Assembly: GCF_007475525.1 (NCBI RefSeq)
Contig: NZ_CP037899.1
Span: forward strand, 2,108,001 to 2,172,000
Length of the DNA stretch: 64,000 bases
Reading direction: 5' to 3'
Origin: Methylacidiphilum kamchatkense Kam1
GTDB taxonomy: Bacteria > Verrucomicrobiota > Verrucomicrobiia > Methylacidiphilales > Methylacidiphilaceae
The stretch's first letter is position 1. Each line of letters opens with the position of its first letter. The position numbers were made by a program, and so were the translations under genes. Shown in pieces: positions 1-64,000 of the stretch. Under the pieces are notes generated by a model. That model saw nothing but the letters and a program-made list of their open reading frames with translations, did not search any database and had not been told where the DNA came from.

Positions 1-77
1 TCAATGAAGACTTCTACCGGTCTCTTTGCCAGGATTCTTTTGTCCTTTACTGACAATTTACCCAATGAGAAGATCGT

Positions 78-812
78 CTATTGTTCTTGGCCCTTTTTCT
101 GTTCTAACAGGCAACTAACTATAAGAGACCAGACAATATAACAACACATTGCAAAGGGAAGCTGCAAAGCCAAAGGCATCGCAAAAAGAAATGTAGTAGC
201 GGGGATCCAAATGATCCAATTAGAAAGAAGCAACGGAGTTCCTTCTTTCATATATATCAAGGGATTCCAACATTTCCAAAATGGGAAAAACTGATATCTA
301 GCTTCTTTCCACTTGAAAAGAGCCATAATAAAAGGGAGCCAAAAAAAAGGAGTATAAAGGAAATTGTCTACAAAAACCTTGCAGATAATCCCATGAAATG
401 AAGGTTCCTCACCAAAAAGCAAGCCAACCGCTTTAAAGACATAGTTTGAAAAGAAAATACTGAGTCCAAAAATAAAAGCTTTGTAAACCGAGGACTCAAG
501 ATGGTAATACCGGACTTTGCCTTTTTCCCATACTATCACATGTAACAATACTGCAAGGGGTCCGCAGCAGATCGCATTGACACTAACTGTAAACCAAATC
601 CCTTTTTCTCTGTTTAAACGTTCTAGATGCTCCAGTAATTCCTTAACTTTCCATCCCTGATAATAACCAATCGTAAGAAATGCAACAAAGATGCCGATAA
701 TTAACGCTGGCAGAAGATTTTCTTTAAAGACTGCTTTAATCTCCCCTTTCTTTTGAGAACACCAATCTGAAAGAAAAGAATGAGTGTTTTCCCTACTAAA
801 GGCCATATCCAT
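78..812 (-). CDS. Mpv17/PMP22-like integral membrane protein
   Basis: A predicted 244-residue, very hydrophobic protein with about five membrane segments (near residues 30-50, 70-95, 110-135, 150-170 and 195-235). The C-terminal half has the layout of the Mpv17/PMP22 family: a K..DN....P start of one helix, then an aromatic-rich loop and a final pair of helices with NW..W.P. That family match is from memory and tentative. An open frame runs on upstream to 1052, but that part overlaps the aldehyde dehydrogenase gene in another frame. I therefore start at the ATG at 812, 13 bases after the dehydrogenase stop; the ATG at 806 is equally possible. It is probably the last gene of the leftward cluster. 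Function in bacteria is unknown. Confidence 0.55.
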   Translation of the reverse strand: MDMAFSRENTHSFLSDWCSQKKGEIKAVFKENLLPALIIGIFVAFLTIGYYQGWKVKELLEHLERLNREKGIWFTVSVNAICCGPLAVLLHVIVWEKGKVRYYHLESSVYKAFIFGLSIFFSNYVFKAVGLLFGEEPSFHGIICKVFVDNFLYTPFFWLPFIMALFKWKEARYQFFPFWKCWNPLIYMKEGTPLLLSNWIIWIPATTFLFAMPLALQLPFAMCCYIVWSLIVSCLLEQKKGQEQ

Positions 813-825
813 TTGGATTTTTCGC

Positions 826-2322
826 TTAAAGCTGCACGCAGACCGATTTTGTTTGGAGGTAATTTTCCAAAACTTCATGTCCCATTTCTCTACCCCAGCC
901 TGATTGTTTGTACCCTCCAAAAGGAAGGGCTGGATCATCAACATTATAGCAGTTGATCCATACTGTCCCCGCTTTGATCTTTGCAGCAAGCCGATGAGCC
1001 TTGGAAATGTCTCTTGTCCATATCCCTGCAGCCAAGCCATAGATAGTCTCATTAGCCATTTTGATCAAATCTTCTTCCTTTTCAGCATCAAAAGGTAGGG
1101 CGCAGACAACTGGACCAAAAATCTCTTCTTGATAAACCTTCATTTGCGCATGGACATTAGTCAGCAGAGTCGGAGCAAAAAAATAGCCTTTTTCTCCTAT
1201 TCTTACCCCTCCACAGCCTACTTCTGCTCCTTGGCGAATGCCCGACTGCACATATGAAGATACTCTTTGGAGCTGTTCGGCAGAGATCAAAGGACCAATT
1301 TGACTATTTGTATCAAATCCAGAACCTACCCTTAGCTCCTTGGCCTGTTGAGTTATGGCTTTTGTCAATTCCTCATAGATTTTCTTTTCAATGAAAAGCC
1401 GGCTCCCAGCACAACAGTTTTGACCACTATTTATAAAAGCCGCGTTTGCCGCTTCGCCAATCGCTTTATCTAAGTCTGCATCGGCAAAGATTATATTGGG
1501 GGATTTGCCTCCAAGCTCTAAGGTTAGTTTTTTTAAGTTCCCAACCGCTGCTCTCACGATGCTTTTGCCTACTTCTGTAGAACCCGTAAAGGCCACTTTG
1601 TCGATGCCGCAATGATTGGCAATCGCTGCCCCAGCAGGTTCACCAAATCCAGGAAGAATGTTCACAACTCCTTCTGGAAATCCCGCTTCCACAATCAACT
1701 CTCCAAGTCTAAGCGCCGTAAGGGGCGTTTGTTCTGCAGGCTTAAGAATTACTGTACAGCCCGTTGCTAAAGCTGGAGCCAGCTTCCAGGAGGCCATGAG
1801 AAGAGGATAATTCCATGGAATGATTTGTCCCACTACACCAATGGGTTCTTTTAATGTATAGGCCAAATAACGATTTGGACTAGCTAAAGAAAAGGGGATG
1901 GTGTTCCCTTCAATCTTGGTAGCCCAGCCAGCCATGTAACGGAACAATTCGATCGAAGCAGGAACATCCGAGCTTTTTGCAGCATGAAGCGGTTTGCCGT
2001 TGTCTAAGGATTCAATCTGGGCAAGCTCTTCGGCATGGGTTTCCATCAGGTCGGCAAGTCTCATCATAAGCTTAGAACGATCGGATGGAGATATCCTTGC
2101 CCATGTTCCATGTTCAAAAGCTTGCCTAGCGGCATTGACAGCCCGATCTACGTCTTCTTTTCTTGCCTCATATACTAAAGCAAGAATTTTTTCGGTTGCC
2201 GGATCATATGTCGGAAACGTATTTCCAGATAATGATTCTACCCATTTTCCATCAATTAACATTTTTTTTGGAGAATCTTTCAAAAACGTTTCTACTTCAG
2301 GCAATACAGTTCTATTATCCAT
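826..2322 (-). CDS. NAD(P)-dependent aldehyde dehydrogenase
   Basis: A 498-residue aldehyde dehydrogenase that oxidises an aldehyde to its acid with NAD(P)+ in the cytosol. Family landmarks are all present: the cofactor segment IPWNYPLLMASWKLAPAL, the FTGSTEVGKS loop, the general-base Glu near residue 269 (LELGGKSP) and the nucleophile Cys near 303 (GQNCCAGS). The length matches betaine/retinal-type dehydrogenases. The frame is open 18 codons further upstream, but the ATG at 2322 is preceded at 4 bases by a perfect GGAGGT ribosome site (2327-2332), which decides the start. The substrate cannot be read from the sequence; in a methanotroph it could detoxify aldehydes. It sits 40 bases after the glycosyltransferase gene, with a 15-base tandem repeat in between. 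Confidence 0.9.
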   Translation of the reverse strand: MDNRTVLPEVETFLKDSPKKMLIDGKWVESLSGNTFPTYDPATEKILALVYEARKEDVDRAVNAARQAFEHGTWARISPSDRSKLMMRLADLMETHAEELAQIESLDNGKPLHAAKSSDVPASIELFRYMAGWATKIEGNTIPFSLASPNRYLAYTLKEPIGVVGQIIPWNYPLLMASWKLAPALATGCTVILKPAEQTPLTALRLGELIVEAGFPEGVVNILPGFGEPAGAAIANHCGIDKVAFTGSTEVGKSIVRAAVGNLKKLTLELGGKSPNIIFADADLDKAIGEAANAAFINSGQNCCAGSRLFIEKKIYEELTKAITQQAKELRVGSGFDTNSQIGPLISAEQLQRVSSYVQSGIRQGAEVGCGGVRIGEKGYFFAPTLLTNVHAQMKVYQEEIFGPVVCALPFDAEKEEDLIKMANETIYGLAAGIWTRDISKAHRLAAKIKAGTVWINCYNVDDPALPFGGYKQSGWGREMGHEVLENYLQTKSVCVQL

Positions 2323-2335
2323 TGTTACCTCCAGA

Positions 2336-2365
2336 TCGTTTATTTTATTATCGTTTATTTTATTA
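2336..2365. repeat. 15-bp perfect tandem repeat (two copies)
   Basis: The unit TCGTTTATTTTATTA occurs twice in direct succession at 2336-2350 and 2351-2365. It lies just upstream of the ribosome site of the aldehyde dehydrogenase gene and overlaps the last codon of the glycosyltransferase gene before it. The extra copy lengthens the leader of the dehydrogenase by 15 bases, a multiple of three, so both copies stay open in the dehydrogenase frame. It could be a slippage site or part of a promoter; no function is shown. Confidence 0.6.
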
Positions 2366-3208
2366 TAACATTTCATTTATTATTCGTATAACCTCATTAG
2401 CCTTCTTGTAGTTACATGGTAATAGTTTACCGTTTTTATCTATACGGTCGTGATGATGAATAATATAAGGTTCGATTTCATCAGGTTTATAATAAGGATG
2501 AATTGGATACGCTGTTTGAAAATTCATTGATATAGGCAAAGGTTGTATCGGAATTTTTGTCTTTTGAAGCATGAGAGAAAAAGCTATTTCATCTGTATAA
2601 TAAGATTGTTTTTCAATCGTCTTAAATTTTGGATACGCTCTAATTAAATCATTAATACAGTTAGCCCATTCATTCTTTATAATGTCTACGTACATTCTAG
2701 GTATAATCAGCACACCAACATTATAATGCGGATATGTTAATTTATCGAGTGATTCCGTATTATATATTTTTAATGGTATTTCTAGATTATAATATTTAAA
2801 TAACTGAATATAATCTTCTAAGGAAAAAAGAGAAAGATAGTCATGATAATCTATTTTTGCAAGAACATGATACGATGTTATATATGATGAATAATCTCTA
2901 GCTATTACTATATCATTATCAAGTACTATAAGATAGTCATATTCCTTCTGTATTTCAAATATTCTCAGATTATTTGTGTGTGGATATTTGGCATTGAACG
3001 GCTTGATTATCTCAACTTCTACATCCATTTCCTGAAATACTTTTTGATATTCAGGACGAATCGTATTAACAAAACAGACCACTGCTGGCGATTTAGCAAG
3101 ACGTCCACCAAAAAGTCGTAAGCTTTTAAAAAGTATTTTACTTTTTTTATAATGCTCCTCGTTATTTTCCGCAACACAAGATATTAATATCTTTGAATAC
3201 GATTTCAT
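2363..3208 (-). CDS. Putative glycosyltransferase (GT8-like, DxD motif)
   Basis: A 281-residue soluble protein. A hydrophobic strand leads into LDNDIVI around residues 95-102, the DxD-type metal and nucleotide-sugar site of GT-A fold glycosyltransferases. Later motifs (YNVGVLIIPR around 160 and IHHHDRID near 250) resemble the arrangement in family 8 enzymes, where a late His binds the metal. It lies one base after the stop of the sugar aminotransferase gene, so the two are almost certainly one transcript and likely act on the same surface polysaccharide. The region is clearly more A+T-rich than the core genes nearby, as is common in polysaccharide loci that have been exchanged. Donor and acceptor are unknown. 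Confidence 0.55.
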   Translation of the reverse strand: MKSYSKILISCVAENNEEHYKKSKILFKSLRLFGGRLAKSPAVVCFVNTIRPEYQKVFQEMDVEVEIIKPFNAKYPHTNNLRIFEIQKEYDYLIVLDNDIVIARDYSSYITSYHVLAKIDYHDYLSLFSLEDYIQLFKYYNLEIPLKIYNTESLDKLTYPHYNVGVLIIPRMYVDIIKNEWANCINDLIRAYPKFKTIEKQSYYTDEIAFSLMLQKTKIPIQPLPISMNFQTAYPIHPYYKPDEIEPYIIHHHDRIDKNGKLLPCNYKKANEVIRIINEML

Positions 3209-3209
3209 T

Positions 3210-4304
3210 TTATCTCTTTAAGGCATTAACTATAATTTCACTGATTAGGTCTACCGTCGACACGGCAAGGTTATTATACAATGGCAGGCAGAGAATTCTT
3301 TCAGCTATATACTCGCTTACTGGACATATACTTCTTTTTTTCATAAAGGAAAGATGATTAAGTGAAGGATAAAAATAACGTTTAGGATATATCCCCCTTT
3401 CTTTGCATTGAGATACTATCCATTCCAGAATTCCTTTTTCAGGAAATATTACCGGATAATAGGAATAATTATATTGAGTTCTTTCTGCTATTTTCTGTTT
3501 TTTAATTGGCAAACCTTCTAAATTTTTATCATACCTCTCTGAGAGTCTTTTTCGTTCATTGATAATTTCTTTTACATGAATCAGATTGCATAATCCCATA
3601 GCCGCGTGCAATTCTGAGTTTTTTGCGTTAATTCCTAAACTGCATATCGCATATTCATCGGCAAAACCAAAATTCCTCATCATACGCAGTTTTCTTTCTA
3701 TTTCCTTTGATCTAACAACCAATGCTCCACCTTCAACAGTATGAAATATTTTTGTAGCATGAAAGCTAATAGTAGTGATGTCACCATAAGCAAATATAGG
3801 TTTATCATTAAAATAAGTACCGAAAGCTTGAGCTCCATCATAAATGATGTTTAATCCATATTTTTTTCCTATTTCTTCTATTTTCTCCACATCACACGGA
3901 TTTCCAAATATATGAGGAACCAGAATGGCGCTAGTTTTGCTCGTAATTGCTTCTTCGATTAAGGAAGTATTGATGTTCAATGTGTCAGAAAAAATATCAA
4001 CCATTTGTGGCTCACATCCTTCCCATAAAATTGCTGAGGTTGTAGCGATAAAACTAAAAGGAGAAGTAATAACTTCTCCCTTTATGTTCAAAACTTTAAG
4101 TGCAAGTTGTAAGGCGATTGTTCCATTTGAGACATATACGATATAATCTAAATTAAGATATTCTTTTAATCTAACCTCAAATTCTCTAACCATAGGTCCA
4201 TTGTTGGTCAACCATTCTTTTTCCCATATAAGTTTTAGATAAGATAAATAACGCTCTATTGGAGGTAAAAAAGGTTTTGTCACTGTAATATTCATATGCA
4301 TCAC
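3210..4304 (-). CDS. DegT/DnrJ/EryC1/StrS family PLP-dependent sugar aminotransferase
   Basis: A 364-residue member of the DegT/EryC1 family, which transfers an amino group to a nucleotide-linked keto-sugar. The PLP lysine lies in SFHATK near residue 185, and the Asp that holds the cofactor nitrogen is in DGAQAFG near 156. The N-terminal stretch with WLTNNGPMVREFE is typical of the family. Methionines at codons 1, 2 and 4 are all possible starts and none has a convincing ribosome site. It is followed after one base by a glycosyltransferase gene, which supports a role in making an amino-sugar (for example on a dTDP-keto-sugar from the rfbA/rfbB products) for a surface glycan. The exact product is not predictable. 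Confidence 0.85.
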   Translation of the reverse strand: MMHMNITVTKPFLPPIERYLSYLKLIWEKEWLTNNGPMVREFEVRLKEYLNLDYIVYVSNGTIALQLALKVLNIKGEVITSPFSFIATTSAILWEGCEPQMVDIFSDTLNINTSLIEEAITSKTSAILVPHIFGNPCDVEKIEEIGKKYGLNIIYDGAQAFGTYFNDKPIFAYGDITTISFHATKIFHTVEGGALVVRSKEIERKLRMMRNFGFADEYAICSLGINAKNSELHAAMGLCNLIHVKEIINERKRLSERYDKNLEGLPIKKQKIAERTQYNYSYYPVIFPEKGILEWIVSQCKERGIYPKRYFYPSLNHLSFMKKRSICPVSEYIAERILCLPLYNNLAVSTVDLISEIIVNALKR

Positions 4305-4781
4305 ATTATTAAAAATGTAGTTAATTTTATTGCTGAAAAATAAAAAAAATATTAAAAATTTTCTATATTATATATATGTAAGAATATTTTATATATATGT
4401 TAATATTTTTTACATACATTACATATACTTTTTATTATTCCTTGTTCAATAGATACCAACATAGCATACTGAAAAAAGTTATCATAAAGCTAAAAGATGA
4501 ATATTTTTTAATAATTAGTTAATGTCTTATTCATATTTATATTGCTTCTTAGATTGCTTAGTGAAAATTACAATTTAAGGAATCAATTAATGGCAAATGA
4601 ATTATTGGAAAGAACAATATAGTGCCTATTAGGAGACATACGAAATAGCGGGAAGTTGGATCAAAGATAAAAAATTAAAAGAAAGGATGAAATTTAGAGC
4701 CATACATTTCTAGTACTGATCCAGTTAGTCTTGAAGACAGGGAAGACAAAAAACATGGAAGAGTCAGAAAAGAATTGGTAC
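4305..4781. other. AT-rich intergenic stretch
   Basis: No convincing coding region. The first 150 bases are extremely A+T-rich, with several runs of alternating TA (around 4368-4400), and could hold the promoter of the leftward aminotransferase-glycosyltransferase pair. No terminator, tRNA or riboswitch pattern was recognised. Confidence 0.5.
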
Positions 4782-5398
4782 TTAATGCTTGTGACCAAAA
4801 CTAGACCACACTATCCAGTCTCCAGGCTGCAACTTCACAGGAGCCTTCCCGGGGGCAGATACATGATGCGTTTGGGAAACGACACCACCTAACCATAGGC
4901 GATAGGGTGCATGGTAAACACGCCCATGCTGTCCCTGTGATCCTTCAATCCACAGGTTTTGTACCGCTAGCCCCTCTTTGGGCTTATGACAATAACTGCC
5001 TTCAGCACTGCGACTGGAGATGCTATGCTCCCCCTCAGTGATGTACACAATATGGTCTTTTCTTAACTTCTGGTGAAATATCTTTGCTTCTTCCCACCGG
5101 CTCATGCGCAGGCCGTGGTAACGGCCGGTATGATTTTTTCGCATCACCCACTGGGTTGTCGAAAAAAACAACTGTATGGCCCTTCTTTACAAAGTTCGAT
5201 CATTTGGCCTCAACTCGAGTACCACAAGTCAACAGATGATGCTCGTAACGCAGCATGAGCCTGCCTCTGGCTCTTCCAATTTCCTCCGTCATCATAGGAA
5301 ACCTTGTAGGGGTAGAGGATGTTTTCTATCTCCCCAAGCCTTACGGGCCAATGGGGGAAAAATCTATAAACTTGAATTTCTTTTTGCCTCTTTCTCAA
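4782..5398 (-). pseudogene. Broken gene remnant, possibly a transposase fragment
   Basis: Two leftward frames (5398-5210 and about 5171-4782) look like parts of one former protein. The upstream part ends at a TGA (5210-5212) right after VDLWYSS. Reading past that stop and adding one base to the run of seven A on the plus strand at 5162-5168 joins it to the downstream frame, giving a continuous product of about 200 residues. The DxWYSS...MIEL spacing recalls the second catalytic block of IS4/IS701-type transposases, but the C-terminal half does not obviously continue that fold, so the identity is weak. The stretch is more G+C-rich than its flanks, which fits imported DNA. No terminal inverted repeats were found. 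Confidence 0.35.
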
Positions 5399-5564
5399 AG
5401 CACCCTGCTAAATTGTCAATTGCTCTTCAATTGTTTTTTCCCTTTTTTTATTTTTCTTTATTTTTAATGTAAAACCTTCCTCCTTCCTTCCCTTTTCACT
5501 CATAGTTCATAGATTTTTATAGAAATCTATTGGACCTTTTGGTCTTTAACTTAATGAAATAACG

Positions 5565-6547
5565 ATGAAACGATTCCTCATTAGCATAGGTATTCCAGTC
5601 TACAATGGAGAAAGATTCTTAAGGGAATCGATCAAAAGTGCCCTGTCGCAGAGTTGGAGTGAAAAAGAAATTTTGGTAGTCGATGATGGTTCGACAGATT
5701 CGACGCAGTCCATCATTAGATCTTTTCAAGGAAATATCCGGTCATTTCGCATTGAACACCAAGGAGTCTCAAAAGCACGCAATGTGATTCTTAAAGAAAG
5801 CAAAGGCCTTTGGATTCAATATCTAGACGCAGATGATTATCTATTGGAAGATAAAATAGAAACCCAGATTAAGGAATGCCCTAATATTCAAAAATATGAT
5901 GTCTTGCTAGGGGATTGCTCGTCGAAGAATGGGAAAGAGGCCAAAGAAAAAAGAATTGTTTTCAACCTGAATATCTTACGCACACTTATTTGGATCCCTT
6001 CATCCAATGGTTCAATAGGTATAATCCAAATGTCGCCGGCTGCCTATTTTTAAGAGAAGCGTTATTGAAAATTGGAGGTTGGAATGAATCGCTGAGGTTT
6101 GGGAGTGAAGACAATGAGCTTTACATGCGCATTTTCCAATCTAGTCTCCGATGTTTTTGGACTTGTTCAAAAAGAGCGGTGTACAGAGAAAATTGGACAA
6201 CAAAAAGTTTGTCTAAAAGTTATCCTGTTGAGGTTTTAAGAACAGAAATTAAGCTTTTTGATCAAATGGTTGAATGGCTCCAACAAAAAAATATGCTTTC
6301 GGAACAACGAAAATTAGCAGCCTGTAGAGCCTATTTCAGAATCTTGGAAGATCTAGCCCTTTTTCGTTATGATGAAGCTTTGGCTACATATTCTCGACTT
6401 CTCCAACAAAATGTTCTTCCAATGAAGCAATGGTATAGAAAGTTCTCAAAAAGCTGGATTGGCAGAATATTTGGCTTCCCAATGAGAAGTTGGTTGAGAA
6501 GATACTGCTTTGCAGCAAAAAGAATAGAAAAAAAGATTATAAAATAA
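5565..6547 (+). pseudogene. Family 2 glycosyltransferase, frameshifted
   Basis: A GT-A glycosyltransferase of about 327 residues split over two frames. The N-terminal part (from ATG 5565) begins ISIGIPVYNGERFL and contains LVVDDGSTDST and LDADDYL, the nucleotide-sugar binding and DxD motifs. The C-terminal part continues in the -1 frame with FLREALLKIGGWNE and GSEDNELYMRI, the acceptor-side ED motif of the family. The switch falls at the six A of 5947-5952; a seventh A would give one continuous protein (AKEKKNCFQPEY). It is likely a surface-polysaccharide enzyme. It may be intact in the living cell if the run is mis-called. It converges on the FkbM gene. Confidence 0.8.
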
Positions 6548-6614
6548 TCTTTGTTTTCCTATAATCCAATAGCAAAAGGCTTTTTTGGTTGTAGTCCCTG
6601 TTTTCTTTAGCGTG

Positions 6615-7436
6615 TTATTTCCATGCATAGATCATGGTGGTCTGTTCTGTCATCGGCTCACTATAAACAGAATATCCTTTGTCTTTCAGAAAATTATGGA
6701 GCAAAAAGGGAGAACATTCGGGATGTGAGATATGATGAGCCTCAAGAACAATACGATTAATCCGATCATAGATTTTGGATGGACAATGAAAGAGAATTTC
6801 ATATTCAGCTCCTTCACAATCCAGTTTGCACAAATCACATTTTTCAATCTGATATTCGCTAAAAAGATCTTCTATAAGATAGGATGGAATCCGAATTTTT
6901 TTTGATATGTTCTGACTAAATGTAGAAAGAACAGAGCTTAGAACTGGGAACGGACCCTCTGAAGCCAGAAAAAGGTCAACTTCATTTCTCTCCGAATATA
7001 TAACTCCTTTTTTAACGAAGAACTGTGTTGTTGGATTCATCTGATGAAGGGATTCCATCCATCGAAGGTTTTCTTCAATTGGTTCAATTGCAATTACTTT
7101 TGAATTTGGAAATTGGCTAAAGACAAAATACGAAAAAAGTCCAATATTTGAGCCGATGTCTATCACAGTCAATTTTTCTTTATTAGCCCAACTCCAAAAA
7201 TTAGGCCAATAGATTCTCAAAGCGAATATTTCTTCAAAGAGATTATCCATCTTTGATTTAGGAACAGCAATTAGGATCTGATGATTCCTACATTTAAAAA
7301 CAATAGGGTCTGAAAGCTTTTGAATAGGATTGGCGCCTTTTCGCTCTTTTCTATACTGAAAGTAAACTGGCCAATTTTCAAAAGTTTTAACCACATTAGC
7401 ATACCGGATGAGCCGCTTATTCCAACTCATTGACAA
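6615..7436 (-). CDS. FkbM family SAM-dependent methyltransferase
   Basis: A 273-residue class I methyltransferase of the FkbM type. The SAM-binding glycine loop is VIDIGSNIGLFSYF near residues 90-105, followed by an acidic residue at the end of the next strand (VIAIEP). The family's characteristic LCKLDCEGAEYEIL lies near 200. FkbM enzymes O-methylate sugars or similar hydroxyls, and in polysaccharide clusters they usually cap or decorate glycans. That fits the neighbouring glycosyltransferase, with which it converges across a 67-base gap. ATGs at 7436 and 7430 are alternative starts with no decisive ribosome site. Confidence 0.8.
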   Translation of the reverse strand: MSMSWNKRLIRYANVVKTFENWPVYFQYRKERKGANPIQKLSDPIVFKCRNHQILIAVPKSKMDNLFEEIFALRIYWPNFWSWANKEKLTVIDIGSNIGLFSYFVFSQFPNSKVIAIEPIEENLRWMESLHQMNPTTQFFVKKGVIYSERNEVDLFLASEGPFPVLSSVLSTFSQNISKKIRIPSYLIEDLFSEYQIEKCDLCKLDCEGAEYEILFHCPSKIYDRINRIVLEAHHISHPECSPFLLHNFLKDKGYSVYSEPMTEQTTMIYAWK

Positions 7437-7725
7437 AATCCCTTACTGTTTTAGTCCTCTATCAAAGGCTTGCTTCTGATATGGACATAGATTTTAATTC
7501 AACATTTCTTTCAAATCCATTATCGATTTAAATATTCTATCTAAAATAAAACAGCAGAACTTTGGCTTGAGCAGAGGGGAAAACTGTAAGACCTTTTTTA
7601 TTCACATTCTTTTAAGCCTAGAACTCACTTTTTGTAGACGATGCACAACTCTTGTTACAGCAAGAAGTAGGTTCTTTAGTGATATCTCTTCGACTTCTTT
7701 TCCTATTTCCTACATAGTGATTGGT

Positions 7726-8586
7726 TTAAATTTCGGCTATATTCAAAAATGGTTCAATAGTTTGATAAGAAAAAACCGGTCCATTTTTGCATAAAAACAG
7801 AGGACCAAATTGACAATGTCCACAAGACCCAACAGCACACCGCATATTTCTTTCCATTGAAAAATAAATGTTCTCTTTAGCTATTCCATATTTTAAGAGA
7901 GTATAAGCACAAAAACGCATCATAGGCTCAGGACCGCACACGAAAACTATAGTGGAAAGAGGATGAAATTGCGCTTGAGAAATAAGATTAAGTACATTGC
8001 CAATATGACCATTCCAGGTTCTAGCTGTTGCCAGTTCTACTGCAATTTTTACCGAAATATCTTTTCCCCTAGAAAGAGTCTCTAGTTTATCCTTATAAAG
8101 TATGTCCTGTGGGGTCCTTACTCCATACAAAAGAGAAATCCTTCCATAACTAGACCGATTTTGTACAAAAAAAGGAATTGTTGACCAAAGAGGAGGAAGA
8201 CCAATTCCCCCAGCAATAAGAAGGATATCTTTGGTCGATGCTTCTTGGATTGGCCAGCCATTGCCAAAAGGACCACGAATGCCTAAAATATCCCCTTCTT
8301 TTGCATGCTCAATTGCTCGAGTAACACTGCCAACAGAACGAACGGTCAAAAAATATTTTCCTTGGCCCTCTCCATTCCCAGCAATCGAAAGAGCCGCTTC
8401 GCCTACCCCAAAAACATAGACCATTAAAAATTGTCCAGGCTTAAAAGTGCATTCATTTTTTTCTAATGGGGAAAGCCAAAGACTAACCACTCGAGAACAT
8501 TCAACAACTTTCTTTTCGATTATGAAAGCCTTAGGAAGAAGAGAATCAGGAGGTTCGGAAACAGATTGGCATTCCTTTGCTTTCAT
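7726..8586 (-). CDS. HydG-type FAD/NAD(P)-binding electron-transfer subunit, PFOR-linked copy
   Basis: A 286-residue ferredoxin-reductase-type flavoprotein of the sulfhydrogenase gamma (HydG) family. The FAD region is [30 protein letters not shown] and IAGGIGLPP form the NAD(P) entry and dinucleotide loop, and CGPEPMMRF is the conserved nicotinamide-side motif. The C-terminus [15 protein letters not shown], with a later LCKNGPVF, gives the four cysteines of a [2Fe-2S] cluster. Its start overlaps the end of the HydB-like gene by four bases, so the two are translationally coupled. There is no hydrogenase in this operon; pyruvate:ferredoxin oxidoreductase is upstream instead. I infer that it passes electrons between the PFOR system and NAD(P). 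A close paralogue lies at 16085-16930. Confidence 0.85.
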
Positions 8587-9728
8587 TGGGAAACGCCTTC
8601 TTTTGATTGCACTCTTAAGGCCGCAACCTCTTCAGTAATATCAATTCCAACAGGACACCAGGTTATACAACGGCCACAGCCGACACATCCAGACATTCCA
8701 AACTGATCAATCCAACTTGCCAACTTATGACTTAACCATTGCCTATATCTTGATTTTATCGATGATCGAACACTACCTGAAGGCAGATGGCTAAACTCCA
8801 TGCTATAACAAAAATCCCATCTTCTCCATCTTTCCGCTTTTTGTTCGTTTAAAGATACTGAATCTTCTATTGTCCAACAAAAACATGTAGGACAAACCAA
8901 TGTACAGGTTGAGCAAGCAATACATCTACTAGCAACATCATCCCAGCGGGAATGCTCCCAATTGTTATAAAATAGTTCTTTTATTCCCGCTGTATCCATT
9001 ACTTTTGTCATTTGAGTCTTGGCATTCTCAATAACACGAGCAGCAAAGAGAAGATCTTCTTCTTTTACATCTCTTAAAGGTAAAGAGCTGATAAGCTTTT
9101 CGCCTCTAGAGCTTCCAATTTCAATAAGGAAAAAGTGTTGTTGTTGATCAATACATTCTGTCAACGCCAAATCAAATCCTCCTTCTGCTTTAGGCCCCGT
9201 TCCCATAGACAAACAAAAGCAACAACTTGAAGATTGTCCACACTGAACTACAATGACAAAAGCCTCTTCTCTTCTTCTCACATAAGCCTTGTCTCGAGAT
9301 TTTCCTTCAGAGAATATCTTGTCTTGAATCAAAGCAGCATGAAGATCACATGACCTTACTCCTAAGAAGGCATATTTCTGTATTTGCGGATTTTCCTCAA
9401 CAAAAGTAAGACGGCCCGCTTTTTTATCAACCGTCAAGAGGCGTTGTCTTGGAGGAAACAAATATTTTTTCATGCTCTGAAAACCGACATTATAACCAAA
9501 AAGAGCTTCATCTGGTCGTCTTTTGATTTGGTATTTCCCCGCCTCTTGAATATCTGTCCATCCAATGGGTAGATCCATTTCGGATTGAATTTCTCCATAG
9601 CTAATCGCAGTCTCGCTCAACACAGGTCCAATGATGGTATATCCTTCTTGGTGCAATGCATCGATGAGCTTACCAAAATCTTGCCTTTGCAGTACCTTCT
9701 TTTTTTCTAAAAACATAATGTCAGCCAT
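8583..9728 (-). CDS. HydB-type iron-sulfur electron-transfer subunit, PFOR-linked copy
   Basis: A 381-residue protein of the sulfhydrogenase beta (HydB) family. An N-terminal domain carries [12 protein letters not shown] and [22 protein letters not shown]. The C-terminal ferredoxin-like part has two cysteine clusters, [14 protein letters not shown] and [17 protein letters not shown], which should hold two [4Fe-4S] clusters. It lies 11 bases after the dihydroorotate-dehydrogenase-like gene and overlaps the HydG-type gene by four bases, in an operon led by PFOR. By analogy with sulfhydrogenase it relays electrons to the flavoprotein partner. Here the likely electron source is ferredoxin or PFOR rather than H2 (inference). 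A paralogue of almost the same length is at 14474-15622. Confidence 0.85.
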
Positions 9729-9739
9729 TTCGGTTGAAT

Positions 9740-10774
9740 TTAGGTTGTTTTCTTTTTTTCTAAACCAGATATTGAAGGGCTCGGATAAACAGATAGGGCA
9801 TAAACATATTGGGCTCTTTCATAGCTAGAAGGATCCGTGCAATTTTTCTGACTCAAAATTCCCCTGATTGACTCCACTGAGGGATATCCTTTTTTTTCCA
9901 TCCATTCAATGATCCCATTTTTAATTGTTTTCAAATAATCTATGCCATGAAAAAGAAGTGCTGAGCAAAGTTGAACAGTTGTAGCACCTGAAAGAATGGC
10001 TTTCAAAGCGTCACTGGCAGACAATACCCCACCTGTTGCCGAAAAATCTAGCTTAATTCTATCGTATAAGATCCCTATCCAAGTAATCCTCAAAAGAAGT
10101 TCGTTTTCGGTACTGAGAGCAATTCTAGGTTCTACCTGCAAGTTTTCTAAATCAATATCTGGCTGGAAAAAACGGTTAAAAAGAACCAGGCCATTGATTC
10201 CTGTTTTTGCAAGCTCTGTAGAAAAGGATAAAATATTAGTAAAATAAGGACTTAATTTGACTGCAATGGGTATCTTTATAGATTGGCGACAGGCTTTGAC
10301 GATCTCTAAATATTTTTGTTCCAAATCGGAAGAACTCATAGCGGGATCACAAGGGATAGAATAAATGTTGAGTTCCAAAGCATCAGCTCCTGCTTGCTCC
10401 AAAAGCTTAGAAAACTTAATCCATTGCCCTGGACTTTGAGCATTTAAACTGGCAATTACAGGAATACTAACTGTTTCTTTGACCCGTCTTAAATGATCAA
10501 GATAGTATTCAGGGCCTATCCTTAATCCAGGGATTTCAGGAACATAACTTAAGGCTTCAGCAAAAGATTCGCTCCCTATTGTTAAGGATCTTTCCAAATG
10601 GAGGGCTTCGTTTTCAATATCTTCTTCAAAAAGGGAATAGAGCACTATGGCTCCTGCTCCGATTTCTTCTAAAGCCTTGACTGTATCTAATGATTTGCTC
10701 AGTGGAGAAGCTGAAGGAATAAGAGGAGATGACAACTGCAATCCCAAATAGGTTGTTTCTAAACTCACACTCAT
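9740..10774 (-). CDS. Dihydroorotate dehydrogenase-like flavoprotein
   Basis: A 344-residue TIM-barrel protein of the dihydroorotate dehydrogenase family (class 1-like). Opening motif LGLQLSSPLIPSASPLSKS corresponds to the FMN-binding start of the barrel; ELNIYSIP, IAVKLSPYF and a late ATGGV-SASDALKAILSGA segment supply the remaining FMN contacts. The usual catalytic Cys or Ser loop of true PyrD is not obvious, so pyrimidine synthesis is unlikely. Genes of this type are often found beside nifJ in bacteria, and here it follows PFOR by 18 bases and precedes the HydB-like gene by 11. I infer an electron-transfer or substrate-oxidising role coupled to the PFOR operon; the substrate is unknown. 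Confidence 0.75.
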   Translation of the reverse strand: MSVSLETTYLGLQLSSPLIPSASPLSKSLDTVKALEEIGAGAIVLYSLFEEDIENEALHLERSLTIGSESFAEALSYVPEIPGLRIGPEYYLDHLRRVKETVSIPVIASLNAQSPGQWIKFSKLLEQAGADALELNIYSIPCDPAMSSSDLEQKYLEIVKACRQSIKIPIAVKLSPYFTNILSFSTELAKTGINGLVLFNRFFQPDIDLENLQVEPRIALSTENELLLRITWIGILYDRIKLDFSATGGVLSASDALKAILSGATTVQLCSALLFHGIDYLKTIKNGIIEWMEKKGYPSVESIRGILSQKNCTDPSSYERAQYVYALSVYPSPSISGLEKKKTT

Positions 10775-10792
10775 TCTTTTCTTCCTTTTATC

Positions 10793-13700
10793 TTAACCAA
10801 TCTTTTTGTAAGAATCGAGATGATTCCGACAATCCGAAATAGCCTGCGCTAGTAATTCTTCAGCCCTCTCCGGATCGCTTAGAAAAAGCATCCTAAACCT
10901 ATTTTCCACTAGTTCAGATTTTTCAATATCACATACTTGTTTATCCCAATCTAATTTAAGGCGTTTTCCATCTGGATAGCCTTTTGGATTATAACGGAAA
11001 ATTGGCCAACGACCTGAGCCGACAACCATTTTTTGATGGTGCATCGCCTTGGCCATATCAATACCATGAGCTATACAATGAGAATAAGCCAAGATAAGGC
11101 TTGGACCTTCAAAAGCATCGGCTTCTGTAAAAGCACTCAGTGTATGCTCTTCATCAGCGCCAATTGAGACTGATGCAACATATACATTACCCAAGGAAAT
11201 TGCCATAAGGGCAAGATCCATTTTGGGAGTTGATTTGCCAGAAGTCGCAAATTTTGCAACTGCTCCCCTTGGTGTTGCTTTCGAAGCCTGTCCGCCTGTA
11301 TTGGAATAAACTTCTGTATCCAATACCAATATATTAACATTGAAATTTAAGGCTAGGACATGGATTAGTCCTCCTAGTCCAATATCATAAGCCCACCCAT
11401 CTCCTCCTACAATCCAGACGCTTTTCTTTGAAAGATAATCAGCCGCTGTCAAAAACACTTTTGAATCCGGAAATTTCAATGCCTCCAATCTTTCCTTGAG
11501 GAACTTAATCCGCTTTTTTTGATCTGAATATTCCTTTGTCGTCATCTCTTCGACATTAATTAATTCTTGGACTAGATTTTGCTCTATCCAACCACTTTCA
11601 CCTAATTGGGTTAAAAGCTTGCGAGCCCACTGGCCGATCGCATCCAATCCTAGACGAAAGCCAAGACCAAATTCCGCATTGTCTTCAAATAGCGAATTTG
11701 CCCAAGCAGGTCCTCTACCATCCTTGTCTTTTGCCCAAGGAGTAGTAGGTAAGTTGCCCCCATATATCGAGGAGCAACCAGTAGCATTAGCAATAAGCAG
11801 CCTATCACCAAAGAGTTGGCTTAATAATTTTAAGTAAGGTGTTTCCCCACACCCAGCACAGGCTCCCGGAAATTCGAATAACGGACGTAAAAGAGCCACT
11901 TGTCTTACAGATCCGAAGTCAATTTTTTCTTTCTCAACGTCTGGAATTCCTTGGAAATATTCAAAAAGACTCTCTTCAGTTTTAGTAAAAAGCTCCTTGC
12001 GGCTTCTCATATGTATGGCCTTTTTGCTTGGGGAGTACTTATCAAATGCCGGGCACACATCCACACATATTCCACAGCCCGTACAATCGGCTTCTGAAAC
12101 AGCAATGGTGTAGAATAAACCATCCCATTCAGGGTATCGTGCATCCGCTTTTAAAAAACCTCCTGGAGCTTTTTCAACAAATGTCGAATCATAAACTTTA
12201 GCCCGCAGCACCGCATGAGGACATGCCATGACACATTTACCGCATTGAATACAAAGGGATGGTTCCCAAAGAGGTACTTCAAGGGAAATATTACGCTTTT
12301 CCCACTGAGAGGTTGCCGTAGGAAAAGCACCAAAAGGAGAAAAAGCACTTACAGGAAGTCTGTCGCCACGTAATGCAATCATTTCTCCAATGACACTTTT
12401 TACATATTCAGGCGCCTTTTCGGAAACTGGAGGTAACACCGGAACCGAACCAAGGCTTTTCCCATCTAGTTTAACTCTACAAAGAGCTTTTAATGCCTTT
12501 TCTAAAGCCTCGAAATTTTTTCTAACCACTTCCTCTCCCCGATATCCATAACTGCTACGAATATGGTCTCTGATATAATCCAAAGCCTCATCAATTGGAA
12601 TGAGAGCGGTAAGCTCAAAAAAAGCTATTTGCATGATCGTGTTTATCCTGCTTCCCAAGCCGCAGTCTTTAGCGATCTTGTAGGCGTCAATAACAAAAAA
12701 TTGGATACGCTTGGATAATATTTTCTGCTGGACTTCCCGCGGAATCTTATCCCAGGTTTCATCAGGACTATAAGGGCTATTCACTAACAAAATGCCCCCA
12801 TTTTTAATGCCTTTGAGGATATCATATTTAAAGAGAAATTCGAACTGATGACAGCCCACAAAATCAGGTTTTTCAACTAAATAGGGTGCAGTAATGGGAC
12901 TGGATCCAAATCTCAGGTGTGAAATCGTCAAGGAACCAGACTTTTTAGAATCATAGACAAAATAACCTTGAGCACAAAGACCTACATTTTCCCCGATAAT
13001 TTTGATCGTATTTTTATTAGCGCTTACCGTCCCATCTGAACCTAATCCATAAAACACCGCTTCATAGAGAGTTTTGTTTTCTATAGTAAAGGATTCATCG
13101 ACAGCAATGCTGCTCTGAGTGAGGTCATCTTCAATCCCCACCGTAAATGATCCTTGAGGATCCTTTTTGGAAAGGTGATCAAATACCGCTTTAGCCATTG
13201 CTGGAGTAAACTCTTTGGAGGATAGCCCATATCTGCCTCCTATAACTCTAGGCAGATCCAAGAATGGGAACCAACTCTTGTCCACGTTGTTTAATATGGC
13301 CGAAGCAACCTGCACAAAAAGTGGTTCGCCCACAGCCCCTGGTTCTTTGCACCTATCCAGCACCCCAATAATCTTCGTGGTCCGAGGAAAGCACTTTAAA
13401 AAACTTTGCTGATCGAAAGGACTAAACAATCTAACCTTAACGACTCCAGTTTTATAGCCTAGAGAATTTAAGCTATCTACAACTCTACAAAGGGTTTCTG
13501 AAGCCGATCCCATCACAACCACAACCATTGTTGCTTGGGGATCCCCATGATATTCAAACAATTTATAGTGACGCCCCGTCAGAGCCCCCACTCTATCCAT
13601 GATGCTTTGCACAATCCCAGGACATGCCAAGTAAAATGGATTAGCTCTTTCCCTAGCTTGAAAAAATACATCAGGGTTTTGAGCACTTCCATAAAGCAGC

Positions 13701-14341
13701 GGCCTTTCGGGATTAAGCCCACGCTGTCTAAACTTCAAAATTGCCTCAACAGAAATAAGCTCTTTGATTTGCCCCTCTTCTATTTGTTTAATTGTGTTGA
13801 TTTCGTGACTGGTTCGAAAGCCATCAAAAAAATGAAGAAAGGGTAAAGAGGCTTCTAAAGAGGAGAGATGGGCAATGAGTGCCAAATCAGCTGCCTCTTG
13901 CACAGAATGGGAGCATAAGAGAGCAAATCCTGTAGTTCGAGCAGCCATGACATCGCTATGATCCCCAAAAATGGACAACGCATGGGTAGCAATGGTTCTA
14001 GAAGCCACATGAAAAACTGCAGGCAGCAGTTCCCCTGCCATCTTGTACATATTTGGCAACATTAATAAAAGTCCTTGGGAAGCAGTAAAAGTCGAAGCAA
14101 GGCTTCCAGTTAGAAGGGCACCATGTAATACCCCAGCAACTCCACCCTCACTTTGCATTTCAACAACCTGAGGAAGAAGTCCCCAAAGGTTTGTTTTTCT
14201 TTCTGCTCTCCATTTATCTACCCATTCTCCCATAGGCGAAGATGGAGTTATAGGATAGATGGCTATCACTTCGCTCAGAAGATAAGCAATTCTTGCAACT
14301 GCCTCATTAGCGTCAATTGTTCTGCATGAAACCCCAGCCAT
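10793..14341 (-). CDS. nifJ: Pyruvate:ferredoxin (flavodoxin) oxidoreductase, single-chain
   Basis: A full-length 1182-residue homodimeric-type PFOR, which interconverts pyruvate plus CoA and acetyl-CoA plus CO2 with ferredoxin or flavodoxin. Domain I starts with AIYPITPSSPMGE. The inserted ferredoxin domain has two [4Fe-4S] motifs, CIQCGKCVMACPHA (near residue 697) and CTGCGICVDVCPA (near 755). The thiamine-diphosphate domain has CAGCGETP (near 827), ATGCSS and GGDGWAYDIG (near 980), with the proximal-cluster Cys among these. It heads a leftward operon with a DHOD-like protein and a HydB/HydG pair, and diverges from the hydrogenase operon. PFOR is oxygen-sensitive in most organisms, so its presence in a presumed aerobic methanotroph suggests use under low oxygen. 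Confidence 0.95.
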   Translation of the reverse strand: MAGVSCRTIDANEAVARIAYLLSEVIAIYPITPSSPMGEWVDKWRAERKTNLWGLLPQVVEMQSEGGVAGVLHGALLTGSLASTFTASQGLLLMLPNMYKMAGELLPAVFHVASRTIATHALSIFGDHSDVMAARTTGFALLCSHSVQEAADLALIAHLSSLEASLPFLHFFDGFRTSHEINTIKQIEEGQIKELISVEAILKFRQRGLNPERPLLYGSAQNPDVFFQARERANPFYLACPGIVQSIMDRVGALTGRHYKLFEYHGDPQATMVVVVMGSASETLCRVVDSLNSLGYKTGVVKVRLFSPFDQQSFLKCFPRTTKIIGVLDRCKEPGAVGEPLFVQVASAILNNVDKSWFPFLDLPRVIGGRYGLSSKEFTPAMAKAVFDHLSKKDPQGSFTVGIEDDLTQSSIAVDESFTIENKTLYEAVFYGLGSDGTVSANKNTIKIIGENVGLCAQGYFVYDSKKSGSLTISHLRFGSSPITAPYLVEKPDFVGCHQFEFLFKYDILKGIKNGGILLVNSPYSPDETWDKIPREVQQKILSKRIQFFVIDAYKIAKDCGLGSRINTIMQIAFFELTALIPIDEALDYIRDHIRSSYGYRGEEVVRKNFEALEKALKALCRVKLDGKSLGSVPVLPPVSEKAPEYVKSVIGEMIALRGDRLPVSAFSPFGAFPTATSQWEKRNISLEVPLWEPSLCIQCGKCVMACPHAVLRAKVYDSTFVEKAPGGFLKADARYPEWDGLFYTIAVSEADCTGCGICVDVCPAFDKYSPSKKAIHMRSRKELFTKTEESLFEYFQGIPDVEKEKIDFGSVRQVALLRPLFEFPGACAGCGETPYLKLLSQLFGDRLLIANATGCSSIYGGNLPTTPWAKDKDGRGPAWANSLFEDNAEFGLGFRLGLDAIGQWARKLLTQLGESGWIEQNLVQELINVEEMTTKEYSDQKKRIKFLKERLEALKFPDSKVFLTAADYLSKKSVWIVGGDGWAYDIGLGGLIHVLALNFNVNILVLDTEVYSNTGGQASKATPRGAVAKFATSGKSTPKMDLALMAISLGNVYVASVSIGADEEHTLSAFTEADAFEGPSLILAYSHCIAHGIDMAKAMHHQKMVVGSGRWPIFRYNPKGYPDGKRLKLDWDKQVCDIEKSELVENRFRMLFLSDPERAEELLAQAISDCRNHLDSYKKIG

Positions 14342-14473
14342 GGTCTTTAATGTAGCTTAGCAGTAGGAATAGTTAAACTTTAAAGAATCTTAGGATTTAA
14401 CCCTAATTGAAAGAACTAATGAAATGAGAGCTTTTCCTGTTTTTGGCTAAAATCATAGGTTATAGTATGGTCA
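14342..14473. promoter_or_regulatory. Shared divergent promoter region of the PFOR and hydrogenase operons
   Basis: This 132-base gap separates the start codons of two back-to-back operons, so both promoters must lie here or reach into the genes. It is A+T-rich. I found no clear FNR, NifA or sigma-54 site, and no confident -35/-10 pair. Confidence 0.5.
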
Positions 14474-15622
14474 ATGGATAGATTTGGTCCAAAAAAGTTT
14501 AAAATTACCAAAAGAGAATTTCAATCCATCCTCGATGCTCTTAAAAGAAAAGGATTCAAAACCATCGGTCCAACGGTTTCAAAAGACGCTATTGTCTATG
14601 AAGAAATTGACTCTTTGAACGATCTTCCCATAGGCATAGGAGATGAACAGGAAGCAGGAAGCTATCGGCTTAAAAAAAGAACAGAGGCTACCCTATTTGG
14701 TTTTGCATCTTCACCCCACAGCTGGAAACAGTTCTTATTCCCATCCCAAGAAAAAATATTTTCTATCCATCAGCCCACCGAAAAAACGTCGCCTCCTTTG
14801 ATTAATCCATCAGTTACGCAACCTCCTCCACTGGCTTTCATTGGGGTCAGATCTTGTGATCTGCAGGCTATTGCTATACAGAACCGTGTTTTTTTGGAGG
14901 GTCCCTACCCTCACGCCGGTTATAAATCCCGAGCCAGGGGTCTATTTATCCTCGCTGTTAATTGTGCTTATCCTTCTGCCACTTGCTTCTGTTCTTCAAT
15001 GGGGACAGGACCAAGAGCGAAAAGTGGTTTTGATCTTCTTGTAACCGAAGTTTTAAACGGTCAAAAAGAACCTTTCTATCTAATCGAAGCTGGTAGTTCT
15101 CAGGGAGAAGAAATCATTGCGCAAATCGAAAAGACCGATGCTACGGAAGAAGACTTAAAAAAAGAGAATGGTGTTATTCAAAATGCTGAAAAACAGATCC
15201 TTCGTCGCATTGAAACCCAAGGAATTAAAGAACTGCTTTATAATAATCAGCAACACCCTCGATGGACAGAAATAGCCCAAAGGTGTCTTTCCTGTGCCAA
15301 CTGCACTTTTGTTTGTCCAACCTGCTTTTGCTCCACTCTTATTGATATTCCCAGAAAGGCACAAGAGATAGAAAGATGGATGGTATGGGATTCTTGCTTT
15401 ACTCTGAATTTCACGCATACTCCAGCTGGAAGTGTGAGAAAAAGCGTTTTATCTCGTTACCGACAATGGATGACCCATAAACTAGCTTCATGGATAGATC
15501 AATTTGGGCTATCCGGTTGCGTAGGCTGTGGCCGTTGCATTACCTGGTGTCCTGTTGGTATTGACATCACGGAGGAAGCTGAAATTATTAGAAAAACAAG
15601 CCCCGTTAAGATGCCCTCTTAA
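14474..15622 (+). CDS. hydB: [NiFe]-hydrogenase group 3b-type beta subunit (iron-sulfur), HydB/HyhB
   Basis: A 382-residue sulfhydrogenase beta-type protein. It carries [36 protein letters not shown] and two C-terminal ferredoxin-type clusters, [14 protein letters not shown] and [17 protein letters not shown]. In group 3b enzymes this subunit relays electrons between the NiFe module and the flavoprotein HydG in the cytoplasm. It heads the rightward operon (beta, cyclic-nucleotide-binding protein, gamma, small, large). Its near twin at 8583-9728 belongs to the PFOR operon, and the two share long identical stretches such as the last cluster, so they arose by duplication. The ATG at 14474 has only a weak ribosome site. 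Confidence 0.88.
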
Positions 15623-15639
15623 AGAAGGAAAACAAGCAT

Positions 15640-16101
15640 ATGAATCCATCCCCCTCACTGCTTTGTGAACACCCTTTTCTAAAGGGAATGCCAGAGCCAT
15701 TTATTCAAAAATTATCTACAATAGCCACTCATTTGTCCTTTAAAGCTCAGAGCTATCTCTTTGTAGAAGGCCAGAAGGCAGATAAATTTTTCCTTTTACA
15801 AAAGGGACTTGTGGCTCTCGAAACTTATTTTCCAGAAAGAGGTATCCTAGTTATACAAACTGTCGGGATAGGACATGTCGTAGGATGGTCATGGATCTGT
15901 CCTCCTTTTCTTTGGCACTTTTCCGCTCGCGTAATCGATCCTGTGGATGCTTTTGTTTTTGATGCAATTCATCTTAAGGAAATGATGGAAGAAGATCCTT
16001 CCTTTGGCTATGAAATAACCAAAAGGATCATTCCTTTGATGCTCGAAAGGTTACAGGCAACTAGACTCCAATTTCTCGATATTTATGGACCACCTTCCTG
16101 A
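15640..16101 (+). CDS. Cyclic-nucleotide-binding-domain protein without DNA-binding domain
   Basis: A 153-residue stand-alone cNMP-binding fold. Residues about 10-130 form the beta-roll, with a YLFVEGQKADKFFLLQKGLVAL hallmark segment split here as YLFVEGQKADKFF then LLQKGLVAL, and a final helix. The phosphate-binding cassette is unusual: the expected GE(L/A) is replaced by VVGWSWICPPFLWHFSARV, although the Ala-Arg at its end is retained. There is no helix-turn-helix, so it cannot act like CRP. It lies 17 bases after hydB and overlaps the start of the gamma gene by 17 bases, so it is part of the operon. It may be an allosteric or assembly partner of the hydrogenase; the ligand is unknown. Confidence 0.7.
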   Translation: MNPSPSLLCEHPFLKGMPEPFIQKLSTIATHLSFKAQSYLFVEGQKADKFFLLQKGLVALETYFPERGILVIQTVGIGHVVGWSWICPPFLWHFSARVIDPVDAFVFDAIHLKEMMEEDPSFGYEITKRIIPLMLERLQATRLQFLDIYGPPS

Positions 16102-16930
16102 TTTCCCAGAAAACCCATTCATTCCTAAACCTTTTGTCATCGAAGAAAATAAGAGAGAGTCCCCGTCTGTTTTTAGTCTTTATCTCAGGCCGATAGACCA
16201 AGTGCCCTTTTATTTTCTTCCCGGACAATTCAACATGCTATCAGCTATTGGAGGAGGAGAAGCGGCAATTTCGATCGCCAGTGATCCAGCCAATCCTCAT
16301 ATTCTTATTCATACGATTCGCATCGTAGGGAACGTGACAAAGGCATTAAGTAAACTCGACAAAAATGATTTTGTACTGGTTCGAGGGCCTTATGGTAGAG
16401 GTTGGCCAATAGACTTAGTCAAAAGGAAAACATTAATCCTTGTTGCTGGCGGAATTGGACTACCTCCTCTTTTGCCACTCCTTTATATGGCTCAAAAAAA
16501 CAAGGAGTATTTTAAAAATCTGATTCTTCTCTATGGTGCTAGGACAAAGGACGATCTTCTTTTTATGCCTTTACTTCATCAACTGAGAGCAGAGCAAATA
16601 ATCACCTTGCATGTTTCAGTGGACCGCCCTAGTCGTGATTGGAAAGGTCATGTAGGCACAGTGACAACCCTTATCCCTTCCATTAGTTTTGATAATAAAG
16701 AGACTTTTGTGTTCAGTTGTGGCCCTGAAATTATGATGCGATTTATGGCTAGAGCCTTCATTCAAAAAAACCTCCCTAGGGAACATATCTTTTTTTCTAT
16801 GGAAAGGAATATGAAATGCGCTATTGGAATTTGTGGACATTGCCAGCTTTCCCCCTTTTTTATATGCAAGGATGGCCCGGTTTTCCCATATGAAAAAATT
16901 GAGCACTTATTGACTGTTGAAGAATTATAA
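16085..16930 (+). CDS. hydG: [NiFe]-hydrogenase group 3b-type gamma subunit (FAD/NAD(P)-binding), HydG/HyhG
   Basis: A 281-residue ferredoxin-reductase-type flavoprotein that exchanges electrons with NAD(P)H. The FAD motif is PGQFNMLSAIGGGEAAISIA, the NAD(P) parts are VRGPYGRGWP and [13 protein letters not shown], and CGPEIMMRF follows. The C-terminal [2Fe-2S] cysteines are in MERNMKCAIGICGHC and the later ICKDGPVF. It overlaps the upstream cyclic-nucleotide-binding gene by 17 bases, so translation is probably coupled. The paralogue at 7726-8586 has the same length and many identical motifs. Downstream, about 320 bases separate it from the small subunit, unusually long inside a hydrogenase operon. 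Confidence 0.88.
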   Translation: MDHLPDFPENPFIPKPFVIEENKRESPSVFSLYLRPIDQVPFYFLPGQFNMLSAIGGGEAAISIASDPANPHILIHTIRIVGNVTKALSKLDKNDFVLVRGPYGRGWPIDLVKRKTLILVAGGIGLPPLLPLLYMAQKNKEYFKNLILLYGARTKDDLLFMPLLHQLRAEQIITLHVSVDRPSRDWKGHVGTVTTLIPSISFDNKETFVFSCGPEIMMRFMARAFIQKNLPREHIFFSMERNMKCAIGICGHCQLSPFFICKDGPVFPYEKIEHLLTVEEL

Positions 16931-17088
16931 CGCATAACGGACCCTGTAAGGCATCAGCAGAATATTGCTGATAGAAAATCTCGCAAAGGACCAAAGAAAG
17001 TTCTTTTGTAGACTCTTAGACCAAGTCATATCCTTGCAGGATCTTTCTTTCTGTTTTCAAACTTTTTAGATATAAGGAAGGACTAAAG

Positions 17089-17202
17089 ATGGATCCTACG
17101 GCCCTTTCAGTTAAGTCCAAAGGCCTCAAATTCTTTCGTTTCCTTCTTTCTAGGCATCCTAAGAATATATTCGTTGCTTCCTTATCTTTCATATGTCCAT
17201 AA
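17089..17202 (+). CDS. Possible small protein (37 residues) upstream of the hydrogenase small subunit
   Basis: In the 320-base gap between the gamma and small subunit genes there is an ATG at 17089 preceded by AAGGA at a usual distance (TAAGGAAGGACTAAAGATG). It opens a 37-codon frame ending TAA at 17200-17202. The product is basic in the middle and hydrophobic towards the end (LKFFRFLLSRHPKN). The frame is open by chance often enough at this length that this remains speculative. It could be a leader peptide. The rest of the gap (16931-17251) shows no other feature and may hold an internal promoter. Confidence 0.25.
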   Translation: MDPTALSVKSKGLKFFRFLLSRHPKNIFVASLSFICP

Positions 17203-17251
17203 TATTTTATTTAAGCAATCGACCCTTATTTATCGCGACAGTGAAAGTGTG

Positions 17252-18016
17252 ATGATGAAAAAGATAGCTGTTTGGAAATTTACATCCTGTGATGGGTGTC
17301 AGCTTTCCCTATTAGACCTTGAAGATGAGCTTTTAGAATTAGATAAAAATTTTGTTATCTCCTATTTTTTAGAAGCCAGCAGTCGGTCCCCAGAGCCACC
17401 TTTCGATATATCTCTTGTCGAAGGCTCAATAACTACCGAAGAGGCAAAAAGAAAAATCATCGAAATCCGAAACCAGTCTACCGTTTTGGTAACCATAGGA
17501 GCCTGCGCAACAGCTGGAGGCATTCAAGCACTAAGAAATTTCGCTTCTCTCCAAACAGCAAAAGAAAGAGTTTATCCCCACCCTGAACTCATTGATGTTC
17601 TTCCTACCTCTTTACCTATCTCCCAGTATGTACAGGTAGATTATGAACTCCAAGGCTGTCCTATCAACAAACAACAGCTCCTTTCTGTTTTATATTCCTA
17701 CTTACTTGGCTTCCGTCCATCTTTAAATTCTGGAAGCGTTTGTATGGAATGCAAAATGAGAGGCACTCCCTGTGTTATGGTGACTTCTAAGACACTATGT
17801 CTTGGCCCAGTAACTCATGCTGGTTGTGGAGCAATTTGTCCAAGCTTTGGAAGAGGTTGTTATGGCTGTTACGGACCAAAAGAAACACCGAATAGTCCAT
17901 CTCTTTCTCGATGGGCAAAAGAAAAATTACAGATTGAGCCTACTGCTTTAAAACAGGCTTTTCATACCTTTAATTGTATAGCCGATGGATTCAAAAGATT
18001 TGATGAAGAAGACTGA
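17252..18016 (+). CDS. hydD: [NiFe]-hydrogenase group 3b-type small subunit, HydD/HyhS
   Basis: A 254-residue electron-relay subunit that contacts the NiFe large subunit. It starts KIAVWKFTSCDGCQLSLLDL, where the Cys pair belongs to the proximal [4Fe-4S] cluster. GACATAGGIQALRNF and ELQGCPINKQQLL carry its other ligands. The C-terminal ferredoxin-like part (CMECKMRGTPC, CLGPVTHAGCGAICPSFGRGC) supplies further clusters. The missing twin-arginine signal and the overall length place it in cytoplasmic group 3b. The open frame begins at 17174, but alignment of the family start with KIAVWKF favours the paired ATGs at 17252/17255. It overlaps the large-subunit gene by 14 bases. Confidence 0.88.
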   Translation: MMKKIAVWKFTSCDGCQLSLLDLEDELLELDKNFVISYFLEASSRSPEPPFDISLVEGSITTEEAKRKIIEIRNQSTVLVTIGACATAGGIQALRNFASLQTAKERVYPHPELIDVLPTSLPISQYVQVDYELQGCPINKQQLLSVLYSYLLGFRPSLNSGSVCMECKMRGTPCVMVTSKTLCLGPVTHAGCGAICPSFGRGCYGCYGPKETPNSPSLSRWAKEKLQIEPTALKQAFHTFNCIADGFKRFDEED

Positions 18017-19297
18017 GTCACAAAAGATCCTTTCTGTTTCTGCATTGGCGCGAGTTGAGGGCGAAGGGGGGCTTTTCATTAAAATGAATAATGGGAAGGT
18101 CACAAGCTGCGAATTAAAAATCTTTGAAGCGCCCCGTTTTTTTGAGTCATTATTAATTGGCAGGAATTTTCATGAACCTCCTGACATTACTTCAAGGATC
18201 TGTGGAATCTGTCCTGTTGCTTATCTTATAAGTTCTATAGCAGCGATTGAAGATGCCTGTCAGGTGCAAATTCCTGAATATATCTGGAATCTTCGCCGAC
18301 TGCTCTACTGTGGGGAATGGATTGAAAGCCATAGCCTACATGTTTTCTTTCTTCATGCCCCTGGGTTTCTGGGATACCCAAGTCTTATGGAAATGGCGAA
18401 GGATTATCCTAAAGAGGCTGCATGGGCACTTCAGATGAAAAAGGCAGGCAATACTCTCATCCAGAAGATTGGTGGTAGAGAAATTCATCCTGTCAATGTT
18501 CGTATAGGGGATTCTATAGTTCTCCCAAAAAATTAGAACTTCGATCCCTTCTAGATACTTTAAAAAGAGGCTTGGACCATAGCCTATTAGCCTTACAATG
18601 GATAGGTTTGAAATTTAATTTTCCTGATTTCAAGAGGAATTATACCTATGTAGGATTAAAACATCCTAAGCAATATCCGATTGAAAGAGGGATAATCAGT
18701 TGTGAGGACTCTCAATTCGATGCCAAGGAATTTGAAAAGAATTTTATAGAAGAACAAACAACCTATTCCAATGCTCTTAGATGGAAGGCTACCAATTCTC
18801 GATCCTGTCTTGCTGGTCCACTGGCTAGATACCATTTAAACTATTCTTTGTTCCCTGCTTTTTTAAAAGAAAAACTGAAAGAAATTGACTTGGAATATCC
18901 CTGCCATAATCCGTTCCAATCTATACTAGTCAGATTAGCAGAAATTGCCTATGCTTTCTACGAAGCCATAAGGCTTATAGAAGATTATGAACCTTTCTCT
19001 CCTTCTTTTATTCCCTTTGATCCGAATCCGCAAACTGGTTATGGAATTAGCGAGGCTCCACGTGGCCTTCTATACCACAAATATGAACTTGACGATAAAG
19101 GTAGCATTAAGAAAGCAAAAATTGTTCCTCCTACCTGTTTTAATCTAGCATCTGCAGAAGATGACTTAAAAAAGTGGATCGAAACCCATTCTGAAGATTC
19201 CATTGAAAGATTGACGCTCGATTGCGAGCAAATCGTTCGAAATTACGATCCTTGTATATCCTGCGCTACTCATTTTCTAAAACTCCACTTTAGGTAG
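18003..19297 (+). pseudogene. hydA: [NiFe]-hydrogenase group 3b-type large subunit, HydA/HyhL, interrupted by a -1 frameshift
   Basis: Catalytic subunit that binds the Ni-Fe(CN)2CO centre. The first part (to TAG at 18534-18536) has LARVEGEGGLF and the N-terminal nickel ligands in RICGICPVAYLIS. The second part (another frame, on to 19297) has SCLAGPLARYHLN, GISEAPRGLLYHKY and the C-terminal ligand motif DPCISCATHFL. After the His a short tail remains for the maturation protease. The parts meet at six A (18527-18532) directly before the stop; one more A would give PKKLELRSLL and a 431-residue protein of normal family length. All four nickel cysteines are kept. A -1 slip on A AAA AAT could also bridge it. 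The ATG at 17985 is an alternative start. Confidence 0.88.
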
Positions 19298-19370
19298 GGC
19301 TGCAAGCTTCTAAAGTTAAGTTAATAGCAAAGTTTGAAGGGATTGTTGCTTATCTTCTTTTGGAATTACT

Positions 19371-21191
19371 CTAGAAAGGTTGATTTAAAAGGCTAGCAAT
19401 ATGCAATTTGCGCAGCATGGAGCGTTTTTTTCTCTGATGAGTTTCCATTCTTTTCAAAATGTCTACTAATGATTTTACCGCTTCAACTATATAAGGCCCT
19501 TTGTTAAGCATTACGCACTCAGATCGTTGAGCCATAGCTGCATCCGTCACCTCAGCTCTAGAAGGAATCCCAGTCTTTGCTAAAGATTCCAAAACTTGAG
19601 TAGCCCAAATGACTGGAATATGTGCTGCTTCGGATATCCAAAGGATTTCTTCTTGAACCTCAGCCAGTCTTTCATATCCACATTCGACGGCAAGATCTCC
19701 TCTAGCAATCATGACTCCAACACTGCGATTTTTCATCGCTTTGAGTAAAATTAAAGGTAGGTTTTCAAAAGCTTTTCTAGTCTCGATTTTGAGGATTATT
19801 CCTAAATTCTGTATTGATTCGTTGTTTAAAGCCTTTTCAAGATCATCTATATCGGATGGTAACCTTAAAAATGAAATTCCAACAGCATCAGCGTGCCTAC
19901 CAATAAAGGATAGAATCTGAAGATCTTGATCAGTTATAGCAGAAATTTTTAGATCTGATACAGGAAGGTTTATGCCTTTATCAACCCGAAGTTTTAAGCC
20001 CTTAGAGGGAGCATGGGTAATCTCTATGAGCGCTCCATTGCCATCGCATTGGAGTATTCTGCCTCCAATTTTTCCATCATCAAACCAGATAGGTTCCCCC
20101 ACCTTCATGTCATGGAGAATTTGTGGATGTGAAATCCACAGCGTACCAACCATTGCTTCTTGCTTTATTCCTTTTGTAGGGGATTGTTGCCCACCCTGAA
20201 TCCATAGCCTATCATTTTTTTTGACTAACAGAAAAGGTTGTTGCGGGGAGAGACTTTTTAGCATTGTAGCTCTTTGGGGTAATTCTGGGCTATCAGGAAG
20301 ATGAACGAAAACAATGCCTTCTTTCAGATAACCTGTTTGGGTTGAATAAGAAAGCCATCCCCTTTCGGCTACATGATCGATTCTAAGAGTTCTTGCTTTT
20401 CCTCGAGCATCAAAAAACCTAACAACGTCTCCCGCTTTTAGGCCATCAATCCATTCTTTGTCGAAATTCAAAAACAGATCTGCTTCTAGGATTGGATCAG
20501 CCTTGGATTCATCATTGCCAATCCAAACTTTAGCCGGTTCTATTATTCTTCCAAAGGGATCTCTTAATGGTCTAAAAAAACACGCTTTAATAGATGGATC
20601 AATTGCTACAATCCTTAACTTTGGTCCAGGCAAATCCATCACTATTTTACAGGAATAACCTAATTCTTGAGAGAGTCTGCGGCTATTTTCAATCATTCGA
20701 ATCCATACATCGGGAGAATCATGGGCACAGTTGATTCGAATTACATTCATGCCAGCTTTTAGAAGATCCTCAAGAAGCTTCTGATTCTCCGCAGCTTCTG
20801 TTGGTAAGGTAACCATAATACTGGTGGCACAGCCTGGATGGGGTTCTCCTAAAAGTCTTCTAGTGTTTCGTAGAAGCAATTCAGCACCCTCTTGCCGACT
20901 AATATGTTTGGTCGAGGAATGAACTTTTTTCCCCAATGCATTGAGAACATTTTCAAGACTCCATAAGACGCAAGATTCGGAACGGCCCAAAGAGGATATG
21001 CCTAGATCAGTGAGTTCGTCTTGGAGTTGGCGAAGGTCAAAGCGGCGTAACGCTAAATAATGAACAAGGTTAGCTGCACTCAATCTGTTGTCTTCGTGGA
21101 CAGAGTCTATAAGATTTTGATAAGACTTTTCAGCTTGAAGGACTTCGTTATATAGATCCAACAAAGAGTTAATAAGTTCGGTCCGGCTCAT
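19371..21191 (-). CDS. Divergent pyruvate kinase family protein
   Basis: A 606-residue member of the pyruvate kinase superfamily, about 130 residues longer than the usual 470. Residues 1-120 are an extra helical domain. The barrel begins near 124 (SIMVTLPTEAAEN...AGMNVIRINCAH). MDLPGPKLRI replaces the usual DTKGPEIR. A long middle region of about 200 residues seems to hold two beta-barrel lid segments, followed by INLPVSDL, KIETRKAFENL, IARGDLAVE and ATQVLESLAKTGIPSRAEVTD. The metal-site SGET is replaced by NKGPY. Some bacterial and plastid-like proteins of this architecture exist, but whether it makes ATP from phosphoenolpyruvate is uncertain. It stands alone, converging on the hydrogenase operon. 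Confidence 0.75.
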   Translation of the reverse strand: MSRTELINSLLDLYNEVLQAEKSYQNLIDSVHEDNRLSAANLVHYLALRRFDLRQLQDELTDLGISSLGRSESCVLWSLENVLNALGKKVHSSTKHISRQEGAELLLRNTRRLLGEPHPGCATSIMVTLPTEAAENQKLLEDLLKAGMNVIRINCAHDSPDVWIRMIENSRRLSQELGYSCKIVMDLPGPKLRIVAIDPSIKACFFRPLRDPFGRIIEPAKVWIGNDESKADPILEADLFLNFDKEWIDGLKAGDVVRFFDARGKARTLRIDHVAERGWLSYSTQTGYLKEGIVFVHLPDSPELPQRATMLKSLSPQQPFLLVKKNDRLWIQGGQQSPTKGIKQEAMVGTLWISHPQILHDMKVGEPIWFDDGKIGGRILQCDGNGALIEITHAPSKGLKLRVDKGINLPVSDLKISAITDQDLQILSFIGRHADAVGISFLRLPSDIDDLEKALNNESIQNLGIILKIETRKAFENLPLILLKAMKNRSVGVMIARGDLAVECGYERLAEVQEEILWISEAAHIPVIWATQVLESLAKTGIPSRAEVTDAAMAQRSECVMLNKGPYIVEAVKSLVDILKRMETHQRKKRSMLRKLHIASLLNQPF

Positions 21192-21690
21192 GGTTTTTCA
21201 TACCGTCGGGAAAATCCTTTGAGGTTTTAGCACTTGACTTTTCTTTTTAGCCACAAATTCAAAAGTTGCTCCTTCTTCATGACGCAAAGGCACTCTATCC
21301 CTATATTGAATTCCCTCTCTAAGAACACCTAAACAGTACCGATAAAATATAGCCGCTTAAGAGAAATTTCCCAAAAAGAAACAATTGATCTACCAAGTCC
21401 GAAGATTGTTGCATCATCGGATAGGGGGATGGTTATGCCGGTCCTCAATTGTCCAAATTCTTAATTCATGTGCGACAAATTTAGAATGCCAAGCACCTAC
21501 TATTATTTTGTAGCTTAATGAAGAATGGGCGAGTGCCTATTATTGGCAGCTGGCGGTTGTTCTGCCCTTTTATCCTCTCTGCAAAGAAAAATTGATTTCG
21601 TTGCTTTTTAGAGCTGAATCGAACCTATTACTTTTTGATTCATGTTCAAAAATTAAGATATGGTTTGGCTTGGTTTCTATTAAACGACAT
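21192..21690. other. Intergenic stretch of about 500 bases
   Basis: No gene, tRNA or riboswitch pattern was recognised. It must contain the promoter of the leftward pyruvate-kinase-like gene and the 3' end region of the rfbA transcript. Two loosely similar stretches (GCACCTACTATTAT near 21490 and GTGCCTATTATTGG near 21533) are noted without assigned meaning. Confidence 0.4.
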
Positions 21691-22578
21691 TTAAACAGCT
21701 GATCTTGGAATTTCTAGCAGATGACGAAGGTAAGCTGAATAGGTGGAATTCCCCATTTTCTCTATCTGAGAATGAAGCTCTTTAGGCCCAATCCATCCTT
21801 TGTGGTAGGCTATCTCTTCTAGGCAGCCAATTTTTAATCCTTGCCTTTGCTCTATGGTTTTCACAAATAGTGAAGCATCATAGAGCAGATCATGAGTACC
21901 TGTATCCAACCAAGCTATCCCTCTTCCTAACAACTCAACCTCAAGACTGCCCTCTTCTAGGTATTTCTTATTAAGGTCGGTTATCTCCAACTCTCCTCTA
22001 GCCGATGGCTTCAGTTGGCTAGCAAAAAAAGATGCCCTACCGTCATAAAAATAGATCCCTGGCACTGCAAAGGAAGATTTCGGTTTGGCAGGTTTTTCTT
22101 CTATCGACACAACTTTCATTGATTGGTCGAATTCCACAACGCCATAAGCAGAAGGGTTCGAAACATGATAACCAAATATTGTAGCCCCATGTGTTTTTTG
22201 GGCTGCTTTGTTTAAAGTTGCACTTAAGCTGTGTCCATATAATAAATTGTCACCAAGTACCAAACAAGAAGGTCTTCCGTTGAGAAATTTCTCACCAATA
22301 AGGTAGGCTTCGGCAAGTCCATTAGGATAAGGCTGTACCGCATAGCTAAAATGGAGTCCGAATTGTGAGCCATCTCCCAAAAGCCTTTCAAACAAGCCTA
22401 TGTCACGCGGAGTTGAAATCAACAGTATGTCTCTAATGTTTGCCAACATCAATATGGAAATAGGATAGTAGATCATCGGCTTGTCATGAATTGGAAGCAG
22501 TTGTTTGCTAAGAGATACAGTCACTGGATAAAGCCTGCTTCCAGTTCCTCCAGCAAGAACAATACCACATCTTTCCAT
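21691..22578 (-). CDS. rfbA: Glucose-1-phosphate thymidylyltransferase
   Basis: A 295-residue enzyme that makes dTDP-glucose from glucose-1-phosphate and dTTP, the first step of dTDP-sugar synthesis. The N-terminal nucleotide-binding loop is [14 protein letters not shown], followed by [16 protein letters not shown] with the catalytic Lys. LGDNLLYG carries the metal-binding Asp, and EEKPAKPKS the sugar-side Lys. The length is that of RmlA. It follows rfbB by 48 bases on the same strand, so the two form an operon. Their product could feed the DegT-type aminotransferase at 3210-4304, but rfbC and rfbD are not in this window. Confidence 0.92.
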
Positions 22579-22626
22579 AATTTCCCCATTCTTTGTTCTT
22601 TTCGTTCGATTCTAGAAAATCCAACT

Positions 22627-23715
22627 TTATGTACTATTCACTACAGATCGATAGAGTCCTTGTCTTTTTAATAGATAACCTCTATCCAATACTGACCGAA
22701 TCCAATCTTTATGTTGGACATACCATAAAATCGTTTTTTGCAATCCCTCCTCCAATTCTACCTGAGCTTCCCATCCCAATTCATTTTTCATCTTGGCGAC
22801 ATCGATGGCATATCTTAAATCATGACCCGGTCTATCAGTTACAAAACGTATGAGCTCAGCATACTTTCTGCCAGAAGATCTTGGAAAGAGTTCATCTAAT
22901 TGGGAGCATATTTTTTGAACAAGTTCTAAATTGGTCACTCCTCTTCCTTTTGCTATATGATAAACTTCTCCCAGCCTTCCTCGATTTAGAACTTTCCATA
23001 TGCCCGCACAATGATCATCGACATAGATCCAATCTCTAATATTCAACCCTTTCCCATACACAGGGAGTTCCTTTTCCTCTAACGCATTGCAAATCATATG
23101 TGGAATCATTTTTTCTGGATGTTGTCGAGGTCCATAGTTATTGGAACTATGAGTGACCATCGCCGGAAATCCATAGGTCTTATGATAGGCAAGGACAAAA
23201 TGATCTGAAGCTGCTTTTGAGGCTGAATAGGGACTGGAAGGATCATATACTCCCCCCTCTTTTACAGGTGGAGCCTCCAATGGAATGGAACCATAGACTT
23301 CATCTGTTGAAATGTGTACAAACCGAAATTTATCCCTCTCTTTTCTAGAAAGAGAGGTCACATAGTGGAAGGAACTCTCCAAAAGTTTGAAGGTCCCAAG
23401 AACATTGGATTGGACAAAAATTTCTGGATTATCGATCGATCGATCCACATGCGATTCTGCTGCAAAATGAATAATTGCGTTAATCTTTTCCTCAAATAGG
23501 ATATTAGAGATTAGTTCTTGATCACAAATATCAGCTTGAATAAATACAAAATTATCTCTTTTTTGAAGTTCTTTTATATTTTCGATCGATCCAGAATAGC
23601 CAAGCTTATCGATAACGATTATTTTTTCTACAATGCTTGATGGCTCATTTGAAAAACAATACTCACAAAAATTGGATCCGATAAAACCCGCCCCACCAGT
23701 AACAAGAATTTTCAT
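22627..23715 (-). CDS. rfbB: dTDP-glucose 4,6-dehydratase
   Basis: A 362-residue extended short-chain dehydrogenase. The NAD+ loop is VTGGAGFIGSNF at residues 4-15. Family signatures follow: AAESHVDRSID, HISTDEVYG with the catalytic Asp-Glu pair, and YSASKAASDHFV with the Tyr and Lys of the active site. NNYGPRQHPEKMIP and VYGKGLNIRDWIYVDDH are the RmlB substrate segments. It converts dTDP-glucose to dTDP-4-keto-6-deoxyglucose. The gene precedes rfbA in the same operon. Upstream is a non-coding stretch of about 650 bases. Confidence 0.93.
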   Translation of the reverse strand: MKILVTGGAGFIGSNFCEYCFSNEPSSIVEKIIVIDKLGYSGSIENIKELQKRDNFVFIQADICDQELISNILFEEKINAIIHFAAESHVDRSIDNPEIFVQSNVLGTFKLLESSFHYVTSLSRKERDKFRFVHISTDEVYGSIPLEAPPVKEGGVYDPSSPYSASKAASDHFVLAYHKTYGFPAMVTHSSNNYGPRQHPEKMIPHMICNALEEKELPVYGKGLNIRDWIYVDDHCAGIWKVLNRGRLGEVYHIAKGRGVTNLELVQKICSQLDELFPRSSGRKYAELIRFVTDRPGHDLRYAIDVAKMKNELGWEAQVELEEGLQKTILWYVQHKDWIRSVLDRGYLLKRQGLYRSVVNST

Positions 23716-24370
23716 TACAAAGATTCCTTATGTTGTATTTTATGTTGAAATAAGGCTTCAGAGCGAGAACCCTAACTTATATACCATGGGAAAGATAGTT
23801 GTAAAGCATTCATTTGAGACTTTCAAGAAAAGCATCCCTTGGCCTTTTTCCAGAAAATTCACTTTTTGAAACAGCTAAGAAATCAACGCTATCATAGGCA
23901 AAGAGAGGCCTTTTGCTTTTTTAATATTAAAATATGATTTTATACGGAAGTTGTTCTTGGCTTGCTAAAAGAAGCATCTATATGGACACCTATCAAATTG
24001 CCTATTATTGCATATGGATCGAAAAGTACCGTTATGAAGAGCTGTCATAGAAAGTACTCGCAAGTCATTCATCTTTGAATACAGCCTCTATTTCACTTCC
24101 AATTATTGATCATGAAAATGGAAAGAAACAAAGGGTATCGTTGTGTGGTAGCTCCACCATTATGAGCAGTGGAATTCCTACTAAAACTTCTCGAGGATAG
24201 ACTTCGCGTAAACAGAAAGAATGCTTCCAAAACTGAATCGACTTTCTCATCAGAAACAACAAATGCGCAGTCCGCTGAGTTCCTTCTTTATGAGATGGCA
24301 AATACTATGCTTCCAGCTAACCCCTTCACCCATCTCCATTGAGAGGAGATCCCTACCCTTTCATAACAAT
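23716..24370. other. Intergenic stretch of about 650 bases
   Basis: The longest apparently gene-free stretch of the right-hand part. It must hold the rfbBA promoter (near 23720-23800) and the end of the ribE transcript. A leftward open frame at 24301-24110 encodes 63 residues without any recognisable motif, so I do not call it a gene; it may be a remnant. No terminator or RNA gene was identified. Confidence 0.4.
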
Positions 24371-24973
24371 TCAGTAATTAGTGCCCATCCGTTCTTTTAT
24401 GATTTTTTGAGCGTATTTTGCCAAAAGATCAAACTCCAGGTTGACATTGTCTCCCGGTCTTTTGGTCCTTAAATTTGTATGGTTTAAAGTAAAGGGAGTG
24501 ATCCAAACACAAAAACTTTCGTTAGTTATCTTCCCTATAGTCAGACTGATCCCTTCAACGGCAATTGAGCCTTTAGGAACCATATAGCATTTAGCAAAGG
24601 AAGGATAATGTATCCATATCTCTTTTTCCTCTCCTAATTTTTCGATCGCACATATGGTTTGTTTACAATCCACATGGCCTGTAACAAAATGGCCCCCGAA
24701 CCGATCGCTCATTCTTAGAGGAAGCTCCAAATTCACTACGTCTCCCATTTTCAATTCTCCCAAGGTTGTAGCACGTAAAGTTTCTTCAAGAATAAAAAAC
24801 TGCACCTCCTCTTCAACCATCTGCGTAACAGTTAGACAGCAGCCATTGACTGCAAGGCTCATTCCTAGTTTCAATTCAGCAGAAAGACATCCTGCTTTGA
24901 TGCTGAGCGTTTTGTTTTTTGAATCAGGGACCCGCTCAACGATTCCCACCGATTCGATTATCCCCGTGAACAT
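24371..24973 (-). CDS. ribE: Riboflavin synthase alpha subunit
   Basis: A 200-residue riboflavin synthase, which dismutates two 6,7-dimethyl-8-ribityllumazines into riboflavin. It starts with the family hallmark MFTGIIESVG. There are two repeated beta-barrels: SLAVNGCCLTVTQM in the first half is mirrored by SIAVEGISLTIGKI in the second. GGHFVTGHVD, with the active-site His and Cys region, separates them. The length is normal. It is 46 bases downstream of an SDR gene on the same strand. A second riboflavin gene, ribBA, lies at 53946-55193. No FMN riboswitch was found before either gene. Confidence 0.93.
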   Translation of the reverse strand: MFTGIIESVGIVERVPDSKNKTLSIKAGCLSAELKLGMSLAVNGCCLTVTQMVEEEVQFFILEETLRATTLGELKMGDVVNLELPLRMSDRFGGHFVTGHVDCKQTICAIEKLGEEKEIWIHYPSFAKCYMVPKGSIAVEGISLTIGKITNESFCVWITPFTLNHTNLRTKRPGDNVNLEFDLLAKYAQKIIKERMGTNY

Positions 24974-25019
24974 CTTAAACCCTAATAGTTTCTTTTCCTT
25001 TTAAACTTTATTCAATCCC

Positions 25020-25748
25020 TCATCGAAGATTCCATCCTCCGCTTACAATGAGATGCGAACCCGTGATATAGCTCTGTTTTTCATCCAAAAAAAATTTTAC
25101 TCCACGCCATATGTCTTCAAAGGTACCATATCGGCCAGCTGGAATTTTACTGAGTGGGGGAAGTCCTTGGCTGTTTTCAAGATAACCTGGAGAAACGACA
25201 TTAACGGTGATGCCATAACGCGCATTTTCCCTAGCGAAGGATTTGGTTAAAAGATACACTCCTATTTTGCCTAAATGATATCCGAGTGCCATTTCTCTGC
25301 TTCCGATTCGGTCACAACTCGAATCGCCTATATTAACAATCCTTCCTCTGCCTGAAAGCCTTAAAAGAGGCAATGAGGCAAGCGTGGTAAATAAGACTGC
25401 ACTAGCTGTAGAATTAATTCCCCGAAACCAATCCTTTTCTTCTGTTAATTCTAGAGGAACGGCATCATAGACACCAGAATTATTGATGACCGCATCCAGT
25501 CTTCCAAAAACTGTCCTAATTTTGTCAATAATTCCCCTTGCTTCATTCTGTTTTGAAAGGTCTGCTTGAACCGTGAGCGCCTTTTTCCCTTCCTTTTCTA
25601 ATTCCTTTTCCAAAGCAAAGGCTTGCTCTTCGCTTTTGTAGTAGTGGATGACGACACTCCAATTTTCCGAGCTAAGCTTACGGCATAAATAAGCACCTAA
25701 TCCTTTAGCCCCCCCAGTGACCAAAACGACTTTCTCTTTTCCTATCAT
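25020..25748 (-). CDS. SDR family NAD(P)-dependent oxidoreductase (FabG/pteridine-reductase-like)
   Basis: A 242-residue classical short-chain dehydrogenase. The cofactor loop is VTGGAKGLGAYL near residue 10-21, then NNSGVYD, the catalytic Ser in IVNIGDSS and the Tyr and Lys in YHLGKIG near 161-165. The final IVSGGW is the usual C-terminal stretch. The RYGTFEDI segment recalls pteridine reductases and FolM-like proteins, but FabG-type ketoreductases share it, so the substrate stays open. It is followed by ribE on the same strand and has the divergent EgtD-like gene upstream. Confidence 0.8.
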   Translation of the reverse strand: MIGKEKVVLVTGGAKGLGAYLCRKLSSENWSVVIHYYKSEEQAFALEKELEKEGKKALTVQADLSKQNEARGIIDKIRTVFGRLDAVINNSGVYDAVPLELTEEKDWFRGINSTASAVLFTTLASLPLLRLSGRGRIVNIGDSSCDRIGSREMALGYHLGKIGVYLLTKSFARENARYGITVNVVSPGYLENSQGLPPLSKIPAGRYGTFEDIWRGVKFFLDEKQSYITGSHLIVSGGWNLR

Positions 25749-25819
25749 AGCAATGTGGTTATGAAGAAATTTTCCTTTTACTCATTGTAAAGAAAAAACA
25801 GTTTATTCATTTTATTTCG

Positions 25820-26818
25820 ATGAAGTCTATTCCATATTTTCCTATTCAAGTTTTTCTTTCCCATTCCTTATCAGCATGGGAAGAAAGAAAATATAACTGT
25901 CTTGTACGTGGTGAAATAGACCCTATTTTTCACTATTCGACAGCATGGCAATCTTTTCTATGGAAAAGGGTCTTCGAACGTTATTCCCCTTTTAAAGATG
26001 CACAAGGGTATCAATTTTATAAAGATACACTGAAGAATATTATCCCCTATCTACAGGCATCCCTTCCCTATGAACTTATTAGTTTGGGATGTGGAACAGG
26101 AGAAAAAGATCATATTTTTCTTAATGAACTGATAGTGATCGCCAGCGAGTTGCGCTGGATTTGCATCGATACAAGTTTACAACTTCTTCTTGAAGCCTGT
26201 ATCCATTGTCCAATCAACAAAGAGAAAATAACACCCATTTTATCCGACATTCTTTGGAAAGACACACTCGAAGCTTTGCAAACAGATCATATGGGACGAA
26301 GAATTTTTACCCTTTTTGGAATCCTACCCAATATTGATCCTTTTTTGCTTTTCAGAAGCCTCGAATCAGTCCTTTCACCAAATGATTATTTAGTTTTAAG
26401 CGCTCATTTGGCACCAGTCAAAACCGAATCTACTGAAGATTATCTTGAAGGCATTGAATCAGTTCTTGATCAATACGACAATGCCGAAACTCGTTTATGG
26501 TTGACAGAAATCCTCCGGGATTGGGGAATTGAGGATAAAACGGAGTTGTTTAACATTTCCATCGGAATGGAGAACAATTTCTTTCGAATTGAAGCAACGG
26601 TATATTGGAAGGAAAATGGGTCAATCCCTGTGGGTAGCGGCAAGGAAGTGCCGATAAGCAAAGGAAAGCCATTGCGCCTATTTTATAGCTATCGGTTTAC
26701 AGTTGAAAGACTGGAGGAGTTTTTTTCAAAATGGCATTACAAGGTGCTTGCTCGTTGGATATTCCACAATAAAGAAGAAGGGATTTGGCTTTTACAACAC
26801 AAAATGCCAACTAATTAG
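25820..26818 (+). CDS. EgtD-like (histidine-specific type) SAM-dependent methyltransferase
   Basis: A 332-residue protein of the histidine-specific methyltransferase type (Methyltransf_33-like). The SAM loop is LISLGCGTGEKD at residues 86-97. FTLFGILPNIDP corresponds to the FLGSTIGN-like block of EgtD, followed by a region around LSPNDYLVLS, and the C-terminus (YSYRFTVERLEEFF...) matches the sheet that closes the active site. EgtD trimethylates histidine on the way to ergothioneine, but no EgtB-type gene lies nearby and the substrate residues cannot be assigned by eye. Other members act on unknown substrates. It ends two bases before the convergent comEC stop. Confidence 0.6.
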   Translation: MKSIPYFPIQVFLSHSLSAWEERKYNCLVRGEIDPIFHYSTAWQSFLWKRVFERYSPFKDAQGYQFYKDTLKNIIPYLQASLPYELISLGCGTGEKDHIFLNELIVIASELRWICIDTSLQLLLEACIHCPINKEKITPILSDILWKDTLEALQTDHMGRRIFTLFGILPNIDPFLLFRSLESVLSPNDYLVLSAHLAPVKTESTEDYLEGIESVLDQYDNAETRLWLTEILRDWGIEDKTELFNISIGMENNFFRIEATVYWKENGSIPVGSGKEVPISKGKPLRLFYSYRFTVERLEEFFSKWHYKVLARWIFHNKEEGIWLLQHKMPTN

Positions 26819-26820
26819 GC

Positions 26821-28931
26821 TTATTTTTCTGCTATTATTTGTAGTTTTTCTTTTCCTACAAACACCCATATTCCTTCTCTATAATATGATTTTGAAGAAT
26901 CTACATAAAAGGGCACAGCATTTACTGAAAATTGACTCCTTCCATAAGTGGTTCTAATAAAAGAGGAAAATGGCAGTCGATGGTTTTGGCGGGACCCTAG
27001 CGATTGCTCAATCAATAAGTCTATTTGTAAGTCGTTGATGGATGAATAGTTATAAGTAGAAAGCGATCGAAAAAATATTTTTTTATTTTTTATTCCTATT
27101 AAACATTGTATCTCCCCTCGATTGGTCCCTCGAAAGAACAACCGCAAGCCTTCGGGATCTTCTTGTCCCGTCCACCATTGGTTACCTATCGACTTTTCAT
27201 TATAGAACCATTCTCCATTTCGGAATGTTAAAGAGGGGGAGTTGTACGGAAAAAATAAAGCTTTTTGTAGGATTGGCAGGAGACGCTCTTCTTCCCATGG
27301 CTGTAAGGAATTAACTATGAAATAATTTTTCTTATTTTGTATTGCTAAAAAATAACCGGATTGTGCATGGGCTACATACAGCCATGAGTCAAAAGGATGG
27401 GATAAGATTTTCAGATCTGGTACGGAAAGTATTGCTCCTGGAATTTTGGTAGACGAATGAACCACTGCTAGTAATACCACCAGGAACATATATGTAATTT
27501 TGTTTAACATGGAAGCCAACAAACCTGAAACAAAACCACCCACCGCTGCCAGAGAACCTAGCAGTACGATAATTTCAGCAATAGGAACCGCTATGATGTT
27601 GTAGAAAATCCCTAACCAGCAGATGGAATGAAAGATGCAAAACTCCCATGGCCAGGCTCCTAGCCAAGCGGAGAGTGAAGTTGATAAAAGAAGGCAAAAG
27701 GATTTTCCAATCCGATCAATAACTTGCTTGCCTACCGGTGCCAGTTCCAAAGGCAAATAAGGATCCAATTTAAAAAAACTATAAAATAACTGAAAAAGTG
27801 GCTTTGAAAGAAGCAATAATGCCAAAACAACTGAATAAGAAAGTTCTAAACTTGCATCCATTATGGAAAGAGGCTCAAAAAGCAAGAACAGAAGAAGAGT
27901 AAAAGCCCAGCAATTAAGCCCGCTAACCTTCCTTCTGAGAAACCAACCGATGGTACAATAAACAGCAGCGGAGAAAGCACGGAGAACACTGGCACTGCTT
28001 CCAGATACCATACTAAAAACAAAAAGGACTGGAATAAAAACGAGCGAATATTTCCATCGATTGTTTCCTGTATATTGTAACAAAAGGATCCAAAACCCTA
28101 GCATTATTCCTACATTCTGACCGCTGACGGCAAACAAATGATAAGTCCCGGCTCGTTTGAAAGCTAAAGCATCCTCTTGGTCAAGTCCAGAAACATCCCC
28201 ATAAATCATTCCACAGAGCAGCGAATGGGCTTTAGGATCTTCAATACCAAGGGAAAGATTCTTTTTTACCTTTTTTCTTATTTTCTCGATCCAAGACCCA
28301 AGGCTCTTATTGGAATCATCCGTGTAAAAAAAAACTTATCCTTACTTAACAATTCAAAACTTATTCCTTTTTCCACCATATAGTTGTAAAAGTCGACTTC
28401 TCCAGCATTACTCTTTTTATGTGGCAAAATTATTTTTCCACTTACCGTAATTAGCTGTCCAAGATGGATTGTACCCTGCCAATCTTCCACTCTACATAAG
28501 ACTTTCCCCTTCATTGGGAACCACTTCTCCCCAGATGCGATTGCCTTGAGATTCAAAAGAAAACAGGTGGCTCTCTCTTTTTGTTGAGGGAAACTGGACA
28601 CATAGCCTAAGCAATGGAGACTTTGGAACGCTGCCAACTTTTCGTGAAGCATGACCATTTCTTTTTCTGCCAGATACCTATGGACGCTACAATTGAGTAG
28701 TCCGAGAAGAAAAAGGCTACAAAGACAAAACATTTCGCTAAAGAGCCGATTGCGACTAGCTTGACGCCACAAAGATAGGGAAAAAACCAGGCTGCCCAGA
28801 AGAAGTCCTACATTGAACGTTCCTTGAGCACCAAGATAACAACCTGTAGCAAAGATAATAGCAGGGAAAAAAAGAGGAACCTTTTCCTTCTCTTTCCTAT
28901 CCATTCCCTCGTTTTGTGCTTCGAATACCAT
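26821..28931 (-). pseudogene. comEC: ComEC/Rec2 DNA-uptake channel, frameshifted
   Basis: DNA-translocation channel of natural transformation, split over two frames. The 5' part (28931-28278) encodes the N-terminal membrane and OB-fold-like region (DUF4131). The 3' part has RAGTYHLFAVSGQNVGI, the ComEC channel hallmark, plus about ten membrane helices. The break sits at nine A on the plus strand (28326-28334). One extra base reads straight through DDSNKSLGSWIEKIRKKV and DPKAHSLLCGMIYGDVSG into the second part, about 703 residues in all. The roughly 190 residues after the channel lack the HxHxDH metal motif of the beta-lactamase-like domain in many ComEC proteins. The gene may be intact in the cell. 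Confidence 0.82.
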
Positions 28932-28993
28932 TTCCTCGCTTTTTATTAATTCCGTAGGGCGAAGGGAATGGATATAATGTGGAAAATGTGAAA

Positions 28994-29755
28994 TTATTTT
29001 TTTGTTTTTTTATCTGCTCTCCAAAACCAGAATTGTGGCTTCTGAAATCCTACCATTTTTCTTAATTGACATCTTTCGTTAAATTGATCAATCATATGCT
29101 GACTTGGCCACGAAGGACCAAGAATTTTTTTTAACTCCATCAAAAACTTCTGCTCATTTTCCGAGCTAACGCATACCTGTTCAAGAAGTGTGGCATCGAT
29201 ACAGAGTAGTTCGAGAATGGCCTTGTCCCAATCGTCCTGGAGATATTCTGTAGGAGGCAGTTTCGAAGAATATAGCCCCTTTATTTTATCAAAAAGTCTG
29301 GGCAAATAACAAATACCCCCTAATTTTTCTAAGGGATCTCTCATTTCTATCCCATCGGCAGTACTGATAGGATATTTCCTTTCTTTCCACCCTTCCCATC
29401 CTTTTTCCATCCAATAGGTATTTAGGTAACCCATTTCATTCAGCGTATAGGCAGCCAAAATGGATTGCGCCCCATCTTCTCCATAACAAATGATTTTGCT
29501 TTCCAACTGTGGTACAATATTTTCTACTTCTTTTTCTAGCTTTGATCTCTCAATCCAAATAGCCCCTGGAATATGCCCCATAAACCAATCTTCCTTTTTC
29601 CGAACATCAATTACAAGGCCACTTTTATTTTGTAAATCTGAAAAAGTATTCTTTAGCGTAATGCTTTTTAGCCTTCTTGTAATTTTTTCTAAATAGGCAT
29701 TGAACCGAGAATGGGGCAATGGATTGTTCTTGTTTGCCTTCATTTCATTATTCAT
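28994..29755 (-). CDS. Rhodanese-DUF5069 fusion protein
   Basis: A 253-residue protein with two parts. Residues 35-115 form a rhodanese fold with LVIDVRKKEDWFMGHIPGA and an active-site loop CYGEDGA (Cys near 90), suitable for carrying a persulfide or binding a similar group. Residues about 130-230 match DUF5069 (DPLEKLGGICYLPRLFDKI, then GPSWPS and FNERCQ). The start at 29755 has AAGGA 7-8 bases upstream; a farther ATG at 29785 has none. It is between comEC and mnmG, all leftward. What the rhodanese acts on is unknown; DUF5069 is uncharacterised. Confidence 0.75.
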   Translation of the reverse strand: MNNEMKANKNNPLPHSRFNAYLEKITRRLKSITLKNTFSDLQNKSGLVIDVRKKEDWFMGHIPGAIWIERSKLEKEVENIVPQLESKIICYGEDGAQSILAAYTLNEMGYLNTYWMEKGWEGWKERKYPISTADGIEMRDPLEKLGGICYLPRLFDKIKGLYSSKLPPTEYLQDDWDKAILELLCIDATLLEQVCVSSENEQKFLMELKKILGPSWPSQHMIDQFNERCQLRKMVGFQKPQFWFWRADKKTKK

Positions 29756-29838
29756 TTTTTTATCCTTAGCATTTCCCCAAAGCAAACTAAGAACCTAAAA
29801 ACCATTAGATCCACTGTGTTTAAGACTCAAAAAAACAA

Positions 29839-31698
29839 TCAACTCAATGCTGCTTTTTTCTTAGACCATACAATTAAAATGGAGACATCCGTTGGATTGA
29901 CTCCCGGAATTCTTGAAGCTTGCCCAAAAGTCAATGGCCTTATCTTCATAAGTTTTTCCCTAGCCTCTTGTTTTAACCCTGGAATTTTTTCATAATCGAT
30001 ATTTGCAGGAATCAAAGTTTCTTCTAGCTTGTGACTCTTCAAAATCGATTCTTTTTCCCGGGCAATATACCCCGCATATTTGATTTCACATTCGATATGC
30101 AAAGCTACTTCTTTGGGAATCTTTTGAAACTCCTCCGGAAGGTCTTTCCATGAGTATTCCGGCCGCTTCAGCATATCTTCACAACTCATTCCATTGTATC
30201 GATACTTTCTTACTTTCTGAAACGTCTCTTCAATGAGTCTCTTTTTTTCCTCTAAACGTATCGCTCTGGCCTTAGATACCAATCCAATTTCATAACCTAT
30301 TTCTGTCAGACGCAAATCGGCATTGTCTTGGCGAAGCAACAGCCGATGCTCAGCTCTCGAAGTAAAAATCCTATAGGGTTCTCTGATAGGCTTGGTTGTT
30401 AAATCATCAATTAATACCCCTATATAGGCTTGGTCCCTTCCCAAGACTAATGGGGGACGATTTTGGATCTTTCTGGCTGCATTAATCCCTGCAAGTAACC
30501 CTTGAGCGGCGGCTTCTTCATATCCAGTTGTTCCATTAATCTGACCCGCAAAAAAGAGACCTGAAATGTTCTTCGTTTCCAATGTTGGATAGATCTGAGT
30601 AGCGGGACAATAATCGTATTCAACGGCATATCCAGGTCTAATGATCTGACATTTTTCTAAACCTGCAATGGTGTGGATGAATTGGTCTTGGACTTCATAT
30701 GGTAAACTGGTCGAACAGCCATTCACATAGTACTCTTCTGTATGTTTGCCTTCTGGTTCCAAAAAAATTTGATGCCGTTCTTTGTCGGCAAAACGAACAA
30801 TTTTATCTTCTATGGATGGGCAATATCTTGGTCCAATGCCTTGAATTTCTCCACAATACAATGGGGATTTATCTAGGTTTTCCTTGATGATTTCATGAGT
30901 TTTTGCATTGGTATAGGTTATAGCACAAGATAATTGTTCCACGTGGAACATTCCATCCTTCCATTGATTGAGTGTAAAAAGTCCTTCCTTTTCCATATCT
31001 ATATCTGGTAAGGCAAAAGAAAAATGAGGAGGAGGAAAGTCTCCAGGCTGTAGGATACACTTAGAAAAATCGATAGTCTTTCCATTAATCCTTGGCGGGG
31101 TCCCAGTTTTTAATCGGCCGACTTCAAATCCATATTTTTTTAGGATTTCAGATAAACCACTAGAGGACTCACCCATTCTGCCTCCCATCTTCTTGCTTCT
31201 CCCAACATGTAATAAGCCCTTCAAAAAAGTACCCGTAGTAATAATAACTGCCGAGCTATGGATGATCATTCCTAGTTCTGTGATAACCCCCTTGACTCTA
31301 TCTTCATTGACAATGAGATCAGCAACCGAAGCTTGAAATAAATCTAATAAAGGCGTTCTTTCACATACAGCTTTTAGCCGAAATTGATAGGCCTTTTTAT
31401 CGCATTGCGCTCGAGGGGCTTGAACACTATAACCTTTTCTCAGATTGAGCATTCTAAACTGAATGCCCGTAAGATCTGTATTGATCGCCATTTCGCCACC
31501 AAGGGCATCAATTTCTCTTACTAAATGTCCCTTTCCAATGCCTCCAATCGACGGATTGCAAGACATCTGTCCAATAGTATCAAGATTCATTGTCAACAAC
31601 AGGGTGCGACAGCCCATGCGCGAAGAAGCCAATGCGGCTTCGACTCCCGCATGTCCTGCTCCAACAACAATAACATCGTATGTTTTTGTGTATTCCAT
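29839..31698 (-). CDS. mnmG: tRNA uridine 5-carboxymethylaminomethyl modification enzyme MnmG
   Basis: A 619-residue FAD-dependent enzyme that with MnmE forms cmnm5U34 in tRNA anticodons. The N-terminal Rossmann loop is VVGAGHAGVEAALASSRMG, then MSCNPSIGGIGKGHLVREIDALGG, the classic GidA signature. PRYCPSIEDKIVRF and CPATQIYPTLETKN are the further family blocks, and GTTGYEEAAAQG precedes a C-terminal helical domain. The length is typical. The gene diverges from dnaB with 194-233 bases between them. MnmG often lies near the origin of replication, but no DnaA box cluster was seen here. Confidence 0.95.
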   Translation of the reverse strand: MEYTKTYDVIVVGAGHAGVEAALASSRMGCRTLLLTMNLDTIGQMSCNPSIGGIGKGHLVREIDALGGEMAINTDLTGIQFRMLNLRKGYSVQAPRAQCDKKAYQFRLKAVCERTPLLDLFQASVADLIVNEDRVKGVITELGMIIHSSAVIITTGTFLKGLLHVGRSKKMGGRMGESSSGLSEILKKYGFEVGRLKTGTPPRINGKTIDFSKCILQPGDFPPPHFSFALPDIDMEKEGLFTLNQWKDGMFHVEQLSCAITYTNAKTHEIIKENLDKSPLYCGEIQGIGPRYCPSIEDKIVRFADKERHQIFLEPEGKHTEEYYVNGCSTSLPYEVQDQFIHTIAGLEKCQIIRPGYAVEYDYCPATQIYPTLETKNISGLFFAGQINGTTGYEEAAAQGLLAGINAARKIQNRPPLVLGRDQAYIGVLIDDLTTKPIREPYRIFTSRAEHRLLLRQDNADLRLTEIGYEIGLVSKARAIRLEEKKRLIEETFQKVRKYRYNGMSCEDMLKRPEYSWKDLPEEFQKIPKEVALHIECEIKYAGYIAREKESILKSHKLEETLIPANIDYEKIPGLKQEAREKLMKIRPLTFGQASRIPGVNPTDVSILIVWSKKKAALS

Positions 31699-31931
31699 CT
31701 TCTTTCTACAACCCCTATTGATAAGTCATCCATCACAAGCAATCTACTTATTATCCCCTTCAAAGAAAATAGGCTACTACCAGAAGACTCAGGATACTGT
31801 AATGATCTTTTGAGAAGGTTCAAGAAAGAGTTTGTACTGTAGTATCTTCTTCATCATAAAAGACATATTCTTTTATCTCTAAGAAAATATGCTTGTCTTT
31901 TGTGCTCCTCCTTCACTATGAAATAATAGAT

Positions 31932-33350
31932 ATGACTAAAAATATGAAAAGAAAAGGGGTCGATACAATCAAAGAAGCGATTCCTGCTCTTTTTAGTATT
32001 GAAGCTGAAAAAGCTTTGCTAGGATTAATGCTGACAAATCCTGAATTGGTTTTCGATCAGATCAGGGAACGATTAACAGTTGAAGATTTCTATATTCCCG
32101 CTCATCGGATTTTGTATGAAGCTATCAGTGAATTACATGCAAAAAATATCGCTATTGATCTAACAACAGTTCACCAGTATCTAGTTGATCACCACCTAGA
32201 TGAAAAAATTGGGGGAGCGGCTCTTCTGGCTGATTTAGTCGCTTCATTTGCCACCCATCTTAACCTCGAATCTTATATCAAAATACTCAAGGAAAAAAGT
32301 ATTTTGCGTCGTCTCCATTCTGCAGCCTTAACTATCGTACAAAACATTTATGAAAATTCTCACTCTGTTTCCCAAGTCCTTGACCAAGCAGAAAAACAGA
32401 TTTTTGAAATAACTGACCTTGCAGTGAGTCGATCCACTGTCAAGGCATCTGTTGAGATTCAAAAAGCGATAGAACTCATCGATTGCTTTCATAAAAGAAA
32501 AGGCAGATTATTTGGCATCCCAACTGGATTTCATCACTTGGACCAAATTACGACAGGATGGCAAAATGGAGACATGATTGTTTTAGCAGCTAGACCTGGT
32601 GTGGGGAAAACAGCCCTGGGACTGACCTTTGCTTGTCGTGCTTTAAAAGAAAGATACGATCAAACCAGAGATCTCTGGATTAAACCTGGCTATTCAGTAG
32701 GATTTTTCAGCTTGGAAATGACGGCCGTACAGATCATGCTTAGACTATTAGCTGCCATAGGCAGTGAAAGTCTTCAAAAAATACGACGAGGAGAACTAGA
32801 GCCTGCAAGCCTCGAAAAATTAAAAATGCTTGCTGATGATGCTAAAGAGTGGCCATTCTACATTGATGATTCTAGTGATTTAACCATTCATCAGTTACGA
32901 GCCAAAGCGAGAAGAATGAAAAATCAGTTTGGAGTAGATCTCATTATCATTGATTACTTGCAGCTTTTACATTCGGACTCACAGCAAGCCAAAGAAAATA
33001 GACAGGTCGAGATTTCAGAAATATCTAGAGGCATTAAAGCCTTAGCCAAAGAACTGAATATTCCCATCATTGTTTTAGCTCAATTAAACCGAAGAATGGA
33101 AGAGGGAAGAAGTGAGCCGGCCCTTCATCATTTAAGAGAATCTGGTGCTATTGAACAAGATGCCGATGTAGTTATTCTTCTCCATAGACTGGAGTCCGAT
33201 TCAGTAACGGATATGACCAAAATTCCCTACCTTATTCATGTTGCCAAACAAAGAAATGGACCAACAGATAAAATCGAAGTTTTATTTAATGCTCCCTATA
33301 CCCGATTCGAAGATCCCTTGCGACACGAAATAGAGCAGTCCTATGTGTAA
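31932..33350 (+). CDS. dnaB: Replicative DNA helicase DnaB
   Basis: The hexameric 5'-3' helicase of the replication fork. An N-terminal all-helical domain (EAEKALLGLMLTNPE, then VEDFYIPAHRILYEAI) precedes the RecA-like motor. The Walker A motif is LAARPGVGKTALGL, Walker B is LIIIDYLQLL, and the C-terminal block REIS-type segment reads EISEISRGIKALAKEL followed by LRESGAIEQDADVV. The open frame begins at 31893; I favour the ATG at 31932 because the family normally starts shortly before EAEKALL, but no strong ribosome site decides between 31932 and 31944. Predicted length is 472 residues. It converges on thiG. Confidence 0.93.
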   Translation: MTKNMKRKGVDTIKEAIPALFSIEAEKALLGLMLTNPELVFDQIRERLTVEDFYIPAHRILYEAISELHAKNIAIDLTTVHQYLVDHHLDEKIGGAALLADLVASFATHLNLESYIKILKEKSILRRLHSAALTIVQNIYENSHSVSQVLDQAEKQIFEITDLAVSRSTVKASVEIQKAIELIDCFHKRKGRLFGIPTGFHHLDQITTGWQNGDMIVLAARPGVGKTALGLTFACRALKERYDQTRDLWIKPGYSVGFFSLEMTAVQIMLRLLAAIGSESLQKIRRGELEPASLEKLKMLADDAKEWPFYIDDSSDLTIHQLRAKARRMKNQFGVDLIIIDYLQLLHSDSQQAKENRQVEISEISRGIKALAKELNIPIIVLAQLNRRMEEGRSEPALHHLRESGAIEQDADVVILLHRLESDSVTDMTKIPYLIHVAKQRNGPTDKIEVLFNAPYTRFEDPLRHEIEQSYV

Positions 33351-33435
33351 AAGAAAGGAATAAGCTTGCCCGCCTAGTTGTGCTTGGAAGGATATAGCCA
33401 TATGAGGGATAGGTAGTTACTTACGTCGACTACAG

Positions 33436-34230
33436 TTATTTCCAAAGAAAAGATTCTATTGGGCTTGTGGCCACCGCAAATTTAGAGGCTTGTCCAGATC
33501 CATACTCATAAGCAATTCTTCCGGCTACCACCGCATTTTTAAAAGCCACAGCCATTTGAAGGGGATCCTCAGCAATAGCAATTGCCGTATTAATAAGCAC
33601 TCCATCAGCACCCATTTCCATGGCCAATGCTGCATGTGAAGGCTTTCCAATTCCAGCATCAATAATCACCGGCACATTTGCCTGTTCTATAATAATTTCA
33701 AGCTGGGATCTAGTTTCTAATCCTCTCATCGAACCAATAGGAGAGCCAAGGGGCATAACGGCAGCGGAGCCAACTTCTTCTAGTCTTTTTGCAAGCACCG
33801 GATCTGCATTAATATAAGGCAAGACGACAAAGCCATCTTTAACTAACCGCTCCGCAGCCTTCAGAGTCTCAATCGGATCGGGCAACAAATACCGAGGATC
33901 AGGATGGATTTCAAGTTTTATCCATTTGGGTAAACCTGCTTTTTCAGCGATTTTTGCTATTCGTATCGCCTCTTCAGCATCCATCGCTCCACTCGTATTA
34001 ATGACTATCAGATATTTTTCTGAATCAATGAAAGACAGGATGTCCTCTTCTTTTTTAGGGGAACCAATTTCCACTCTTCTCAAAGCAACCGTTACAATTT
34101 GACTCCCACTAGCTTCCAATGCTTGAGCCATTTGCAAATGAGAACCAAACTTTCCAGTCCCAATAAGAAGACGCGATTGAAAATGCTTGCCTGCAATGAC
34201 AAAATCACTCGTTGTAGCTATACCATCCAT
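33436..34230 (-). CDS. thiG: Thiazole synthase
   Basis: A 264-residue TIM-barrel enzyme that builds the thiazole phosphate half of thiamine from deoxyxylulose phosphate, dehydroglycine and the ThiS thiocarboxylate. [14 protein letters not shown] begins the fold. The Schiff-base Lys is in WIKLEIHPD, and [26 protein letters not shown] and [24 protein letters not shown] (two separate segments) form the phosphate site. The usual LPNTAG reads INTSG here. It lies 60 bases after mqnD on the same strand, with no room for a TPP riboswitch. Thiamine diphosphate is needed by the PFOR of this window. Confidence 0.93.
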
Positions 34231-34290
34231 GGTTTAATATCCAACATAAGAGCTTTATTGCAAAAGCTGATATAAAATCCTAAGAGTTTT

Positions 34291-35139
34291 TCATTCGACA
34301 AATTCAATTTTCATATTCTGATCCACAACTCCAAGAGATTTGCCTCTTTCAATAAACTCAGAAACAGCTGCCTTCCCTTCTGGCCCATAATCTAACGTCC
34401 TTTCATTAACATACATTCCTACAAATTCATCGATCATTGAATCTTGGCTCCCCCTACTATACTTTCTTGCATAGCTAATAGCTTCGTCACGGTTCTGCAA
34501 TGCCCACCGGATACTTTCTTTGACAATCGATTGCAACTCTCTACACCTATCCATTCCCAAGGAACGGCGTATAGCATTCCCCCCAAGTGGTAATGGTAAT
34601 CCAGTGCTCTTTTTCCACCACTTTCCCAAATCCTCACATAATACCAAGCCTTCCAATACGTAAGCAAGCTGCCCTTCATGGATGATCAAGCCTACATCGG
34701 CTGATCCACTTTTAACCACATCAAATATTTTATCAAATGGACAGACTAAAAGATTTAACTCTGCTGGTTTTTTCTCAAAATATAAGGAGAGAGCCAAACA
34801 AGCGCTAGTATGCAAACCTGGTACCGCTATTTTTTTCCGCACCATATCCTTCTTATCAAAGTATTGTTTTGCGATGAGTCTTGGTCCATAGCCTTCGCCC
34901 ATACTTGCCCCACAAGACATAAGCAGATAGTTTTTTGCCACCTTACAATACGCATAGATGGACAAGGCTGTTAGATCAATCATTTCAGAAAAAGCTAAAT
35001 TATTTAGTGTTTCAATGTCTACTATCAGCTCCTTAAACACATAGTTCTGGGTGGAGATTTTCTTCTTTGAAATGGCATAAAACATAAATGCGTCGTCAGC
35101 ATCCGGCGAATGACCTAAAGTAATTTCGATGAAATTCAT
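34291..35139 (-). CDS. mqnD: 1,4-dihydroxy-6-naphthoate synthase (futalosine pathway)
   Basis: A 282-residue protein of the MqnA/MqnD family. It starts ITLGHSPDADDAFMFYAI, the MqnD signature, and continues with SCGASMGEGYGPRL, then a substrate-binding-protein-like two-lobe fold (SADVGLIIHEGQ, LPLGGNAIRRSLG). MqnD cleaves cyclic dehypoxanthinyl futalosine to give the naphthoate precursor of menaquinone. The frame is open to 35172, but the ATG at 35139 has AAAGGA 5-6 bases before it. This points to menaquinone synthesis by the futalosine route; no other mqn gene is in the window. It is upstream of thiG in one transcript and diverges from the deacetylase-family gene. Confidence 0.88.
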   Translation of the reverse strand: MNFIEITLGHSPDADDAFMFYAISKKKISTQNYVFKELIVDIETLNNLAFSEMIDLTALSIYAYCKVAKNYLLMSCGASMGEGYGPRLIAKQYFDKKDMVRKKIAVPGLHTSACLALSLYFEKKPAELNLLVCPFDKIFDVVKSGSADVGLIIHEGQLAYVLEGLVLCEDLGKWWKKSTGLPLPLGGNAIRRSLGMDRCRELQSIVKESIRWALQNRDEAISYARKYSRGSQDSMIDEFVGMYVNERTLDYGPEGKAAVSEFIERGKSLGVVDQNMKIEFVE

Positions 35140-35210
35140 ATTTAATCCTTTTGAGATGTTAACATTCTTCATGCTTGCTTCAACAGAGAAATATAGAATA
35201 ATTCTTAGGT

Positions 35211-36155
35211 ATGGATTTAAAAACAGCTATAATAACAAGCGAAAAATTTGCCCTGCATGCACCGCCCTCTGGACATCCAGACGCTCCTACACGTATCAGT
35301 TCTGTTCTTCCAAAACTCAAAGATGCCTTTGGTGATTCACTGCTCTGGATTGAACCTTCGCCGGCCTCTTTAGATTGGGTATTATCCGTTCATACCCCAG
35401 AGTATGTAGAAAAAGTAAAAAAAACACAAATCGGTCCTATGGTTTTATTAGATTGGGGAGACACTTTTGCCCATGGTCCTTCCTTTGAGGTTGCTTTATT
35501 AGCTGTTGGTGCAGCTTTAGAAGCTGTCGATAAAGTGATTACTAAGCAAATAAAAAATGCCTTTTGCTTAGTGAGACCTCCCGGACACCATGCGCTTCCT
35601 AACTCCGCTATGGGCTTTTGCATATTTAATACCGTTGGAATTGCTGCCCGCTACGCAATAAAAAATTATGGGATAAAGAGAATTTTAATCTTAGACTGGG
35701 ATGTGCATCATGGGAATGGCACGCAAGATATTTTCTATGAAGATCCCCAAGTTTATTTTATTAGCTTGCACCAATTTCCATATTATCCTGGAACTGGAAA
35801 AGCAAGCGAAATTGGGAAAGGCGCAGGAGAAGGCTATACAATGAATATATGTATGCATAGGGGAGCTACGGACAAAGAATATGAAGAAGCTTTTCATGCA
35901 AAAGTCCTTCCAGCTATTGATAAGTACAAACCGGAAATCATTTTTGTTTCTGCTGGTTTCGATGCACATAAAGACGATCCATTAGGAGAAATCTGTCTCA
36001 CAGAGCAGGGGTATGAAACAATGACCCAACTTCTTAAAAATGCTGCACAAAAGCATTGTGAAGGCAAAATAATATCTGTTTTGGAAGGAGGATATAATAC
36101 GGAAAGTCTATATAACTCCATTAAAAGTCATTTAAAAGTTCTTTCAAGCCCTTAA
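35211..36155 (+). CDS. Histone deacetylase/acetoin-utilisation family amidohydrolase
   Basis: A 314-residue arginase-deacetylase fold protein. The catalytic parts are RPPGHHA with the His-His pair (near residue 123), DWDVHHGNGT with the zinc Asp and His, and AGFDAHKDDPLG with the second zinc Asp. The length and motifs match bacterial class II-type deacetylases and AcuC-like proteins, which remove acyl groups from polyamines, lysines or related substrates. Substrate choice cannot be read from the sequence. It diverges from mqnD and converges on the cytochrome gene across 52 bases. Confidence 0.88.
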   Translation: MDLKTAIITSEKFALHAPPSGHPDAPTRISSVLPKLKDAFGDSLLWIEPSPASLDWVLSVHTPEYVEKVKKTQIGPMVLLDWGDTFAHGPSFEVALLAVGAALEAVDKVITKQIKNAFCLVRPPGHHALPNSAMGFCIFNTVGIAARYAIKNYGIKRILILDWDVHHGNGTQDIFYEDPQVYFISLHQFPYYPGTGKASEIGKGAGEGYTMNICMHRGATDKEYEEAFHAKVLPAIDKYKPEIIFVSAGFDAHKDDPLGEICLTEQGYETMTQLLKNAAQKHCEGKIISVLEGGYNTESLYNSIKSHLKVLSSP

Positions 36156-36207
36156 TTGTCCTGTATATATATACCTATTTTATAGTCACTATTTATTCTA
36201 TAACTTA

Positions 36208-36764
36208 TTATTTTTCAATAGGTGGAAGATCACTCTCAGATTTATTAAAAGCATCTCTTTTAATATTAGTATTTTGCTCACTTAAACTCTCCAAATAAAG
36301 GGTAATGGCCAGGGCATCTTTGTGGCTCATTCGATAGGGAGGCATTGGCAGTCTGGAATAGCCGCCTCTAGGTAGTATGCCTGTTTCCAGATACTGTACC
36401 ATATCTGACTCTTTCCATCCCTCAGGCAAACCAACTAGGGATCCAGCATACGAAGCCCATTCTTTTTGTCCGGATTGTTCCACCCATTGTAAAGGAGAAC
36501 CTTGAAGCCATTTATCCATAATGAGTTGTCCATTTCTATCTCTAGGGGTATGACACTCCGCACATAGGGCCACTGCTTCCACCAAATACTTTCCATGTTG
36601 AATCATTTCTCCGGTCTTTGTATTGGAGATTTGTTTTACGGGGGAGGCTGAGACTGAGAAAGCTCTTCTTTAGATAGTGGAGCTAAATAAAGCTCTTCTT
36701 CTGCTCCCATTAACTGGCAAAGTATAAAGAGGCTTAGCAAACAAACCAAAACTATTTCCTTCAC
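36208..36764 (-). pseudogene. Exported mono-heme cytochrome c, frameshifted after the signal peptide
   Basis: The C-terminal part (from about 36606) carries HGKYLVEAVALCAECHTPRD, a class I haem c site, and ends with a Met-rich GYSRLPMPPYR that can supply the sixth ligand. By itself it lacks a signal peptide. In the adjacent frame, directly upstream, a GTG (36764, TTG at 36773) starts a clean export signal (VKEIVLVCLLSLFILCQLMGAEEE) that stops at TAA after ...SQPPP. The two frames meet at five G (36640-36644); one more base yields QPPPVKQISNTKTGEMIQHG and a complete periplasmic cytochrome of about 185 residues. Function would be electron transfer; its partner is unknown. Confidence 0.75.
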
Positions 36765-36986
36765 CGGTTTCAACCACTTGCTTGATTTTCTTATAAGTAG
36801 GCAAGTCGTATTGCTATCTCAAGTACAAATCAATTGGTATTATAATATGTTGATAATATTCTTGGTTGTTGGTTTCTTGAAGCAGAGATCAAATCTAGTT
36901 GTTTGACCCTGTTTTTTGAGTATTCCTTACAATTGTACCCTATACAAGAGTTTTTTATTTATTTTTCCAATAAAGACTTAGCCGAT

Positions 36987-37868
36987 TTAGCAATGAGTAA
37001 TACGTAAACCTAAGTTATCAGGTTTTAAAACTAAGATTTCTCCAGGAATAGCCAGCTTTAATAATTCTTCTTTTAAGGCTTGAACCACGTTGGTTGGATT
37101 TTTATAAGCAAGGGACATCAACGTAGAACCTGATCCACTCAAATAAAATCCCAAAGCACCGGCTTTTAAAGAGGTATCCCTAAGTTTTTCCCAAAAAGGA
37201 ATAGCAGGAAGTCGATATGGTTCATGAAAATAATCGACAAACAATCCTGAAAGAGTTTCATATTTCTTTTCAAAAAAGCAAATTGCCATTAAAGTGGCGC
37301 GTTGCAGATTCTGGATAGCTTCCTTTAATTTAATTTCCGCAGGCAGGATGCGTCTGGATGACTCCGTGGGTATTTCGATTTGAGGCACAAATGCAACGAA
37401 AAAAAGCTTACTTTCAATCCGGCATCGTAACATTTTGGCTGGACCACATATGGTAAATCCTCCGAAAAGAGCAGGAGTAACATTATCTGGATGTCCCTCA
37501 AGTTCCGAAGCGATCTCTAGAAGTTCTTCTCTATTTAAAGGATTGCCTGAGAGCGCATTCAAACCAGCCAAGATCCCTAAACGGATGGATGCACTGCTCC
37601 CAAGCCCACGGGCTTGAGGGATTTGTGATTTAACAGTCCATTTAAAAGGAATTGAAGCAGATTGAATTTTCTTTTCAAAAGCCTTAACTGTTTCAAAAAC
37701 CATTGGATGAGGGGGATCAGGAGAAGAAAGAGAATCGTCGATTGCTTCAATAATAAATTCATTATATAGACTAAGAGCAGCTCCGAAAGTATCGAAACCA
37801 GGACCAAAATTTGTGGTTGTCGCAGGGACTTTGACTAACCATCGGTTTTTATGATTGGTTGCTCTCAC
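36987..37868 (-). CDS. thrB: Homoserine kinase
   Basis: A 293-residue GHMP-family kinase that phosphorylates homoserine in threonine synthesis. N-terminal VKVPATTTNFGPGFDTFG is the substrate-side motif, the ATP-binding loop is PQARGLGSSASIRLG, and GHPDNVTPALFGGF is characteristic of ThrB. LSGSGSTLMSL near the C-terminus is the third GHMP motif. The length is normal. It is followed upstream (in transcription order) by a rhomboid gene 22 bases away, on the same strand, an accidental-looking pairing. Confidence 0.92.
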   Translation of the reverse strand: MRATNHKNRWLVKVPATTTNFGPGFDTFGAALSLYNEFIIEAIDDSLSSPDPPHPMVFETVKAFEKKIQSASIPFKWTVKSQIPQARGLGSSASIRLGILAGLNALSGNPLNREELLEIASELEGHPDNVTPALFGGFTICGPAKMLRCRIESKLFFVAFVPQIEIPTESSRRILPAEIKLKEAIQNLQRATLMAICFFEKKYETLSGLFVDYFHEPYRLPAIPFWEKLRDTSLKAGALGFYLSGSGSTLMSLAYKNPTNVVQALKEELLKLAIPGEILVLKPDNLGLRITHC

Positions 37869-37890
37869 TGATAGTATCCGTCAAAAAGAC

Positions 37891-38601
37891 TTAAGAAGCA
37901 CTTTTAGTGTTAGCCAATGGCTTTATTGGCCAAAGCCTAACATAAAGATATCCAAATATAGCCCCAGCCAAATGGGCAGTATGGGAAGAGCCAGTAGGAA
38001 TGTCAAAGACAAGGCAAATAGCTTCAAAAATGACGAATATAAGTACAACGACTTGAATGGAAAGAAAAAAAGTAGGGTTAAAAATGAACCGATTTGATTG
38101 AATATCATAATGGAAAGTCAAGGATCTTATCCAAATTTCTTGAAGACAAAAAGCGAAAGCCAGCAAAAAAGAAAAAACAACACCACTGGCTCCTATCAAG
38201 CCCGGCTCATGCATGGGCCCTCCAAAAAAATACCACCCCAATCCTCCAGCAATAGCTCCACCAACAAAAAGAAGCGCCAGCCTGAAATGCCCAAGAACTT
38301 TCTCCAGTTGGTTCCCAAGAAAATAAATGGCTATGGCATTGGTTAGAAGATGGAGTGGTTCGAGTTCATCGTGGAGAAAGGCATAGGTCAAAAATTCCCA
38401 AATCTTCCCATGGGCAACGCCTTCTGTCGTCAAAGCAAAAGAAGATCTAAACCAAGTGGAACCAAAAATGAACAAAAAGGTGATCTGAATAAAGTATACA
38501 ATAAACAGGAAGGTGACTAAAGCTTGAGTCAACCAAGGCAACGTTTTGAAAAAATCATTGGAAGAAAAGTCCTTCAATAAAACCATCTTGTCTTTTTTCA
38601 T
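37891..38601 (-). CDS. Rhomboid family intramembrane serine protease
   Basis: A 236-residue membrane protein with six or seven helices. The catalytic Ser is in GLIGASGVVFSF (Ser near 139) and the partner His in SSHTAHLAGAIFGYL near the C-terminus. LHLLTNAIAIYFLG, with its His and Asn of the oxyanion site, lies near residue 84-97. The N-terminal cytoplasmic tail of about 25 residues includes several charged residues. Rhomboids cut transmembrane substrates; none is suggested by the neighbours (thrB downstream, nadC upstream). Confidence 0.88.
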   Translation of the reverse strand: MKKDKMVLLKDFSSNDFFKTLPWLTQALVTFLFIVYFIQITFLFIFGSTWFRSSFALTTEGVAHGKIWEFLTYAFLHDELEPLHLLTNAIAIYFLGNQLEKVLGHFRLALLFVGGAIAGGLGWYFFGGPMHEPGLIGASGVVFSFLLAFAFCLQEIWIRSLTFHYDIQSNRFIFNPTFFLSIQVVVLIFVIFEAICLVFDIPTGSSHTAHLAGAIFGYLYVRLWPIKPLANTKSAS

Positions 38602-38742
38602 TGTATCCTTCGTTTCGGCAAAAAACGCATTTTGTTATTTTTGTGCCTTTCAAACAAAATTAATGGTTTTTCTAAGATGGCTGTTAAAAAGGCAAAAATC
38701 AACTGCTTTCAGATAGATTCTCTTGTGGTTTCAGCTACTTGA

Positions 38743-39627
38743 TCAATGAATATCCATAGAAATATCTATCGCAGGAGCACTATGTGTAAGAAGCCCAAGG
38801 GAGACAAAATCAACTCCTAATCGAGCCACTGCTTGTAACTTTTCTAAATTGACTCTTCCAGAGACTTCAACTAGAGCCTTATGATTTATAATTTTCATTC
38901 CTTCTGAAATCTGATTCAGCTCCATATTGTCAAGCATTATGATATCTGGAGATAAAGTACAAATGCAGGAGAGCTCTTCTAAGGTTTTAGTTTCGATTTC
39001 TATTCTAACCAATGGCTTGCGATACCGGATGATAGTGAGCTTTTCTTGCAACCATTCTAGCCAGCTTTCTCCCATCTTTCTTCTTATAAGGCTTAAATGG
39101 TTATCTTTAATAAGAATATGATCACTAAGAGAATATCTATGATTCGCTCCTCCCCCGCACAAGACAGCGTATTTCTGTAAGAACCGAAGGCCAGGAAGAG
39201 TTTTTCGTGTATCAAGAATTTTTGTCTTTGATTCTCGAAGAACCTCAACAAAACGATGAGTCAATGTGGCGATGCCGCAAAGATGAGACAAAAAATTTAG
39301 AGCCACTCTTTCTCCCATCAAAAGTGCTTGAGCATTCCCACTGATTTCAATAATGGGAGTGTTTTTTTCTACTTTTTGACCATCCATAAAAAAAGAAACG
39401 CAATGAAGAGAAGGATCGATATAAGAAAATACCTGACAAGCCACTTCAAGACCACTTAACACTGCCTCTTCTCGGACAATTATATGCGCCTTTGCTTTTT
39501 CATTTCTAGGTATTAAGAGAGAGGAAGTTAAATCCCCATTTCCTATATCTTCTTCTAAAGAACGTTTGATGACTTCTTTTAGAAGAAAATATGGAATAGA
39601 ATAACTTGGAAAATTATTGTTTTCCAT
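38743..39627 (-). CDS. nadC: Nicotinate-nucleotide pyrophosphorylase (carboxylating)
   Basis: A 294-residue quinolinate phosphoribosyltransferase, which makes nicotinate mononucleotide from quinolinate and PRPP. It starts with the family's SLEEDIGNGDLTSSLLIP and continues with ERVALNFLSHLCGIATLT, LDTRKTLPGLR (the quinolinate-binding Arg/Lys block) and GGGANHRYSLSDHILIKDNH. EIETKTLEEL and VEVSGRVNLE complete the barrel. The length is standard. It diverges from the DUF4388 gene across 271 A+T-rich bases, which must hold both promoters. Confidence 0.93.
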   Translation of the reverse strand: MENNNFPSYSIPYFLLKEVIKRSLEEDIGNGDLTSSLLIPRNEKAKAHIIVREEAVLSGLEVACQVFSYIDPSLHCVSFFMDGQKVEKNTPIIEISGNAQALLMGERVALNFLSHLCGIATLTHRFVEVLRESKTKILDTRKTLPGLRFLQKYAVLCGGGANHRYSLSDHILIKDNHLSLIRRKMGESWLEWLQEKLTIIRYRKPLVRIEIETKTLEELSCICTLSPDIIMLDNMELNQISEGMKIINHKALVEVSGRVNLEKLQAVARLGVDFVSLGLLTHSAPAIDISMDIH

Positions 39628-39898
39628 TTTTTTCTTATTAATTAATTATTAAAAAGACTAATTTAGTCATTTATAGTGTGAAAGGCAAAATAGAAAAGCC
39701 TTTTTGCAGTCTAAGGAAAATATGGTAATTATTAATATTTTTTTCTAATTTATTAATTTTAAGAAATTACGATGCTTGAAAATATTTTGAAATCGCCACT
39801 GCCTTTAAGATAAAGGCAAAAAAGAAAAGAATAAAATTTTTTCTTTGTTTCTTTTTGATAAACTTTATTCAAATACAAGCTAAGATTACAACTAAAAT

Positions 39899-40699
39899 AT
39901 GCTCTTTGGGAAAATAAAATCGATTCCGCTTCCTCAAATTGTTAGAATGATAGGGGTAAAAAGCGGTGTTTTAGAAATAAAATCCCCAGAAAATAAGCTT
40001 TATAGATTTCGCTTTTCAAGACGTCAATTTTTAGGTGCCGAAAAACAAGATATTCCAATTGGGGATACCTTTGAACTCAAATCGATTCTTCTGGAATTAT
40101 CCCAAAAAGAAGAGAGCTTTTTTATTTTTAAGGAAATAGAACAACAAGAAGATAATGTTTCTTTTTCGCTGCCAGCCGTGCAGCTTATCATCGCCTCTTT
40201 GCATGCTCTCCGGGCAATGTATCAAAAGAATCTGCCTATTTTTTTTCCAGATCCAGAAACTGTTTTTCTTTCTACAGGGAATGACCCAAGTTGGATAGGC
40301 AGTGAATTTTTTTCTTTTTGGATAGAAGCGGAACCTTTCTTTTCCAAAGGCTCTAGTGCAAAGGAATTAGCCAAAAATCTCCCCATTGAGCTCGAAGACA
40401 TCTTATTCTATATCTATACATTACGACTTTTGAACATGATCAAGACAGCAAGCAAAAAAAGGACTTTTTATTTACCTATTTCTGACCGATCTGATTTAAA
40501 CAGCATTGAAAATACCCATGCCATTTTAAATATTGGTCCGGATTCCGCTGCGACTGGATCCAATCCACCACCTCTCCCTTACGAATCTTCGACCACTGCA
40601 ATCCAAATTTATCATTCTGATCAACAAGACATTAAAAAAGGGTTGCTCCGAAGATTGATTTATGGTTTTAAAAACTTCTTTAGAAAGATGTATGAATAA
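39899..40699 (+). CDS. DUF4388 domain protein of a GTPase-roadblock module
   Basis: A 266-residue protein. Residues 1-90 resemble DUF4388 (PATAN-type), the domain found with bacterial signalling proteins: FGKIKSIPLPQIVRMIGVKSGVLEI then a Lys-rich strand and a line of alternating hydrophobic residues. The middle (100-190) is helical and may be a winged-helix-like part (SSAKELAKNLPIELEDILFYIYTLRLLNMI). The C-terminal 60 residues are polar and probably flexible. It overlaps the GTPase start by eight bases (ATGAATAA) and so is translationally coupled to it. I infer a regulator or effector of the GTPase; function unproven. Confidence 0.6.
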   Translation: MLFGKIKSIPLPQIVRMIGVKSGVLEIKSPENKLYRFRFSRRQFLGAEKQDIPIGDTFELKSILLELSQKEESFFIFKEIEQQEDNVSFSLPAVQLIIASLHALRAMYQKNLPIFFPDPETVFLSTGNDPSWIGSEFFSFWIEAEPFFSKGSSAKELAKNLPIELEDILFYIYTLRLLNMIKTASKKRTFYLPISDRSDLNSIENTHAILNIGPDSAATGSNPPPLPYESSTTAIQIYHSDQQDIKKGLLRRLIYGFKNFFRKMYE

Positions 40700-41225
40700 C
40701 CATAAAAATCAGAATATAAAAATTTTCGTAACGGGTCCATCTGGAGCAGGAAAAACTACTTTTATCCGTTCCATAAGCCAGTCCGAAGTTTTAACAACCG
40801 ATGTTCCATGTACAAACGCAAAAGGAAAAAAAGAGACCACAGTGGCTATGGATTATGGATCACTCAATCTGGATAGATATTCGATTCATCTATTTGGGTC
40901 TCCAGGGCAAGATCGTTTCGATTTTACATGGGATATCCTCAGGCAGGGTGCCTTAGGGGTCATTATGCTTGTAGGAGGGCATGATCCTGAACAACTCCCT
41001 TTATTGAAAAAAATGCATGACAAATTCCTAACGGAATTAACCATTCCCTATATTTTAGGAGTGACCCATCAAGATCTTGCTGAAGTCTGGACACCTGCCG
41101 AGGTAGCAGACTATCTTGAAATTGATCCTTTTCTCTGTGTGGGTATCAATGCTTTAGATGAAAATAGTGCCACAGATGTTCTTGTCAGATTGTTTGAGAT
41201 CATTGAAAAAGAAATAGAAGGATAA
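40692..41225 (+). CDS. Small Ras-like GTPase of the MglA/CvnD type
   Basis: A 177-residue GTPase. The P-loop is GPSGAGKT at residues 15-22; the G3 block is GSPGQDRF at 69-76, with the catalytic-type Gln. G4 reads THQD near 125-128 in place of the usual NKxD, and G5 lies in GINALD. This set resembles the GTPases partnered with roadblock proteins in bacterial polarity and signalling systems (MglA of Myxococcus, CvnD of Streptomyces). I use the ATG at 40692, which overlaps the preceding stop, rather than the frame's earlier ATG at 40662. A roadblock protein gene follows, the expected regulator. Confidence 0.78.
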   Translation: MNNHKNQNIKIFVTGPSGAGKTTFIRSISQSEVLTTDVPCTNAKGKKETTVAMDYGSLNLDRYSIHLFGSPGQDRFDFTWDILRQGALGVIMLVGGHDPEQLPLLKKMHDKFLTELTIPYILGVTHQDLAEVWTPAEVADYLEIDPFLCVGINALDENSATDVLVRLFEIIEKEIEG

Positions 41226-41378
41226 ATTAAGGGACCTATTGTTAAATTCCTTTTTAAATTGTTGAAAAATCATGGAGTTGTATTAAAAAAAATCCATCTA
41301 TTTTTCTTGATCTATTCCAAGAAGACAATTATGAAAGTTTTAATTTTATTTTAACCATATAAAAAGGAGCCTTAAACA

Positions 41379-41753
41379 ATGTCGATATCAGAGGAGTTAA
41401 ATATCGTATTAGGGGGACTGCGGAGTGCTGTCCCAGAAATTACTGCAGCATTAATTGCAACCACTGATGGACTTCCTGTAGCTCATTCTCTTAGCTCAGG
41501 CGATCCTAATCGACTCTCTGCAATGGCAGCAACAGCCTTAGGTCTAGGAAAACGAATTTGTGAAACGTATGGGGGTGGGGAATTTAAGGAAAACACGGTA
41601 TCGGGATCAGAAGGACAAATGTTTATTTATTCAGCTGGCGGCAAAGCGGTTCTTGGAGTGATTACCAAAACTGGTGGGAATGTTGGACTCATTCATCTAG
41701 AAGCAAGAGATGCTGCCAGCAAAATTGCTGCTATTCTTAATCGTGGTATGTAA
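41379..41753 (+). CDS. Roadblock/LC7 domain protein (MglB-like)
   Basis: A 124-residue single-domain roadblock/LC7 protein: EELNIVLGGLRSAVPEITAALIATTDGLPVAHSL followed by SAMAATALGLGKRICETYGGG. Such proteins act as dimers and serve as GTPase-activating partners of MglA-like GTPases. The start ATG at 41379 has a good AAGGAG upstream. The 153-base gap to the GTPase may hold a second promoter or RNA structure. Its position directly before atpB could be chance; no regulation between them is visible. Confidence 0.85.
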   Translation: MSISEELNIVLGGLRSAVPEITAALIATTDGLPVAHSLSSGDPNRLSAMAATALGLGKRICETYGGGEFKENTVSGSEGQMFIYSAGGKAVLGVITKTGGNVGLIHLEARDAASKIAAILNRGM

Positions 41754-41823
41754 AAGCACCATAGCGGATATTATTAAAATTTTTACTTGACTTTAAATTG
41801 TACTTATTTAAAAAAAACAACCA

Positions 41824-42681
41824 ATGATTTTTTGGGCTACTGAATCACTGTCTGAGGGCAAAGTGGAGCCCCTTGTGCAGCCTGCGGCAGAAACCTTATT
41901 TTGGATAGGTTTCTTGCCTGTTACTAGTTCTATGATCCAAACTTGGATAGTGATGGGGGTGATATTTTTAATTATTCGCCTAGGCACCTTGCGGCTATCC
42001 CTCATTCCAAGTGGTCTTCAAAACGCCATAGAAGCTGCTGTAGAGGGTTTAGAAAAACTAACTAAAGGGTTGCTTGAACCAAAAGTAGCCGATTGGGCCT
42101 TCCCACTGGTTGCGACCTATTTTATATTCATAGTGTTTTCTAATATAACTGATTTAATCCCAGGGGTAGGGAGCATCGGTTTTGGAGAAAAAGACCCTTC
42201 TAGACACCTTCCATTTGCTATAAAACATACCTCCGTTCCCATATTCAGGCCTCCGACTTCGGACGCGAATATGACGACAGCGATGGCGTTGATATTCTTT
42301 ATTATGAGCACCTTTTGGGCATTTCGTTATCATCATGGGATTAAAGGAGTGCTCCATCATATATTTGGTGTAAAGGGTGGATTTAAGGGATGGATTGTAA
42401 TTCCATTGACCGTTCTTTTTACCGCCGTTGGATTTATGGAAATCATCTCCATTCTCATACGCCCCGTAGCGTTAGCCATGCGGCTCTATGGGAATATCTA
42501 TGGGGGAGAGACAGTTCTGCATATGATGACGGGAATATTATGGGGGCTGCCAGCGGTTCCTTTTTATTTTTTTGAATTCATGGTAGCTATTATTCAGGCA
42601 TTAATCTTTACGTTGCTTTCTATTGTTTTTACAGGAACCCTTTGCTCTCATTTTGGAGAAGGAGAGTCAAAGGAAGGATAA
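41824..42681 (+). CDS. atpB: F-type ATP synthase subunit a
   Basis: A 285-residue membrane subunit that forms the two proton half-channels against the c-ring. It has five or six helices. The essential Arg lies in RPVALAMRLYGNIYGGE, and helix-5-type residues follow in FFEFMVAIIQALIFTLLSIVFTG. A long N-terminal loop (SDANMTTAMAL follows a proline-rich stretch) is normal. It opens the atp operon (no atpI here) without an obvious ribosome site at the ATG of 41824. The next gene, atpE, is 166 bases away, and that gap carries a hairpin. Confidence 0.93.
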   Translation: MIFWATESLSEGKVEPLVQPAAETLFWIGFLPVTSSMIQTWIVMGVIFLIIRLGTLRLSLIPSGLQNAIEAAVEGLEKLTKGLLEPKVADWAFPLVATYFIFIVFSNITDLIPGVGSIGFGEKDPSRHLPFAIKHTSVPIFRPPTSDANMTTAMALIFFIMSTFWAFRYHHGIKGVLHHIFGVKGGFKGWIVIPLTVLFTAVGFMEIISILIRPVALAMRLYGNIYGGETVLHMMTGILWGLPAVPFYFFEFMVAIIQALIFTLLSIVFTGTLCSHFGEGESKEG

Positions 42682-42752
42682 GGAAAGCAGGGATAATAAT
42701 CTGTATAGGGTATGTGATCATTGAAGCCGTCTTAAAAATTTACAATGATAAA

Positions 42753-42781
42753 CACATGAAGCAGCTACTTGTTTTCATGTG
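42753..42781 (+). promoter_or_regulatory. Inter-cistronic hairpin between atpB and atpE
   Basis: The perfect 8-base stem CACATGAA/TTCATGTG (42753-42760 and 42774-42781) encloses a 13-base loop, in the gap between the a and c subunit genes. It is not followed by a T-run, so it is unlikely to be a terminator. In other bacteria the c-subunit cistron has a special leader that raises its yield; a similar stabilising or translational role is an inference. Confidence 0.45.
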
Positions 42782-42833
42782 CTTGTCATAGAATATAAAA
42801 ATCAATAAAGAAAAACTTCAAATAATAAAACAT

Positions 42834-42840
42834 AAGGGAG
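42834..42840 (+). promoter_or_regulatory. Strong ribosome-binding site of atpE
   Basis: AAGGGAG stands seven bases before the atpE ATG, a closer match to the ribosome complement than at most other genes of this operon. The c subunit is needed in about ten copies per complex, so high translation fits. Confidence 0.6.
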
Positions 42841-42847
42841 ATTAAAC

Positions 42848-43060
42848 ATGTTGTTCTTAGCTCAAATGGTAACTGGAAATGTAGCCATAGGGTTGGCTGC
42901 TTTAGGTGGTGCTGTGGGTGTAGGTCTAGCTGCATTAGGTGCAGCAGGGGCCATTGGTAGAAATCCGGGATCTTTTGGTCTCGTATTTACTACTGCTTTG
43001 CTTGGAATGGCCTTGTCTGAAGGGTTAGCCATATTGGTTTTCTTCGTGGTTGGAAAGTAA
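42848..43060 (+). CDS. atpE: F-type ATP synthase subunit c
   Basis: A 70-residue hairpin of two membrane helices. Helix 1 is Gly-rich (GLAALGGAVGVGLAALGAAGA), the polar loop has GRNPG, and helix 2 carries the ion-binding Glu in LLGMALSEGLAILVFF. Helix 1 lacks the Gln of sodium-binding rings, so the ring is predicted to carry protons. No export signal is needed. The gene has the strongest ribosome site of the operon and is separated from atpB by a hairpin-bearing gap, consistent with higher stoichiometry. Confidence 0.93.
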   Translation: MLFLAQMVTGNVAIGLAALGGAVGVGLAALGAAGAIGRNPGSFGLVFTTALLGMALSEGLAILVFFVVGK

Positions 43061-43072
43061 ACCGGGTATTGT

Positions 43073-43603
43073 ATGGAAAACACTTTACATCAGCTTGGGA
43101 TTGAGTGGAATAAGCTTATTGCTCAGATTATTAATTTTGTCATCGTGCTGTGGGTGCTGAATCGGTTTGCCTTTCGACCCGTACTAAAAATACTGGAACA
43201 AAGGAGAGAAAAAATAGCCGAAAGCCTGCAAAATGCAGAAAAAATCAAACAAGAATTAGCCGCAGCAGAAGAAGCAAGAAAGGAAATCTTGCGTAAAGCA
43301 AATGAGCAAGCAGCCATGATTGTTGCTGAAGCACAAAAAGCTGCTGCATATCAGGGAGAGAAAAAAATTCTAGAAGCAATTGAAGAAGCAAAGAGAATCC
43401 TTAAAAAAGCTGAAGAGACCGCTCGACTAGAAAGGGAAAAGGCAAAGGAAGAGATACGAAGGGAAATTTTAAACCTTGTCATCGACATTAGTTCAAAAGT
43501 TATTGGCAAAACCCTTTCAGCGGAAGATCAGGAACGATTAAAAAATGAGGTCCTCAGCAAAATCCCTCAAAGAGGGGAGGAGAATATTTTTTCTCGTAAT
43601 TAA
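43073..43603 (+). CDS. atpF: F-type ATP synthase subunit b
   Basis: A 176-residue stator subunit: one N-terminal membrane helix (LIAQIINFVIVLWVLNRFAF), then a long, charged, almost uninterrupted helix (residues 45-150) rich in Ala, Glu and Lys that forms the peripheral stalk dimer. The C-terminal LVIDISSKVIGKTLSAED is the usual delta-contacting end. It starts 12 bases after atpE and is followed by atpH after a 30-base gap. Confidence 0.92.
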   Translation: MENTLHQLGIEWNKLIAQIINFVIVLWVLNRFAFRPVLKILEQRREKIAESLQNAEKIKQELAAAEEARKEILRKANEQAAMIVAEAQKAAAYQGEKKILEAIEEAKRILKKAEETARLEREKAKEEIRREILNLVIDISSKVIGKTLSAEDQERLKNEVLSKIPQRGEENIFSRN

Positions 43604-43633
43604 TGTCTGAAAGCTTCGTTATGAAAAAAGCAA

Positions 43634-44029
43634 ATGAAAATCAGTAGGGAAGCAAAACGACAGGCAAAAGCACTTTTTAGGTTTTGTCAAAACAACGGTT
43701 CTATTGATGAGGAAAAACTTAAAGAGATCCTAAACAAATTGGCTCAGGAAAAGCCTCGGCACTATCTTGAAATTCTCGAATGGCTGAAGCAATTGCTTGC
43801 TAATGAAGTAGCAAAAAAAACCTATGTGGTGCAAAGTGCCGCCGAACTTCCAGATCAAGGAAAATCTATTTTTGAAAAGTTAGAGAAATCTTTTGGACCT
43901 GCTTTAGAAAAAAAATATCAGATTTGTCCAGAATTAATTGGTGGAGTTAGAATCCAAGTAGGTTGTGATGTATGGGATGGATCGATTGCTTATAAATTGA
44001 AAAACATCGAGACACTATTAAGTAAGTAA
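43634..44029 (+). CDS. atpH: F-type ATP synthase subunit delta, short form
   Basis: The position between atpF and atpA, and the C-terminal ELIGGVRIQVGCDVWDGSIAYKLKNIETLL, identify it as delta, which joins the peripheral stalk to F1. At 131 residues it is clearly shorter than the usual 170-185. The six-helix N-terminal domain that binds alpha seems shortened to a single helical stretch. No frame break is visible, and a poor match to the family makes automatic programs likely to miss it. Whether a partner protein makes up the missing part is unknown. Confidence 0.78.
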   Translation: MKISREAKRQAKALFRFCQNNGSIDEEKLKEILNKLAQEKPRHYLEILEWLKQLLANEVAKKTYVVQSAAELPDQGKSIFEKLEKSFGPALEKKYQICPELIGGVRIQVGCDVWDGSIAYKLKNIETLLSK

Positions 44030-44082
44030 TTAGGTGTTGTGGAATTCTATCTGGAGGCTATTTTTAAAAAGGAGATTTATAT

Positions 44083-45636
44083 ATGGATATTCCCTTACTC
44101 CAAGAAATAGAGGAAAAAATATCGGAACTTAAATTTGAAATAGGGAAAACGAACGTTGGTATCGTTAGGGAAATTGGTGATGGGGTTGTAAAAATTGAGG
44201 GGCTTAGCGACGCAGGGATGAACGAAGTTATAGAATTTCCCCAACGATTGGACGAATTTGGACAGCCAATAAGAGCACTTTGTTTAAACTTAGAAGAAAC
44301 AGAAGTGGGCGGTGTCGTTCTTGGAAACTACCTAGCAATTCGGGAGGGAGATGAAGTAAGAACAACCGGCCAGCTACTTCGGGTTCCTGTTGGAAAAGAA
44401 CTTTTAGGAAGGGTGATCAATCCCCTTGGCCAACCACTTGATGGCAGAGGACCTATATTGGCAAGCACAACCTATCCCATGGAAAGAATAGCTCCTGGGA
44501 TTATCAAGCGCAGAAGTGTTAATCAACCAGTACAAACGGGAATTATTGCTATCGATGCAATGATCCCAATTGGTAGAGGCCAAAGAGAGCTTATTATTGG
44601 AGATCGGTCTACTGGAAAGACAACCATTGCTATTGATACTATTATTAATCAAGCACGTCTGAACAAAGCCTATGAAAATGAGAAAAACTATAGGCCATTG
44701 TATAGTATTTATGTTGCTGTAGGGCAGAAAAATTCAAATATATCTAGAGTTATTGATACTTTAGAAAAATATGGTGCGCTGCCTTATTCTATTGTTGTCG
44801 TAGCTGCTGCTTCAGATCCGGTTACTTTGCAATACCTCGCTCCATTTGCTGGGACAGCTATTGGGGAATGGTTTATGGAAAATGGAATGGATGCCTTAAT
44901 TGTATATGATGATTTATCGAAGCATGCGGCTGCATATAGACAAATTTCACTTGTTTTAAAACGCCCCTCAGGAAGAGAAGCTTATCCGGGCGACATATTC
45001 TATCTTCATTCCAGGTTACTAGAACGATCAGCTAGACTAAATGAAGCAAATGGAGGGGGAAGTCTAACCGCTTTGCCAATTATTGAAACGCAGGCAGGGG
45101 ACGTCTCTGCCTACATCCCAACAAATGTCATTTCCATTACCGACGGACAAATTTATTTGGAGACCGATCTGTTTTATCAAGGGATTCGGCCTGCCATTAA
45201 TGTCGGACTATCAGTATCTCGTGTTGGCTCTTCGGCACAAATAAAGGCGGTCAAACAGGTAGCTGGGAAAATAAAACTCGAACTGGCTCAATTTAGGGAA
45301 CTTGCAGCTTTCGCTCAATTTGCAACGGATTTAGATCCTGCAACGAAAGCTAAGTTGGATCGGGGAAGTCGTATCGTAGAAGTCTTTAAGCAGTCTCAAT
45401 ATTCTCCCGTTTCGGTCGAATTGCAGGTAGCTGTTTTATGGGCAGTTCAAAATGGATATTTTGACAAGATTCCTTTAGATAAAGTCAAGCAAACGCAGAC
45501 AAGACTTGTGGATTATCTGGAGAGCAGAGAGCCAACTATTTTAGAGGCTATAAAGACTAAAAAGGCCCTGGACGACGATATAATCAAATCTCTTCGGGGA
45601 GCCCTTGATAATTTCTTTCAGAGTCTAGTGGAATAA
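44083..45636 (+). CDS. atpA: F-type ATP synthase subunit alpha
   Basis: A 517-residue non-catalytic nucleotide-binding subunit of F1. The P-loop reads [13 protein letters not shown] where most homologues have GDRQTGKT. The Glu-less [20 protein letters not shown] block near residue 400 and the [16 protein letters not shown] motif are typical. Length and order fit the family. The 53-base leader after atpH includes a good AAGGAG-type ribosome site at about 44069. Confidence 0.95.
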
Positions 45637-45659
45637 GCACAACCTGACTAGTATTGTAT

Positions 45660-46541
45660 ATGGCTACAACTAGGGAAATACGTAGACGAATCAGGTCTAT
45701 TAAAAATACCGCACAAATCACCAAGGCGATGCAAATGGTGGCGGCATCCAAAATGCGGAAAGCGCAGCAAAGAGCCATAGAAGGAAGGCCCTATCAAAAC
45801 CTTTTTCAAGAAATTGTTCAAAGCCTTGTTCCTCAGGCTGGTCAGCTAAGGCATCCTTTGCTTCAAGCACGGCCTATACAAAGAGAAGCTGTTTTTGTCA
45901 TAGGAACCGATAAAGGGTTATGTGGTCCATTGAATACAAATTTGTTGCGTGAAATTCAGAAGCGCCACAATCCAAACCATCGTTATGTAAGTATGGGCAA
46001 AAAGGTAAGAAATTATCTGGCTTTGCTGAAGGGCAATCAAGGAGAGAACCTCCTTTTAGCAGATTTTGAGCTCAAAGATAACCTTTCCTTTCGTGAAGCC
46101 AAGAGAATCGGCAATTTCCTAATAGAAAAATATCTAAACAAAGAAATCGATGCCATATCGATTGCCTATTCCCATTTTGTTAATCCTTTAGTACAACATC
46201 CTATCTACCGACGTATTGCTCCAATCAGTCAAGTAGAGTTAACGAAAAAAGACAATACTCAAGAGACTACCCCAGAAAACTTTGTCCCTTTTAATTTTGA
46301 GCCCTCTCCAGAAGAACTTCTGGATAACATTTTGCCCTTTTACATCCATCTGGAAATCTATCAATCAATACTTGATAATTTGGCTTCTGAGCATAGCGCC
46401 AGAATGGTTGCTATGAAAAGTGCAACAGAAAATGCTAAAAGTTTATTACAGGATTTATCTTTGGAATATAACAAAGCTAGACAGGAATCGATTACAAAAG
46501 AAATTTTAGAAATTTCAACAGCACAATACGCGATTGGATAA
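45660..46541 (+). CDS. atpG: F-type ATP synthase subunit gamma
   Basis: The central rotor shaft of F1, 293 residues. The N-terminal helix is TREIRRRIRSIKNTAQITKAM, continuing with MVAASKMRKAQ, and the C-terminal helix ASEHSARMVAMKSATENAK, both hallmark parts of the coiled coil. GTDKGLCGPLNTNL lies between them. An earlier ATG (45654) is in frame, but the family start MATTR fits 45660. It follows atpA by 23 bases. Confidence 0.93.
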   Translation: MATTREIRRRIRSIKNTAQITKAMQMVAASKMRKAQQRAIEGRPYQNLFQEIVQSLVPQAGQLRHPLLQARPIQREAVFVIGTDKGLCGPLNTNLLREIQKRHNPNHRYVSMGKKVRNYLALLKGNQGENLLLADFELKDNLSFREAKRIGNFLIEKYLNKEIDAISIAYSHFVNPLVQHPIYRRIAPISQVELTKKDNTQETTPENFVPFNFEPSPEELLDNILPFYIHLEIYQSILDNLASEHSARMVAMKSATENAKSLLQDLSLEYNKARQESITKEILEISTAQYAIG

Positions 46542-47969
<1,428 letters not shown>

Positions 47970-47975
47970 TGTCCC

Positions 47976-48413
47976 ATGAGCTTTACTTTGCGACTCGTTA
48001 CTCCTGAAGGGGTGACATTATCAGAGGAAGTCGAACAGGTTACTTTACCGGGTATTGATGGCGAGATGGGTATATACGCAAATCATGAGCCATTGATTAC
48101 TCAAATTGCACCTGGGGAATTATCTTATACGAAAAATGGTGGTAAGAAATTTTACCTGGCAATTGGTGAAGGTTTTGTTAAGATAACAGCAAAAGATGTA
48201 TCCATTTTGGTCGATATGGCATTAAGAGAAGAAGAAATCGAGGAGAAAAAAGTCGAAGAGGCTATAGCTCGTGCTCAGGCTGCTATAAAACAAAAGCTAC
48301 TTGGAGAAGAGGAACTTGCAGCTACACAAGCCATGCTTCTGAAGTCAATGGCTCAACTTAAAGTCAAGAGAAGAAGACATGGCACTGGAGCCCCACCGAT
48401 AACACCTAGCTAA
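47976..48413 (+). CDS. atpC: F-type ATP synthase subunit epsilon
   Basis: A 145-residue rotor subunit. The N-terminal beta-sandwich starts FTLRLVTPEGVTLSEEVEQVTLP (residues 3 on), with PGIDGEMGIYANHEPLIT, and the C-terminal helical pair (from residue 90: EEIEEKKVEEAIARAQAAI) can inhibit rotation. It starts six bases after atpD and ends the atp operon. No clear terminator follows; the next gene, DUF971, starts 74 bases later in the same direction. Confidence 0.92.
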   Translation: MSFTLRLVTPEGVTLSEEVEQVTLPGIDGEMGIYANHEPLITQIAPGELSYTKNGGKKFYLAIGEGFVKITAKDVSILVDMALREEEIEEKKVEEAIARAQAAIKQKLLGEEELAATQAMLLKSMAQLKVKRRRHGTGAPPITPS

Positions 48414-48487
48414 GTTTTGTTTGCATTGGATAAAAAACGATTTTAACTTGTTTGCAGCTTTTCCCATTTCAGCTTTTTTATCTATAG

Positions 48488-48793
48488 ATGATTATTCCTC
48501 AGCGCGTTGAAATCGTTGGAAATTATTTAGCCATCCAGTGGAATGATCTCTCAGAGTCTTTAATTGCTCTTGAAAAACTAAGAAAAAACTGTCCTTGTGC
48601 TTTATGTCAAGGGGAAAGCACCATTTTGACTAAGGTAAAAGCTCCAAAGATTGCTTTTGGACCCAAAAGTATGGAACTTAAAGAAATACGGATGGTTGGC
48701 AGTTATGCTTTACAATGTCTTTGGGGCGATGGACATCAAAGTGGCATTTATCCTTTTTCTCTGCTGTTAGAACTTGGCAAAGAAAAGGAGTAA
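48488..48793 (+). CDS. DUF971 family protein
   Basis: A 101-residue single-domain protein of the DUF971 (gamma-butyrobetaine hydroxylase N-terminal-like) family: RKNCPCALCQGE with three Cys, SYALQCLWGDGHQSGIYPFSLL. The Cys and His set could bind a metal such as zinc, as in the N-terminal domain of the hydroxylase. In bacteria such proteins are often found near Fe-S and MoCo genes, with no firm role. Start ATG 48488. It is followed after 12 bases by tilS, so they share a transcript. Confidence 0.82.
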   Translation: MIIPQRVEIVGNYLAIQWNDLSESLIALEKLRKNCPCALCQGESTILTKVKAPKIAFGPKSMELKEIRMVGSYALQCLWGDGHQSGIYPFSLLLELGKEKE

Positions 48794-48805
48794 AAAAACT
48801 AAGCC

Positions 48806-49741
48806 ATGCAAAAAGTGCTTACAAAGAAGCATATTCAAAACAATCCATTTGCAGAATCCTTAAAATCTATTCCAGAGGTTGTTCTTTGCGGAATTTCTGG
48901 TGGTGTCGATTCTATAGTTCTCTTACACAGCTTGGTTGAGGCTGGGAAAAAACCCATCGTACTGCACTTCGAACATGGATGGAGAAAAGACGAAACGTTA
49001 GATTCAAAACTTGTTGAGGAATTATCGAAAAAACTAAATGTAGAGTTTATTAAAAAAAAATCTGAAAAAAGTTTTCCGAAAACAGAAGCAGGAGCAAGAG
49101 AAGAGCGTTTTAGATTTTTTATTGATACCGCCCAAAGGAAAAACTGTTATAACCTGGTATTAGCTCACCATGCAGATGATCAAGTAGAAACATTTTTGAT
49201 GCAACTACTTCGCGGCACGGGCACAAAAGGATGGGGAATGGATAAAATAAGTTCTTTTGGAAAATTAACCATATATAGGCCTTTTCTAGATTTCTGGAAA
49301 GCAGACATTATAGCCTTTGCCAAAAAAAACCTATATTGCTGGAGAGAAGATGAAACCAACGACAATGCGCTCTATTTAAGGAACAAAATTCGCAAAGAAT
49401 TAATACCATTTTTAGAAAACAGATTTTCCAAGTCAGTAAAAAAGTCTCTTTGGAAATTTTGTGAGATATTAAGAGAAGAAAAAAAGTGGCTTATGCAGCT
49501 CACACAAGAAATAGCCAGTGGTCCATCGCTTCGCTTTTCTGATCTAGAGAAAGCACCGATTGGAAAACAAAGATTAGCGATAGGGCTATGGCTTAAAAAA
49601 AGGGGAGTAGCAGATATCAGTTTTGAAGACATTGAATCGATAAGGGAAATGATTGGAAAAAAGGGCAAGAAAAAATGTAATTTAAGTAGAAATTTAGCCG
49701 TAATTTTTAAAAACGACGAACTTGTTTTGACACATCAATGA
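48806..49741 (+). CDS. tilS: tRNA(Ile)-lysidine synthase
   Basis: A 311-residue N-type ATP pyrophosphatase that adds lysine to C34 of the CAU-anticodon tRNA(Ile). The PP-loop is CGISGGVDSIVLLHSL (residues 28-43), then LHFEHGWR, AGAREERFRFF and NLVLAHHADDQVETFLMQLLRGTG, and the DETNDNALYLRNKIRKELIP block that closes the TilS signature. It is a little shorter at the C-terminus than the E. coli enzyme but matches the common short form. Its last four bases (ATGA) overlap the start of the pseudouridine synthase. Confidence 0.9.
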   Translation: MQKVLTKKHIQNNPFAESLKSIPEVVLCGISGGVDSIVLLHSLVEAGKKPIVLHFEHGWRKDETLDSKLVEELSKKLNVEFIKKKSEKSFPKTEAGAREERFRFFIDTAQRKNCYNLVLAHHADDQVETFLMQLLRGTGTKGWGMDKISSFGKLTIYRPFLDFWKADIIAFAKKNLYCWREDETNDNALYLRNKIRKELIPFLENRFSKSVKKSLWKFCEILREEKKWLMQLTQEIASGPSLRFSDLEKAPIGKQRLAIGLWLKKRGVADISFEDIESIREMIGKKGKKKCNLSRNLAVIFKNDELVLTHQ

Positions 49742-50493
49742 AAGAAAATCCTCGCATGGTAGAACCCATTAGAATCAACCGGTATCTTGCTTCTTGTGGT
49801 CTAGGATCCAGGAGAAGTTGTGAAGCTTTTATCCGTTCTGGTCTTGTCAAAGTAAATGACAAAATAGTTAGATCGCTATCAGTCAAAATAAATCCTCAGG
49901 ATAAAGTTGAGATCAATGGTCAAATTCTGTATCCCCTTAAAAAGGATTATATTCTCTTTTACAAGCCCAGAGGATTCCTATGCAGTAAGACAGGGCTCAT
50001 TGGAGAAAGGACCATTTACCATATCCTACCTCCATCCTTTCAGAAATATTTCTATGTTGGCCGACTCGATAAGGATAGTGAAGGTCTTATTCTTTTGACC
50101 AATGATGGTCTTCTGGCCAATAAAATACTGCATCCGAAATTTCACATTCCTAAAACTTATTTGGTTAGTCTTGCTACTCCTTTCGACGAAAACAGTAAAA
50201 AAGCATTGCTGAGAGGCATGTATATGGAGGGTAAAATCGCAAAAGTTCAAGATGTTCAAATCAAAGAGAAAAACAAGCTAAAAATAATCTTAACCCAAGG
50301 GATCAAGAGACAGATCCGAAACATGCTATCAATACTTGGCTATAAGGTTACCAGACTACAAAGAATATCCTTAGGTCCTTTAACTCTCAAGGGGCTTTAT
50401 ATTGGTCAATACCGTCGATTAACTAAGAAAGAAATAGATTTGCTTTATGCAGCCATTGAAGCTGCTCAAATAAAACAACCCAATAGTATTTAA
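49738..50493 (+). CDS. rRNA pseudouridine synthase, RsuA/RluB family
   Basis: A 251-residue enzyme that isomerises a uridine in rRNA. Residues 9-60 form an S4 RNA-binding domain (RINRYLASCGLGSRRSCEAF), and the catalytic Asp is in GRLDKDSEGLILLTNDG (Asp near 111), followed by LTQGIKRQIRNMLSILGYKV. RsuA (16S U516) and RluB/RluF/RluE (23S) are not distinguished here; the length fits RluB. It overlaps tilS by four bases and argH follows after three. Four genes from DUF971 to argH are thus one compact operon. Confidence 0.88.
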   Translation: MKENPRMVEPIRINRYLASCGLGSRRSCEAFIRSGLVKVNDKIVRSLSVKINPQDKVEINGQILYPLKKDYILFYKPRGFLCSKTGLIGERTIYHILPPSFQKYFYVGRLDKDSEGLILLTNDGLLANKILHPKFHIPKTYLVSLATPFDENSKKALLRGMYMEGKIAKVQDVQIKEKNKLKIILTQGIKRQIRNMLSILGYKVTRLQRISLGPLTLKGLYIGQYRRLTKKEIDLLYAAIEAAQIKQPNSI

Positions 50494-50496
50494 ACT

Positions 50497-51891
50497 ATGA
50501 ATGCTGACAAAGCCCTTTGGGGAGGACGTTTTCATGAAAAACCCTCTTCCTTATTTACTCGTTTTAGCCAATCAATCAGTTTTGATTGGCGATTATACTA
50601 TCAAGATATCCAAGGCAGTATTGCTCATGCGCGAATGCTTGAAAAAATAGGAATTATCGACTCAAAAGAAAGCGAGGAAATCCAAAGCGCACTATCGGAA
50701 ATTTCCCATCAAATAGAGCAGGGACAGTTTCAATGGTCGATGGAGCACGAAGATGTTCATATGAACATTGAGTATGCCCTGACTCAAAAAACAAAAGCTG
50801 GCTTAAAACTCCATACGGCAAGAAGCAGAAATGACCAAATAGCTACTACTATGCGTATGTGGGTCAAAGAGGAAGTCCAAAAAATTTTCAATCTTCTCTG
50901 TCGACTCCAAGCCATACTGGTCCAATGGGCTGAAAAGTATACAGACCTAGTTATTCCTGGCTACACCCATCTCCAGCGGGCTCAACCCGTTTCAATTGCT
51001 CATCAGATTCTTGCGTATGTCGAAATGCTCGAAAGAGATAAAGAAAAGTTTTTAGCCTGTTATAAAAGCGCGGATGTTTTAATTTTAGGCAGTGGTGCCT
51101 TGGCAGGAAGTAGCCTGCCTTTGGACAGAGAATATGTAGCCAAGTTGTTGGGCTTTAGTAAGGTATCAGAAAATTCAATGGATGGGGTAAGTGATCGCGA
51201 TTTTGTTCTAGATTTTCTTTATGGAGGAGCATCCTTAGGAATCCATCTTTCGCGGTTTGCTGAAGATATGATTCTTTGGTCGAGTAGTGAATTTGGCTTT
51301 TTAGAATTACCTGATTCCTTTTCGTCTGGTTCTAGTCTGATGCCTAATAAAAAAAATCCGGACATTTTTGAACTACTCCGTGGGAAATCAGCACGATTGA
51401 TCGCTAATCTCAATAGATTATGCATCCTATTGAAATCGTTACCTTTGACTTACAACCGGGATCTGCAAGAGGATAAAGAACCTTTATTTGATTCTGCTGA
51501 TACAATTGAAAGCAGTCTTGAAATTCTTATAGCCATGATACCGGAACTAAACATTAAGACGGCTAATTGTTTGGAACGAGCGAAAGATCCCCTTCTATTT
51601 GCCACAGACATTACTGATTGGCTTGTGCAAAGGCAGGTTCCCTTTAGGGAAGCTCATCATAAAGTTGGTGAACTCATTGGTTATTGCGAAAAAAATTCCA
51701 TTTTATTATCAGAGGCGCCAGAGTCAGTTTTATCTCGGATCCATCCGGATCTTCCTAAGGTTTGGAAAGAGCTTTTTGATCCACAAAAATCTTTGGATAG
51801 AAAAAAAACCATCGGGGCTCCTAACCCAAGTTCTGTCAGGCAAAGGATCGCACATTGGAAAGAGCGGCTAAAAACGACCAATGCTTTATAA
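50497..51891 (+). CDS. argH: Argininosuccinate lyase
   Basis: A 464-residue lyase that splits argininosuccinate into arginine and fumarate. The start LWGGRFHEKPS is typical, and three conserved regions are present: LHTARSRNDQIATTMRMW, TDLVIPGYTHLQRAQPVS (substrate His), and the signature loop SSLMPNKKNPDIFELLRGK with the catalytic Ser around residue 280. No frame problem is seen. It is the last gene of the rightward operon and converges on ccsA. Confidence 0.95.
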   Translation: MNADKALWGGRFHEKPSSLFTRFSQSISFDWRLYYQDIQGSIAHARMLEKIGIIDSKESEEIQSALSEISHQIEQGQFQWSMEHEDVHMNIEYALTQKTKAGLKLHTARSRNDQIATTMRMWVKEEVQKIFNLLCRLQAILVQWAEKYTDLVIPGYTHLQRAQPVSIAHQILAYVEMLERDKEKFLACYKSADVLILGSGALAGSSLPLDREYVAKLLGFSKVSENSMDGVSDRDFVLDFLYGGASLGIHLSRFAEDMILWSSSEFGFLELPDSFSSGSSLMPNKKNPDIFELLRGKSARLIANLNRLCILLKSLPLTYNRDLQEDKEPLFDSADTIESSLEILIAMIPELNIKTANCLERAKDPLLFATDITDWLVQRQVPFREAHHKVGELIGYCEKNSILLSEAPESVLSRIHPDLPKVWKELFDPQKSLDRKKTIGAPNPSSVRQRIAHWKERLKTTNAL

Positions 51892-51915
51892 AGTAAAAAT
51901 AAATCATTTGATTAG

Positions 51916-51935
51916 TACTCTAATTGAAGAGAGTA
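51916..51935. terminator. Possible bidirectional terminator hairpin between argH and ccsA
   Basis: TACTCT and AGAGTA (51916-51921 and 51930-51935) can pair across an 8-base loop in the 45-base gap between two converging genes. The position fits a transcription stop for either, but the run of T after the stem is poor in both directions, so this is tentative. Confidence 0.35.
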
Positions 51936-51936
51936 T

Positions 51937-53622
51937 TCAAACCTGGATGGGAGAAGGGGGAGGATTTTGTTGTTCTTTTTTCCTCAATCGATATTTCAAC
52001 AAACAGTAAGCAACAAAACTGATTTCAAGAAAGACATAGAGCAGGACATAGCCTATCCCTCCGCTACCAAACCCATAGCTATGCAAACCCTTACCCAGAA
52101 CAAAATTTACTCCATACCATGCCATCAACACGCTAAGGAAGCAAAGGACAGAGCCCACCGCCAGTCCAAACTCTCCCCACCAATGAGCAATTCGACCATG
52201 CAGTACAGCCAAGTAACAAAGAAGCGTAATTAAGGCCCATGTTTCTTTTGGATCCCAATCCCAGAATCTGCCCCAAGAATAATTGGCCCAGACGCCTCCT
52301 AATATTGTTCCAGCAGCCAACAAAAAAACGCCTATTTGAAGAGACCTGTAAATATACTTTGCTAATACCCCTTTTTGGAATCCTCCCATGCCTGCATTTT
52401 TAGAGGTATTCCATAAATAAATATGACTTAGTCCGAGGGCGAGAGCAAAAGCTGCATAGCTTAAAGTGATTGTCAATACATGAATAGTAAGCCAAAAATT
52501 ATTCCTTAAAACCGGGACAAGAGGTTGGATAGTGGGATCAAAGATTAAAGGCTGAGAATCCACGAGCATCATACAGATTGCTGCAAAAGGGCAGGCAGCC
52601 ATAAGAAAGAATCTGGAATGATAAATCGCTTCAAAAACAAGAGCAAAGAACATCACCCCAAAAGAAACCCATACAACTGATTCATACATATTGCTCACGG
52701 GTGGACGACCCGCAATGAGGATTCTGCAGACAAATCCATATACATGAAACAAGAAACCGAAGACGGCAAATCCCCAGCCAATTCTATACCCTAATTCAGG
52801 CTGCCATCCTCGAGATAAAAGAAAAACAAGGGAGGCTATCCCATAGCAAATCAACGTCCATTTCCAGGGATTTAAGACCGTGTAAGCATGTTCGAAAAGA
52901 AGCGAATCATTTGAAGGATATATCCTAGGAGCATAATCCTTAAGTTGTTTAGAAAACAAAGAAGCTTCTTCTTGGGCTTTACTAAAATTTCCTTGAAGAT
53001 AGGCTCTTTTCATGGAATCGAAAATGACAAGGAGTGATTCGGAAAGTCCTTGAGGATAATACTGAGTTGCATTTTCAATCGTAACCCATTTTTTATTTGG
53101 ATCCAAGGGATTGGGGATCACGTGGAAAATCTCTCCTGAATATAACTCTTCAAATAATTTCAATCTACCGGAAACAGCCATCGCCTCTTTTTCTTCTGGA
53201 TTCAATGAGGCACCTTCGGCTTCTGGCCTATGAAGATGTTTCACTACAAAGTCTTTAAAAAGATTATTTTCTCTAAGCTGTTGAAAAGAGAAGAGTTTCT
53301 TTGCTGAATCTATTCCAATATCTTTTCTTAACAAGGGATTGTCTACAAGGATAACGGGCTGCCTTTCCCAGCCTTCAGGATGAAACCACAAAGATAAGAC
53401 AAAATCGGTACTGCCTACTTTTTCTCCTTCAAGGGTTTTTATTGAGTCTCTGCCACTAAGAGAAAGTAAAATTTCACGCGCAAAAACTGTTAAAGGCTTT
53501 TTTCTTCCTCCATGCTGAATGGCTATTTGAGAAAATTGATTCAGTTCTTTCCCTAGGAGGGTTGAGGGAAGAAGTATGCATAAAATGATAAGAAAAATCC
53601 TTAGACCACTTCTATTGATCAT
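51937..53622 (-). CDS. ccsA: Cytochrome c biogenesis protein CcsA with N-terminal extension
   Basis: A 561-residue membrane protein of system II cytochrome c assembly (haem delivery to periplasmic apocytochromes). A signal-like segment (residues 5-25) is followed by about 215 periplasmic residues of unknown fold, then about eight helices. The tryptophan-rich haem-binding motif reads WGRFWDWDPKETWA near residue 450, with flanking His in LTIHVLTITLSY and LHGRIAHW. It would mature HaoA and the small cytochromes of this organism. The partner ResB/CcsB is not in the window. It diverges from ribBA. Confidence 0.85.
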   Translation of the reverse strand: MINRSGLRIFLIILCILLPSTLLGKELNQFSQIAIQHGGRKKPLTVFAREILLSLSGRDSIKTLEGEKVGSTDFVLSLWFHPEGWERQPVILVDNPLLRKDIGIDSAKKLFSFQQLRENNLFKDFVVKHLHRPEAEGASLNPEEKEAMAVSGRLKLFEELYSGEIFHVIPNPLDPNKKWVTIENATQYYPQGLSESLLVIFDSMKRAYLQGNFSKAQEEASLFSKQLKDYAPRIYPSNDSLLFEHAYTVLNPWKWTLICYGIASLVFLLSRGWQPELGYRIGWGFAVFGFLFHVYGFVCRILIAGRPPVSNMYESVVWVSFGVMFFALVFEAIYHSRFFLMAACPFAAICMMLVDSQPLIFDPTIQPLVPVLRNNFWLTIHVLTITLSYAAFALALGLSHIYLWNTSKNAGMGGFQKGVLAKYIYRSLQIGVFLLAAGTILGGVWANYSWGRFWDWDPKETWALITLLCYLAVLHGRIAHWWGEFGLAVGSVLCFLSVLMAWYGVNFVLGKGLHSYGFGSGGIGYVLLYVFLEISFVAYCLLKYRLRKKEQQNPPPSPIQV

Positions 53623-53945
53623 GATAGTAAAAAGATAGTAATTACGAGTGAATAGTAAAACAAAAATTATAATCCTCTTCTCCTCTTTTTATAGAGGAGG
53701 GACAAAGTGTTCTAAAGAGAAAAGAGCTATCACATACTATCAGACTGTAAAGGCTGTTCTCTTTGAGTCAAGAGCTTAGGGAATTTAATTAGTATACCTT
53801 GATACAAAGCCAATTCTTTCTTATCTTTGCAACAAAGAGAGAAGAAAATTTATATTTGACATTTCAAAGTTCAGATAAAAAGTTGAAAACAACAAATATT
53901 TTTACTTTGTGTAGTCTATAAAATTATTTTATCTACTCTCAAAAG
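53623..53945. other. Divergent promoter region of ccsA and ribBA, with a hairpin
   Basis: A 323-base A+T-rich stretch without a gene. A hairpin CTCCTC/GAGGAG lies at 53680-53699 (8-base loop), on the ccsA side. I looked for the FMN riboswitch (RFN element) common before ribBA and saw none of its conserved blocks. TTGACA at about 53857 resembles a -35 box, but no well-spaced -10 box follows. Confidence 0.45.
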
Positions 53946-55193
53946 ATGTCGGAATATCATAACAACCTTAGCTCCATTCCAGAAGCTTTAGAGAACTTCA
54001 GACAGGGTAAACTGGTCATCGTAGTCGATGACGAAGATAGAGAAAACGAAGGCGATTTTATTGGAGCCGCTGAGCTTTGTCATGCAGAGATGGTTAATTT
54101 CATGACAAAAGTCGGCCGTGGCCTTATTTGTGTAGCTATCACGCAAGAACAAGCTGACAGACTCAACTTACCTTTAATGGTGCAACCTAAAGATAACACT
54201 GCCCTCTATGGTACTCCTTTTACAATATCAGTCGATTATATAAAAGGAACGACGACGGGTATTTCGGCCGATGACAGAGCAAAAACGATTCGAGCTTTAT
54301 CGCATCCTCACTCTCTGTCCACAGATTTCAGAAGACCAGGGCATATTTTTCCACTGCGTTCTTCTCCGGGTGGAGTCTTAATGCGCGCAGGCCATACAGA
54401 AGCTGCAGTCGATTTAGCCAGACTCAGTGGTTTAAACCCTGCAGGTGTTCTTGTTGAAATTATGAAGGATGATGGCACAATGGCCAGACTAGAAGACCTA
54501 AAAAAAATTGCTAGAACTTATAACTTGCCTATAATTACGATCAAAGATCTCATAGCCTATCGTACCCAAACAGAATCCCTTGTAGAAAAAGTCATTTCCG
54601 TGAATCTTCCTACCGAATTTGGTGATTTTCAACTGTTAGCCTTTAGAAATGTTTTAACAAATGAAGAGCATTTGGCATTAATCAAAGGAAAATGGGATCC
54701 CCAAGAACCTGTTTTGGTTAGAGTTCATTCTCAGTGCCTGACTGGAGAAATTTTCCATTCTTTACGATGTGATTGCCGACAGCAACTGGAAATGGCAATG
54801 GCTGCCATAGAAAAAGAAGGAAAAGGAGCGATTGTTTACTTAAAGCAAGAGGGGAGGGGAATCGGACTTTTAAATAAACTCAAGGCTTATAGACTTCAAG
54901 ATGCTGGAATGGATACAGTAGAGGCTAATTTGGCTTTGGCTTTCGCTGCCGACAATAGAGATTATGGCATTGGTTGTCAGATTTTGCGTTCTTTGGGAAT
55001 TCACAGAATTCGACTTTTGACAAATAATCCAGTCAAACGAATTGGTTTGGAAGGTTTTGGACTAGAAATTGTGGAACGAATTCCATTGCATGTCAAAGCC
55101 AATGATCATAACAGAAATTATCTTCGAACAAAAGTAGATAAGCTTGGACATTTAATTCCAAAAGAATTAATAGATTCATCCGAGGAAAAATAA
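53946..55193 (+). CDS. ribBA: Bifunctional 3,4-dihydroxy-2-butanone-4-phosphate synthase / GTP cyclohydrolase II
   Basis: A 415-residue fusion that makes both starting compounds of riboflavin. The N-terminal half (to about 205) is RibB: VDDEDRENEGDFIGAAE with the metal-binding Glu residues, and RAGHTEAAVDLARLSG. The C-terminal half is RibA: RVHSQCLTGEIFHSLRCDC with the zinc Cys triad, then EGRGIGLLNKLKAY and NNPVKRIGLEGFGLEI. All catalytic residues seem present. Start ATG 53946 without a strong ribosome site. Two exported-protein genes follow in the same direction, the first almost at once. Confidence 0.95.
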   Translation: MSEYHNNLSSIPEALENFRQGKLVIVVDDEDRENEGDFIGAAELCHAEMVNFMTKVGRGLICVAITQEQADRLNLPLMVQPKDNTALYGTPFTISVDYIKGTTTGISADDRAKTIRALSHPHSLSTDFRRPGHIFPLRSSPGGVLMRAGHTEAAVDLARLSGLNPAGVLVEIMKDDGTMARLEDLKKIARTYNLPIITIKDLIAYRTQTESLVEKVISVNLPTEFGDFQLLAFRNVLTNEEHLALIKGKWDPQEPVLVRVHSQCLTGEIFHSLRCDCRQQLEMAMAAIEKEGKGAIVYLKQEGRGIGLLNKLKAYRLQDAGMDTVEANLALAFAADNRDYGIGCQILRSLGIHRIRLLTNNPVKRIGLEGFGLEIVERIPLHVKANDHNRNYLRTKVDKLGHLIPKELIDSSEEK

Positions 55194-55207
55194 GGTTGTG
55201 TGTTAAG

Positions 55208-55972
55208 ATGGTAGGGCTGAGGGTACAAAAGCTAATAATCAGCTGCTTGAATCATCTAGGGAGATTGGGCTTTTTGTTCATTGCTGGCAGTTGTGCTTTC
55301 TTTTTGCTTTTTCCTGCTGCCTATGGCGGCTCCAATGAAGACAAACCCGAAGAATGGATTGTCGTTAGCGGTGGACCTGCTTTACGTTTTTTTGAGCATG
55401 GTAAAGCAGATTCTCACGACAAGTACTGGGGGAATTTTATTCGAGCCTCTGTCGCACGCATTGAGCAACTCCAATTATCCAAACCTAAAAACGTAGAAAT
55501 TAGTTGGCTTGTGTTTCGCCCTGCCTATCAAAGAAGGAGTCAAGAAGAAAAGCTTGATATACTTTCACAGATTGTATCTCAAGCAGATGCTCTTGGGGTG
55601 CAACTTTTTTGGTTTGATACAAAAGAGGAACTTGTCAATTATCTGAATTTTGGGAAAGACAGAAAACGAGAACCGATTGGAAATTTTGATTATTTTGGGC
55701 ATTCTAACAAAGCTTGTTTTATGTTCGATTACAGTTCGCAATTTGATAATCTTTCTCAAGAATTCCTTCATGAGAAAGAATTGTCTTTAATTGAAAAGAA
55801 AATTTTTACTAAAAAAGCGACTATAAAAAGCTGGGGTTGTCATTCTGGAGAATTTTTCTCTCAAAGATGGAAAAAAAGGTTTGGCATACCAATGGTGGGG
55901 GCCGTAGGCAAAACAGATTATACAAGTGCTAGTTTGCCGTTCTTATCAAAAACTGGTCGATGGACTCAATGA
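55208..55972 (+). CDS. Exported protein of unknown function, possible caspase-fold (clan CD-like) peptidase
   Basis: A 254-residue protein (ATG 55208; an upstream TTG at 55196 is possible). A signal peptide or anchor spans residues 20-40 (LGFLFIAGSCAFFLLFPAAYG). No family is recognised with certainty. Two features recall caspase/CHAT-type folds: a strand ending in His (FDYFGHSN, His near 165) and, 45 residues later, a strand ending in Cys and a short turn (IKSWGCHSGEFF, Cys near 211), followed by a GIPMVGAVG strand. This His-Cys order and spacing fit clan CD. It starts 15 bases after ribBA and overlaps the next gene by four bases (ATGA). Confidence 0.4.
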   Translation: MVGLRVQKLIISCLNHLGRLGFLFIAGSCAFFLLFPAAYGGSNEDKPEEWIVVSGGPALRFFEHGKADSHDKYWGNFIRASVARIEQLQLSKPKNVEISWLVFRPAYQRRSQEEKLDILSQIVSQADALGVQLFWFDTKEELVNYLNFGKDRKREPIGNFDYFGHSNKACFMFDYSSQFDNLSQEFLHEKELSLIEKKIFTKKATIKSWGCHSGEFFSQRWKKRFGIPMVGAVGKTDYTSASLPFLSKTGRWTQ

Positions 55973-56577
55973 GAAGACTCCTAGCCTTTTTATTTTTTAG
56001 TCTGTTTTTCTTTTTAATTAAGGAACCCTTTTATGGAGAAGAGACCGCCGACCCACAAATACCACATCTTCCAATCCCTTCTCCTCCTGGTTATCAAGAA
56101 GAACAACAATCTAATGCCAATGGAACAAACGCAAACCGTGAAAAAGAAAAACTGATCTTTCCTCCAGCACAATACGCAAAAGAGCCTTTAAAACCGCCTC
56201 CCGGTATCATTGTAGAAGACTATATAGGGCATAGAGCTGTTGACAAGCATGGGAGCGGATGGGGTTGGGTTAAAAAACCTAACGAAGACTGGAAAGATGC
56301 GCATTGGATTGCCCTAAAAGAAACGCCTGGTGGCGTTGTCGCTCCTTGGAGAAAGCTTAAAAAAAAGGCTGCCGATGATAATTTCGAATATCGGATGAGA
56401 GGCTACATTGCTGATTATAAAGTGTATGATCCGCACACAAACGAGTTACTAGAAGTTTTTGTTCCAGAAATGATCGAACCCATTGGTCCAGCAAAACCTT
56501 TAACAAGGAAGCCTGGCCCTCCTTCTCGATTTGCTCACATACCTGAAGAATGGAATCCTAGGAGAAACGTCCAATAA
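55969..56577 (+). CDS. Exported proline-rich protein of unknown function
   Basis: A 202-residue product (ATG 55969 overlapping the previous stop; ATG 55960 also in frame). A signal peptide (LLAFLFFSLFFFLIKEPFYG) is followed by a low-complexity Pro/Glu/Asn-rich linker of about 50 residues, then a compact region with a Trp-rich core (GSGWGWVKKPNEDWKDAHW, APWRKL) and a charged, Pro-rich tail. I recognise no domain. The coupled start with the possible peptidase suggests joint function at the cell surface or periplasm. It converges on haoB. Confidence 0.55.
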   Translation: MRRLLAFLFFSLFFFLIKEPFYGEETADPQIPHLPIPSPPGYQEEQQSNANGTNANREKEKLIFPPAQYAKEPLKPPPGIIVEDYIGHRAVDKHGSGWGWVKKPNEDWKDAHWIALKETPGGVVAPWRKLKKKAADDNFEYRMRGYIADYKVYDPHTNELLEVFVPEMIEPIGPAKPLTRKPGPPSRFAHIPEEWNPRRNVQ

Positions 56578-56634
56578 ACTTCATAACGCTGCGGGCTCAA
56601 AACGATTGGTAGGATCAACAATAGAGTCTTTAGG

Positions 56635-57606
56635 CTATTCCAATGCATAAAATTGTAGGTAGCCTCCCCATGAAGATTGATACAAACGTCTTACTCCAGG
56701 AAGAGGGTTGGCAATGGAAGTAGTTAAAGGCAAAAGTCTTCCAAGTAGGCTTTCTTTCGCTTTTTTGTCCGCTCTCCAAACCAATATGTCATGCGAAGGC
56801 AGTTCTTGGATCATATATCCAGCAGATTCCTTCTCATTGACCCATTTCATAACCATAGGAATCAATCCATGGATGTCTGTTCCGGCTCTTGGAAAGACTC
56901 GCCAATCATATCCCATCGATTGAGGAGATTGGCCAAAAGCCAAAGCCAGATTAGAAATGTCTTCAGTAGTAATGCATAGATAGAGGGGACGGCTCTGCGG
57001 TAAGGCTTTTTTCAAAATTTCCAATCCTTCCACAGCATTGGCAGCATAAGATTTTGCTAAAATGCTCAATCGATTTGTTTCTTTTGGAGCTCCAAACATT
57101 TCTTCAAGCATCTTCAATCCATCTTTTGGGATTACTGTCGAATCATAGCTTTCAATCCATATTTCCTTTCCTGTAAAGAGTTTTAACCTTTGTGAGACAT
57201 CCCACCACCCTATGAAAAGAGCATTGGATGGAGCATGTGCGTTAACCGATCGCATGGCCTCTATCCATATCCGATTGAGCACATCGTCAATTTCCGAACC
57301 AATCGGTTTTGGAGGAAAAACCCTAGCAAAACAGCTCGTATTTTGCGAGTCGAGATATTGTGCGATCCAAAAATGGCCTTTATTTCCAAAAGCATAATGC
57401 CAATACTTTTGGACTGGGAAGAATGTAGGCAAGGATAGAAATTGGGAGTCCTTCGTTTCAATTTTAATCAAGGGTTCACGTTTTTTTTCGTGATTGCTCC
57501 AAAGGCTTTGGAGGATTAACACAATCCCACCAGCAAATAGAATCAATCCCCAAAAAACTGGTCCTCTTTTTTTTAGAAAAAAATTTTTAGTTTCTTCTGT
57601 AGGCAA
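56635..57606 (-). CDS. haoB: HaoB, hydroxylamine oxidoreductase-associated protein
   Basis: A 323-residue protein, one N-terminal membrane helix (PVFWGLILFAGGIVLILQSLW) then a large soluble domain predicted outside the cytoplasm. Its position 30 bases behind haoA, plus its WWDVSQRLKLFTGKEIWIES-type aromatic middle and general layout, match HaoB of ammonia oxidisers and methanotrophs. HaoB is thought to help mature or anchor HAO, but its mode of action is not established. There is no haem motif (CxxCH). The identification rests mainly on position and size. Confidence 0.75.
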   Translation of the reverse strand: MPTEETKNFFLKKRGPVFWGLILFAGGIVLILQSLWSNHEKKREPLIKIETKDSQFLSLPTFFPVQKYWHYAFGNKGHFWIAQYLDSQNTSCFARVFPPKPIGSEIDDVLNRIWIEAMRSVNAHAPSNALFIGWWDVSQRLKLFTGKEIWIESYDSTVIPKDGLKMLEEMFGAPKETNRLSILAKSYAANAVEGLEILKKALPQSRPLYLCITTEDISNLALAFGQSPQSMGYDWRVFPRAGTDIHGLIPMVMKWVNEKESAGYMIQELPSHDILVWRADKKAKESLLGRLLPLTTSIANPLPGVRRLYQSSWGGYLQFYALE

Positions 57607-57636
57607 TTTTTTGAATTAAAAAAATAAAATTAAAAA

Positions 57637-59784
57637 TTACTTTTTTTTCCTTTTATTCCCAAAGCTTTTCCCAAAAGATGAACTTAAAAGGATGATCCCA
57701 GCACTCGATCCAATAATACCAAATAGGAGTTTTGCTTTACTAGATAAAAGAGAAGTATGATCTCCTGTTGAAAGCTGAGATTCATGAGGTCTATTTCTTA
57801 ACCTTGTATTTTCATCCATAATCTCCGTATATCTTTCAAGCAATACACTCCAACCAGCCGAATAAGTAAAACCTCCAGGATTGGCATGCATGACTCCCTT
57901 ATAGTGTTGAATCATGTCATGTTCCCACATATTAGCATACACTCGTTCAACATGACTTGGATTGTTTCCCTTAGCCCAAAAAAGCTGGAAAAAAGCACCA
58001 GGAGCGTCCTTTTCGGGAGGGGGAGGGACAGGACGGTTCGTTTTTTGTCCAACCAACAGTCCATCCTTATAAAGAGCTTCGATAACTTTTTTTGCTTCTT
58101 CCTGAACTTTTAATCCATCAAAGATCGCCTGATCGGCTGTCTCTAACCATTCTCCTGCAAACCGAGCAGAATGGCAAGCCGAACATGTGGCTATCCAATC
58201 TTCTTTCCTTTGTTGGTACCAAGGCTGTTTTTCCTTAATGCCCTGGGCAATTTCTGGGGTGGGATTAAAGGCCCAACGGACTTTTCTTACCAAATTGTGG
58301 CTGTACTCCCCATGATATTCAAAATGGCAACTCGCACAGGTTGGAGCAGTATATCCACCCTTGGCGATAGCATCTTTTAAAGGAACATCAAAATTCCAGT
58401 TCTTAGCTTGAGCCTGAAAAATGGTCCCATGCTTTGAAAGCATGTAATTTTCAAATTCATTATGGTCCACTCCATTATGACAGGTTGCACATGAAAGAGG
58501 ATTACGGGCCTCTGCAGCTGAAAAACTATGCCGTGTGTGGCATCCATCACAGCGATTCTGTTGATAATGACACATATCACAGCCTTGAGCTACAGCTCTT
58601 TCAGACATGGCTGCCCAAGCTGCCAAGTTCACATTTGCTTCCCAATCTACAGCATGAGAGGGATGACCTTGAGGCCATTCATTATGAGGCCACTTTTGTT
58701 TACGTTCCGATTCTGATTCAGCAAATTGTCGCACATGACAACTACCGCATGTCACTCTATCAGGCATATGAAGATCGACATCATGGCGTATTTTCTGTGC
58801 ACCTATGGATCCATGACAGTCGATGCAAGAGACTTCTTTAAGCTGCTCATGATTTTTGAGTATTCCTTGAGAGTGAAGCTGTTTTTCCACCTCTGCTAGT
58901 TCCTTCTTTTTATAAGCTTTAGGGTCCTGATCCGAGAGTTTTCTTATTGCCTCAAGATTGCCATGTATACTGTTTTCCCAAGCATGAAATACTCCTGGGG
59001 TTACTGTTTTATGGCAGGCCAAGCAATCAGAACGACTGACCTCGCCTTTGATACTTTGAGGCGGATGATAAAAGTTTTTTGGATTCCAATACATTTCCAT
59101 AGGGATTGGTTCCCAATACTGCGCATGAATTCCTTTCCCTGGATGAGAGGCGTCATAATTTTTTATTAGCTCTTTGAGATCTTCTTCCGGCTTCTTGACG
59201 TAGGAACTAGAAAGATTGTGAGGTCTTAAAGCTAAAACAGCTGAAGGACTCAACACTTTTTTTCTTTCTTTCTTAATATCATCCAGACTGATGAATGACT
59301 TATCGGAAGCCAGTTTTTCTTTGTTGCCCCAGGCAGATAAAACATAGTTGAGGACATCAACTAGCTGTTGATCATCGAATACTTTTCCCCAACCAGGCAT
59401 TGATCCGTCGTATTGTTGAGTACCGACTTGAATGGGACCTTCAAGACCATAGAGCACGACATCGATAAGATATTCTTTACCATTTTTTGAGTTTACAATA
59501 TTCGGCACATGTCCCACAAGAGGGGGATAAGATCCGACTAATCCTTGTCCACTTTGTTGATGGCAACCAATACAACTCCGGCTGAATAGTTCCTGACCAC
59601 GAATAAATTCCTTTTGTTCTTTTTCTCTAGAAAGCGGGGGCTCTTCAGTCAGTACATACTGTGTAGTGAGATTTTGCAACCATTGATCCAAAACAATTTT
59701 CCCCTGAGTAGTGGTTACTTGAGCAACAAGATTGCTCAAAGAACAAAATAAGAGAAAAAAAAGAAAGCCAAATGCCCATCTCAT
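57637..59784 (-). CDS. haoA: Hydroxylamine oxidoreductase with N-terminal cytochrome c domain and C-terminal membrane anchor
   Basis: A 715-residue multihaem cytochrome. After a signal peptide (1-21), residues about 60-155 form a class I cytochrome c (CIGCH at 71, Met ligand likely in GSMPGW). The HAO part follows with eight CxxCH: near 254, 330, 346, 402, 412, 432, 483 and 534, so nine haems in total. Signature segments are GYTAPTCASCHFEYHGEYSH, VGQKTNRPVPPPPE, LFWAKGNNP and HANPGGFTYSAGW. The last holds Tyr641, a candidate for the cross-link to the catalytic P460 haem. A C-terminal helix (about 685-700) and Lys-rich tail should anchor it. In methanotrophs HAO turns toxic hydroxylamine into NO. 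Confidence 0.92.
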   Translation of the reverse strand: MRWAFGFLFFLLFCSLSNLVAQVTTTQGKIVLDQWLQNLTTQYVLTEEPPLSREKEQKEFIRGQELFSRSCIGCHQQSGQGLVGSYPPLVGHVPNIVNSKNGKEYLIDVVLYGLEGPIQVGTQQYDGSMPGWGKVFDDQQLVDVLNYVLSAWGNKEKLASDKSFISLDDIKKERKKVLSPSAVLALRPHNLSSSYVKKPEEDLKELIKNYDASHPGKGIHAQYWEPIPMEMYWNPKNFYHPPQSIKGEVSRSDCLACHKTVTPGVFHAWENSIHGNLEAIRKLSDQDPKAYKKKELAEVEKQLHSQGILKNHEQLKEVSCIDCHGSIGAQKIRHDVDLHMPDRVTCGSCHVRQFAESESERKQKWPHNEWPQGHPSHAVDWEANVNLAAWAAMSERAVAQGCDMCHYQQNRCDGCHTRHSFSAAEARNPLSCATCHNGVDHNEFENYMLSKHGTIFQAQAKNWNFDVPLKDAIAKGGYTAPTCASCHFEYHGEYSHNLVRKVRWAFNPTPEIAQGIKEKQPWYQQRKEDWIATCSACHSARFAGEWLETADQAIFDGLKVQEEAKKVIEALYKDGLLVGQKTNRPVPPPPEKDAPGAFFQLFWAKGNNPSHVERVYANMWEHDMIQHYKGVMHANPGGFTYSAGWSVLLERYTEIMDENTRLRNRPHESQLSTGDHTSLLSSKAKLLFGIIGSSAGIILLSSSFGKSFGNKRKKK

Positions 59785-59878
59785 CGGTTTCCAAAATATT
59801 TAGAAACTTATCATAATTATCATCTGCGTAACGGCAAATATTATTAATTATTTTTATCTCAAAACGAAAGATTTGTTT

Positions 59879-60382
59879 TTAGAAGAAGTCTTCGGTTTTT
59901 GTTTTCCATCCATCTTCCTCTTCAATCATTTCTCCCTTGAAGGCTCTAGATTGCCATTTTTGCCCATATTCTTTTTCTATTTGTGATATCTCCTTCCCAC
60001 TTTTTTTTGCTTCTAGATTATAGAGGATTTGTCTGTCACGATTTTCCTCGTCAACGATTTTTTGAATATAATTTCTGTATTCTTCATCTTCAGTGCTCTT
60101 CACTATGTGAAGATAGCCATCTTTTCCTTCTCCAATCATTCTGTTGTTTTTCAATGCTTGAATTTCACCCATTCTCATTCTTCGCCTTTCCTGAATGGAA
60201 TGATAAGAATAGAAAGGTTGCTGAATAGGAGGGCTTTTTACATTCACAGAAGCATTAACATCATAAAGCTTGGGTTGCTTGGGAGATATTCGCACAGAAC
60301 GACAGCCGTTTACTATGAGGAGGAAAACAAAAAATACCCCAATCCACAAAACCTTAGCCCTATATTCACTCTCTGAGCCCAT
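59879..60382 (-). CDS. DUF1318 (YdbL-like) lipoprotein
   Basis: A 167-residue protein with a lipoprotein signal (FFVFLLIVNGC, lipobox Cys near 27). The mature part has MIGEGKDGYLHIV, then the Glu-Asn-Arg-Arg-type helix VDEENRDRQILYNLEAKK and WQSRAFKGEMI, matching the DUF1318 family of small periplasmic proteins of unknown role (YdbL in E. coli). It is 94 bases upstream of haoA on the same strand and so may be co-transcribed with it; whether it helps HAO is unknown. Confidence 0.7.
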   Translation of the reverse strand: MGSESEYRAKVLWIGVFFVFLLIVNGCRSVRISPKQPKLYDVNASVNVKSPPIQQPFYSYHSIQERRRMRMGEIQALKNNRMIGEGKDGYLHIVKSTEDEEYRNYIQKIVDEENRDRQILYNLEAKKSGKEISQIEKEYGQKWQSRAFKGEMIEEEDGWKTKTEDFF

Positions 60383-60550
60383 GATTATCCGTTTAACAAG
60401 AAGCCTCTACAAGAAGCAAGGGGATAATTGCGGATAAGTCTATACAGAGGCAATTTCAAAAAAATCATTGTTGCAACAACAAGAAAGGTTCTTCACTTAG
60501 AATCAAATGGCAATCTCTAGAGAGGACAAAAGGGAATAGTTTGGGTCTTT

Positions 60551-61243
60551 CTATGAATCGTAGGGTGAAGGAGATATATCAGAAAAGTGAAAAAATTGCT
60601 CCTGAATTTCATTCAAAGCAAATCGCACTTCTTTAAAGGCAGCAGAAAGAAAGGAAAAAATACCTTGCAAGCTATTTTTTTGGGCTTCCGGATAACTTGC
60701 TGCTAGGGCATAACTCCGCATGCCAAGGCTTTCATAAAATTCCATGCCAGGCGATCCATTCCAGCATCGTTCTATATTTTCTTTAAATAGGCCACAAACA
60801 AATAGAGAATAATCGGCGATAAAATGATGTAGTCGATAAGCCTGCATGGAACCTGCCGTTTTCTCCAAAGATAAAAGCAAATCAGACATTCTCACAAAAT
60901 TTCTTCGACTCCCTAGTCGGTAGAAAGGGGCTAACGAGTCCATTTTCAAAAATCGCATAAGCAGTTTTGTAATATAGGAAATTAATTCTTGATTTTTCAG
61001 TCCTCTTTTACCCAAGGCAAGTCTACCTAAATACTGAAAGTAGAGTTGAGCAGATATGGGGATAGGACTAGGAGCTTCAAGGATGTATCTTTTTATGGAC
61101 TCAAAATCCAAAATCTGATCAATCTTCTCAGGTTCTTGCTTGAGGAGATGGATTAAAGCTATCTTTTCTTTTTGGTTTTTCCCAAGTTTTTGTGCTAGAA
61201 TTTCAATATCTTTTTCGGTTATGTGAGTGATTTTTGGGTTCAT
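60551..61243 (-). CDS. Hypothetical protein, alpha-helical
   Basis: A 230-residue, mostly helical, soluble protein I do not recognise. It has no signal, membrane helix or Cys pair. Residues 1-60 are Lys-rich helices (ITEKDIEILAQKLGKNQKEK). The middle has Arg/Leu-rich segments such as RLGSRRNFVRMSDLL, reminiscent of helical repeat proteins, and the end is acidic and aromatic. The start codon at 61243 overlaps the long upstream frame of the divergent Nudix gene, but that gene is best started at 61298, so the two do not overlap. Confidence 0.55.
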   Translation of the reverse strand: MNPKITHITEKDIEILAQKLGKNQKEKIALIHLLKQEPEKIDQILDFESIKRYILEAPSPIPISAQLYFQYLGRLALGKRGLKNQELISYITKLLMRFLKMDSLAPFYRLGSRRNFVRMSDLLLSLEKTAGSMQAYRLHHFIADYSLFVCGLFKENIERCWNGSPGMEFYESLGMRSYALAASYPEAQKNSLQGIFSFLSAAFKEVRFALNEIQEQFFHFSDISPSPYDS

Positions 61244-61297
61244 TTCAATTATTTATTAAGCAGTTTTAATTCCAGCATCAAGAAGCTATTTATTACT

Positions 61298-61813
61298 ATG
61301 GAAGAATATTTTGATATTGTTGATGACAAAGATAAGATCATTGGGAAAGACACTCGGCAAAATGTGCATTTGAAAAAACTAAAGCACCGTGCGGTACATA
61401 TCCTTTTACAAAATCAAAACAAAGAAGTTTTTCTTCAAAAAAGATCTCCTCTCAAGGATGTAAATCCTAATTGTTGGGATTCTTCTTGCAGTGGTCATGT
61501 GCTTTCGGGAGAAGATTATGATACGGCAGCTCACAGAGAGTTAACTGAAGAACTTGGTTTGCAACTTAACCAACCATTAATTAAACTCTTCAAATTATCT
61601 GCAGATGCTAAGACAGGAAATGAATTTATTTGGGTTTATTTAGGGTTTTCAAACGGCCCCTTTCAACTGAATCCTCAAGAAATTGCAGAAGGCAACTTTT
61701 ATTCCTTTTCCTGGATCAACTTCAAATTAGCCACTGAACCTGAATCTTTTTCCAATGCTTTCGCCTATATATGGCAATGTTTCACCGGCTATAAAAAATG
61801 CCATCTGTTATGA
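61298..61813 (+). CDS. Nudix hydrolase (isopentenyl-diphosphate isomerase/YfcD-like)
   Basis: A 171-residue Nudix protein. The Nudix box is complete at residues 66-88: GHVLSGEDYDTAAHRELTEE with G-x5-E-x7-RE-x2-EE-x-G. The opening (EEYFDIVDDKDKIIGKDTR) and VFLQKRSPLKDVNPNCWD match the YfcD/Idi-like subgroup, but the Cys of true isopentenyl-diphosphate isomerase cannot be confirmed. It likely cleaves a nucleoside- or diphosphate-linked molecule. The frame is open to 61223; I choose the ATG at 61298 from the family start. It ends six bases into the convergent hemolysin III gene. Confidence 0.78.
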   Translation: MEEYFDIVDDKDKIIGKDTRQNVHLKKLKHRAVHILLQNQNKEVFLQKRSPLKDVNPNCWDSSCSGHVLSGEDYDTAAHRELTEELGLQLNQPLIKLFKLSADAKTGNEFIWVYLGFSNGPFQLNPQEIAEGNFYSFSWINFKLATEPESFSNAFAYIWQCFTGYKKCHLL

Positions 61814-62433
61814 AGGAACTAATGAGTACACCATGAGATACATAAAAAAGCTTCCGAGGAGAACCATTAGATGCCAAAGATTATGGAAATTAAAATTCCT
61901 GCTTTGAGGCCATTTGAGAATGTAACTGAAAGCACCAATTGTATAAATTATCCCCCCACTTAATGCATAATCCAAAGAAACTTTTGAAAGATGGATTCTC
62001 GGTAAAAACAAAATTCCTACCCAACCCATTCCCAAATAAAATCCTGTATATAACCATCTAGAAGGATAGGAAAAAAAATTTTTATAAGAATACCAGTTAT
62101 TGCTATCGCCCACATAAGGGCAAGTAGCATTACCCTGTATTCCTTATCGGCAGCTTTTACAATAACAGGCGTATAAGTAGCTGCAATGAGAATATAAATC
62201 GAACAATGATCTAATTTCCTAAAGGAGGGAAGCAGTTTAGAAGTAATATCTACAGAATGATAGAGGCTACTGGAGACAAACATGAAGATCAAACTGAGTC
62301 CATAAATCAGATTATCCAATGGATTGATGGAACTCCGCAAATCTTTAAAGAAGAGAACTTCAAGGCCTATGACAGAGAGTATGGCCCCAAAAACATGCGA
62401 ATAGGTATTAAAAGGCTCTCTGATTTTTTTCAC
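61808..62433 (-). pseudogene. Hemolysin III/PAQR-family membrane protein, frameshifted
   Basis: A seven-helix protein of the hemolysin III (YqfA, PAQR) family in two frames. The N-terminal part (GTG 62433 on) has REPFNTYSHVFGAILSVIG, FVSSSLYHSVD and RKLDHCSIYILIAATYTP, the family's metal-site His and Asp blocks. The C-terminal part has FNFHNLWHLMVLLGSFFMYL with the second His pair. They meet at eight A on the plus strand (62071-62078); one more base reads GILIKIFFSYPSRWLYTGFYLG, as in family members, giving about 208 residues. Probably intact if the run is mis-called. The role is unclear; a few members are lipid-linked or hydrolase-like. Confidence 0.8.
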
Positions 62434-62540
62434 TATGTCCGTTCCTCATGATTCATAAAAACTGAATAGCCTTCAGCTAACTTTTTATCTCTATAGGACA
62501 ATATAAGAAAATACTATTTTTTTACAGGGCAGTTGGAATC

Positions 62541-63710
62541 TTATTGAGGCTCTGTTTGGGTTTGTAAAGAATAACCGAAAGCTTCTTGCAAGGGAGAAGC
62601 ATATCCAGTCAGTTCGACATACCCTTCCCCATGGATAGGTATGCCCTCTTTTTTTCCTTCAACGCTTACGGCTCCCTCCCAATAAGCAAGAAAACCTAAT
62701 TGGTGCAGAACCAGCTCTTGGGAAGCCATTTTGGGTTTCACTGTAATTTCAATCGGAGGATCAAATAATTTAATCTTCCAACCAGCTGGATAAGTTGCTT
62801 GGGTATTGGGACTTTTCCAAAAAGCAGTTCGATCAACGCTAAAATCTTCTTTTTTGAGAATTCGAACAGTGTTTTTCCCTACCCATGTTCCTCCGGAATT
62901 GGAGTCGAACACTCCTTCTTTTGTCCGCAAACAATAAAGCATGAGTTCTTCATTCGTATCCAGCTGAATGGCAAACCAATCCCAACCCACTTCGTTATTC
63001 CCAAGTGAATTTGTAGTAAATTCATGATCAAACCAACTGGTCCCATGAACGCGCCATTCTTTGTTTGAGACCCGAATTGATCCATTGGTCATGAGCCTGG
63101 TAAAGGAATAGTAATAGGAAGCACATCCCTTTTGATCGGCTTTTTTACTCAGCCCATTTGCACCATGTAAAACTGGAGGTTTGCAAGTTTCTAGATTAAG
63201 ATCAATAGCAATCTCGCCCTCATTAGCATGGATATGAAACTTTTCTTTTGTGTTGTCTATAGTTCGCAGTTCCCATCCTCTAATCCATCCACCCATGCTT
63301 CCTTCTAGGACGCCTGCAAGTTCCAAAGCTCCCCGATCAGCTCTTTCATAGGCATAAAACTTCTTTCTCCGGATATCACTTAAAGCAAAATGAGCAAAAT
63401 AAATATCCCTGAGTCCCCACTTGCTTATTTTTTGGGGTGGAGAACAAAAAAGACCTTGCCTAAATAATGTCCATTGAAATCCAAAAGGCTCTCTATTCTC
63501 TCCATAGAGATTCCCAGTAAAATACCACCACTCCGTTTTAAATTCTGGATGGGCTCCATGATCTCTTGGAAAAACCCATACCCATGGTTGATCTACTATT
63601 TTCCAATCTTGTTGGGCATATAGAAAGGCTCCTACATTCCAAAAAACCAAGCAGAAGAAGGCTAAAATAGGAGAGAAAAAAGTAAAAAAATTTTTTTGAA
63701 AACTAGGCAT
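62541..63710 (-). CDS. AttH/CrtC-like lipocalin-fold protein (exported)
   Basis: A 389-residue protein with an N-terminal signal or anchor (FFTFFSPILAFFCLVFWNVG) and a double lipocalin-like fold of the AttH family: RDHGAHPEFKTEWWYFTGNL near residue 50, FGFQWTLFRQGL, YFAHFALSD and WFDHEFTTN. This family includes carotenoid 1,2-hydratase, but also many exported proteins encoded beside ABC exporters, as here, where the permease stop touches this start (63711/63710). The pair likely moves or processes a lipid-like molecule across the envelope; the true substrate is not known. Confidence 0.78.
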   Translation of the reverse strand: MPSFQKNFFTFFSPILAFFCLVFWNVGAFLYAQQDWKIVDQPWVWVFPRDHGAHPEFKTEWWYFTGNLYGENREPFGFQWTLFRQGLFCSPPQKISKWGLRDIYFAHFALSDIRRKKFYAYERADRGALELAGVLEGSMGGWIRGWELRTIDNTKEKFHIHANEGEIAIDLNLETCKPPVLHGANGLSKKADQKGCASYYYSFTRLMTNGSIRVSNKEWRVHGTSWFDHEFTTNSLGNNEVGWDWFAIQLDTNEELMLYCLRTKEGVFDSNSGGTWVGKNTVRILKKEDFSVDRTAFWKSPNTQATYPAGWKIKLFDPPIEITVKPKMASQELVLHQLGFLAYWEGAVSVEGKKEGIPIHGEGYVELTGYASPLQEAFGYSLQTQTEPQ

Positions 63711-64000
63711 TTATTCCATCCTTAGATTTTTTGCAATGTTGTCCTTAGATAACTGATAGGCAGGCAGAACAGAAGCCATGATAGCAATAATAAGAACGGC
63801 AAAAGGTAGCCAGAAGATAATGTCCCAAGGAGTTGACCAGTCGATGGTCCAACCAAAAAATGCCCTATTAATCACATAAGTCAACACAACGGCTAAGGCA
63901 AATCCAGCCATAACCCCAAGGAAAGAAGCAATAAGGCCCACAAGGCCAGATTCACCTATTACCAATGTAAAAACCGTCGATTTAGAAGCACCAATCGAAC
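63711..64000 (-). CDS. ABC transporter permease, FtsX/MacB family (C-terminal part, cut by window edge)
   Basis: The frame runs off the right edge at 64000. The 96 or so residues visible begin SIGASKSTVFTLVIGESGLVG, the coupling helix of FtsX-type permeases, then two membrane helices (LIASFLGVMAGFALAVVLTYVINRAFFG and a last one near IIFWLPFAVLIIAIMASVLPA) and the ending YQLSKDNIAKNLRME. These are the last helices of a MacB/LolC-like permease. The AttH-like gene follows with no gap in the same transcript. Confidence 0.85.
   Translation of the reverse strand, partial: SIGASKSTVFTLVIGESGLVGLIASFLGVMAGFALAVVLTYVINRAFFGWTIDWSTPWDIIFWLPFAVLIIAIMASVLPAYQLSKDNIAKNLRME

Follow-up and report, generated by a model that had tools for sequence, protein, structure and literature searches.

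A nine-haem hydroxylamine oxidoreductase with an N-terminal Thermus-type cytochrome c552 domain in Methylacidiphilum kamchatkense Kam1

Classic hydroxylamine oxidoreductase (HAO) has eight haems. The Nitrosomonas enzyme (NeHAO; PDB entries 4fas, 1fgj and 6m0p) contains the P460 cofactor and is accompanied by the separate cytochromes c554 and cM552. Among methanotrophs, the HAO of Methylacidiphilum fumariolicum SolV was reportedly purified by Versantvoort and colleagues in 2020. The purified SolV enzyme (mHAO, Mfumv2_2472) makes NO and shows P460 (PMC9500659), with a Km of 1.4 uM (PMC11928373). Cytochrome c552 of Thermus thermophilus (1c52, 2fwl) is a free soluble donor to the ba3 oxidase, whose CuA takes electrons from it (PMC3141039), and PDB entry 2fwl contains c552 and the CuA subunit together. 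Precedents for a cytochrome tethered to its partner are provided by the three-domain NirK of Ralstonia (PMC6278305) and, within the genus considered here, by XoxG:J (PMC6688271). Here we describe an HAO that carries a c552 domain in the same chain. It is encoded in the window, by which we mean the whole 64,000-nucleotide stretch analysed (positions 2,108,001 to 2,172,000 of contig NZ_CP037899.1) from the volcanic methanotroph M. kamchatkense Kam1, whose genome of 2,202,032 bp is a single contig.

The haoA gene occupies positions 57637-59784 of the window, as given in a first-pass annotation of this DNA, and is read from the minus strand; 26 stops interrupt the plus strand of this interval. A motif scan of the 715-residue product found nine CxxCH motifs, beginning at residues 71, 254, 320, 346, 402, 412, 432, 483 and 534. 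Pfam places a Cytochrome_CBB3/Cytochrom_C domain at residues 62-152 and a Multi-haem_cyto domain (E 1e-138) at residues 316-585 of this single chain. When the full protein was compared with PDB sequences by phmmer, Thermus c552 matched residues 66-187 (E 3e-29) and NeHAO (4fas) matched residues 198-706 over nearly its entire length (E 3e-162). The motif, Pfam and PDB evidence thus bears out the initial description of nine haems with a class I cytochrome (CIGCH, Met ligand) placed ahead of HAO in one polypeptide. A two-sequence AlphaFold2 run (Kam1 and Methylacidiphilum sp. Yel) returned a mean pLDDT of 30.9 for HaoA, too low to be of use.

Residues 1-22 (59719-59784, minus strand, as for all HaoA features below) form a likely Sec signal peptide, judged from hydropathy; the hydrophobic helix ends in LVAQ, with the cleavage site placed by eye between VA and Q, and this segment has no good lipobox. 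The fused class I cytochrome, of Thermus c552 type and with its C-terminal extension, covers residues 61-190 (59215-59604) and includes the CIGCH motif at 71-75 (59560-59574), which would attach the extra, ninth haem, and Met129 (59398-59400), the predicted axial ligand. A linker of about 25 residues (191-215; 59140-59214), delimited by alignment and a start-codon scan, leads into the octahaem HAO core (216-665; 57790-59139), which is 50% identical to NeHAO. A hydrophobic helix at residues 686-704 (57673-57729; Kyte-Doolittle mean 1.86) is followed by a Lys/Arg-rich tail (GNKRKKK). Leaving haems uncounted, the fusion has a predicted mature mass of 78.3 kDa and the core by itself one of 59.5 kDa. 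That the two parts belong to separate genes, or were joined by misassembly, was ruled out by the five unbroken orthologues in Methylacidiphilum.

The fused arrangement might nevertheless serve co-delivery only, the N-terminal domain being cut off after export to give a separate soluble c552. Protease processing is invisible in sequence, and residues vary freely ahead of the c552 domain and in stretches of the c552/HAO linker, as such processing would allow. Against this stand the shortness of the linker and the start-codon scan of haoA, which revealed no second signal-like segment and no well-placed start after the linker, so that the HAO core would enter the periplasm only within the fusion. 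We regard cleavage as very improbable.

We aligned the five Methylacidiphilum proteins with NeHAO and the HAO of Ruegeria pomeroyi DSS-3, which is encoded on a megaplasmid beside HaoB (SPO_RS20840). The eight CxxCH motifs of the core occur in conserved order, and 16 His columns of NeHAO are invariant in all seven proteins, eight within CxxCH motifs and eight elsewhere; by comparison with NeHAO, the eight histidines outside the motifs would comprise the distal ligands of seven bis-His haems and, as the eighth, the active-site His268. NeHAO Cys229, Cys232, His233, Asp267, His268 and Tyr467 are all conserved, corresponding to Kam1 residues 402, 405, 406, 440, 441 and 641. The CDMCH motif at 402-406 (58567-58581) accordingly aligns with the catalytic haem 4 (P460), Asp440/His441 with the distal Asp267/His268 pair, and Tyr641 (57862-57864) with Tyr467, which cross-links the P460 of the neighbouring subunit. 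The distal Tyr334 of NeHAO is replaced by Asn507, a substitution that each of the five Methylacidiphilum HAOs shares with Ruegeria. Since the equivalent residue is Met in Kuenenia HAO (PMC9500659), Tyr334 is not required for an oxidative HAO. Judged by these residues, the Methylacidiphilum HaoA core is a genuine oxidative (P460) HAO, and because Tyr641 is conserved the usual cross-linked trimer is expected. The proposal in the first-pass annotation that the protein is unlike the trimeric enzyme of ammonia oxidisers is therefore not supported. The C-terminal anchor proposed there stands as far as a hydrophobic segment is concerned but does not clearly set the protein apart from NeHAO, which also ends in a hydrophobic stretch (Kyte-Doolittle mean 1.45). 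The differences from NeHAO are Asn507, the c552 domain and the separate c554 and cM552 of Nitrosomonas. The Ruegeria core is 54% identical, but that protein has eight haems and lacks both the c552 domain and the C-terminal hydrophobic helix. SolV mHAO shows no architectural difference from the Kam1 protein, with the same nine haems and 94% identity over its full length.

In a PDB search the fused domain matched 1foc, 2fwl and 1c52 (E 9e-30), and CIGCH and Met129 align with the haem ligands of the Thermus protein; the methionine of Thermus c552 aligned with Met129 is Met69. The alignment spans residues 8-124 of the 132-residue c552 chain, C-terminal extension included, with 47% identity by tblastn. 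In a tree of 47 cytochrome domains restricted to Deinococcota and Verrucomicrobiota and including the free cytochromes of Kam1, the c552 proteins of Thermus and Deinococcus and the five fused domains form one group with support of 100/99, from which 39 verrucomicrobial domains stand apart. Within this taxon sampling, the tree suggests that the domain was acquired by transfer from Deinococcota. It also rules out a recent copy of one of Kam1's own cytochromes. On a plasmid of T. thermophilus JL-18 we noted that genes for a nitrite reductase and a member of the cytochrome P460 family adjoin a c552-type cytochrome (104-4376 of the extracted locus), which is another nitrogen-oxide setting for the c552 family.

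The nine-haem fusion is present as an unbroken ORF in all five Methylacidiphilum genomes examined (Kam1, SolV, Yel, G072 and V4). Among 387 Verrucomicrobiota genomes, the protein was found only in Methylacidiphilum at a threshold of E 1e-60, and a search within the family detected HAO in 5/5 Methylacidiphilum genomes and in none of eight others, in agreement with the literature, where HAO is limited to this genus within the family (PMC8498564). The other genome contigs scanned contained a relative only in Methylacidiphilum sp. Yel, and a scan of viral contigs revealed none. The c552 domain is absent from NeHAO, from Ruegeria HAO and from those HAO-like proteins of Kuenenia that have PDB entries. 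In the comparison proposed at the outset, the M. fumariolicum SolV protein thus shares the domain and the Nitrosomonas enzyme lacks it, and the novelty first claimed for the fusion does not survive: the domain is present in every Methylacidiphilum HAO examined, including those of M. infernorum V4 (2008) and the purified SolV enzyme. The novelty of the architecture is therefore limited: public genomes have contained it since 2008, and the enzyme purified in 2020 has it too. Neither a ninth haem nor a fused cytochrome is mentioned for Methylacidiphilum HAO in the literature searched, an open-access subset outside which the 2020 purification paper falls. The point matters because methanotroph HAOs as a whole are modelled on the purified SolV enzyme, which contains a domain absent from the HAOs examined outside Methylacidiphilum.

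Evolutionary rates indicate that the domain is maintained. Its dN/dS is 0.13-0.27 in three close pairs and 0.105 between G072 and V4, and Fisher tests gave p values from 1e-3 to 1e-19, with p < 0.002 in all four pairs; on the segment preceding the domain, constraint failed to reach significance in two of the close pairs. As these ratios indicate purifying selection, the c552 domain is functional, and its persistence as a neutral relic is ruled out. Constraint is looser than on the HAO core, which has dN/dS of 0.04-0.07 and a three- to fourfold lower rate of evolution; this difference could mean that the role of the domain is itself a looser one. One such role would be that of a structural, docking or stability module for high temperature and low pH, with the haem off the main electron route. 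The faster evolution fits this, as does the fact that within the data set examined only thermoacidophiles carry the fused domain, but all five species retain the haem motif, the Met ligand and the residues of the haem pocket, which speaks against a haem off the main route. We therefore think a purely structural function distinctly unlikely.

The first-pass annotation had also suggested that the fused haem replaces cytochrome c554. We found no match in the Kam1 genome to the c554 (PF13435) or NapC/cM552 (PF03264) families; the PF13435 model does match one control genome. The HURM composition (HAO, c554 and cM552) does not occur in Kam1. The absence of both families is thus upheld, but replacement does not follow from it: the hydroxylamine:ubiquinone module is reportedly missing from methanotrophs as a group (PMC8498564), so the absence of c554 is not by itself tied to the fusion. 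Because methanotrophs are without the nitrifier relay of c554 and cM552, the question arises of what accepts the electrons of their HAO.

For Methylacidiphilum we propose the following route. At haem 4 of the HAO trimer, hydroxylamine would be converted to NO; the electrons released would run along the bis-His haems to the tethered c552, whose haem would in turn pass them, at the membrane, either straight to a terminal oxidase or to a soluble cytochrome. On the evidence of domain identity, conserved ligands, selection and fixation of the fusion in the genus, the c552 domain of this P460-type HAO is somewhat more probably than otherwise a tethered electron exit to the respiratory chain. A comparable arrangement exists in Ralstonia NirK (4ax3/3ziy), where a class I cytochrome is tethered as redox partner to a trimeric N-oxide enzyme; the cytochromes are only weakly homologous (E 3e-14), and NirK differs in that the fusion is C-terminal, the enzyme contains copper and electrons flow into it.

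A Thermus-type ba3 oxidase would be a good candidate acceptor. Kam1 oxidase subunits I and II have their best matches in Thermus ba3 (1ehk_A, E 2e-126; 1ehk_B, E 5e-27), and, as far as homology can assign them, both partners of the Thermus c552/ba3 pair are encoded in Kam1, the c552 side within HaoA; the cytochrome is free in Thermus and here fused to an enzyme. Other free cytochromes c are encoded in the genome as well, and Methylacidimicrobium has a ba3 oxidase (PMC8498564) without HAO, so that ba3 does not depend on HaoA as donor. We consider ba3 a possible but doubtful target of the tethered domain. The full proposal would be that HaoA is a self-contained donor of hydroxylamine electrons to a cytochrome c oxidase, in which a Thermus-type c552, once captured, links the HAO trimer to ba3 independently of quinone and saves these electrons in an organism without c554 and cM552; we put it forward tentatively, and with slightly less confidence than its ba3 component. 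Physiologically, toxic hydroxylamine formed by methane monooxygenase acting on ammonia would be cleared and part of its electrons saved. The tethered c552 would offer a concrete route in a lineage living with millimolar ammonium, and it predicts an energy gain and not pure detoxification.

The c552 domain might instead supply chiefly soluble cytochromes or the NO reductase (NorBC), HAO-made NO being converted to N2O nearby, with ba3 not a partner. HAO makes NO that needs removal, SolV expresses haoA together with norB and norC (PMC5623727; PMC3404531), and the free c-type cytochromes of the genome could also accept electrons. In none of the loci read is haoA linked to norBC, however, and cytochromes of the c552 type, to which the fused domain belongs, are known to donate to ba3. 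We judge this destination unlikely, though less so than a structural role.

The haoB gene, for the hydroxylamine oxidation protein HaoB (56635-57606, minus strand; NCBIfam TIGR04392, E 6e-68, above cut-off), begins 30 bp downstream; a gene of haoB size is found at the matching position in SolV, V4 and G072, and an annotated haoB also follows haoA in Ruegeria. A DUF1318 protein (Pfam PF07027, E 7e-16) is encoded 94 bp upstream (59879-60382, minus strand), and the DUF1318 gene adjoins haoA in 4/4 Methylacidiphilum genomes examined. About 4 kb from haoAB is a gene for a 561-residue cytochrome c assembly protein (PF01578; 51937-53622, minus strand), and the Ruegeria haoAB genes are likewise near cytochrome c maturation genes. 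No RNA family was detected near haoA, and promoter and terminator scans there were at chance level. In SolV, haoA is separated from the DUF1318 gene by some 1.3 kb of additional DNA (9447-10694 of the SolV locus), which contains short overlapping ORFs, is absent from Kam1 and is possibly an insertion or repeat element.

Two further genes of the window are divided in Kam1. The NiFe hydrogenase large subunit (PF00374), which adjoins small-subunit and Fe-S genes, lies in two plus-strand frames (17985-18536 and 18572-19297), but is one open frame of 435-449 residues in the other four Methylacidiphilum genomes; the split may be either a real loss or an assembly error. A ComEC-like competence protein is distributed over two minus-strand ORFs (26821-28209 and 28278-28931) comprising Competence and DUF4131 parts. 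The Competence part occupies the same 504-residue frame in Kam1, SolV and Yel and lies within one frame of 703-720 residues in G072 and V4; given the shared 504-residue frame, the ComEC split looks inherited.
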